Part shown: positions 1 through 32,758 of the stretch, piece after piece
How the letters are laid out: each line of letters starts with the position of its first letter
Position numbering within the stretch: position 1 is the stretch's first letter
IMG/VR virus record: IMGVR_UViG_3300044301_001729
Coordinates: 1 to 32,758 of that record
DNA length: 32,758 nucleotides
Strand: one strand, 5' to 3'
DNA from: a virus
Notes under the pieces: model-generated
The model's input: only the letters and a program-made list of their open reading frames with translations
What the model was told of the DNA's origin: nothing
Database searches by the model: none
Program-made: the position numbers and the translations under genes

Positions 1-99
1 GAAAAGAACAGTAAATTCTTTTGCTTCTGCTTTCCCTAAATGGGAAAGGTCTATGTTTTTTAAAGCTTTTAACTTATCGGCGTTAGTTGGTTCGGACAT
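1..99 (-). CDS. Partial CDS, possible N-terminus of large terminase
   Basis: An open frame begins with ATG at 97-99, overlapping the TAA of the upstream gene by one base (TAATG), and runs off the left edge after 33 codons. The visible protein is charged and helical, with KNIDLSHLGKAEAKEF in the middle. No domain can be recognised from so few residues. The suggestion of large terminase comes only from gene order: in T7-type genomes the small terminase, the spanins and the large terminase follow one another, and here small terminase and spanins lie just upstream. It could equally be another small virion or lysis gene. Confidence 0.6.
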   Translation of the reverse strand, partial: MSEPTNADKLKALKNIDLSHLGKAEAKEFTVLF

Positions 100-740
100 T
101 AGTTTAATATTTTATTTAAAGCTTCAAGTTCCTTTTGAAGTTTAAAATATTCTTTCATATTTACCTTTTCACCTTGACGAATCATACTGTCCATTCTATA
201 AAGCTGTTGCTGAATAGTATTACGCATATTGAGTTGTTGTTCGGTTGGTTTAGTTTTACTTATCTTTTCTATATATGATTTAGTGCCTTTTCCTGTCGGA
301 ACAGATGGAATTCCCTCTTGTCGTGGTCTTGGTTTAATAAACTCAAGCATGGCTTTATCGGTATCGCTCAAGCCCCCTGTATTTCTACCTCCTCTAAGCG
401 GGAGTGGTATTTGTTTAGGTGAATCAATGTTGATCGGTCCACGTGGTCCACGTCTAGTGGTTACCTTCTTGCCTATTTTTGTTAATGGTGGGGTAAGCAT
501 ACGAGACATATCCGTACCAACCGCGCCGTACATTTTACTCGCTCCCGCTGCACGGGCTCCTGGAAGGGGAATACCTAACGTCAACAGAGCTCCCGCAATC
601 CCCAGTGCTTGTTTACCTTCAGGCGTATTGTAAAAATCTGAAACTGCTTGTTCTTGTTCTAGTTTCTGGTCAATTTGAAACTGTTGTTGATCCCCCAAGC
701 TTTCGGATAACTCTTCAATTAATTCTGTTACTCTATCCAT
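99..740 (-). CDS. Hypothetical phage protein with a Gly/Ala-rich hydrophobic segment
   Basis: 213 residues from an ATG at 738-740. The N-terminus (1-40) is acidic and Gln-rich. Residues about 44-67 form a Gly/Ala/Leu-rich hydrophobic stretch with GIAGALLTLGIPLPGARAAG, followed by a Pro/Arg/Gly-rich middle and a charged helical C-terminus. The hydrophobic stretch is shorter and more glycine-rich than a normal transmembrane helix and recalls phage ejection proteins, but I do not recognise the family. It lies between the spanin pair and the partial gene at the left edge, so a lysis, packaging or virion role is possible. A TTTACT-type element lies about 50 bases upstream (789-794). Confidence 0.7.
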   Translation of the reverse strand: MDRVTELIEELSESLGDQQQFQIDQKLEQEQAVSDFYNTPEGKQALGIAGALLTLGIPLPGARAAGASKMYGAVGTDMSRMLTPPLTKIGKKVTTRRGPRGPINIDSPKQIPLPLRGGRNTGGLSDTDKAMLEFIKPRPRQEGIPSVPTGKGTKSYIEKISKTKPTEQQLNMRNTIQQQLYRMDSMIRQGEKVNMKEYFKLQKELEALNKILN

Positions 741-765
741 TTGCTAAGTATATGCTAAACGCTGA

Positions 766-794
766 CCATTTGAAAATGGTTAAACAAAAGTAAA
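766..794 (-). promoter_or_regulatory. Weak candidate promoter with an inverted repeat
   Basis: On the minus strand a TTTACT box (789-794), as in the other promoters of this genome, stands 17 bases before AAATGG (766-771), which is a poor -10. The stretch 765-780 is a perfect inverted repeat (ACCATTT-GA/TC-AAATGGT), which may be an operator. A better -10 (TATACT) lies closer to the gene at about 747-752. The exact start is uncertain. Confidence 0.3.
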
Positions 795-831
795 GCAGTT
801 AAACCTTTGAATGAGTTTCTTTGTTCGCGGA

Positions 832-1209
832 TTATTTTTCATCTTCATTTTCTTCTTCCTCTCTACCGAATTCTCGATAGTATTCGATAATGGATAAGAC
901 ATCGCGTAAATAACGTTTAAATTCTGCCATATTCATGGACAAATTTTCATAGTCCTTGCCCGTTAGTGAGTAGTACGCTTGCGGCGGTGCGTTGCCCGCG
1001 TCTAGTTCGGCGAGGTACTCGCGCATTAATTCAGGATTCATAACCTCCCAATCAATATCAACTAACTGTAATTCCATCGGAAGTGGTGGGTGATACATCG
1101 GGGGAATTTCTTGAAGAGTCCGAACCTCTACGGGGGCTACAGGTTTCGGAATAAGAGAACACCCACCTAAAAACATAAACAAACTACTAATCAGTAATAG
1201 GTTCTTCAT
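832..1209 (-). CDS. Outer-membrane spanin subunit (o-spanin lipoprotein)
   Basis: 125 residues. The N-terminus is a classic lipoprotein signal: MKNLLL, a hydrophobic core, then the lipobox LGGC with the lipidated Cys at about residue 17. The mature part is proline-rich (IPKPVAPVEV, IPPMYHPPLP), then carries the conserved stretch ELMREYLAELDAGNAPPQAYY and LTGKDYENLSMNMAEFKRYL, which I recognise from spanin partners of marine T4-like and T7-like phages. It would sit in the outer membrane and join the i-spanin to fuse the membranes at the end of lysis. I place the start at ATG 1207-1209 rather than the TTG one codon earlier. It overlaps the i-spanin gene by 23 bases, typical of such pairs. Confidence 0.8.
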   Translation of the reverse strand: MKNLLLISSLFMFLGGCSLIPKPVAPVEVRTLQEIPPMYHPPLPMELQLVDIDWEVMNPELMREYLAELDAGNAPPQAYYSLTGKDYENLSMNMAEFKRYLRDVLSIIEYYREFGREEEENEDEK

Positions 1210-1591
1210 CAAATTGCTCTGGGTTAGTTATTGCTATCAAATCTTCTTTCACGCGCAACGTACCTTTGTTCACGCGCGTTTGGATCAAGCCTGGTTTTGC
1301 TAACGCCAAACTGTCCATGTCGTGCTTAGCAAATGTGTTTCTTAGTTTTTGCACTTCCCTTTGGTTCTGTTGATTCTTTTGGGTAAGCGCGGTTATTTGT
1401 GCTTGGTTCTTTTGTTGGTCCTCTAGGTAATTTTTAATGGATTCATTTTGCTCGGCTATTTTGCCTTCCAAAACAATTTGGTTTCCTTTGAGCGTAGCCA
1501 ACTGGTTGTTTAAATATTTTATATACACCGAAGATCCTGCCAAAGAAGCTACTAAGAGAGCTCCAAGAATCAAGTTTAATTTAAACCCCAT
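1187..1591 (-). CDS. Inner-membrane spanin subunit (i-spanin, Rz-like)
   Basis: 134 residues from ATG 1589-1591; an upstream in-frame TTG at 1607-1609 would add six residues but lacks a good ribosome site. One N-terminal transmembrane helix (about 5-24, LNLILGALLVASLAGSSVYI) is followed by a Gln/Asn-rich coiled coil (about 25-85) that spans the periplasm. The C-terminus has the motif KHDMDSLALAKPGLIQTRVN followed by GTLRV, known from Rz-like proteins of marine myoviruses and podoviruses. With the downstream lipoprotein it forms a two-component spanin for disrupting a Gram-negative outer membrane. No endolysin or holin is recognisable in the window, so those are probably elsewhere. Confidence 0.82.
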   Translation of the reverse strand: MGFKLNLILGALLVASLAGSSVYIKYLNNQLATLKGNQIVLEGKIAEQNESIKNYLEDQQKNQAQITALTQKNQQNQREVQKLRNTFAKHDMDSLALAKPGLIQTRVNKGTLRVKEDLIAITNPEQFDEEPITD

Positions 1592-1626
1592 AGCAAAAGT
1601 ATATTCCAAAAAATTTTTTTCGCAAA

Positions 1627-1655
1627 ATTTTTTTCACTAGGGACTTATTTGTAAA
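1627..1655 (-). promoter_or_regulatory. Weak candidate promoter for the spanin pair
   Basis: Minus-strand TTTACA at 1650-1655 is followed after 17 bases by AAAAAT at 1627-1632. The -35 fits the promoter family of this genome but the -10 is poor. The leader to the i-spanin start contains two runs of the kind AAAAAAATTTT. Confidence 0.28.
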
Positions 1656-1828
1656 GTAGTTGCAAAAGTGAGGCTGAACCTAAGGTGGGGCGGAGGGTCA
1701 GGGTCCCAGTAACGCCTAAGGGGGTATAGGGGTTCAATAAAAGCTTTCTAAGCAACGATAATAATAGAGAGTTAGTTAGTGTTAGGTTAAGTTAAGTTAA
1801 TGTGTTAATGGTTAGCGTAGGCAATAAA
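1656..1828. other. Non-coding spacer with G-rich patch and GTTAG/GTTAA tandem repeats
   Basis: No plausible gene. 1684-1735 is unusually G-rich for this genome, with plus-strand tracts GGGG, GGG, GGG, GGGGG and GGGG. 1771-1817 holds about eight or nine GTTAG or GTTAA pentamers, several directly joined. The spacer lies between the terminator at 1829-1854 and the spanin promoter, near the terminase genes. Function unknown; a packaging or protein-binding site is one possibility. Confidence 0.5.
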
Positions 1829-1854
1829 AAAGGGCTACTAGATAGTAGCCCTTT
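1826..1854 (-). terminator. Intrinsic terminator after the 104-aa gene
   Basis: The stem AAAGGGCTAC / GTAGCCCTTT (1829-1838 with 1845-1854, loop of six) is followed on the minus strand by TTTTTATT. It lies 19 bases beyond the stop of the gene at 1873-2187. Confidence 0.85.
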
Positions 1855-1872
1855 AATAGTTAGCTTAGATAA

Positions 1873-2187
1873 TTAGCTTATAGTAATGTAGCCTTTATCT
1901 TCTAACTGACCTCTATAATAGCTAAAGATTTTTTGAGGTGATTGAACAGTCCTTAAACCATTCTCAAGTAATACGCTATTCTTACCCGTAGCATCATCGC
2001 CTACTAACTGTTTAATAGTTAGTGTATGATCTTTAGCCTTAACTAAGGTTTCTACTATCTTCTGAGCCTGAGGAGGTATATCAGCGCCCTTAGTAGATAT
2101 TAATGTTACCTTAGCGTTATTATCAAAGCTTCTTACACTAGAAGCCTTATAATTTAGATCAATTTTATTTTCAGTTTTATTATTCAT
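1873..2187 (-). CDS. Small phage protein, winged-helix-like; paralog A of a three-member family
   Basis: 104 residues. It is clearly paralogous to the product of 2667-3011: both have PxQAxKIVExLVKAKxHTLT, then a Q-L-V-G turn, then TVQ-(S/T)-P-x-KI and a final (L)-x-D/E-x-G-(Y/F)-I. The order helix, helix, helix, short strand ending in KGYITI resembles a winged helix, so a DNA-binding role is a reasonable inference, but the family is unknown to me. It is a single-gene unit with its own promoter (2259-2287) and terminator (1826-1854), downstream of a repeat cluster. The ribosome site before the ATG (GAGTAAAACT) is weak. Confidence 0.78.
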   Translation of the reverse strand: MNNKTENKIDLNYKASSVRSFDNNAKVTLISTKGADIPPQAQKIVETLVKAKDHTLTIKQLVGDDATGKNSVLLENGLRTVQSPQKIFSYYRGQLEDKGYITIS

Positions 2188-2258
2188 AGTTTTACTCTAT
2201 ATGAAGGCTATTATAGTTTAGTATTAAATAGTGCCTTCTTAACTATTTAATATATATA

Positions 2259-2287
2259 ACTATATACTACTTTACTATTTAATACAA
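2259..2287 (-). promoter_or_regulatory. Promoter of paralog A
   Basis: Minus-strand TTGTAT (2282-2287), 17-base spacer, TATAGT (2259-2264). The surrounding sequence (AAAGTAGTATATA, TATATATATTAA) is nearly the same as at 3064-3092 upstream of paralog B, so the two promoters appear to be duplicates. Confidence 0.6.
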
Positions 2288-2299
2288 TACCCTTTTACT

Positions 2300-2470
2300 T
2301 TTATTTACTTATTCTTTTTTATATAAAACGCCGTCGTCTCTTCGCCTTATCGTCTGTTCTTTTTTATATAAATGGAATCGTCTCTTCGTCTGTTCTTGGG
2401 TATGGGTTAACTGTCCTTGGGATAGAGTAGAGTGATAGAGTAGAGTAGAGCGATAGAGTAGAGCGACGAT
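2300..2470. repeat. Repeat cluster upstream of paralog A
   Basis: Contains one exact copy of the 19-mer tggaatcgtctcttcgtct (2373-2391), a degenerate second copy (about 2318-2350), each next to a TTTATATAAA-like sequence, and a run of TAGAG pentamers (2421-2465) interrupted by GTGA and CGA. Together with 3160-3299 it forms the repeated part of two duplicated modules near the small terminase gene. I see no gene in it. Confidence 0.7.
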
Positions 2471-2487
2471 TAGACGAGAAGATCGAG

Positions 2488-2517
2488 CAAAAAGAAAGGC
2501 GACCGAAGTCGCCCTTC
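2488..2517 (-). terminator. Strong intrinsic terminator with TTCG tetraloop
   Basis: On the minus strand GGCGAC-TTCG-GTCGCC (2498-2513) with extra flanking pairs is followed by TTTCTTTTTGC. It lies 10 bases beyond the stop of the 46-aa gene and ends the paralog B transcript. Confidence 0.9.
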
Positions 2518-2526
2518 TCGATTAGT

Positions 2527-2667
2527 CTAACCGTTGTTGAAGTCGTCTAGCCAGTCGACCGCTTCCGCGTAGTCAACACCAAATGTACTTCTGTTAAACT
2601 TGTGGTTTTCCGAGTCGAGGATCCCTTGGGCAACCTCTGCGTTTTTGGTTTTTAGTTTCTTTTCCAT
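2527..2667 (-). CDS. 46-aa acidic hypothetical protein
   Basis: ATG at 2665-2667 overlaps the TGA of paralog B by one base (TGATG), and the frame runs 46 codons to TAG at 2527-2529, just before the tetraloop terminator. The protein starts MEKKLKTKNAEVAQGILDSE and ends with an acidic helix (DYAEAVDWLDDFNNG). Translational coupling and the terminator right after the stop support it as a real gene. The MEKK start also resembles that of the upstream gene. Function unknown. Confidence 0.65.
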   Translation of the reverse strand: MEKKLKTKNAEVAQGILDSENHKFNRSTFGVDYAEAVDWLDDFNNG

Positions 2668-3011
2668 CAGCTAATCACCTCAATGAATCCCTCATCGATC
2701 AGTCTACGATTGTAAAACTGCCAGATCTTTCTAGGTGTCTGGACTGTAATCAATCCCACCTCGTCTAGCTTTGAGTTCAATCCTGATTCGTTCTCACCAA
2801 CTAGCTCCTGGACTGTTAGCGTGTGGCCTTTCGCTTTAACCAACGCTTCGACAATCTTACCTGCCTGTGCTGGAAGCTTCCCTGCTTGATCGGTAGTTAT
2901 CAACCTAATCTGGCTATTACCATTGGTCCCTTTACCAACTGGTGCTTTAAAATTAGGATCTATCTTTGCGGTCTTTACAGCGTCGCTTTTCTGTATAGTT
3001 TTCTTTTCCAT
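2667..3011 (-). CDS. Small phage protein, winged-helix-like; paralog B
   Basis: 114 residues with a basic, flexible N-terminus (MEKKTIQKSDAVKTAKIDPN) and a C-terminal domain matching paralog A over about 80 residues: QAGKIVEALVKAKGHTLT, LVGENESG, LITVQTPRKIWQFY and LIDEGFIEV. A weaker third copy is encoded at 8493-8849 (DPLRIFRFYAKRLVDEGYF). A promoter (3064-3092) and an AAGAAAGGAGAAATAAC ribosome site precede the ATG. The likely role is nucleic-acid binding, by analogy with winged helices only. Confidence 0.78.
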   Translation of the reverse strand: MEKKTIQKSDAVKTAKIDPNFKAPVGKGTNGNSQIRLITTDQAGKLPAQAGKIVEALVKAKGHTLTVQELVGENESGLNSKLDEVGLITVQTPRKIWQFYNRRLIDEGFIEVIS

Positions 3012-3063
3012 GTTATTTCTCCTTTCTTGAAAAAGTATTAAGCTTAATTACTTAATATATATA

Positions 3064-3092
3064 AGTATATACTACTTTACTTTTAAAATAAA
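3064..3092 (-). promoter_or_regulatory. Promoter of paralog B
   Basis: Minus-strand TTTATT (3087-3092), 17-base spacer, TATACT (3064-3069). It is nearly identical around the -10 to the paralog A promoter. Confidence 0.6.
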
Positions 3093-3159
3093 CCATTTAG
3101 CGAACTATAGATAAAATAATTTAACGATCGCGGAGCGCAAGAGGAGACGAAAGGACCAT

Positions 3160-3299
3160 TTATTTATATAAGTGGAATCGTCTCTTCGTCTCTTCGTCTA
3201 GTCTTTGGGCACGGGTCGTGGGTCGTGGTCCGTGAATAGAATGATAGAGTAGAGTAGAGTAGAGTAGTAGAGTGGAATCGTCTCTTCGTCTAATCGTCT
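3160..3299. repeat. Repeat cluster between terS and paralog B
   Basis: Two further exact copies of tggaatcgtctcttcgtct occur at 3173-3191 and 3273-3291. The latter overlaps the last codon of terS. Between them lie TAGAG/GTAGA pentamers (3241-3270) and a GGTCGTG repeat (about 3214-3230). The stretch matches the cluster at 2300-2470 in content and order. Direct repeats next to a small terminase gene are a usual place for a packaging (pac or cos) recognition site, but this is inference. Confidence 0.7.
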
Positions 3300-3823
3300 T
3301 GAGTAAAATCTCCCTCGATCACGTTTGACTCGGTTGCTCGCTTCTTGATTAGTTCTTCGAGTCGAGTGAGTATGTCGTCCTTGGACATCATGTCGATCTT
3401 CGCGGTCAGGATCTCGCGTCTATCGATGTAGAGTCCTCCCGCCTTGCCTCGATGAACCTCCGCTGTGATGGCGGCGGAGATTTGTCCTTGGTCCTTTGCC
3501 TCCTCCCGTAGGTCGTGGAGGGTGGAAAGATGGCTCTCCAGGGAAACTGCATCTCGCTCTGCGAGTGACATTTCCAACTCTATGAGGTAGTTTCGTACAA
3601 CTGGGTTATGATTTAGTAGAACACTCCCCTGTGTCTTTGCACCCTTCCGATCTTTGGTATACCCTGCTTTAATAGCTGCTTCTGTAGCTGTTTGACCCTT
3701 CAAATACTCCTTACAAAACTTCTTTTGCTTCGAGTTGAGTGGTTGCCAAGTCTTACCGTTGGAATCTATATAGGCTTTCCCATCTTCGGTGGGTGTTAAA
3801 GATGTGTAGGTTAGTTGTTTCAT
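3290..3823 (-). CDS. terS: Terminase small subunit (Terminase_2-like)
   Basis: 177 residues. The central part has the signature of the small terminase family: LNSKQKKFCKEYLKGQTATE followed by AAIKAGYTKDRKGAK, GSVLLNHNPVVRNYL. This is a helix-turn-helix region that recognises the packaging site, followed by a helical oligomerisation segment (LESHLSTLHDLREEAKDQGQ) and an acidic C-terminus that would contact the large terminase. The start at 3823 has GGGAG seven bases upstream. It opens the rightmost minus-strand operon, behind a regulatory region of several hundred bases. Its stop lies inside a 19-bp direct repeat. Confidence 0.8.
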   Translation of the reverse strand: MKQLTYTSLTPTEDGKAYIDSNGKTWQPLNSKQKKFCKEYLKGQTATEAAIKAGYTKDRKGAKTQGSVLLNHNPVVRNYLIELEMSLAERDAVSLESHLSTLHDLREEAKDQGQISAAITAEVHRGKAGGLYIDRREILTAKIDMMSKDDILTRLEELIKKRATESNVIEGDFTQDD

Positions 3824-3849
3824 AGAGTTCTCCCAATGTTATTACAATC

Positions 3850-4080
3850 GTATTATAAAACAAACTGTTTAAATACTTTTCTCATGCCCTCTAGAGAATC
3901 TTACCATACATTTGTAATAACTAATAGAAAATCTATTACTTTTGATCATCACAACAATCCAATGACCAAGAGCCTTGTAGCTCGATTCTATTAGTATATT
4001 AGAGATATTAGTAGTTTTGCGAAACTTTTTTCAAAAACTTTTTTATTTTACCAGATAACAATACTAATAGATTTAATAGA
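3850..4080 (-). promoter_or_regulatory. Regulatory region R1 upstream of terS
   Basis: No gene in this stretch. It contains a TATAAT box at 3852-3857 (minus strand) and several CTAATAGA/TCTATTAG sites (3921-3928, 3932-3938, 3987-3994, 4064-4071); the first two form an inverted repeat TAATAGA-AAA-TCTATTA. Two blocks, 3877-3899 and 3984-4019, match blocks in the region upstream of the plus-strand SNF2 gene (23472-23495 and 23365-23400) when read towards the downstream gene. This suggests a shared regulator of the two transcription units. Confidence 0.6.
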
Positions 4081-4119
4081 AAAAACCCCCGAAAGTCGTC
4101 GTAGTCAACAATCGGGGGT
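4081..4119 (-). terminator. Intrinsic terminator of the accessory operon
   Basis: On the minus strand CCCCCGA and TCGGGGG form a stem around a loop of about 19 bases, followed by TTTTTT. It lies 15 bases after the stop of the gene at 4134-4337. Confidence 0.85.
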
Positions 4120-4133
4120 CCACTCGAGAGTGA

Positions 4134-4337
4134 TCAGTGGTTCGTTATTCCCATCATAGAGAGCATCCGAATAGGTATCACTTTATCTTCGTTACACTTA
4201 GTGCAACACCTGCCGTTTTCCACGATCGGTTCGGCATTGTGTCCATCAGTCCAGTAGACCTCACCCTCTTTATCTTTGTGGTGATCGATTGCTCCTTTGC
4301 AGATATCACAGATCCGAGTAATGTTTTCTCCCATCAT
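4134..4337 (-). CDS. Small zinc-binding protein
   Basis: 67 residues. CDIC near residue 10 and CCTKC near residue 45 can supply four zinc ligands, as in a zinc ribbon; a DHHKDKEG stretch adds possible histidine ligands. The start is one of two adjacent ATGs overlapping the TGA of the upstream gene. It is the last gene before the terminator at 4081-4119. No function can be assigned. Confidence 0.68.
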   Translation of the reverse strand: MMGENITRICDICKGAIDHHKDKEGEVYWTDGHNAEPIVENGRCCTKCNEDKVIPIRMLSMMGITNH

Positions 4338-4756
4338 TGTACTTCTGCTCCCTTTTCAAAATGATCCTCATTAGCTTCCACTATTTCAGTATAAGCTTTT
4401 TGGAACCAATTTTGGTAATTTTTGCTATGGGGAAATTCGTCTTCTACTAAGTCATCACTATCGCGCATAACGACTTCCCAATTTTTAATCCAATAAACCC
4501 CGTTATCACCAGGATTTCTAAAATCACCATACCGACCTACTCCTAATGATAGAGTTCCCCCTATCGCGTTACCGATAACTTGCGTTAATCGAGCAATGCA
4601 ATAATGGGCATCGTTACCTCGTATGCCAAACTCTTTGGCGGCTTTCAAAAAAGCGTCTACAGTATAATCACTGCCGTTCCAATGTAAGTAGATTGCGGGA
4701 CAATTTTCTTTTTCTTTACGCTCATCATCGAACGCTATTACAGCTCTATTCCCCAT
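4334..4756 (-). CDS. Conserved phage protein with an N-terminal GNRAVIAF motif
   Basis: 140 residues. The sequence MGNRAVIAFDDERKE, then PAIYLHWNG and VDAFLKAAKEFGIR, followed by ARLTQVIGNAIGGTLSLGVG and NGVYWIKNWEVV, matches a family I have met in phages and plasmids as uncharacterised. The ATG at 4754-4756 has GAGGAG seven bases upstream, which decides against the GTG five codons earlier. It overlaps the genes on both sides. Confidence 0.7.
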   Translation of the reverse strand: MGNRAVIAFDDERKEKENCPAIYLHWNGSDYTVDAFLKAAKEFGIRGNDAHYCIARLTQVIGNAIGGTLSLGVGRYGDFRNPGDNGVYWIKNWEVVMRDSDDLVEDEFPHSKNYQNWFQKAYTEIVEANEDHFEKGAEVQ

Positions 4757-5060
4757 CTTCACTCTCCTCACCTTTTGTTTGCATTTGCACTATATGACCT
4801 TTCTGTTGTAGACTAAAAGTTAAGTCCTCGTTCCTTTGGAGTTTGTAGGTAGTTCCGTTATGCTCCCCTGTCCAGTAAATAAAGTCCAAATTCTCTATAG
4901 CTTCGTAAACGCCGTCCCAGAAGTCTTCTCCTCTTAGGATAGGCGATATTGGCAAAGATACATAGTCTGTCTGTCTATAATAAGAATGATCGATTTTACT
5001 CGCTAATTGCTCACCTTCTGTAGAGAGATAGAGTTTATCTACTTTGTCAAACCCTTTCAT
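4746..5060 (-). CDS. Hypothetical protein
   Basis: 104 residues starting MKGFDKVDKLYLS. I chose the ATG at 5058-5060 because GGAG lies seven bases upstream; the longer frame needs a TTG start. It has a mixed alpha/beta look with a central IYWTGEHNGTTYKLQRNEDL and an acidic C-terminus. Not recognised. Confidence 0.65.
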   Translation of the reverse strand: MKGFDKVDKLYLSTEGEQLASKIDHSYYRQTDYVSLPISPILRGEDFWDGVYEAIENLDFIYWTGEHNGTTYKLQRNEDLTFSLQQKGHIVQMQTKGEESEDGE

Positions 5061-5274
5061 CGTCGCTCTCCAAAACTTCAATAATATCAGTCACATAAAC
5101 GCTTCCGATTTCATCAAATAATCCCCACTCCGCTGCTTTCACATCGACAAGTAAAGTCTTTTTAAGACCCTTTCCTTGTTTGATACTTTCCATTGCGATA
5201 GCTCGAGTTGGAAACCCTAGTTGTTTGGTCACCAGTTCGGTTCCCTTTTTAATATTTTCAATATTACTTATCAT
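5047..5274 (-). CDS. Hypothetical protein
   Basis: 75 residues, first gene behind the promoter at 5316-5344, with the standard AAGAAAGGAGAAAGAA ribosome site. Lysine-rich N-terminal half, acidic C-terminal half (DIIEVLESDDERV). Not recognised. Confidence 0.68.
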   Translation of the reverse strand: MISNIENIKKGTELVTKQLGFPTRAIAMESIKQGKGLKKTLLVDVKAAEWGLFDEIGSVYVTDIIEVLESDDERV

Positions 5275-5315
5275 TTCTTTCTCCTTTCTTAATAGTTATT
5301 AAATAAGTAAAAACC

Positions 5316-5344
5316 ATTATACCTTACAAAAATAGCGAAGTACC
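5316..5344 (-). promoter_or_regulatory. Promoter for the 5274-4134 operon
   Basis: A perfect TATAAT (5316-5321, minus strand) is preceded after 17 bases by GGTACT (5339-5344), a weaker form of the TTTACT box of the other promoters. An AAGGAG ribosome site follows. Confidence 0.5.
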
Positions 5345-5348
5345 CCAG

Positions 5349-5798
5349 TTACTTTTTACCTGTACTGCCGAATCCCCCTTCGCCACGAGTCGTATGATAG
5401 CTAAACTCTACCACAGGGGACCACGACACAAACTCCACTGGCAGAAATACCAGTTGAGCGATTCGTTCTCCTACTTCTATGACATACGGCTCAGGATGAC
5501 TAGAGTTGTTAGTAAGACTAACGATTAGTTCTCCTTGATAGTCCGAGTCGATGATGCCTACGATATTGCTTAAATGGATTCCCTTTACGCCCAAGCTAGA
5601 GCGAGGAGCGAGTAGACCACACATTTGGTGAGATCCCATGTTCATTTTCCACCCTAGTTTAAATTGGTGAGACATTCCTGCACCGAGTGATACTTCCTCT
5701 AAGGAACGCAAATCCATGCCTGCGGACCCCGATGTTGCATAATCAGGTACGCCGACTTCGTGTACTCGTTCGTCTAATATTATTATTTCAACTTTCAT
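5349..5798 (-). CDS. dut: Deoxyuridine 5'-triphosphate nucleotidohydrolase (dUTPase)
   Basis: 149 residues, normal for a trimeric dUTPase, which hydrolyses dUTP to dUMP and pyrophosphate. All five motifs are visible: GSAGMDL (motif 1), APRSSLG (2), NIVGIIDSDYQGEL (3), GERIAQLVF (4) and the C-terminal RGEGGFGSTG (5). The enzyme keeps uracil out of phage DNA and supplies dUMP, the substrate of the thymidylate synthase homologue at 14542-15594. The ATG at 5796-5798 has GGAGG upstream; the GTG one codon earlier is less likely. Start overlaps the TGA of the gene before it. Confidence 0.95.
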   Translation of the reverse strand: MKVEIIILDERVHEVGVPDYATSGSAGMDLRSLEEVSLGAGMSHQFKLGWKMNMGSHQMCGLLAPRSSLGVKGIHLSNIVGIIDSDYQGELIVSLTNNSSHPEPYVIEVGERIAQLVFLPVEFVSWSPVVEFSYHTTRGEGGFGSTGKK

Positions 5799-5998
5799 CA
5801 CTCACCCTCCCCAAATATTTTCTTTTCATGGTCTAGTTGTGCTTCTGTTTTTTCTCTGCGGTTTTCCATGCTCCTAGAAAGATCTTCCATGATTAAATGG
5901 ATCGTTTTATCCGATAAACTCGTATTATCGGCTTCTTTTATAAACTGCCCCTTAGGTGAATATATCGCAATTTTAATTTTTATTTCAAAATCATCCAT
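5798..5998 (-). CDS. Hypothetical protein
   Basis: 66 residues, directly upstream of dut with a one-base overlap. GGGAG lies before the ATG. A beta-rich start (EIKIKIAIYSPKGQ) is followed by a charged helix (MEDLSRSMENRREKTEAQL). Not recognised. Confidence 0.62.
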   Translation of the reverse strand: MDDFEIKIKIAIYSPKGQFIKEADNTSLSDKTIHLIMEDLSRSMENRREKTEAQLDHEKKIFGEGE

Positions 5999-6014
5999 TA
6001 GCTTTTCTCCCTGT

Positions 6015-6185
6015 TTATCCGTAAGTTATATCAATAGCGTTGAAATATATTTGATCTGAATTAATTGGAACACCCAACATATCGCATATATTTTTCCAAA
6101 CATCTACACTTTCAAAATCATCTCTATAAAGAACGTGTTGCAGTTCTCTGCAATCTTTTTCGCAATCATTACTTGGTTTAGCCAT
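6015..6185 (-). CDS. 56-aa hypothetical protein
   Basis: ATG at 6183-6185, TAA at 6015-6017. The frame fills what would otherwise be a 170-base gap in a densely packed operon and starts four bases after the stop of the upstream gene. It begins MAKPSNDCEKDCRELQ, is mostly acidic and has three cysteines. Not recognised. Confidence 0.55.
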   Translation of the reverse strand: MAKPSNDCEKDCRELQHVLYRDDFESVDVWKNICDMLGVPINSDQIYFNAIDITYG

Positions 6186-6189
6186 AGTT

Positions 6190-6315
6190 CTATTTTTTAT
6201 CGTGTACCAAGACCAGATTTAATGCTAATTCTTGATTGTTACAAATGAAATGAACGCACTCTTTTGTCGTGCCTTCAAAGGCTACCTGCTTATTATTCTT
6301 TATTACTTTAGCCAT
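6190..6315 (-). CDS. 41-aa hypothetical protein
   Basis: I place the start at ATG 6313-6315, which overlaps the TAA of the upstream gene (TAATG). The longer frame to 6381 would lie almost entirely on top of that gene. The protein, MAKVIKNNKQVAFEG onwards, looks like a small beta/alpha protein. Not recognised. Confidence 0.55.
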   Translation of the reverse strand: MAKVIKNNKQVAFEGTTKECVHFICNNQELALNLVLVHDKK

Positions 6316-6572
6316 TAGTTCAATCCCTCCACTAACTCCCAATCTTCTGTAAATATACTTTCTCGTACTGCCCATTTCCAATCAGTCTCTCCTTGGTCTC
6401 CGTCATATTGTTTGGAACTTCCATCTTTAAACTCAACATACAAAGTCCCATACTTTATATGGTAGTCTTTGATATTGTCCCAATCAATACCTAGTTCTTC
6501 TAAATCAAAAGTAATAGGTGCTTCATAGATACACTCTATGTATCTTGGTTTGTGGTTATCAACATTCATCAT
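6315..6572 (-). CDS. Hypothetical acidic protein
   Basis: 85 residues, rich in Asp, Glu and aromatic residues (FDLEELGIDWDNI, EFKDGSSKQYDGD, TEDWELVEG). AAGGTGA precedes the tandem ATGs. It overlaps the upstream zinc-binding gene by 14 bases. The small, strongly acidic character would fit a DNA mimic or inhibitor, but nothing shows that. Not recognised. Confidence 0.65.
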   Translation of the reverse strand: MMNVDNHKPRYIECIYEAPITFDLEELGIDWDNIKDYHIKYGTLYVEFKDGSSKQYDGDQGETDWKWAVRESIFTEDWELVEGLN

Positions 6573-6765
6573 TCACCTTCTTAGGATAAAAAACAAAAGT
6601 ATCATATTTAAAGTTTGAAACATCAATTTCTAAACCAGCTTTTTGATATGCTTCCTTATCAGAATTAAGTTTATAACAAGTTTGACAAACTTGGATTTCA
6701 TCTCCAAGTCTCCCATATACTTCTAACCAACCTTTATCATTACATACTTTACAATTACTCATCAT
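6559..6765 (-). CDS. Small zinc-ribbon protein
   Basis: 68 residues. CKVC near residue 5 and CQTC near residue 27 form a CxxC...CxxC zinc-binding pair around a short hairpin. The start overlaps the previous stop as ATGA. Many phages carry such small proteins as regulators or host-takeover factors; no specific role is visible. Confidence 0.66.
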   Translation of the reverse strand: MMSNCKVCNDKGWLEVYGRLGDEIQVCQTCYKLNSDKEAYQKAGLEIDVSNFKYDTFVFYPKKVNDEC

Positions 6766-6944
6766 TCACTCCCCCAGTTTATTAATCCCTGTTCTATTAA
6801 ATCCATTGCAGTTCTACTAAACCAACCTTGCAGTTGCCAAGCCAAACCAGTATCAACTAAATATTGCCATGCTTGTATAATTTGATCTTCATCAGTAGGC
6901 TCAACAAAACCTTCTGCAATACCTATTGCTGTATAGCTATCCAT
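6762..6944 (-). CDS. Conserved small phage protein (LxDTGLAWxLQGWF family)
   Basis: 60 residues from ATG 6942-6944, chosen because AAGGAG lies six or seven bases upstream; in-frame ATGs at 6960-6962 and before lack a site. The core AWQYLVDTGLAWQLQGWFSR followed by TAMDLIEQG is a conserved family in marine and other phages, still uncharacterised as far as I know. It overlaps the coiled-coil gene by eight bases. Confidence 0.7.
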   Translation of the reverse strand: MDSYTAIGIAEGFVEPTDEDQIIQAWQYLVDTGLAWQLQGWFSRTAMDLIEQGLINWGSE

Positions 6945-7185
6945 CACGCTCTCCTTCATCATTCACCCAATCCGATTGCTTTTTATTGTTTAAATTGGAA
7001 ATAACATCAACGATATGTTGTTGTCCCTGTATTATAGCAATTTTAGCTTCGGCTTCACGCAATCGCTTAGCCATTAACTCGTTAGCTTCTAACTGTGCCT
7101 GCATAAATTCTGCAGTGCTTTTTTGAAACTCTACAAGCTTCGACATATTCTCCACAACTTGGAGTAAGTTCTTTTCTACGGTCAT
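6937..7185 (-). CDS. Coiled-coil hypothetical protein
   Basis: 82 residues, almost wholly helical: VVENMSKLVEFQKSTAEFMQ and LEANELMAKRLREAEAKIAI have heptad spacing. AAGAAAGGAGAATATT precedes the ATG. It is first in its operon, behind a promoter with a palindromic operator-like repeat and a leader hairpin. Not recognised. Confidence 0.68.
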   Translation of the reverse strand: MTVEKNLLQVVENMSKLVEFQKSTAEFMQAQLEANELMAKRLREAEAKIAIIQGQQHIVDVISNLNNKKQSDWVNDEGERDG

Positions 7186-7216
7186 AATATTCTCCTTTCT
7201 TTAGTTTGTTAGTTTG

Positions 7217-7252
7217 CCACTAAGCGATAAACTATAAAAATTCGCTTAGTGG
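7217..7252 (-). promoter_or_regulatory. Leader inverted repeat (hairpin)
   Basis: A perfect 10-bp inverted repeat, CCACTAAGCG (7217-7226) and CGCTTAGTGG (7243-7252), with a 16-base A/T loop, lies between the promoter and the coding start at 7185. It has no T run after it, so it is not an obvious terminator; a regulatory or RNA-stabilising hairpin is more likely. Confidence 0.6.
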
Positions 7253-7264
7253 ACTTAAATTTTT

Positions 7265-7305
7265 TATAGCTATATTAATTATAGCTATAGGTTGGCGAAT
7301 GTAAA
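7265..7305 (-). promoter_or_regulatory. Promoter with paired TATAGCTATA palindromes
   Basis: Minus-strand TTTACA (7300-7305), 16-base spacer, TATAAT (7278-7283). The palindrome TATAGCTATA occurs at 7265-7274 and again at 7280-7289, centres 15 bases apart, on either side of and overlapping the -10 box. This looks like a dimeric repressor or activator site. Confidence 0.6.
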
Positions 7306-7311
7306 CGAGTA

Positions 7312-7512
7312 TCACAGCTCCCTCACTATTGCTAATTTTTTACTACGACGATAAATAGAGCGACCACATTTAGGATCCAGGAATATGGTAGAATCTCGGT
7401 GTTCATTACCTTGATGGTCTTTATGTATTCGCTGCACGTGCTTAGTTTCTCTCCAGTCCACGTTGCTCGTTTTTAGTGTTTTTCGCAGTAGTTTGGCTTT
7501 TTTCGCGTTCAT
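7312..7512 (-). CDS. Small basic hypothetical protein
   Basis: 66 residues, very basic (MNAKKAKLLRKTLKTSNVDW, CGRSIYRRSKKLA). The MNAKKAKxxRK start recurs in small conserved phage proteins of unknown function. A nucleic-acid-binding role is likely from charge alone. Its stop is followed directly by the promoter at 7278-7305. Confidence 0.65.
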   Translation of the reverse strand: MNAKKAKLLRKTLKTSNVDWRETKHVQRIHKDHQGNEHRDSTIFLDPKCGRSIYRRSKKLAIVREL

Positions 7513-7527
7513 TAGTGAATCTTTTCC

Positions 7528-7716
7528 TTATAAATCTAATTTTCTATAGATGCTTATTGCTAGTGTTCTAGCCTTATCCCTATCTAAATCTTTGATGTGA
7601 TCTTCTCCTTCCTCAGCAAAATATTGACTATGGTGAATCAATCCTTCAGGGTCGTCAGTTACTAATTCCGTAGCATAGGCTATTAGGTATTTTTCTTCTT
7701 GAGTTAGTTTTCTCAT
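7528..7716 (-). CDS. Hypothetical protein
   Basis: 62 acidic residues, helical, beginning MRKLTQEEKYLIAYATELV. The ATG overlaps the TAA of the upstream gene (TAATG). Not recognised. Confidence 0.6.
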   Translation of the reverse strand: MRKLTQEEKYLIAYATELVTDDPEGLIHHSQYFAEEGEDHIKDLDRDKARTLAISIYRKLDL

Positions 7717-8144
7717 TATAAATAACCTGCAAGTTCTAGTCCAGGCTCGTCATAAAATGCGGTAATATTTACCTCTGGATAGAGTTCTCGCAATTTATAA
7801 ATAATAGGTACTGGTGGTGCCCAAGCTGTCTCAAAACCATAGGTAATACTATCCTCGTTTTCGTAACTCTCTATCTGGTCTGAGTAAGAATTCCATTTAG
7901 TTCCCCAGTTCTCCAAACGCCAGTCGTACCAGTTATCGTGCCCGTGTTGTTTGCGTAAGCGTTTCGCTTCAAACGAATCGGGGTCTCCAGTGGGAGAGTC
8001 AGTTCCTTCTAGCTCTTTAGGCATGGGGATAATACTATTAAAATCAAAGCAAGTTTGTTTGCTCTCCAATTTTTCCTTAATTTCTTTTATTTGGTCTGGA
8101 TCATCTCCGTAGATCTCGACCCTGTTGTAACAATGATTTGGCAT
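7716..8144 (-). CDS. DUF1281-like (ferredoxin-fold, Api92/YubB-type) protein
   Basis: 142 residues. The start MPNHCYNRVEIYG, the FDFNSIIPMPKEL segment, the WRLENWGTKWNS motif and the FETAWAPPVPI motif with a late EPGLELAGYL are characteristic of the DUF1281/Api92-like family, found in plasmids and phages and predicted to have a ferredoxin-like fold. The biochemical role is unknown. It is first behind the promoter at 8175-8203, with an AAGAAAGGAGAAAT ribosome site. Confidence 0.78.
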   Translation of the reverse strand: MPNHCYNRVEIYGDDPDQIKEIKEKLESKQTCFDFNSIIPMPKELEGTDSPTGDPDSFEAKRLRKQHGHDNWYDWRLENWGTKWNSYSDQIESYENEDSITYGFETAWAPPVPIIYKLRELYPEVNITAFYDEPGLELAGYL

Positions 8145-8174
8145 ATTTCTCCTTTCTTTTAGTTATACTTTTTT

Positions 8175-8203
8175 ATTATAGTTACCAAACACGACAAAGT
8201 AAA
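8175..8203 (-). promoter_or_regulatory. Promoter of the DUF1281-like gene
   Basis: Minus-strand TTTACT (8198-8203), 17 bases, TATAAT (8175-8180). Upstream of the -35 stands TATACTCG, also found at the 8902 promoter. It is the clearest example of the promoter family in this genome. Confidence 0.75.
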
Positions 8204-8222
8204 CGAGTATAATAGTAATACA

Positions 8223-8414
8223 TTATGTCGCTTCGTCTGTTTTCTGTTCAATAAGTTGTTCAACAGCATCCATAACCCCGTTTATAAAATCTGTTTCCAA
8301 TGAGTAATGGTACGAGCTGTCTGCTGTCACATGCGGATATATCGCTTTTGCAAGAGTGGTCACGTTTGTTTTAAGAGTTGTGCCGTCTCTTTTTTCTATA
8401 TATATTGTTTGCAT
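8223..8414 (-). CDS. Hypothetical protein
   Basis: 63 residues starting MQTIYIEKRDGTT. The ATG at 8412-8414 is preceded by GGGAGATACT, which favours it over the ATG four codons earlier. A beta-rich N-terminus is followed by a helix (GVMDAVEQLIEQKTDE). Not recognised. Confidence 0.6.
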   Translation of the reverse strand: MQTIYIEKRDGTTLKTNVTTLAKAIYPHVTADSSYHYSLETDFINGVMDAVEQLIEQKTDEAT

Positions 8415-8442
8415 AGTATCTCCCATTTATTATTTGAAATAA

Positions 8443-8482
8443 GTGCATAGAGCAGAAATTACTAAAAAACTCCCCTATGCAC
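8443..8482 (-). other. Inverted repeat between two genes
   Basis: GTGCATAG (8443-8450) and CTATGCAC (8475-8482) can pair around a 24-base loop holding a TTTTTT run on the minus strand. It lies between the stop of the 118-aa gene and the next start. It may be a partial terminator or an RNA processing hairpin. Confidence 0.4.
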
Positions 8483-8492
8483 CTATCCATCA

Positions 8493-8849
8493 TTATACCT
8501 TAGAAAAGTAGCCTTCATCCACCAATCTTTTCGCATAGAATCGAAAAATTCTAAGCGGATCTTGACCAGTAGTTAAAGTGCCGTTCTTCACAGCAAGAGC
8601 TACTAAATCTTGGGCAGTGAAGCTTTTAGAGTCTAATTCGCTCTTTTTAGCCTCAGCCGCTGTAAGAATCAGCGCTCTCATCTGTGGAGTAAACCCTTTC
8701 GCTTCAGGCACAGTTCCAATGAACTTGTACAAAGTTCTTGCAGACCCTTTGCCTGTTTTGACAGGTTTAGGTATTGCAGTAACCTTTGCCTTGCTTATAG
8801 GTTTGCTCACTTTTTTTCTAGGTGTAGTCGTTGCAGTTTGTACTTGCAT
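8493..8849 (-). CDS. Small phage protein; distant paralog C of the 1873/2667 family
   Basis: 118 residues: a basic, Lys/Pro/Thr-rich tail (1-40), then a helical domain with FTPQMRALILTAAEAKK, FTAQDLVALAVKNGTLTTG and DPLRIFRFYAKRLVDEGYF. The last part matches the C-termini of the proteins at 1873-2187 and 2667-3011 (P-x-KI-x-x-YY-x-x-L-x-D-x-GY), suggesting a shared winged-helix-like fold. It sits behind its own strong promoter and ribosome site. Confidence 0.72.
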   Translation of the reverse strand: MQVQTATTTPRKKVSKPISKAKVTAIPKPVKTGKGSARTLYKFIGTVPEAKGFTPQMRALILTAAEAKKSELDSKSFTAQDLVALAVKNGTLTTGQDPLRIFRFYAKRLVDEGYFSKV

Positions 8850-8901
8850 CTCTTTCTCCTTTCTTTGTTAATATTCTGCGTTTTAAAGCAGTCCAATATA
8901 C

Positions 8902-8930
8902 ATTATGCCCTTAAAGTTTACCAAAGTAAA
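8902..8930 (-). promoter_or_regulatory. Promoter of paralog C
   Basis: Minus-strand TTTACT (8925-8930), 17 bases, CATAAT (8902-8907), with TATACTCG just upstream of the -35. Confidence 0.7.
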
Positions 8931-8948
8931 CGAGTATAAGAGTATAAC

Positions 8949-9161
8949 TTAGTCTTGGTCAACATACGCTAGAGTTGGACCAGCAGTTATCTCATTTGCT
9001 TCGTCTATACACGCCCACAAATGTTTGCTACCTTCATTTCTAGGTATATCTTCCTCAACCTGTTGTATCAACTCTCCGAGTATTTTTGAATGCTCAGAAA
9101 GTTGAGTTACATGGTCTTCTAAATTTTTAATATAAACGTCCTTGTCTAATTCCTTGACCAC
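8949..9161 (-). CDS. Hypothetical protein with a GTG start
   Basis: 70 residues. The GTG at 9159-9161 overlaps the TAG of the upstream gene (TAGTG) and has GGAGG eight bases upstream; the only longer start is TTG. The protein is acidic, with a helical heptad-like stretch (YIKNLEDHVTQLSEHSKIL). Not recognised. Confidence 0.6.
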   Translation of the reverse strand: MVKELDKDVYIKNLEDHVTQLSEHSKILGELIQQVEEDIPRNEGSKHLWACIDEANEITAGPTLAYVDQD

Positions 9162-9460
9162 TATTCCTTCCTCCAAATACGAACACCTGAAATTTCATTC
9201 TCTAGTCTGTAACGCAGAATGAATTTTTGTTCAGGGGTTTGTTTTTTACCGAAAGTTCTACTAGCTTGAGCTAGTCTGTTTTTCAACCTTTCCCCACTAT
9301 CTCCTTCCTTCAATATTATAAAGATAGAGTCGCCTATCTCCATTTTCCCAAAAGGGTATTTAGTGCTAGATCGAGTGTCCTCTGGAAAGGGTACGTTTGA
9401 ATCAACCATGATACCTGTTTCGACATCATATTGTTGTGTTATTAATTTTTCTTCGTTCAT
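9161..9460 (-). CDS. Conserved phage protein with a PFGKMEIGDS motif
   Basis: 99 residues. FPEDTRSSTKYPFGKMEIGD is followed by SIFI, then RLKNRLAQASRTFGKK, KFILRY and GVRIWRKE. The order PFxKMxxGDSF ... RxxxAA ... KF..R ... GvRvWR is a small family often seen in phages. No function is known to me. The start overlaps the stop of the gene before it by one base. Confidence 0.7.
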   Translation of the reverse strand: MNEEKLITQQYDVETGIMVDSNVPFPEDTRSSTKYPFGKMEIGDSIFIILKEGDSGERLKNRLAQASRTFGKKQTPEQKFILRYRLENEISGVRIWRKE

Positions 9461-9711
9461 TAGTGTAGTTCCTCGTCTTCGTCCTTAAAGGCAACAATAT
9501 TGTTGTCCTCAAGAAAATGTTTCCAAAACATCAGGATAAGAGACTTATCTATAGTCCCTTCTAATTCCTGACAACCTTGATCAATCATCGTGTTTGAGAG
9601 TACTCGAGCCAGTTCATGATGACCTGACTCGAATAATCCCACCCAAATAAGACCACAGAGCTCTGAATCCAGAACATATTCTTTAGGATTATTTTCTGGT
9701 GTCTCCGCCAT
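9460..9711 (-). CDS. Hypothetical acidic protein
   Basis: 83 residues, acidic and helical (ELCGLIWVGLFESGHHELAR, DKSLILMFWKHFLED), ending DEDEELH. Starts in a TAATG overlap with the DUF932 gene, so it is probably co-translated with it. Not recognised. Confidence 0.65.
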   Translation of the reverse strand: MAETPENNPKEYVLDSELCGLIWVGLFESGHHELARVLSNTMIDQGCQELEGTIDKSLILMFWKHFLEDNNIVAFKDEDEELH

Positions 9712-10739
9712 TAGGCTGCCCTCTGTAGAGCTAGGTCTAAGGCTTTACTCTTACGATTAGCCGCAGCACCGAACCATGCACTATGTAGAGCGTTTCCTTC
9801 GGTTTGAGACTCGCGCAAATGATCTTCCACATAGGTAACTGCATTTAATGCTCCCCACCAAGTACCTTTAGAAGACTTCAGATTCGCTCCTGGAGAGCGT
9901 TCTAAGGCTTCTACTACTAAATTAGGGAAGGAATTAAACTGCTCTTTTAAAGGCGTTAATTCGCCTATAAGTTTACCTTCAGCTTTGAGTTGTTGATCAC
10001 GCCTATAGTCAGCGATCATAGTGGGTTGATATATTTCCCCAACATAATCAAGAACATCTGCGTGTTTTGCTTTCTTTTTAGAAAGTAGAGTTGCAGCTTC
10101 TCTAAACTCGGTCATACGTTCTGCAGATAGACCTAGAGCCTCCTCCGCAGCTTGCATAACGTCATCACCGAACACTTTAACATGAGGCATACGGAAAGAT
10201 GCCGTACCACCGTGTTGTAACGCCATTGTTAAAGTGTTATTACAAACAACTCTAACAGGTGTTAACTTAATGGTCATAGACCTACCAACAATATGTGGTT
10301 GGTTTATTAAAAGATAACCTTTTATTTGGTCGTCACCTGCCAACTCGAAATCCTCCGAGATTTTAGCTAACCCCCAAATTTCTCCGCCATCCTTTAAACT
10401 ACCTGCAGTTTCCATAGTCATATGTCCTGCTTCGGTAAAACGTTTAAAGAATTTAAAGATATCTGAGTTTTGAATAGGTATGTAATCCCTACCGCAGTGG
10501 CTCAGTATTCGGTTATCAGAATCACGAACGATGTGAAAAGTATTCTCCGCTTGGATAATACCTACATCTTCGCTCCACTCAGGTGCGTCTAAAGTATAAC
10601 TGGGTCGTTTACTAACAGTCCAGTTTAACTGTGCCGCCTCCTGCATTTCTAATGGCGTTAGGTTAGGGTCGACTTCGACACCCAATCCGTGCCAAGGTTC
10701 TTCCCCCGTCCAAGCCATTGTTTCTACTTGATGTGCCAT
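9711..10739 (-). CDS. DUF932 phage/plasmid-like protein
   Basis: 342 residues. The opening MAHQVETMAWTGEEPWHGLG, then AAQLNWTVSKRPSY and HCGRDYIPIQN, with the later SRMTIKLTPVRVVCNNTLTM-like stretch, marks the DUF932 family (TIGR03299-type phage/plasmid-like proteins). The family is widespread in phages and megaplasmids and is usually called hypothetical; a DNA-related role has been guessed from its company. It follows its own TTTACT/TATAAT promoter, and lies between the nuclease gene and the small-gene block. Confidence 0.85.
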   Translation of the reverse strand: MAHQVETMAWTGEEPWHGLGVEVDPNLTPLEMQEAAQLNWTVSKRPSYTLDAPEWSEDVGIIQAENTFHIVRDSDNRILSHCGRDYIPIQNSDIFKFFKRFTEAGHMTMETAGSLKDGGEIWGLAKISEDFELAGDDQIKGYLLINQPHIVGRSMTIKLTPVRVVCNNTLTMALQHGGTASFRMPHVKVFGDDVMQAAEEALGLSAERMTEFREAATLLSKKKAKHADVLDYVGEIYQPTMIADYRRDQQLKAEGKLIGELTPLKEQFNSFPNLVVEALERSPGANLKSSKGTWWGALNAVTYVEDHLRESQTEGNALHSAWFGAAANRKSKALDLALQRAA

Positions 10740-10789
10740 ATAATTTCTCCTTTCTAAATATGGTTAGTAGCACCATTGCTACTTTTACC

Positions 10790-10818
10790 ATTATAGTGCC
10801 CAAAATTAAGAAAGTAAA
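10790..10818 (-). promoter_or_regulatory. Promoter of the DUF932 gene
   Basis: Minus-strand TTTACT (10813-10818), 17 bases, TATAAT (10790-10795). The -35 overlaps the end of the nuclease coding sequence. Confidence 0.72.
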
Positions 10819-11195
10819 GCAGTAGCAAGAGCCTCCCAATCGTAAGGAATGGTCATTGTTAAAAGAGCCTTCGACTTATATCCTTCATCAACAAGGTCTT
10901 TAATCCCGCTTAATCCATCTACATGGTAGAGTTTGATTTCATCATTTTTACGAGCCATTACGAAGACTTGTCCACCGTGTGATGCTCGTTTAGCAAGCCA
11001 GGATATTTGCATAGGGCGTAGAGTGAGTTTATTTCCCGAGTGGATTTCTTTTAATTCTACCCAAAACTCTTTGCCTTTAGAACAACCATTAACATCAGGA
11101 ACTCCTGCTCCTGTCATTCCTGTTTCAATTCTTTGTAAATGTATCTGAGGTAGATTCTTCCTCATCAACAACCATAGATTCTTTTCTTTTGCCAT
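10806..11195 (-). CDS. PD-(D/E)XK nuclease (VRR-NUC/resolvase-like)
   Basis: 129 residues from ATG 11193-11195, with GAGGA ten bases upstream; another ATG at 11163-11165 is possible, and the longest frame uses a TTG. The core GAGVPDVNG (about 30-37) and FWVELKE (about 44-50) supply the D and ExK catalytic residues of the PD-(D/E)XK fold, followed by the Q of LRPMQISWL and the strand GGQVFVMAR. This arrangement fits VRR-NUC or phage Holliday-junction-resolvase-like nucleases that process branched replication DNA. It overlaps the upstream zinc-finger gene by 71 bases. Confidence 0.75.
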   Translation of the reverse strand: MAKEKNLWLLMRKNLPQIHLQRIETGMTGAGVPDVNGCSKGKEFWVELKEIHSGNKLTLRPMQISWLAKRASHGGQVFVMARKNDEIKLYHVDGLSGIKDLVDEGYKSKALLTMTIPYDWEALATALLS

Positions 11196-11634
11196 TAATA
11201 AATATTCCTCGCTGATAACGTTTTCCATTAGCATATCTAGCTTTAGGGAGTTCTGTTGCAATAATCATATTTAACTCTCGAATGTCTTCTACTATACGAG
11301 GAGTATCAGGTAGAGTGTCAACTATTGATGCAACATTATTAGGTAGAGTGGTTATATTAACTGAGTTCTGGTTTCCAGAGGCGTCATTTATAGGATTATA
11401 GAAGTGATTCTTATTATTTTCATAAGTAAATAATTTCTTACAATCGGTAGAGCAGAAGTTTTCTTTTCCTATAAATAAATCCCCACAATGAGCACATGTT
11501 CTTCCGTGATTATCGTAAGCATAGAGAGGATAAAAAACAGCGTTTCTACATTCAACATCGCAATATAATCGTTTTCGACCATATAATTCTTTTTTACAAG
11601 ATTTACAATACCCTTTTATCTCTTTATAAGACAT
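11125..11634 (-). CDS. Protein with tandem zinc-binding motifs
   Basis: 169 residues. Two similar cysteine clusters stand in tandem: CKSC...YCDVEC (about 9-29) and CAHC...FCSTDC (about 47-65), each CxxC-x(11-13)-CxxxC, as in small treble-clef or HNH-associated fingers. The rest is polar and low in hydrophobics, ending with DEEESTSDTFTKN. I do not see an HNH catalytic motif. DNA or RNA binding is likely. Starts behind a TTTACT-type promoter. Confidence 0.72.
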   Translation of the reverse strand: MSYKEIKGYCKSCKKELYGRKRLYCDVECRNAVFYPLYAYDNHGRTCAHCGDLFIGKENFCSTDCKKLFTYENNKNHFYNPINDASGNQNSVNITTLPNNVASIVDTLPDTPRIVEDIRELNMIIATELPKARYANGKRYQRGIFINGKRKESMVVDEEESTSDTFTKN

Positions 11635-11640
11635 ACTCCT

Positions 11641-11669
11641 ATCCTATAGGCGACCCCTCCTGAAGTAAA
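11641..11669 (-). promoter_or_regulatory. Candidate promoter of the zinc-finger/nuclease pair
   Basis: Minus-strand TTTACT (11664-11669), 17 bases, TAGGAT (11641-11646), with CTGC before the -35 as at 10790. It is very close to the coding start at 11634, so the leader would be a few bases or none. Confidence 0.4.
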
Positions 11670-11681
11670 GCAGTAAAACAA

Positions 11682-12020
11682 TCACCAATCCCACCCAGTA
11701 TGTGGTGCCACCTTTTGATTATCCGCTGCTAACTTCACATCACGATCAGCTAACCATTCATCGAATGCTCTTTTTGTTTGGTCTGTGTCTTGGTAGAGTG
11801 CTTTGAGTTCTGTCCATTTATTACGAGCCACGTGAGTGCCATAATAATAGTCGCCCTCGCCAAGCTTACAACGTGTGATTATTTGCCACATGCGTTGTTT
11901 AGTAATGTCGTACTCTTTGCCTAATTCTTCGAGAGTTACTTCTTGTGTTATCCATTTGTCGTACATACTCCTGTATTTAATGGAGTTTTCTTTAGCTTTT
12001 TGTTCTGATATACCTTTCAT
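11682..12020 (-). CDS. Helix-turn-helix protein
   Basis: 112 residues from ATG 12018-12020, which overlaps the polymerase stop as ATGA and has AAAGGA seven bases upstream; a GTG eight codons earlier is less likely. VTLEELGKEYDITKQRMWQI (about 30-50) is a helix-turn-helix of the sigma-70 region 4 or Trp-repressor kind. The C-terminus is a charged helix ending in PHTGWDW. It may regulate phage transcription or bind replication DNA, being translationally coupled to the polymerase. Confidence 0.72.
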   Translation of the reverse strand: MKGISEQKAKENSIKYRSMYDKWITQEVTLEELGKEYDITKQRMWQIITRCKLGEGDYYYGTHVARNKWTELKALYQDTDQTKRAFDEWLADRDVKLAADNQKVAPHTGWDW

Positions 12021-13879
12021 TTTATTTCCTTTGTTTCGCCCCACGACTTACCTAGTTCTTGGTCCACTAATAGGGGAACTGCAAGCTCTACACAGTTCTC
12101 CATTATTCTTGCTACTGTGTTGGCTTGTTCAGTGTTCTCTATCGAAATATCTACTTCATCGTGAACTTGTAAGTGAGGAACTATTCCTTCCTCCCATAGG
12201 TCTAGCATAGCTAACTTTGTCATGTCAGCCGCAGAGCCTTGTATTAAACGATTTAATGCTTTGTAAGTGTATGCCCGTTTAAGGTCATCACCGTATTTTT
12301 CTCTTGCCTCCTCTAAGGGTAGAGGAGGAGTTCTTTCATAACGACTCTCCCATAAATCAAAACGGCATCGCCTGCCTGCAAAAGTTCTTATATATCCACG
12401 ATCTATCGCTACTCTGGCACATTGATCTTGTAGAGCACGGATAAACGGAACCTTAGCGTGATACTTTTGAAACAGTTTTTCTGCGTCCAGATCATCTAGT
12501 CCGAGTTCTTTAATAAGTTTTTCCTTACCCATTCCGTAGCTAAGTCCTAGATTAATCGTTTTAGCCTGTTTACGAGGGATATTAGCCATGTCTGCTACTA
12601 TCTGGTGGAAGTCTGCCCCGTGTTGTCTATACTCCTCTACGGCTTCCTTAGCCCCCGTTAAATGCATTTGGTTAGCGTAGTGTACGGTTAGTCTAGGTTC
12701 TTGTTGAGAGTAATCGAATACGCCCCATTGACACCCTTCCTCAGGAATGAATAGAGAGCGAATTAAATTACCTATCTCTGGATCTCTTGCAGGCACCTGT
12801 TGTAGATTAGGGTTGCTATAACTAAACCTACCACTAACTGTGCCTCCACGATCGTTACGCATAGGGTGTGCTTCCGCATGTATTCTCCCATTAAAAGAGT
12901 GTTCCATGATCATCTTATCAATAAATGTAGTCCTTGCCTTATTTAATTTCCTTGCCCTAACTATAAGTTGAGGCAATTCATGTTCATGAGACTCTAACCA
13001 ATTCTTTTGGAAACTAGCCATACCTTTAGGAGTTCTAGGGTACCAAAGATCGTTTTTATCAAAAATATTTTGTAGAGAGGCATTTGCCCAAAGATTAACT
13101 TCAGCTCCGTACTTGCGTTTAATCTCTACTTGTATTTTTTGTTCTTCTTTTGATAGTTGCTCACTAACCTGTTCTGCTTTGTTTTCATCGACTCTCACCC
13201 CCCTCCATCTCATCTCAATAAGTAAAGGGATTAACCTAGATTCCATTGTGAGTATTTTGTCTAGGTTTTGTTCCTGGATTTCGATTTTTAATTTATTCCA
13301 AAGTTTTAAAGTAAGTGCTGCATCCTGCTCGCCGTAAGGTCCAACATATTTCGCGGGTAGTTTATACATCTCTGACTTAGGGTTGATTCCGTAAGCAAGT
13401 GCTGCATCTTGTAATAATGATTCATCTTTTTGTTCATCACAATAGGCGCTTCCTAAATTGTCTAAAGAATAAGAGAATCTGTTTTCATCAATTAAAGGTG
13501 CGGCAATAATCGTGTCTTGTATTGTACCTTTTACATCGATTCCTTCCCTCCGTAACCATCCCACATCATAGAGTGCGTTATGAAAAATAACTTCTCGAGT
13601 GTTAGAAGAAAGTAAAGTCTTCAACCAACGTAAAACAATAGTCTCGTCTAAATTCCCTCCGCCTTCGTGCCGAATAGGAAAATAACCAGACCAGTTTTTA
13701 GTTGCTACGCCTACTCCTACAACATGTCCTCGACCTGTAGCCCATCCTGGACCACACGTCGTTAGATAAGGATCATAAGTTTCTAAATCTATAGCCACTG
13801 TTTCATTCTCAGGAAACTGAGGAAAAACATCGGGCACAGACCACGAACTTTCTGGAGTAAACATAGGTTTTTGAAACAT
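12017..13879 (-). CDS. polA: Family A DNA polymerase with 3'-5' exonuclease
   Basis: 620 residues. The N-terminal exonuclease has DLE (D31, E33), NALYD (N101, D105) and YGEQD (D186). The polymerase domain has motif A DYSQQEPR (D389), motif B RKQAKTINLGLSYG (K440, L444, Y448) and motif C HDE (573-575). There is no 5'-3' exonuclease domain, as usual for phage enzymes. The residue matching E. coli Pol I Phe762 is leucine (L444), a variant known in many marine phages. Motif A has QQEPR where most have QIELR. This is the replicative polymerase; it is co-transcribed with the modification cluster upstream. Confidence 0.96.
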   Translation of the reverse strand: MFQKPMFTPESSWSVPDVFPQFPENETVAIDLETYDPYLTTCGPGWATGRGHVVGVGVATKNWSGYFPIRHEGGGNLDETIVLRWLKTLLSSNTREVIFHNALYDVGWLRREGIDVKGTIQDTIIAAPLIDENRFSYSLDNLGSAYCDEQKDESLLQDAALAYGINPKSEMYKLPAKYVGPYGEQDAALTLKLWNKLKIEIQEQNLDKILTMESRLIPLLIEMRWRGVRVDENKAEQVSEQLSKEEQKIQVEIKRKYGAEVNLWANASLQNIFDKNDLWYPRTPKGMASFQKNWLESHEHELPQLIVRARKLNKARTTFIDKMIMEHSFNGRIHAEAHPMRNDRGGTVSGRFSYSNPNLQQVPARDPEIGNLIRSLFIPEEGCQWGVFDYSQQEPRLTVHYANQMHLTGAKEAVEEYRQHGADFHQIVADMANIPRKQAKTINLGLSYGMGKEKLIKELGLDDLDAEKLFQKYHAKVPFIRALQDQCARVAIDRGYIRTFAGRRCRFDLWESRYERTPPLPLEEAREKYGDDLKRAYTYKALNRLIQGSAADMTKLAMLDLWEEGIVPHLQVHDEVDISIENTEQANTVARIMENCVELAVPLLVDQELGKSWGETKEIK

Positions 13880-14193
13880 TATTTCTTTTTAACTCTCGTA
13901 ACCTTAGTTTTCTTTTGCTTTGGTTTTTTGGATTTTGCTTTAGGAGCTTTGCCACCTACCCATGCTTCGTTCACGTCTGGAGTAGATTTATCATCTGCTA
14001 CATACGTTCCTTTCTTAGTTCTAGCACGTTTTGGCTTAGCCTTAATAACAGGAGCGGTTTCAAACTTATCTAGTTCTACCTCTCCTGATTTTATAGCTTC
14101 CTCAACAATTTCCTCGTTCTTTTGTTTTTTAACAGGTTTATCGTTGGCTACTGCCCACTTAAAGAACCCTGTAACTTTTTTCCATAAAGACAT
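13879..14193 (-). CDS. Lys-rich basic hypothetical protein
   Basis: 104 residues. An amphipathic start (MSLWKKVTGFFKWAV) is followed by a low-complexity Lys/Ala/Pro-rich C-terminal half (KPKRARTKKG, KAKSKKPKQKKTKVTRVKKK). It resembles histone-tail-like, disordered DNA-binding proteins. The stop overlaps the polymerase start (TAATG). Not assignable to a family. Confidence 0.66.
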   Translation of the reverse strand: MSLWKKVTGFFKWAVANDKPVKKQKNEEIVEEAIKSGEVELDKFETAPVIKAKPKRARTKKGTYVADDKSTPDVNEAWVGGKAPKAKSKKPKQKKTKVTRVKKK

Positions 14194-14195
14194 AA

Positions 14196-14552
14196 TTATA
14201 TAACCTCCTCTCTGTTGTCTTCCACAGAATAATCAACGTCGTCAACTGTTTCAGCAGAACCAGTTACTGTATTTGCTAATATTTCGTTCTCTACCAGAAG
14301 TAAATATCTGCGTAGATCTCTTATATCATCGAGTAGACCTGCCTCGCCAATGTAGACTTCGCCCGCTTCAAAGATATCCCAACCATGCTTTTCAGACTGG
14401 TGTTCAATTCTATCGAACTTACGTGCCAACATCATAAAAGCACCGACGCCACCACGACGTTTCCAAGAGTCGCCATACGAGGTCTCAGCTTTTTGTAAAG
14501 CTTGTAGATCGTTTTGGGCAACCTCTTTCATTGTTTCCCATTTATTGCTCAT
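14196..14552 (-). CDS. Nmad1/DUF1599-like protein (nucleotide modification associated)
   Basis: 118 residues, helical. AETSYGDSWKRRGGVGAFMM followed by LARKFDRIEHQ (about 22-52) and then GLLDDIRDLRRYLLLVE (about 72-88) resemble the pattern of Nmad1 (YGDSWxR ... KxxR ... E/D-xxDxxxY), a domain found with DNA base modification enzymes. AAGGAG precedes the ATG. It overlaps the end of the thymidylate-synthase-like gene by 11 bases, which fits a role in modified-nucleotide metabolism. The match is from memory and partial; a general MazG-like or unrelated helical protein is possible. Confidence 0.6.
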   Translation of the reverse strand: MSNKWETMKEVAQNDLQALQKAETSYGDSWKRRGGVGAFMMLARKFDRIEHQSEKHGWDIFEAGEVYIGEAGLLDDIRDLRRYLLLVENEILANTVTGSAETVDDVDYSVEDNREEVI

Positions 14553-15594
14553 GAGTTTCTCCTTTTTCCGCGTTATTTAAAGTGTACGAAGTGTCTCGTT
14601 TGCGGATCCAGTCGAAACACGCCGTCATCCAATCAAGCGCTTTTATTTTACTAACGGCTTGATATGAATCCATATAATTCCTTTGTTTGTGTTTAGTATA
14701 AGCAACCGTCATCGGTACCGCAATATCTTTAAACACAGGGTTCTCCCAAGTTGTATCGATTTGTATATCGTTGGGGTGATAATTAAAATACCTATATAAT
14801 TCCCAGTGGAAAGTGTCTATATTAGTTATTAATGGGAAAGGCTTATATCCGTCTATAAGCAGGTCGTAGGGGTTCTTTTTATAGCTAAAGGTATAGGGAT
14901 CTATCTCTAACACCTTTAAACGCTCCCAGACGTCGTTTAAATAGACGTGAAAGCTATCGCTAATCTGCCTATAGGTACCTATTTCTACGCCTATTGCTGT
15001 AGCTAAATACTCCTGTAAAACTGACATATGAACCACGTTAGCTCCATAGGCTCCCCAAACCATATCGTTAGAGCGACAACATACAGTCATGTTTAATTTG
15101 CCCTCTCGTATTTTGAAATAAATATTAGTATTACAAGGCACGTCTTTGCCGACCTTATTTAGATCCAAAATAGGATCCCACATTTGCAACACGCATCTCC
15201 TGTCTTCAGGATTTGTTTTTAACATCTGTATAATAATATCGAGTTGGTCTTTATTGAAATAACTTTTCCAACGCCAACCGTAAGCTCCCCATAAAGTCTC
15301 CCCATCGTCTGAGAAGTCTTCCATGCTTTTAACAAAATAGGTTAAGGGAGGTAGTTTATTACTGCCCTGCAACATCCATAGACTTTCTATGAGGTGAAAG
15401 AAAGGGTTAGCGTCTCTTTCTTTCAATAAACACACCCTCTCAAAAGGTTTGTTATAAACAGTGGTTACGGGTTCCAACGCCTCGTAAGTTGTGCCGTTTC
15501 TGCTCTCTTGTTCTCTAAAATTTGAAGAGTCTTGAAATAAATCAATGCCTAATAACAAGGCATCGTTTACATTTCTAGCATTTATAACTTTCAT
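14542..15594 (-). CDS. Thymidylate synthase homologue, possibly a dUMP or dCMP hydroxymethylase
   Basis: 350 residues. The thymidylate-synthase fold is shown by the catalytic-cysteine region DVPCN (C154), the segment CCRSNDMVWGAYGANVVHMS (R174, S175, D177, N186) and the earlier GWRW and RRCVLQMWDP (cofactor and phosphate site). The residue after the catalytic Cys is Asn, where ordinary ThyA has His, and one extra residue separates RSND from the Asn that reads the pyrimidine. Such divergent homologues occur in phages that make 5-hydroxymethyl pyrimidines with methylene-tetrahydrofolate. Position within the modification cluster favours a dUMP hydroxymethylase, but plain dTMP synthesis is not excluded. 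dUTPase in this genome can supply dUMP. Confidence 0.85.
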   Translation of the reverse strand: MKVINARNVNDALLLGIDLFQDSSNFREQESRNGTTYEALEPVTTVYNKPFERVCLLKERDANPFFHLIESLWMLQGSNKLPPLTYFVKSMEDFSDDGETLWGAYGWRWKSYFNKDQLDIIIQMLKTNPEDRRCVLQMWDPILDLNKVGKDVPCNTNIYFKIREGKLNMTVCCRSNDMVWGAYGANVVHMSVLQEYLATAIGVEIGTYRQISDSFHVYLNDVWERLKVLEIDPYTFSYKKNPYDLLIDGYKPFPLITNIDTFHWELYRYFNYHPNDIQIDTTWENPVFKDIAVPMTVAYTKHKQRNYMDSYQAVSKIKALDWMTACFDWIRKRDTSYTLNNAEKGETHEQ

Positions 15595-15833
15595 AAAGTG
15601 TCCTGATACGCACCTACTAATTCATAGACCATAGACTGTATATCTTCTTGGCTCAGTTGTGGAAGTTTCCTTTTTATAAAAGCAACCGCCATTTGTTCAT
15701 TTGCTGCCACCTTTAAAAAGAAAGCCACTTCTAAAAACTGAGTGTAATAAATATCTATCAAATCTCCATGTTCTTCTAATAAAGAAACAATTCTTTCTTG
15801 CTCCTCTAGCGCTAGTTGGTTCATCTTGCCCAT
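15591..15833 (-). CDS. 80-aa hypothetical helical protein
   Basis: The ATG at 15831-15833 has AAGGAG seven bases upstream, which decides it over the ATG three codons later that would give an ATGA overlap. It is helical and acidic at the start (LALEEQERIVSLLEEHGDLI), with a more hydrophobic middle. It sits between the two core modification genes, with overlaps on both sides, so it is probably part of the same system. Not recognised. Confidence 0.66.
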   Translation of the reverse strand: MGKMNQLALEEQERIVSLLEEHGDLIDIYYTQFLEVAFFLKVAANEQMAVAFIKRKLPQLSQEDIQSMVYELVGAYQDTL

Positions 15834-16747
15834 TTGCTTACTCCTTCTTCTAAATCTTCAACCAATGGAAGATCAGTATGTTTATAAATAGACCTTGTTC
15901 TTCCTTCTTTTTTATAAATACGTGAATATTTATCAAATTCACAAAGTCCCCCTTCTACTTCTCTCATCTCAAATTTGCTATGAGGTATGAGAGAGCCGTT
16001 TAATCTTTCTTCTGTTGCTATTTTCCATAGCTTCTGCATTTCCTCGTTCCAGTTATGAGTTTTCTTAGAAAAACCTAAGTCTCTCCTTGTTAAACGATTA
16101 AGTCCTCGCATGGCTCCTGGACCTGCATTTGCCCAAGTAAGTATGTCTTTAGCGTCTTCTAATAAATAGGTGTGTCTTAGGTCGGTTACGACTTCATAAG
16201 ACATAAAAGGACCCATGTAAGGATAATCTTTTAAAAGACTCCAAGTATGTTCTAAAGAAGCATTACCTTCTTCTCGTCTAGTTTCTAGTACATCGATTAA
16301 ATACTGCCTATCCTTCCACATGTGGGAGACACACTCAGCGACTCCTGTTACCTTATCCATTCGATTAGGTGTTTTAATGATGTAGGAACCAGTTACCCAT
16401 TTATCCTGTTTAGTTATTTCTTCTATAGCCTTCTTTCTATCCCATTCTAAATGCAGGTTATGTTTAAGTAATGTTCTTCCTGTTTCTATGTAGTTAAACC
16501 ATCTAAATATGACAGTAGCCATTAAAACTTCATGGCTATCTCTTAACGGTTCTCGTATATGCGTTTTAAACCAACGAGTAGTTCTATCATCTTCTCGAAA
16601 CACTTGACAAAATTTAAACTCTTGAAGTATTGGGTCCTCTGTCCAAGGGGATTCTTCTTCAAGTTCCTCTTTTAGAACACGAATGTTCTCCCGTTCATGG
16701 AGCCAATAAAAGTATCGGTCTAATTCTTCTTCGTAGAACTCAGTCAT
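15821..16747 (-). CDS. HMUDK_hel / alpha-glutamyl-putrescinyl-thymine pyrophosphorylase-like protein
   Basis: 308 residues. Conserved stretches in order: YFYWLHERENI (12-22), SPWTEDPILQEFKF (33-46), VFREDDRTTRW (49-59), FRWFNYIETG (81-90), TGSYIIKTP (119-127), YPYMGPFMSYEVVTDLR (175-191) and TWANAGPGAMRGLNRL (204-219). These are the hallmarks of the helical, glycosylase-fold family that takes part in thymine hypermodification, either as the helical part of 5-hydroxymethyl-dU DNA kinases or as amino-acid:DNA transferases (as in ViI, M6 and phiW-14 phages). No P-loop kinase domain is fused here. It would act on modified thymine in DNA after replication. Assignment to one sub-clade needs a profile search. 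Confidence 0.78.
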   Translation of the reverse strand: MTEFYEEELDRYFYWLHERENIRVLKEELEEESPWTEDPILQEFKFCQVFREDDRTTRWFKTHIREPLRDSHEVLMATVIFRWFNYIETGRTLLKHNLHLEWDRKKAIEEITKQDKWVTGSYIIKTPNRMDKVTGVAECVSHMWKDRQYLIDVLETRREEGNASLEHTWSLLKDYPYMGPFMSYEVVTDLRHTYLLEDAKDILTWANAGPGAMRGLNRLTRRDLGFSKKTHNWNEEMQKLWKIATEERLNGSLIPHSKFEMREVEGGLCEFDKYSRIYKKEGRTRSIYKHTDLPLVEDLEEGVSKWAR

Positions 16748-17601
16748 TACTTCTTAATTAATCTCCATGCGCAGTTGTTAGCGTATTCTGGAAAAAATAC
16801 TGCTGCCGCCATTCTAAAAAACTGTCTGCCATACCTTTCCTGTAACATAAGTAACTGTTCAGTGGTCCAAACAGGACTACCACCAGAGTGTTCCAAGTTT
16901 TTCATAGCTTTCTTTAAATTAGGCAGTTGTATAAACGTTCCTGTTACTGACTCTATGTGGAAGTTTCTTTCTAGTTCTTCTTTAAGCTCTTGAAAGCCCC
17001 ACTCATACACATGGTCTTCTGGTAGTTTATCGTTTGACCCGTCGTGGTTAGGGGTGGAGACATACCCTATAGCGTTGGGTCGCATAACCCTAGCTACATC
17101 ATCTAACCACGCAGGTACAAACTCTCGACCCATGTGTTCGATAACTTCAGTAGACCAGAAAAAGTCTATACTTTCGTCCTCTAAATCAAACACAGGATTA
17201 ACTGTTAAATCTTGTATTCTTATTTCACCATTAAAATTCTTAAACCATGTTGCATCTTTTAATGGTTCTCCTCCTGTAGACCAGAAGGGATTTTCTAATT
17301 CACACGCAGGATCTATATCATATCCATAATACGAACGGATAATATCCGACTTCTTGACCACATACGCCTTATATAAATTTCTAAGTGCCCAACACTCTCC
17401 GCAACCAACTTCTAAAGTATCGAGAGGTCTACCTAAGACTTTCGCTTCTGTTATGCACATAGAAGAAATCTTATCGAAACGGCTCATGTGAGCGAGTTCG
17501 TCAGGTCTCCAATTTCCTAACACCCCTGCCGAAGCAAGATCCATTCTTGTATTTTTACTGTCGTTTTCGTTGACAGTTAATTTTTTTCTTATAGATGACA
17601 T
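16747..17601 (-). CDS. SAM-dependent methyltransferase (class I)
   Basis: 284 residues. Motif I LEVGCGEC (63-70), an acidic strand end YYGYDID (91-97), the motif FWSTEVIEHM (148-157) and VMRPNAIGYVSTPNHD give a Methyltransf_11/23-type Rossmann fold. The substrate cannot be read from it: DNA-base MTases have NPPY or PC motifs that are absent, so it may act on a hypermodified base, a small molecule or a protein. It is first in the operon of modification genes, with an AAAGAAAGGAGAAAAAA ribosome site and one-base overlap with the next gene. Confidence 0.8.
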   Translation of the reverse strand: MSSIRKKLTVNENDSKNTRMDLASAGVLGNWRPDELAHMSRFDKISSMCITEAKVLGRPLDTLEVGCGECWALRNLYKAYVVKKSDIIRSYYGYDIDPACELENPFWSTGGEPLKDATWFKNFNGEIRIQDLTVNPVFDLEDESIDFFWSTEVIEHMGREFVPAWLDDVARVMRPNAIGYVSTPNHDGSNDKLPEDHVYEWGFQELKEELERNFHIESVTGTFIQLPNLKKAMKNLEHSGGSPVWTTEQLLMLQERYGRQFFRMAAAVFFPEYANNCAWRLIKK

Positions 17602-17636
17602 TTTTTTCTCCTTTCTTTTAAAAAATTACCAATTTA

Positions 17637-17665
17637 CTTTATCTTACAAGTATATGCAAAGTAAA
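17637..17665 (-). promoter_or_regulatory. Candidate promoter of the modification/polymerase operon
   Basis: Minus-strand TTTACT (17660-17665) is followed after 16-18 bases by ATAAAG or GATAAA (17637-17643), a mediocre -10. It is the only gap of note between the UvrD-like gene and the methyltransferase gene. Confidence 0.4.
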
Positions 17666-17671
17666 GAACTT

Positions 17672-19168
17672 TTACATCTGATAGCAGCGCGTTGTTTTGG
17701 GCTCTATTAGATATAAGTTTTTCTTAGTTCGCGTTACACCTACATAGAAAACTCTGTTTTCATCATCAGGGTTTTCTTGATAGTTTTTATAAACTCTTGT
17801 TGTTATATCGGTCAGCAACACTACGTTGGTTGCTTCCCCTCCTTTAGCGGCATGTATAGTGGATAGCCGTATTCTAGGTTGCTTAGTGATTTTTTCTCCT
17901 CGTCTAAGCATGGCTCGTATGTAGCTAAGTTCTTTAGGACTTAATAATGTAAAAACATCGTACCAGTGTCCGTCGGGTAAATCAGGAAACTGGTTCTTTA
18001 AATCTTGATACTGTAGTGTTATATCATTATCTAATAGATCGAGTTGTTTAGAGTTTTCTACCTTAATGTATTTGATAATATTAACACACTCATTTAAAGG
18101 TATTGCTTGTCCTTTTCGTAGTCTTTCCCAGTAAATCACAGCCCTCACCTTACTTTCTGGAATACTTGGTCTGCCTTTCACCTCAAAAAACCACCCCTCA
18201 TTTCTACAATATTCGTCTACGCCCTCTAACAAATAATTAGTTCTCGCTAAAACTAACCACTCCCCGTGTTCCATGTTAACTAATTCTATGTTCGGCTCCC
18301 ACCTAACCATGCCCTCCTCCTTTCTAGGGTTCCACTCTTTGTATATCCTGGACCTTACTTGTCCAATACATTGTTTGGCTACCTTGTGAACAGAAGAAGG
18401 TACACGGTAGGACTGCTTTAAGACAAGAGCATTTTTAGAATTATTTATTAAATAATCTACATCGGCTCCTGCCCATTTATAAATGGCTTGGTCATCATCC
18501 CCCGCCACATAAATACGATCAGCTTTCTCTGCTAACTTACGCACAACCTTCCACTGTAATGGAGAAAGATCTTGAGCTTCATCAACAAACATAACATCTA
18601 ATTTAGGCACGTCGCCTTTTTCAATAAACATCTCAAGCATATCCGTATAATCAACTAGCAATCTATCTTCTTTAAATAACTTTAACCCTCTAGCATAACG
18701 TTCTAATTCAAACCAACCGACAGCGTCTTCTACTTCGTGCCATTGATCTTCTAAAGGAACATTTCTCATACGGGCAAGGTTTTCTATAAAAGCCAAACGA
18801 TCATCATGCGTCATGCCAAAGATATGCCCTTCGTCTGAGGTAGTTCTACCTGTTAACCTTAAATTAAGTTTCTCATTTAGATCGGTTATGTCTGATCTAC
18901 TTATTACGCTTTCCCTCGTGAGACCTAATTGTCTAAACGCTAAAGAATGTAGAGTTCTAAAGAAAGGTAGGTCTTTGTTGGAGATATTAAACTTACGCAT
19001 AGCTCTTTCTTTTCCCTCATTAACTGCCTTTTTAGTGAAGGTAAAAAATCCAATTCTATCAGGTTCTGTACCTTTTTCTAATTCATCTTCGATTAAACCA
19101 AGTAAGGTACTGGTTTTTCCAGTTCCAGGAGGTCCAAGAATAACTTGTGTGTGAATAGGAAGCGTCAT
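17672..19168 (-). CDS. UvrD/Rep-like superfamily 1 DNA helicase
   Basis: 498 residues. Walker A GPPGTGKT (12-19), FFTFTKKAV (motif Ia), motif II DEAQD (196-200), motif III GDDDQAIYKWAGA (223-235), QSYR (IV), STIHAAKGGEATNVVLL (V) and VFYVGVTRTKKNLYL (VI) identify an SF1A helicase, shorter than cellular UvrD. No DnaB-type helicase is encoded in the window, so this enzyme may unwind the replication fork or act in recombination. The ATG overlaps the stop of the AlkB-like gene as ATGA. Confidence 0.92.
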   Translation of the reverse strand: MTLPIHTQVILGPPGTGKTSTLLGLIEDELEKGTEPDRIGFFTFTKKAVNEGKERAMRKFNISNKDLPFFRTLHSLAFRQLGLTRESVISRSDITDLNEKLNLRLTGRTTSDEGHIFGMTHDDRLAFIENLARMRNVPLEDQWHEVEDAVGWFELERYARGLKLFKEDRLLVDYTDMLEMFIEKGDVPKLDVMFVDEAQDLSPLQWKVVRKLAEKADRIYVAGDDDQAIYKWAGADVDYLINNSKNALVLKQSYRVPSSVHKVAKQCIGQVRSRIYKEWNPRKEEGMVRWEPNIELVNMEHGEWLVLARTNYLLEGVDEYCRNEGWFFEVKGRPSIPESKVRAVIYWERLRKGQAIPLNECVNIIKYIKVENSKQLDLLDNDITLQYQDLKNQFPDLPDGHWYDVFTLLSPKELSYIRAMLRRGEKITKQPRIRLSTIHAAKGGEATNVVLLTDITTRVYKNYQENPDDENRVFYVGVTRTKKNLYLIEPKTTRCYQM

Positions 19169-19749
19169 AGTCCCGTTCTAAATGTCAAATTAATTCTCTG
19201 TCCTGTATTCTCCATCGCAGGGATTGAGTGGGTGCTGTTCATTTGTGAATGACCATCAAATATATAAACGTCTCCATGTTCTATCATGTAGTCTGTTTGA
19301 TTCATGCAATCGTCCATTCCCTGTGTGTCTATCTCGCTTGTATTACTTTCTTTTTTAATATCTTTATCGAACTGTCGCCACTGTAATATTCTAGCTGAGC
19401 CAAAAGAAACACCGACTACTAAATCATTTAAGGTGGGAACTGTATCAGAGTGGTGGGGTATACTAGAATCACCGCCCTCGTATAAACCACACAAACAAAA
19501 ATTAAATCGTACAACTCTTTCAAGTTCTTTGGAGACCAGTAGTTCTGTCGCCATTTTTATGAGTTTCATTTCTTGTGTCCAAGCTTCGGGCTCATATTTT
19601 TTACCTGCATAATCAAAGGTTGCCGTGCCATAACCTTTAGTGGGTCTTCCTTGTACTTCTCTACCGTCGAATACTCGGATAGTCGGTTCGTCCCAATCGG
19701 TTATCTCCACGTTATACTCTTTCAGAGCACCTTTTATAATTTTCATCAT
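19165..19749 (-). CDS. AlkB-like 2-oxoglutarate/Fe(II) dioxygenase
   Basis: 194 residues from ATG 19747-19749 (ATGA overlap with the upstream stop). FNFCLCGLYEGGDSSIPHHS is followed by D102: H100 and D102 form the HxD iron-binding pair. GDVYIFDG leads to H174, the third ligand, in NSTHSIP, and RINLTFR (185-191) has the Arg that binds 2-oxoglutarate. This is the AlkB (2OG-FeII_Oxy_2) layout. Functions could be repair of alkylated phage DNA or RNA, or oxidation of a modified base. It sits two genes upstream of the modification cluster. Confidence 0.88.
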   Translation of the reverse strand: MMKIIKGALKEYNVEITDWDEPTIRVFDGREVQGRPTKGYGTATFDYAGKKYEPEAWTQEMKLIKMATELLVSKELERVVRFNFCLCGLYEGGDSSIPHHSDTVPTLNDLVVGVSFGSARILQWRQFDKDIKKESNTSEIDTQGMDDCMNQTDYMIEHGDVYIFDGHSQMNSTHSIPAMENTGQRINLTFRTGL

Positions 19750-20033
19750 TTGTTTTTTGCTTGTTCCTCTAGCCAAGCATGAATTCCCTTGTCCCAAACC
19801 TCTTTAGTTACTCTCACTCCGTTAAAACGATAAATCATTCCTTCGTCAGCCATGTTTTGAGTAACGTCTTTAAAGTTCCCTACGTCCTTATCCAGAAGAT
19901 CGTAAATCAGTTGTTGTACTAACTCTTTAAGTTCGTTACGCGTTAGTAGTTGTTTAGAGTGTTTATTGTGATAAATATTACTTAAATGATTTCTTTCATC
20001 ATCGTTTAACTCTATAGATACATTGGTTTTCAT
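19746..20033 (-). CDS. Hypothetical protein, possible ribbon-helix-helix start
   Basis: 95 residues. MKTNVSIELNDDERNHLSNI resembles the strand and first helix of ribbon-helix-helix proteins, but the rest (ELVQQLIYDLLDKDVGNFKD, VWDKGIHAWLEEQ) does not clearly follow it. ATG and TGA overlaps with both neighbours tie it to the primase and the dioxygenase. Not recognised. Confidence 0.65.
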   Translation of the reverse strand: MKTNVSIELNDDERNHLSNIYHNKHSKQLLTRNELKELVQQLIYDLLDKDVGNFKDVTQNMADEGMIYRFNGVRVTKEVWDKGIHAWLEEQAKNK

Positions 20034-21553
20034 AATAAATTATCCTTAAATTCAGGTAAATCGTGGGGCTCGTCTTGAGCTTTAAATTCTTCAATAAACC
20101 AAACGTTAACGCCTCGTCCTTTGATATTAAAGAAATGAGGCTCACCGTGTAGCTGTTTAAGTTTAGAAGTTAGCCTATTTCTTTGATATTCTTTAAAATT
20201 ATTTCTATGTAAATACTCCATCAAATCCCCTAGTCTAAAATAAGTTTTTCCGTTATCTGTCCAAGGTTTGTGGAGCAATAACTCATCCCTTTCCCTAGCG
20301 GGTCGTTCAGTACAAAAGTTTTCTAATAACTCTAAGAAATGTCCTTCAGTAGAGCTTTCTTTTGGTACTTCTACCACCGTTAGAGAATCTAAAAGTTGTT
20401 GAATAATTTGTCGCCAAACATTTTCCTTAACCTTCGGTGGGATTTTATTTAAAGCGTCCATACATTTGCGTTGAAATCTATTTTGGTTTAGTAGGTCATC
20501 TGTTTCTAATTCTAATCGACCTCCCTCTACATCCAGGAACCAAATAGGTGGATCACTATCCTGTTTAGTTAAGTTACTAAACAAGGGCGTTCCGCCATTG
20601 GCTCCTATACCAAACTTACGCGTTCGACATAGAGAACTGTTACAAAAACTAGCTATAGGTTGATCGTTACATCTATAAAAATAATCTTTTCTCTGTAACT
20701 GTTTACCTATCGTTAAAACCTCTTGCGCTCCTAATGGGGGTTGCATATATTTAATGTTCATTTCCTCTAAACGTTTTTCCCAATCGTCTGGAAATTTCTT
20801 TCTAAGAAACACTCCTAAATTAAATAATCCTGAGTTCCTCGTTCCTTTAGGAAAGCCTTGTACAACTAAATGCTGTAAACAAGGAGGAGCTTGGTCTAAC
20901 CACTCCATAGTCTCGTTCAAAGGACTTGCCTCTAATGCTTCTAGTGCAGTAGGGGTTAGTTCTAATTCTTTAGCGTAGTTTAAAAATTCTTCTGGTGTTA
21001 ACGCCTCTCCTTCCTTACCGTAGGCGTATCGTGTAGAGTTTTCTCCGCCAAAATAAGGCATATTAAGGGTACTCCCTCTATCTCCCCGCTCTAATAATAG
21101 TTGTGTTTGTTTCGGAAATATCTCTGCCTGTCCGTAACTTATTGCAGCAGCAATTTGGCGTAGTTTTCTTTGTAGCATAGAAGCAGCAACGGGTTCAGTT
21201 ATAAAGATATAAATATGTGCCCCGCCACTTTTGCTTCTACAAACTATGAGCGGTAAGTTTTGTTTTGCTATTCTTACTGCAAGGTCTTTTAAATCTAGTT
21301 GATATTCATCAACGTCTACAGCTCCCCAGACACAGCTATTGTTTTCGTCTATGGGTACAATACCCACACTTTGATGACCAGACAAGTGGTCTTCCCATAA
21401 CTTTAGAACATCTTTGTCGGATAGTTCCTTAGATATAGTAATATTTTTTCCACTTGCCTTGCCGTCTTCTCTAGTTTCATTATTAGCTGTGAAGGTTCCG
21501 TACGCTTTGCGTAATCCTGCATACCGTGCAGCAAACTCCTCCGCTAACGACAT
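20030..21553 (-). CDS. Archaeo-eukaryotic-type primase (AEP/primase-polymerase)
   Basis: 507 residues. The catalytic part shows WGAVDVDEY (D80, D82), the S-x-H motif in CRSKSGGAHIYIF (107-113) and a third acidic motif at AEIFPK (E144), in the order of AEP primases. GSTLNMPYFGG and TRYAYG complete the domain. Downstream, C225, C295, C304 and C309 with RNSGLFNLGVFLRKKFPDDW recall the C-terminal domain of the primase large subunit PriL, which holds an iron-sulphur cluster. A charged C-terminal region of about 150 residues follows. It would prime or help prime replication. AGGAG precedes the ATG. Confidence 0.82.
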   Translation of the reverse strand: MSLAEEFAARYAGLRKAYGTFTANNETREDGKASGKNITISKELSDKDVLKLWEDHLSGHQSVGIVPIDENNSCVWGAVDVDEYQLDLKDLAVRIAKQNLPLIVCRSKSGGAHIYIFITEPVAASMLQRKLRQIAAAISYGQAEIFPKQTQLLLERGDRGSTLNMPYFGGENSTRYAYGKEGEALTPEEFLNYAKELELTPTALEALEASPLNETMEWLDQAPPCLQHLVVQGFPKGTRNSGLFNLGVFLRKKFPDDWEKRLEEMNIKYMQPPLGAQEVLTIGKQLQRKDYFYRCNDQPIASFCNSSLCRTRKFGIGANGGTPLFSNLTKQDSDPPIWFLDVEGGRLELETDDLLNQNRFQRKCMDALNKIPPKVKENVWRQIIQQLLDSLTVVEVPKESSTEGHFLELLENFCTERPARERDELLLHKPWTDNGKTYFRLGDLMEYLHRNNFKEYQRNRLTSKLKQLHGEPHFFNIKGRGVNVWFIEEFKAQDEPHDLPEFKDNLL

Positions 21554-21564
21554 TTAATTTCTCC

Positions 21565-22353
21565 TTAAATAATGTCGTCAACTGTTCTGTCAGGAGTTAC
21601 TTCATCGCGTTGTTGTTCTTCCTTGACTTGAACATCACCTGCTCTAGCCGCCGCCATGAAATCTCTAGCAACTTTAGCAACTTCAATGCTCGTTGGACCC
21701 TCTTGGTTAATAGAATAGCCGTTCCATGTACCTTTATCATTAGACTGCGTAGTAGTAGTTAAACGATAAGTGTAAGCGAACATAGGAGCTTCAACTGATT
21801 CTCCTTTGCCATTTAATACCCTAGCCATTCTAAGCATAGTTAGCCACTTCCTCGATACTCCTAATTGGGTGGAGGTAAAAGTAAGTACTGCCTGTTGTGG
21901 TTCGGGAGCTAAAACCAACACAAAATATTGTGCTGTCTCTACTATCTCGTTACCGTCAGCTGTGTAGAATCTCCTAGATTCTTCGTCTCTGGTACACTTA
22001 GAAAGTATAGAAATATTATGATTTGCGTTAACAAAGCCTCCTCCTTTTTCTCTAGGAATCCATTCTATGAACTTCTTATTATAAGCACATGGAACTATGG
22101 AGATTCCCTCTTCTCCTGGATAGACTTCATTAGTAACGGTGTTATACAGGTCTCCTGCACTCGCACCTTCAACATATTTTCCATCTTGTTTTAGTAATTG
22201 TGGAGACATTGGTTGAAGAACTCTAATAAAGGGGATCGCAAAATCCTCAGTTGTAGTTTCTTCTAACCCTGTACCACTTGACAGTAAACTATCATCAAAG
22301 GTAGATACTGCGGTTGCCTTTTTCTCGGCTATTTCTTTTTTATCTTCTGCCAT
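21565..22353 (-). CDS. Probable single-stranded DNA-binding protein
   Basis: 262 residues. The sequence FAIPFIRVLQPMSPQLLKQD, then VTNEVYPGEEGISIVPCAYN and FIEWIPREKGGGFV, with VSRKWLTMLRMARV and a beta-rich middle, is a conserved phage replication-block protein which I have seen annotated as ssDNA-binding in marine phages. A flexible acidic C-terminus (DEVTPDRTVDDII) fits the tail by which SSBs recruit partners. Location between the primase and small early genes agrees. The assignment is not certain. Confidence 0.62.
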   Translation of the reverse strand: MAEDKKEIAEKKATAVSTFDDSLLSSGTGLEETTTEDFAIPFIRVLQPMSPQLLKQDGKYVEGASAGDLYNTVTNEVYPGEEGISIVPCAYNKKFIEWIPREKGGGFVNANHNISILSKCTRDEESRRFYTADGNEIVETAQYFVLVLAPEPQQAVLTFTSTQLGVSRKWLTMLRMARVLNGKGESVEAPMFAYTYRLTTTTQSNDKGTWNGYSINQEGPTSIEVAKVARDFMAAARAGDVQVKEEQQRDEVTPDRTVDDII

Positions 22354-22355
22354 AA

Positions 22356-22931
22356 TTAATCCTTCTTAATAACTGCTTTAGTACCTATATAGATACCAAA
22401 GGGCTCGGTTGGTATATCGTTCCCCGAAGTAAACTGCTCTTTTACAAAAGCTTTTAATGTACTCGGATGAACACTCTGACGTACTTCTGGGGATAGTCCA
22501 CGAGATTGCAAAGCTGATACGGTTTGCTCAACCACTTCACTTTCCTCACGACCAAACTTTAAAGAAACTTCATTCTTTATTAGTCCTTCGTGTCCGTTTT
22601 TCATTAACCAGTTATACGCTGTTTCTTGATTCGCCTTCGATATGTGAGCGTTATAAAACTCATTAATAGTGATATTCTCACCAGTGCTAAGTTTTATTTG
22701 AGTAAGTCCTGCCGCTTGCATAGCGTCAGGTAACTCTTGCTCTGAAGTTGTACGAAACTCTTCTTTCTTAGCTTTTAATGCAGCTTCTAAATCCGCTACT
22801 TCTGTAGCAAGTTGAAGTTGTTTATTAGCTAATGCAGAAACAATAGAAAGTTCTCCATCAGAAACTTCGTTTGTCCATTCTTGGACATCTCCGCTTCCGA
22901 CTAGATCTTCAAAGGTTGGTTTTTCATTCAT
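22356..22931 (-). CDS. Conserved phage early protein with coiled coil
   Basis: 191 residues. A coiled coil (about 30-65, ANKQLQLATEVADLEAALKA) is followed by ELPDAMQAAGLTQIKLSTGE and a domain with YNWLMKNGHEGLI. This pattern (coiled coil, ELPxxMxxxGLxxIxLxxG, WLxxNG) is common in small phage early proteins beside SSB genes and has no defined function that I know. An AAGGAG site precedes the ATG. A role with the SSB in recombination is a guess from position. Confidence 0.7.
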   Translation of the reverse strand: MNEKPTFEDLVGSGDVQEWTNEVSDGELSIVSALANKQLQLATEVADLEAALKAKKEEFRTTSEQELPDAMQAAGLTQIKLSTGENITINEFYNAHISKANQETAYNWLMKNGHEGLIKNEVSLKFGREESEVVEQTVSALQSRGLSPEVRQSVHPSTLKAFVKEQFTSGNDIPTEPFGIYIGTKAVIKKD

Positions 22932-23250
22932 CTATTTCTCCTTTCTGATGTAGGTCAATATCTACAGGATAATAAAGTCCTTCCTGTCTATCCCATTTAA
23001 GAATACTATATCGACCTCGATTATAAAATGCAGCGATAGAACACGCTACTCCAATGGCGGCGGGATCGCCTATTAATAATAAGTAATCCTCCTCCTTATA
23101 GTCCTGAAGAATACTCTTCATTCGTCTTATAGAAGGAGCAGCACTTAACATTATTTGTGTGTTAGAAGGTAAAAGAACTTCAAAATCTCCGAACTGACGT
23201 GCAGAGGCGATATTGCGTCCTGGAACTTCTTGTACGACATATACTGTCAC
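22924..23250 (-). CDS. Conserved small phage early protein (GTG start)
   Basis: 108 residues. MTVYVVQEVPGRNIASARQF, LLLIGDPAAIGVACSIAAFY and SILKWDRQEGLYYPVDIDL form a compact family that I recognise from many marine phages, always near the start of early operons; function unknown. The GTG start at 23248-23250 is supported by AAGAAAGGAGAAAAAA placed just upstream. It is the first gene of the long minus-strand early operon, behind the promoter at 23282-23310. Confidence 0.78.
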   Translation of the reverse strand: MTVYVVQEVPGRNIASARQFGDFEVLLPSNTQIMLSAAPSIRRMKSILQDYKEEDYLLLIGDPAAIGVACSIAAFYNRGRYSILKWDRQEGLYYPVDIDLHQKGEIDE

Positions 23251-23281
23251 TTTTTTCTCCTTTCTTATTTCTAGCTATATA

Positions 23282-23310
23282 AATATATATACCAATTCCG
23301 TCAAAGTAAA
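23282..23310 (-). promoter_or_regulatory. Promoter of the early replication operon
   Basis: Minus-strand TTTACT (23305-23310), 17 bases, TATATT (23282-23287). It starts the block of replication genes and stands back to back with the plus-strand region that drives the SNF2 gene. Confidence 0.7.
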
Positions 23311-23341
23311 GGATATTATTTATATATAGTTTTTTAAAAGA

Positions 23342-23574
23342 AAAATTTTATCTCAAAAATTTTTCAAAAACTACTAATATCGGTAATAATCTAATAGAAT
23401 TAGAAGAAATCTCAGTGTTTTAGAGGGTTGCAATCTATTAGTTTTCAAAACAAATCTATTAGAAATGGTTAATTCTATTAGAGGGCACGAGAAAAAGATT
23501 TAGTTTGGGCTATATTTTACCTAGTTTGTAATATATCCTACGTTATTAGAAATAGAAATTAGAAAGCAAATTAC
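23342..23574 (+). promoter_or_regulatory. Regulatory region R2 upstream of the SNF2 gene
   Basis: No gene. It holds CTAATAGA at 23391-23398 and TCTATTAG at 23434-23441, 23455-23462 and 23474-23481, and two blocks (23365-23400, 23472-23495) that match region R1 upstream of terS. The second block has TTCTATTAGAGGGCACGAGA against TTCTCTAGAGGGCATGAGA in R1. The actual -10/-35 of the SNF2 promoter is not clear; TATATTTTACC and TGTAATATA near 23510-23540 are candidates. Confidence 0.6.
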
Positions 23575-25017
23575 ATGCAGTATAAGTTTAAAACAAAACC
23601 TTATAAGCACCAACTTGAATCCTTAAAAAGGTCGTGGAATAAGCATGAGTACGCATATTTCATGGAAATGGGGACAGGTAAGTCTAAGGTTCTTATAGAT
23701 AATATTGCTCTATTATATGATAGAGGAGGTATTAATGCGGCTATTATTGTTGCTCCAAAAGGGGTTTACAGAAATTGGTCAGAGAAAGAAATACCTGCTC
23801 ATATGCCTGACCATGTGTTAAGGCACGTGGCAGTATGGAATCCCGCACCAACTAAAGCTCAGAAGAACGAATTGGTAAAGCTTTTTGATCCAACACAAGA
23901 CCTTAAAATATTGGTTATTAATGTAGAAGCGTTTAGCACTAAGAAAGGAGTAGCTTTTGTTGAGAGATTTATCTTAGCTCACAATGCTTTATTAGCGGTT
24001 GATGAGTCAACAACTATTAAAAACCCCAAAGCACAGCGTACCAAGAACCTATTAAAATTAGCGATTAATACTAAATACCGTCGAATTTTAACAGGTTTCC
24101 CTGTTACGCGATCTCCTTTAGATTTATATAGTCAATGTTCTTTCTTGTCTCCACAACTATTGGGACATGCTTCGTACTATTCTTTTCAAAATAGATACGC
24201 ACAACTAATCAATAGGAAAATGGGAACTAGATCATTTAGACAGGTTGTTGGTTATCAGAATTTAGAAGAACTTACAACAGCATTAGATTCTTTTTCATAC
24301 AGGGTTTTAAAGAAAGAATGTTTAGACCTCCCCGATAAAATATATCAACGTAGGGAAGTGGAATTAACTCCTGAACAAAGGAAAGTTTATAAAGAACTTA
24401 AAGAGTATGCTATGGCGGAGTTGGAATCTCACGAAACGGTTAGTGTTACTTCTGTTCTTACTCAAATACTTAGGCTACATCAAGTAGTCTGCGGTTTTGT
24501 CAAACACGACAACGGCGAAGAAGTAGAAATTAAAAACAACCGTTTAGATGAATTAATTGATATTTTACAAGAAGTACAAGGCAAAACTATTATTTGGGCA
24601 AACTATCAATACGATATTAAACGCATATTAAAGACACTTCACAACATAACAGGAGTTAATAGTGTAGCTACTTATTACGGAGAAACACCTGACGAAGAAC
24701 GACAAGAAATAATTCGTCGTTTTCAGGATCCTAATTCAGAACTACAGTATTTAATCAGTAACGTTCAAACAGGGGGTTATGGTATTACTTTGACAGCAGC
24801 GAGTAATGTTATTTATTACTCTAACAACTATGATTTAGAAAAACGTTTACAGTCAGAGGATCGTGCACACCGTATAGGTCAAGACAATAAAGTTACTTAT
24901 ATTGATTTAGTGGCTAAAGGAACTGTTGATGAAAAGATTGTAAAAGCTTTACGCAACAAACTTAATTTAGCTCAAGAAGTTCTTGGCGATGAGAAGTGGA
25001 AAGATTGGATAGGCTAA
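23575..25017 (+). CDS. SNF2-family (superfamily 2) DNA helicase/translocase
   Basis: 480 residues. YKHQLESLK (Q motif), MEMGTGKSKV (motif I, K36), VDEST (motif II, 142-146), LTGFPV (III), a C-terminal RecA lobe with TIIWANYQ (IV), QTGGYGITLTAASNVIYY (V) and SEDRAHRIGQ (VI, about 427-436) define a SNF2-type ATPase without accessory domains. Phage members are thought to remodel replication or recombination intermediates. It is the only plus-strand gene in the window, alone between the early and virion blocks, and its end overlaps the convergent 205-aa gene by four bases. No clear AAGGAG stands before the ATG, unlike other genes here. Confidence 0.93.
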   Translation: MQYKFKTKPYKHQLESLKRSWNKHEYAYFMEMGTGKSKVLIDNIALLYDRGGINAAIIVAPKGVYRNWSEKEIPAHMPDHVLRHVAVWNPAPTKAQKNELVKLFDPTQDLKILVINVEAFSTKKGVAFVERFILAHNALLAVDESTTIKNPKAQRTKNLLKLAINTKYRRILTGFPVTRSPLDLYSQCSFLSPQLLGHASYYSFQNRYAQLINRKMGTRSFRQVVGYQNLEELTTALDSFSYRVLKKECLDLPDKIYQRREVELTPEQRKVYKELKEYAMAELESHETVSVTSVLTQILRLHQVVCGFVKHDNGEEVEIKNNRLDELIDILQEVQGKTIIWANYQYDIKRILKTLHNITGVNSVATYYGETPDEERQEIIRRFQDPNSELQYLISNVQTGGYGITLTAASNVIYYSNNYDLEKRLQSEDRAHRIGQDNKVTYIDLVAKGTVDEKIVKALRNKLNLAQEVLGDEKWKDWIG

Positions 25018-25631
25018 AGCATCTTAAACTTCATAACATCATCTATAGCTTTATTTCTAGCTTTTATCTCATCATCAATAGTATCTATGACTCGACTAGT
25101 AAAATCTATTGTTTTGTCTTTATCAGAAACAGCTCTACCCGTTTGACCGTGTAACTTAGCCATAGCCTCAGCTAATCCTTGTTCTTGTATCTCAGGTTTT
25201 TGTAGATTTTCCATAATCATCTGTCTTAATACGTCTGTGTCTGAAATAGTTCCACCATTTTCTCTATATAGATAACGACCGTCTTTAGCGGGGACAGGAG
25301 CACTTTCCGCACTTGATATTAATAATTGTTTAGCTGTGTCTAAGATAGCTACTGCTGTTGCTATATCTCCCTGTGCTCTACCTACAACCGCTTCCGCTAA
25401 CGCCATTGAATCTTGTTCAATAGACATGCCTCCTTCCTCAGGCATGGGGGCTTCTTGTGGAGGCATTCCTCCCGCAGGAGGCATGGGGGCTTGCTCAGCC
25501 ATTGTTGGTGGCATGGGGGGAGTTGAAGGAGGAAGCATAGGGGTACCTCCTCCTCCTTGTGGTTGAGGCATAGGGACATCTGGTCTACCTCCTGCCATCA
25601 TAATATTTGTTAAGTCTTCTATTCCTGCCAT
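25014..25631 (-). CDS. Pro/Met-rich virion-associated protein
   Basis: 205 residues. Residues about 20-70 are low complexity (PMPQPQGGGGTPMLPPS, PMPPAGGMPPQEAPMPEE). The C-terminal part is helical with MAKLHGQTGRAVSDKDKTID, which resembles AANGQTGRTLSDKDLAFHL in the 556-aa protein at 30436-32106. The shared motif suggests a common structural module among internal virion proteins. AAGGAG precedes the ATG. Last gene of the virion block; it has no terminator of its own that I can see. Function is inferred from context only. Confidence 0.72.
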   Translation of the reverse strand: MAGIEDLTNIMMAGGRPDVPMPQPQGGGGTPMLPPSTPPMPPTMAEQAPMPPAGGMPPQEAPMPEEGGMSIEQDSMALAEAVVGRAQGDIATAVAILDTAKQLLISSAESAPVPAKDGRYLYRENGGTISDTDVLRQMIMENLQKPEIQEQGLAEAMAKLHGQTGRAVSDKDKTIDFTSRVIDTIDDEIKARNKAIDDVMKFKML

Positions 25632-25633
25632 TA

Positions 25634-27055
25634 TTATCTCCTTGGTCTAAATCCTCTTTGAAAGATTTGGGTTGTTAGTGTATCTTGTTGTGGGGTTGTT
25701 GGCAACTGACCTATACCTTTATTTAAAGGACTGTTGCTCAAATACATTCCATGTTTAGCTCCATAAGCTATGGGTCGAAACTCAGGAGAAACTTTTAATT
25801 CTTCCTCTCTAGTAGGCTGTATTATAGGCGGTCTTTTATTATCTTCGGGAGGAGGAATAATTTGTGGTAATGGGGGTGGTCTTGTAAATCCAGGAGCCTG
25901 TCCAAACCTATCTGCACTCATTGCTTTTAATAAAGGCTCTGTTCCGCTTTCTGTTGAATACGGTGTATAAGGATTTTTTAGTCCCTTACCTGTGTATATG
26001 TTGATTGGTCCTGTAGGGTCTTGAGGCGGCGGCGGAGGCGGCGGAGGCGGCGGAGGCGGAGTATCGTCTATAGGAGGATTAGCTATCCTACCGTCATCCC
26101 ATGGAGGTTCAAAGCCATACTCTCCGTTACCTGCAACTCCCTCAAACACATCAGCATAAACATTAGTGTTGGCAGGTGGTGTTGGTAGATCAATGACCGC
26201 ATTAGGAGGACCTTGCTCAATAGAAAATCTTTCCTCATTAAATACATCTTTTTTAAAATCAGGAAGAATACCAACACTCGGTAAAGAAGCGATCCCTTGC
26301 TCTGCTTCCGTAGCCATTATATTTTTATAATCCGCTACATCAGCCTCATACTGATCCGTCGCATTATTAAGTGCTTCGTTAGCATCTTTTCTTAATGCAA
26401 CTGCGTCTGTTAAAGCAGGAGTTATACCCTCATCTGGTTGAGACGAAGCAGTCATTCCTTCTATTTGTTCTTGAAGATCTCTTATCATCTCTCTAAGACC
26501 TGAATCATCATATTCAGAAATGCTTCCTATTCCTTGTTGGTTTTGAGCGATCAAATCTCTAATTTCACTATCATCATATTGAGGAATTTGAGGAATATCC
26601 CCTATCATTTGTCTTAATTCTGAATCATCATATCCAGGAATGTTCCCTATTAAATCTTTGTTAGCTTGTATTTGTTGTTGTAAACCAGACGGATCAAATT
26701 CAGGTATTTCTCTGCCTTCAAGTGCTGATAATCTATCCCTCACTCCAGAATCATCATAGCTAGGTATATTAGATATACGATCACTCAATCCAGCAATACC
26801 CGCTTGTAACTGTGATGGATCGAATTCAGGTATTTCTCTACTTTCAAGGTCTAAAAGTCTATTTTGCAAAGCTGAATCGTCATATCCAGGAATGTTTGCT
26901 ATCATTTCTCTTAATTCTGAATCATCATATCCAGGAATGCTCCCTATCATTTCTCTTAATTCTGAATCGTCATAAGTCATTGGAGTATTGTACATCCTAA
27001 TAGATGGGCTATCTTCCATTAACCTTCCGATCCCTCCCTTCACTCTAATCACCAT
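25634..27055 (-). CDS. Repeat-containing virion protein (YDDS repeats, poly-proline)
   Basis: 473 residues. Residues 28-200 hold nine repeats of 15-22 residues starting Y-D-D-S or F-D-P-S (YDDSELREMIGSIPG, YDDSALQNRL, FDPSQLQAGI and so on), probably short amphipathic or coiled-coil segments as in phage fibre or whisker shafts. An Ala/Asp-rich helical stretch follows (about 215-250), then Pro-rich disordered sequence with a run of 12 prolines at about 332-343, and a basic C-terminus. AGGAG precedes the ATG. It could be a fibre, a whisker or an ejected protein; no catalytic motif is visible. Confidence 0.72.
   Translation of the reverse strand: MVIRVKGGIGRLMEDSPSIRMYNTPMTYDDSELREMIGSIPGYDDSELREMIANIPGYDDSALQNRLLDLESREIPEFDPSQLQAGIAGLSDRISNIPSYDDSGVRDRLSALEGREIPEFDPSGLQQQIQANKDLIGNIPGYDDSELRQMIGDIPQIPQYDDSEIRDLIAQNQQGIGSISEYDDSGLREMIRDLQEQIEGMTASSQPDEGITPALTDAVALRKDANEALNNATDQYEADVADYKNIMATEAEQGIASLPSVGILPDFKKDVFNEERFSIEQGPPNAVIDLPTPPANTNVYADVFEGVAGNGEYGFEPPWDDGRIANPPIDDTPPPPPPPPPPPPQDPTGPINIYTGKGLKNPYTPYSTESGTEPLLKAMSADRFGQAPGFTRPPPLPQIIPPPEDNKRPPIIQPTREEELKVSPEFRPIAYGAKHGMYLSNSPLNKGIGQLPTTPQQDTLTTQIFQRGFRPRR
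26456..26974 (-). repeat. Tandem YDDS/FDPS coding repeats
   Basis: Nine imperfect in-frame repeats in the 473-aa gene. The repeated core in DNA (minus strand) reads about TATGATGATTCAGAATTA. Such repeats can change number by slippage or recombination. Confidence 0.85.
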
Positions 27056-30000
27056 TTAGTTAGCTCCTACTAATTCTTGCATTTCTGTCCACATATCCTT
27101 GTTTTCTGGATTTCTTTGTTTCTTTTCTACAGTGTCGTAATATTGTAATTCGTCTCCGATATCTTGCAGTGTTCCAGAAGGGTCTCGACCTGTGGCTAAG
27201 CCATAAGACGTGAAAAAACGAATCATACTTTTCATACTTTCTCTGCCTCGCATCATATTCATTACTCGATTAAAAACGTCTTGATCTAATAACATCTCTC
27301 CTAGTAGTGTTTTTGAATTGTTTGATTGTCTGTTTGTAAGAGCCGTTATTCGTCTACCTGTTTGGGTTAATGGAGCAATTAACATTCTTTGTAAAAACCT
27401 AGCTCCCTCTATATTTGAACCTAAACCATATTCCCCTGCTTGCAGTTCTTTAATAATTTTTTCAGACGGTTCTGCTCCCAATTCTCTTTGAACCATACTA
27501 TTTAACACTTTTAGATTTTTTATAAACTCAGGTCCTTCTTTCCCTAATAAAGGGTTCATAAAACTTTCAAAAGTTAATCGCTCACCTACAACATCTTCGG
27601 GACCAAAACCGTCAGTTAATAATCTATTTAAGTCGTCCGCCTCAAGCGCCCAACCGCCCCCTCTTCTCGGTTTTATCATGTTTTGCATAACATATCTTTT
27701 AGTAACTTGAGCGATTTGTTTTTGTAGTTCAGGGTTATCTTTTACTAAATTTCTTAAATACTCAACATCTTCTAAAACACGCCCAGATTGTTTTGTAGTT
27801 CTTCCTGTCGCTAATATACTTTCAACAATATTAGTTACTCTTTTATCAGGATCTACCGTAGCTAAACCAAAACGCGCTTCTATCCTTGCTATGTCTGTTT
27901 CTATATTATCTAAGGTTTTTATAACCTTATCATTAAAAGATTTCACAGTTCCGAAGCGAGACGTAAACTTCTCTTCTCCAAAAACTGATTTTAACGTTCC
28001 TTCGTGATCTTTAATAAATTGCCTGTAATCTTTAGCTATTTGGAACGGTGTTTTATTAGGCGCATCTAAAACTTCTCGTTGTATGTGTGCTGTCAAACCC
28101 TCTTGTAACTGTAAAACCTCATCAGAACCTTCTTTTTCTAATACTTTCATTAAATCAGTCATAGGAGTGTTTGTTCTACTGCCTTTTGCTGTTGTGTTAA
28201 ATACATACTCAGCAATCTTTTCAGGTCGCTGCTGCTGTATGATTGATCGTATAGCCTCACTGTTAGAAAGTCTTAAAGCTTCGGTTTGATTTTTCCAAGC
28301 AGCTATTAAATCTTCTCCATAGTCATTTGCTCTCATCCAATCTCTTAATGCTTTAGTTTGAGTAATCTTTATTCCTGATTCCGCAGAAGCTCCTTCTTTT
28401 AGAAGTTGATTCATTTGTTTTTCTAATCCGCGTTCAAGCCCTCTTGCATATTTTGCTATTCCTTTTTTATGTTCAGGTAAATTACTAGCAAAATCATTTA
28501 ATGCAACTCTAGCATCGTTTAATTCTTGTAAAGTAAAACTAGGGGATTCAAATTGTCCTTTTTTCCCTATTCCTCTTAATCTATTTAAGATGGATTTAGC
28601 TCCTGTTGGTAGTTGTTGGAATAAACTATCAACAGCTTCATCCCCATCAATACTTTTGAAAAGTTTAGTGGCGTCTCCTTTGTTAGCGCTTAACCAATCT
28701 TGAGTGGGTTTTCTTGTATAGCCCGCTCCTGTTTTTAGATTAGTGTACCGTTCATTACTTAACGCTTTTTGCCAATCTTCGTTAAACGGTTTAACATATG
28801 ATTTTCTAATCTCATTTAATCTGGTTTGGAATCTCTCAAATATAGGACCACTAGACGCTTCTGGATTATCTACTTGTTTAATTATCGCGCCAGCAGCAGC
28901 GGCATCTTCCGCCCCGCCTACTTGTAATCTTACTTTATCGATCATCTCATAAGCTTCGTCAGTAAAAGCGTCTATATCTTTTTGTGCTAATACCCTAAGA
29001 CCTTCTGAAACAGTTGCTCCTGTGGCGGGTCCTGTAGGAGACGGACCAATTTTTTCCCCTAAGACTCTAACAAACTCATCGATAACCTTTTTATTTCCTT
29101 TCTTTATTTCCTCATAGAGTTTGCGTAATCCAGGATCATCAGCGTATTTTAAAAATAATGTTTCTAAATCAGCTCCTGATTGAGTTCCTGCTTGTGCGGG
29201 CATCGTAGGGTTATACCCTTCTTTTGGAAATTGTGCTCCGTATCTATCCACTAAGTCTTGTATTTGACTTCTTATTTCTTTTACAGAAACTTCGTCTCCG
29301 TATAACATTCCTGGACTAACAACGTCTTCTCCTTTTTCCCTCGCCGCAGCATCTCTATACGCCTGATCTATTTCCTTCAACATTGCGGGAGGAACATCAG
29401 TTTTAGTTACTGCTTTCCAAGTTTTTATAATAGCATCCGCACTCAGACCTATCGCAGCAGTTCCTGCAAACGCCCACGCTCCCACAACTCCTGCTTCTTT
29501 TAACATTTCATCAGGGTCCATATCGTGCGCACCCATTTTATAGCCTGCCACTAACCGTAGCCAGTCGCCTGCAGTTGCGCCCAATGCTGCCGCTCCTGAA
29601 AGTCCTAGAGTTTTTCCAGCTTTTTTAAAAAGAGTTTCCGACGCAGCACCTGCAGGAGTAAATTTTCTTGCTGCCCAAACAGTTAAACCAATATCTCCTG
29701 CGATTGCAGGCGCTTCTTGTACTAGAAAGTTATAAACATCTTCTCCAGTAGCGTACGGCGTATTTATTAATTGGAAATCTTCCTCTCCTTCTGGTTTATA
29801 AAGCACACCTAAAGAAGGATCACTTGGATTTATATATCGATAGTCCCCCTTTAATCCATGTTGTTCTCCTACAAGTTTAATTTGTTCTGCAGTCATGTTA
29901 CGAGGACCAAAAGCTAATTTAGTTCTAAAAGAAGCCCCTTCTCCAAAATCATCAAACTGTAATTCGTTTCGAGGATCGAATCCTTTTGCAGCTATTTTTC

Positions 30001-30433
30001 TTGCTCGGTCTATTCCCCAAGGCTCACTAGGAGGAGGTGATGGAGGTCGGTTATACCGTAATTGATCCATTTGTCTTCTTTCTACACCTTCAGGACTATT
30101 CCATTCATCTAATCTTTGCATATATTCGGGGTGAAACTCACGCATATCGTATTCGATAGGAGCTCGGTTATATGGTGCTACTCTTGTTTCAAACTGTTTT
30201 GTCATAGCTTGTTTTATTTTATTTATATCTGAAGGAGTATACAGATTAAAAGATAAAGCTAAGTCGTTTAAAGAAGGATCCGCTAAATGAGCCGCCAGTT
30301 CTAGTTCTTTAGGTGATAACAAATCACCGTAAGTAACATTAGGATTATCCTTTAGTCCACGAGCAGCTAATTGGTCTGCCACGCGCCTTCTTTCTTCGTA
30401 AAATTGATTTTCTTGTTCTTGTGGGGTTGCCAT
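27056..30433 (-). CDS. Large internal virion (ejection-type) protein
   Basis: 1125 residues. The N-terminus is helical and charged. Residues about 207-241 (LGVLYKPEGEEDFQLINTPY, then GEDVYNFLVQEAP) lead into Gly/Ala-rich hydrophobic stretches at about 243-256, 275-297 (LGLSGAAALGATAGDWLRLV) and 314-336 (AGVVGAWAFAGTAAIGLSAD), an arrangement seen in phage proteins ejected into the cell envelope. The remainder is long and helical, with no peptidase or transglycosylase signature that I can see. Size and place among virion genes compare with T7 gp15/gp16-type core proteins, but no sequence homology is claimed. Confidence 0.72.
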   Translation of the reverse strand: MATPQEQENQFYEERRRVADQLAARGLKDNPNVTYGDLLSPKELELAAHLADPSLNDLALSFNLYTPSDINKIKQAMTKQFETRVAPYNRAPIEYDMREFHPEYMQRLDEWNSPEGVERRQMDQLRYNRPPSPPPSEPWGIDRARKIAAKGFDPRNELQFDDFGEGASFRTKLAFGPRNMTAEQIKLVGEQHGLKGDYRYINPSDPSLGVLYKPEGEEDFQLINTPYATGEDVYNFLVQEAPAIAGDIGLTVWAARKFTPAGAASETLFKKAGKTLGLSGAAALGATAGDWLRLVAGYKMGAHDMDPDEMLKEAGVVGAWAFAGTAAIGLSADAIIKTWKAVTKTDVPPAMLKEIDQAYRDAAAREKGEDVVSPGMLYGDEVSVKEIRSQIQDLVDRYGAQFPKEGYNPTMPAQAGTQSGADLETLFLKYADDPGLRKLYEEIKKGNKKVIDEFVRVLGEKIGPSPTGPATGATVSEGLRVLAQKDIDAFTDEAYEMIDKVRLQVGGAEDAAAAGAIIKQVDNPEASSGPIFERFQTRLNEIRKSYVKPFNEDWQKALSNERYTNLKTGAGYTRKPTQDWLSANKGDATKLFKSIDGDEAVDSLFQQLPTGAKSILNRLRGIGKKGQFESPSFTLQELNDARVALNDFASNLPEHKKGIAKYARGLERGLEKQMNQLLKEGASAESGIKITQTKALRDWMRANDYGEDLIAAWKNQTEALRLSNSEAIRSIIQQQRPEKIAEYVFNTTAKGSRTNTPMTDLMKVLEKEGSDEVLQLQEGLTAHIQREVLDAPNKTPFQIAKDYRQFIKDHEGTLKSVFGEEKFTSRFGTVKSFNDKVIKTLDNIETDIARIEARFGLATVDPDKRVTNIVESILATGRTTKQSGRVLEDVEYLRNLVKDNPELQKQIAQVTKRYVMQNMIKPRRGGGWALEADDLNRLLTDGFGPEDVVGERLTFESFMNPLLGKEGPEFIKNLKVLNSMVQRELGAEPSEKIIKELQAGEYGLGSNIEGARFLQRMLIAPLTQTGRRITALTNRQSNNSKTLLGEMLLDQDVFNRVMNMMRGRESMKSMIRFFTSYGLATGRDPSGTLQDIGDELQYYDTVEKKQRNPENKDMWTEMQELVGAN

Positions 30434-30435
30434 TA

Positions 30436-32106
30436 TTAATACAGACTCTCTAGTTCGTCTAAATCCTTTTGAAGTTGTTTACGGGGCTCAGTTCTTTCAG
30501 TACCCATTTCCCTTAACTCTTTACGTCTTGTGTGTTCTCGGTATTTTTTAATATCTGGAATATCTCCAAAACGTTTATAAAAGTCTTTAAATTCATAGTT
30601 TGCAGCGTCTAACCAATCAGGTTTTCCATTAACCGTAGGAGGGATCCAATAACCCGCGATAATTTGCGTGAATTTTTCGTCATCCAATGGATAGCGCCCC
30701 GTTGTTAATCTATTTTGAGAAATTGCTCCCCTTATTGTATTATCTGTTGAGTTTACTAAGGTATCTACAAAACCCAATAAATTATCTTTAGCGGTTTGTG
30801 CGTCTTGCGTAGCGCCAAAACCTACCATTTCTAAATGGAAGGCTAAATCTTTATCAGATAATGTTCTGCCCGTTTGACCATTAGCCGCCGCAGCCATATA
30901 AGCTAACTGTAGCATAGTTGCTCTAGTTCGTACGTTGTTATACGCCATATCTCCTAAAGAAGCTTTGAAGTTAGTTCCTGGATTACCTTCTTCGAAAGCT
31001 TGCATAGCGGCTTTCATTTGTGCGTCATCCCCAGACTGTATAGCTTGATACAAACGTTTAGCTAGTTGACCAGAACCTTCTCTACCTATAGACCCTGCTG
31101 TTCCATCACTTAAATCATCGGCATCAGCAAAAGCATTTAATACATTACCTCCCCCCATTAGTGCACCTATTTGTTCAAAATTAGCTGTTGCACTGTTAAG
31201 TAAATTTCCTATACTGGTTACTACCGTTAATGGTTCTTGAGTTGGATCTGCTATACCCGCATCAAACATTTTAATAGCCTCGTTTGCTAAGGTTACCGTT
31301 GATATTAAAGCTGTGTCTTTTGCATTAAGTTCTACGTCAGCTTTCATCAGCTCTTGTAAGCGTGGGTCTTTTAATTCTGAAGCTAAACTCATACTTGGTT
31401 GATATTTTTGTTCTATCCAATTACCCTCCAATGCTTTTATATTGGTATACCCTGTTTTATCATCGTTCATTACCCAGACATCCCCTCTAGGGTCAGCAAA
31501 CCCACTACGACGATCAGTTACCCCTAGTCGAGCTTTATCGGCATCTTCAAAAACTTTATAAGTTAAATTATCTACGTCTTCAAGAGCACTTGTTAGAAAA
31601 GTTCCTCTACTGGCTCCTTTAGCCAGTCGAGCGTCTTCTTTTCCTTTTCTAATTCGCATATATGTGTCTGCGTAATCTTTAGCTCCCCTATCCATAGACC
31701 CTGCAGCTAGAATATGTGCAATCTCGCCTAAACCAAAACTGTCCTTTTCTTCAGGAGGTCCGAATTGTTTATACGTTTCTAGCATAGCTAATTTTTTTCT
31801 ATTATCTTCCGCCGCTGCTAAAGTTGGTTCTTGTGATAATCCGCCTAATGAAGATAAATATTCTTCGTCACTCAATATTTCAGGGTCTTTATCAAAAAGA
31901 CTAAGTAATCCTTCTACAGCAATAGGTGCAAGAGAACCATATTTTTCTTTAGTTGTGGGCTCAGGTGCTCTCCTAACAGGTCCACGAGGAGTTGGAAAAC
32001 GCACAGGAGACGGTTGTAGTGTTACAGGAGTGATTCCAGGAGATTGTTGTCCCCCGAACGTTGGGAAAGGCAAAAAACCTCCTATTCCTTTATTTCCATT
32101 TGCCAT
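30436..32106 (-). CDS. Internal virion-type protein with GQTGRxLSDKD motif
   Basis: 556 residues. A Pro/Gly-rich N-terminus (FPTFGGQQSPGITPVTLQPS) is followed by helical segments. Residues about 395-445 contain MLQLAYMAAAANGQTGRTLS followed by DKDLAFHLEMVGFG, a motif recurrent in marine phage structural proteins and also found in the 205-aa protein here. Ends in a charged helix (RKELREMGTERTEPRKQLQK). AGGAG precedes the ATG. Likely a core or ejection protein; evidence is composition and context. Confidence 0.72.
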   Translation of the reverse strand: MANGNKGIGGFLPFPTFGGQQSPGITPVTLQPSPVRFPTPRGPVRRAPEPTTKEKYGSLAPIAVEGLLSLFDKDPEILSDEEYLSSLGGLSQEPTLAAAEDNRKKLAMLETYKQFGPPEEKDSFGLGEIAHILAAGSMDRGAKDYADTYMRIRKGKEDARLAKGASRGTFLTSALEDVDNLTYKVFEDADKARLGVTDRRSGFADPRGDVWVMNDDKTGYTNIKALEGNWIEQKYQPSMSLASELKDPRLQELMKADVELNAKDTALISTVTLANEAIKMFDAGIADPTQEPLTVVTSIGNLLNSATANFEQIGALMGGGNVLNAFADADDLSDGTAGSIGREGSGQLAKRLYQAIQSGDDAQMKAAMQAFEEGNPGTNFKASLGDMAYNNVRTRATMLQLAYMAAAANGQTGRTLSDKDLAFHLEMVGFGATQDAQTAKDNLLGFVDTLVNSTDNTIRGAISQNRLTTGRYPLDDEKFTQIIAGYWIPPTVNGKPDWLDAANYEFKDFYKRFGDIPDIKKYREHTRRKELREMGTERTEPRKQLQKDLDELESLY

Positions 32107-32115
32107 TTTATTCTC

Positions 32116-32758
32116 CTATAGGAATGATCCATAATTACCTAATCCATAATTTTGGGAAGTGCTAAAATAACCTCCCAAACCACCACCATATCCTGGACCG
32201 CCAGGTCCAGTTCCAGGATTACCTCCAACGCCTCCATATCCAGGAGGAGGGGGTCCTCCTACTGCTGTTCCACCGATTGTTCCTCCTGCGGGAGTGTAGT
32301 TAGCATAATTCGAGGGGGCTCCCCCTGCGTAACCATAACCACCTGCTAACGGTCCAAGAGACGCGGTAAGCGCTCCTACGTTTTGTAATGTTTGCATTGG
32401 TAAGTTATATTGACCAACAAAGTTTTGGTAATTAAGATCCATAAGCGACTGGCTTCTTCCTCGACCGAGTCCACCCATGCCCATCATGCGTTGAATATCT
32501 TCTCCTTGTAATCCTTGAAGTGCTGGAGCCATACCGCCGTACGCACCTCCAAAGCCTGCTAAGCCTTGACCACCTTGTAATCCCATTCCAAAATAACCTT
32601 GTCCTAGTTGTGATTGAAGCCCTGCTAATCCTCCTAATCTACCCATTCTTGATTCAAAAGCTTGTTGAGCTCTATTAGCGGCGTCTTGATAGCCTCCAGA
32701 ACGAATATTTCCAACAGCTTCGGCTGCTCCTCTAGCTGTATCTGCCGCTAAATCTTTC
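32116..32758 (-). CDS. Partial Gly-rich virion protein, N-terminus beyond the window
   Basis: The frame is open to the right edge: upstream of the internal ATG at 32644-32646 it reads KDLAADTARGAAEAVGNIR, then SGGYQDAANRAQQAFESRMG, so that ATG is probably not the start. The visible 214 residues are Ala/Gln-helical at first, then extremely Gly-rich (GGLAGLQSQLGQGYFGMGLQ, PGTGPGGPGYGGGLGGYF). The pattern of an Ala/Gln helix plus a Gly-rich tail is typical of phage internal or tail-associated proteins, for example T7 gp14-like proteins. No specific family can be named. Confidence 0.7.
   Translation of the reverse strand, partial: KDLAADTARGAAEAVGNIRSGGYQDAANRAQQAFESRMGRLGGLAGLQSQLGQGYFGMGLQGGQGLAGFGGAYGGMAPALQGLQGEDIQRMMGMGGLGRGRSQSLMDLNYQNFVGQYNLPMQTLQNVGALTASLGPLAGGYGYAGGAPSNYANYTPAGGTIGGTAVGGPPPPGYGGVGGNPGTGPGGPGYGGGLGGYFSTSQNYGLGNYGSFL

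Follow-up and report, generated by a model that had tools for sequence, protein, structure and literature searches.

A common ordered DNA element, always in one polarity, precedes both terS and an SNF2 helicase gene throughout the group of phages to which the marine phage studied here belongs, and as far as we searched it occurs nowhere else. In the window (the whole stretch of DNA analysed, 32,758 nucleotides of virus record IMGVR_UViG_3300044301_001729) its two copies lie about 19.5 kb apart, namely R1 (3850-4080, minus strand), ahead of terS, and R2 (23340-23535, plus strand), ahead of SNF2 in the divergent gap which that gene shares with the early/replication operon. Judged from their sequence, R1 and R2 are probably control regions that lie upstream of two promoters regulated together.

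Read toward the gene, both regions begin with A/T tracts, which are followed by three CTAATA-type (TAATA) repeats in steps of first 9 and then 8 bp, a spacer carrying TCTATTAG sites in opposite orientation, the GAGGGCAYGAGAAAA box, whose two forms are both described by GAGGGCA(C/T)GAGAAAA, and finally TTGTAATA 44-45 bp past the box start (Table 1). The earlier note had reported R1, R2 and two blocks shared between them, all of which are present where it placed them. The shared element is, however, longer than first noted, in that it also includes the 9/8-bp triple, which is its best-conserved part, the A-tracts and TTGTAATA at a fixed spacing; the note did not mention a terminator-like hairpin just upstream of R1 either. 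That the inverted sites act as a hairpin or cruciform, in RNA or in DNA, is very improbable: the window and some relatives have perfectly complementary arms of 12-13 nt, and in a few clades the arms change together, but complementarity within sequences is hardly higher than that between sequences (8.44 versus 7.90 for R2; 8.23 versus 8.37 for R1). A hairpin was accordingly rejected on covariation, as the arms do not co-vary beyond background.

Table 1. Positions in the window of the elements of R1 and R2, of the adjoining genes and of candidate binding proteins
Feature	Position	Strand	Basis
Two paralogues of the 118-aa protein, just behind terS (2667-3011, 1873-2187)	1873..3011	-	27-33% identity
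terS (Terminase_2), first gene behind R1	3290..3823	-	Pfam E 6e-14
R1 TTGTAATA, 44 bp past box start	3840..3847	-	spacing analysis
TATAAT, possible R1 -10, 34 bp past box start	3852..3857	-	thinned relatives
R1 box GAGGGCATGAGAAAA	3877..3891	-	viral collection scan by box
R1 inverted site pair TAATAGA / TCTATTAG	3921..3938	-	sequence reading, site count
R1 triple repeat CTAATATCTCTAATATACTAATA, 9- and 8-bp steps	3989..4011	-	pattern scan, near-complete relatives
R1 A/T-tract segment	4013..4050	-	sequence reading; consensus of relatives
Extra TCTATTAG site upstream of R1	4064..4071	-	exact-site count
Terminator-like hairpin with T-run, ends early operon, just upstream of R1	4078..4135	-	RNA fold -24.7 kcal/mol, z -3.8
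Candidate binder: 118-aa protein, basic tail, winged-helix-like model	8493..8849	-	co-occurrence; model pLDDT 70
HTH protein of 112 aa resembling sigma70 region 4; candidate binder or partner of RNA polymerase	11682..12020	-	co-occurrence; model pLDDT 81.5
Leader matching AGAAATTAGAAAG, before divergent early operon	23272	-	relatives
Sigma70-like promoter of divergent early/replication operon, TTTACT-17-TATATT	23282..23310	-	scan: 3 found versus 1.9 expected, weak alone
R2 A/T-tract segment	23340..23371	+	sequence reading; relatives
R2 triple repeat CTAATATCGGTAATAATCTAATA	23374..23396	+	pattern scan, near-complete relatives
R2 TCTATTAG site, first	23434..23441	+	exact-site count
R2 TCTATTAG site, second; 21 bp past first	23455..23462	+	exact-site count
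R2 TCTATTAG site, third; 19 bp past second, abuts box	23474..23481	+	exact-site count
R2 box GAGGGCACGAGAAAA	23481..23495	+	relatives; viral collection scan
TTGGGC, possible -35 of SNF2 promoter	23505..23510	+	thinned relatives
R2 TTGTAATA, 45 bp past box start, possible -10	23526..23533	+	spacing analysis
Conserved leader AGAAATTAGAAAG before SNF2	23554..23566	+	relatives
SNF2-type helicase gene behind R2	23575..25017	+	Pfam E 1e-24

Exact TCTATTAG occurs 11 times in the window against 2.27 expected (the maximum in 100 shuffles being 6), and seven of these occurrences fall in R1 and R2, with the other four at 17703, 18031, 26997 and 32671. Under a slightly wider definition of the site R1 holds seven, a count reached by 0 of 1000 local dinucleotide shuffles (mean 0.55), and R2 holds six, reached by one of 1000 (mean 1.12). 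The two regions further have twelve 10-mers in common (shuffle mean 0.32, maximum 5), and in a 65-kb close relative they are the two densest 250-bp places for the sites.

Searches with SNF2 and TerS gave 80 loci each. Of 18 near-complete relatives, 17 have the triple repeat once on each strand, a reversed control pattern having no occurrence, and the 18th, a 57.9-kb contig (G013), has a single copy. Among 115 distinct triple elements the steps are 9/8 in 113 and 8/9 in two. The box is present on both strands in 10 of these 18 relatives, once in seven, and is absent from G013; in part of the relatives R2 has kept the triple while the box has been lost or altered. A scan of 2.9 million viral contigs with the 17-base box alone as the query gave at least 118 places; among the matches listed 100 stand before terS, 17 before SNF2 and one is a stray, and the triple accompanies the box wherever the upstream DNA suffices, the stray excepted. 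The latter (L091, near 3117) is a box with neither the triple repeat nor a terS or SNF2 gene behind it. Megablast against named phages gave no match, and no CTAATA arrays were found in HTVC027P, 023Pt_psg01, DSL-LC04 or HTVC023P. Both site enrichment and conservation in relatives thus give good support to the earlier claim that two distant transcription units have a multi-site control region in common. It would have been refuted if TCTATTAG were as common elsewhere or the blocks were not conserved in relatives, and both outcomes are contradicted by the counts above.

R1 comes after the terminator-like hairpin, and as a similar hairpin lies upstream of R1 in 92 of 102 distinct relatives, terS needs a promoter of its own. 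Of the thinned sequences, 14 of 26 for R1 and 16 of 25 for R2 have TTGTAATA at +44/45 from the box, with differing intervening bases (for the window pair alone, p is about 0.011 by shuffles). This is the arrangement of an activator-dependent promoter, i.e. a conserved upstream box at a fixed distance to a -10-like word before the gene. For R2, 14 of 25 thinned relatives show a possible -35, TTTGG, at +22 to +24 past the start of the box; R1 has no -35, and TATAAT is found at +34/35 from the box start in 11 of 26 thinned R1 sequences. Because R1 is without a -35 and its TATAAT lies 18 bp off the usual R2 position, the true -10 is unsure, and TTGTAATA could itself be one more TAATA site. Taken alone, the sigma70-like matches that plain scans give in R1 and R2 do not exceed chance, and for this reason we only infer promoter activity. 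Helical phasing is seen in the distances from triple to box, with R 0.79 at 10.5 bp when 56 thinned sequences are taken and R 0.63 at 10 bp when 15 distinct values are. It is no more than suggestive, because these are related sequences and two clusters of distances fall out of phase.

HTVC027P, a cultured relative, has no RNA polymerase gene and depends on the polymerase of its host (PMC12753301), and no phage single-subunit RNA polymerase, as would go with T7-like promoters, was named among the proteins scanned here, which are a part of the ORFs. We propose that the host RNA polymerase would use a -10 at or near TTGTAATA; with the -10 held by TTGTAATA the box would come to lie about 45-58 bp upstream of the start, a distance at which activators work. 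A candidate phage protein may bind the CTAATA/TCTATTAG sites cooperatively, wrapping or looping the DNA, and its binding would switch on the late operon, from terS onward, together with SNF2, perhaps with repression of the early promoter in the R2 gap meanwhile. Such a middle/late switch, one of the two functions suggested earlier, fits the gene order, and since almost all related genomes have exactly two copies of the core pattern, this pattern is probably a switch that turns both gene groups on together.

The other suggested function was that of a replication origin pair like oriL and oriR of SPP1, in which an initiator binds direct repeats and melts an adjoining A/T-rich stretch. SPP1 has two such origins about 13 kb apart; like R1 and R2, these are two related regions of a single genome that contain direct repeats and A/T-rich parts (PMC6316719). 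In both R1 and R2 the direct repeats adjoin an A/T-rich, weakly paired stretch, and when the 100-bp places of the 65-kb relative are ranked with the least stable first, R2 comes second and R1 fifth; yet equally unstable places exist elsewhere in that genome, and a sister clade has only one such array, before terS. GC skew, which is weak evidence on replication start, takes no turn at R1 or R2, and family scans of the early proteins named no initiator (gp38-like). Unlike the SPP1 origins, the R1/R2 element has a spacing to the gene starts such as promoters have; its polarity toward them is fixed as well. The origin pair therefore gained no support from our analysis, and we consider it unlikely.

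Returning to the promoter reading, the best candidates for the binder, to judge from models and co-occurrence, are the winged-helix-like protein of 118 aa or its pair of paralogues, and the HTH protein that resembles sigma region 4. Both the 118-aa and the HTH proteins are present in 19 of 20 CTAATA-array records, the one lacking them (G016) being without the early region, and both are absent from the four named relatives listed above and from the fragment G021, a co-occurrence that goes by lineage and is confounded with descent. The main sequence match of the HTH protein is to region 4 of RpoD and is weak (E 0.026), and fold searches with the models of the two proteins gave no match below E 0.001. 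HTVC023P has an array of another word, so that its lack of both candidates fits a different binder, but this phage also shows that an array does not in itself require the two proteins. A 95-aa protein encoded next to the primase gene (19746-20033, minus strand) is ribbon-helix-helix-like by eye and poorly conserved; being present in only 2 of 50 relatives, it was rejected as the binder. In DSL-LC04 a protein annotated 'RNA polymerase sigma-G factor' adjoins the primase.

Two further gene sets were observed in these genomes. Between 14542 and 19797 (minus strand) the window encodes thymidylate-synthase-like, 5-hmdU kinase-like, methyltransferase and 2OG-oxygenase proteins, which are probably a base-modification set; it is found in 48-50 of 50 array-bearing relatives and was not found in the four named relatives. 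A late gene of the close relative G001 (L275:12807-14597) combines CHASE2 and adenylate/guanylate cyclase domains and adjoins genes for curlin-repeat proteins; a curli module with adenylate cyclase has already been described in pelagiphages (PMC9599517). In the 2025 transcriptome of HTVC027P all early genes are of unknown function (PMC12753301).

In the sister clade of HTVC023P-type pelagiphages, 27 of 31 thinned sequences have 4-6 CTAGGAA-like sites before terS and 23 of 31 have an AGAGG box there, with a TTTSTAA-like word 38-39 bp past the box in 19 of these 23. A doubled CTAGGAA repeat occurs in 10 of 11 HTVC023P-type records, at one place each (in G029 as two overlapping matches). Like R1, this is an array followed by a box and a fixed-distance word ahead of terS; unlike in the window, the word is CTAGGAA instead of CTAATA, and no CTAGGAA-type array was seen before SNF2 in these phages. 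The common plan with a different word suggests that the plan predates the repeat word; the second copy, R2, would seem to be peculiar to the group that includes the window. A 24-nt inverted repeat flanks the HTVC023P-type array (at most 21 of 24 paired, arms about 195 bp apart; L330:2757-2976 and relatives), and one sequence (L338) carries the same base change in both of its arms and in part of the array. It is possible, though doubtful, that we are dealing with a late-transcription switch of abundant ocean phages on host RNA polymerase, in which a core module of box and -10-like word was kept across clades while the array word was exchanged, the array being recognised by a phage DNA-binding protein of a new type that works with a sigma-region-4-like partner. 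Phages of the HTVC023P type and those related to them occur widely in the ocean, and the question in them is how late genes are timed with the host RNA polymerase; R1 and R2 supply two defined DNA targets along with two candidate proteins, which makes this question directly testable.

The restriction of the sister-clade array to terS speaks for the explanation that R1 is a pac site recognised by TerS, R2 being a copy with another purpose such as gene control by TerS. R1 lies directly ahead of terS, whose product is of the Terminase_2 type, and pac repeats are expected at or before this gene; further, the genomes seem to be circularly permuted, since contig ends lie in the late part of some and the early part of others, as would be expected of such genomes. 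In SPP1 the pac region (with PL1-PL2) before gene 1 (terS) likewise has direct repeats, in three sets, which overlap the terS promoters and a late promoter whose -10 is canonical and whose -35 is atypical, and the recognition of the pac region is thought to proceed via bent DNA (PMC4737164, PMC6316719). However, the repeats differ from those of SPP1, and here a second full element lies before another gene, far from terS and in the opposite direction, which a pac site leaves unexplained; the spacing to TTGTAATA is common to R1 and the SNF2-side R2. Moreover, HTVC027P and 023Pt_psg01, in which terS is turned round, have no such array at terS, and no other arrays were seen there or at the head of their late genes. 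We thus regard a pac site as distinctly unlikely.

As for co-regulated promoters, the p4 protein of phi29 is a phage activator that binds upstream of late promoters and bends the DNA. Unlike in phi29, the sites differ and family scans named no p4 relative; in their proposed multi-site upstream binding, with early and late promoters close to each other, R1 and R2 nevertheless resemble the targets of p4-type activators.
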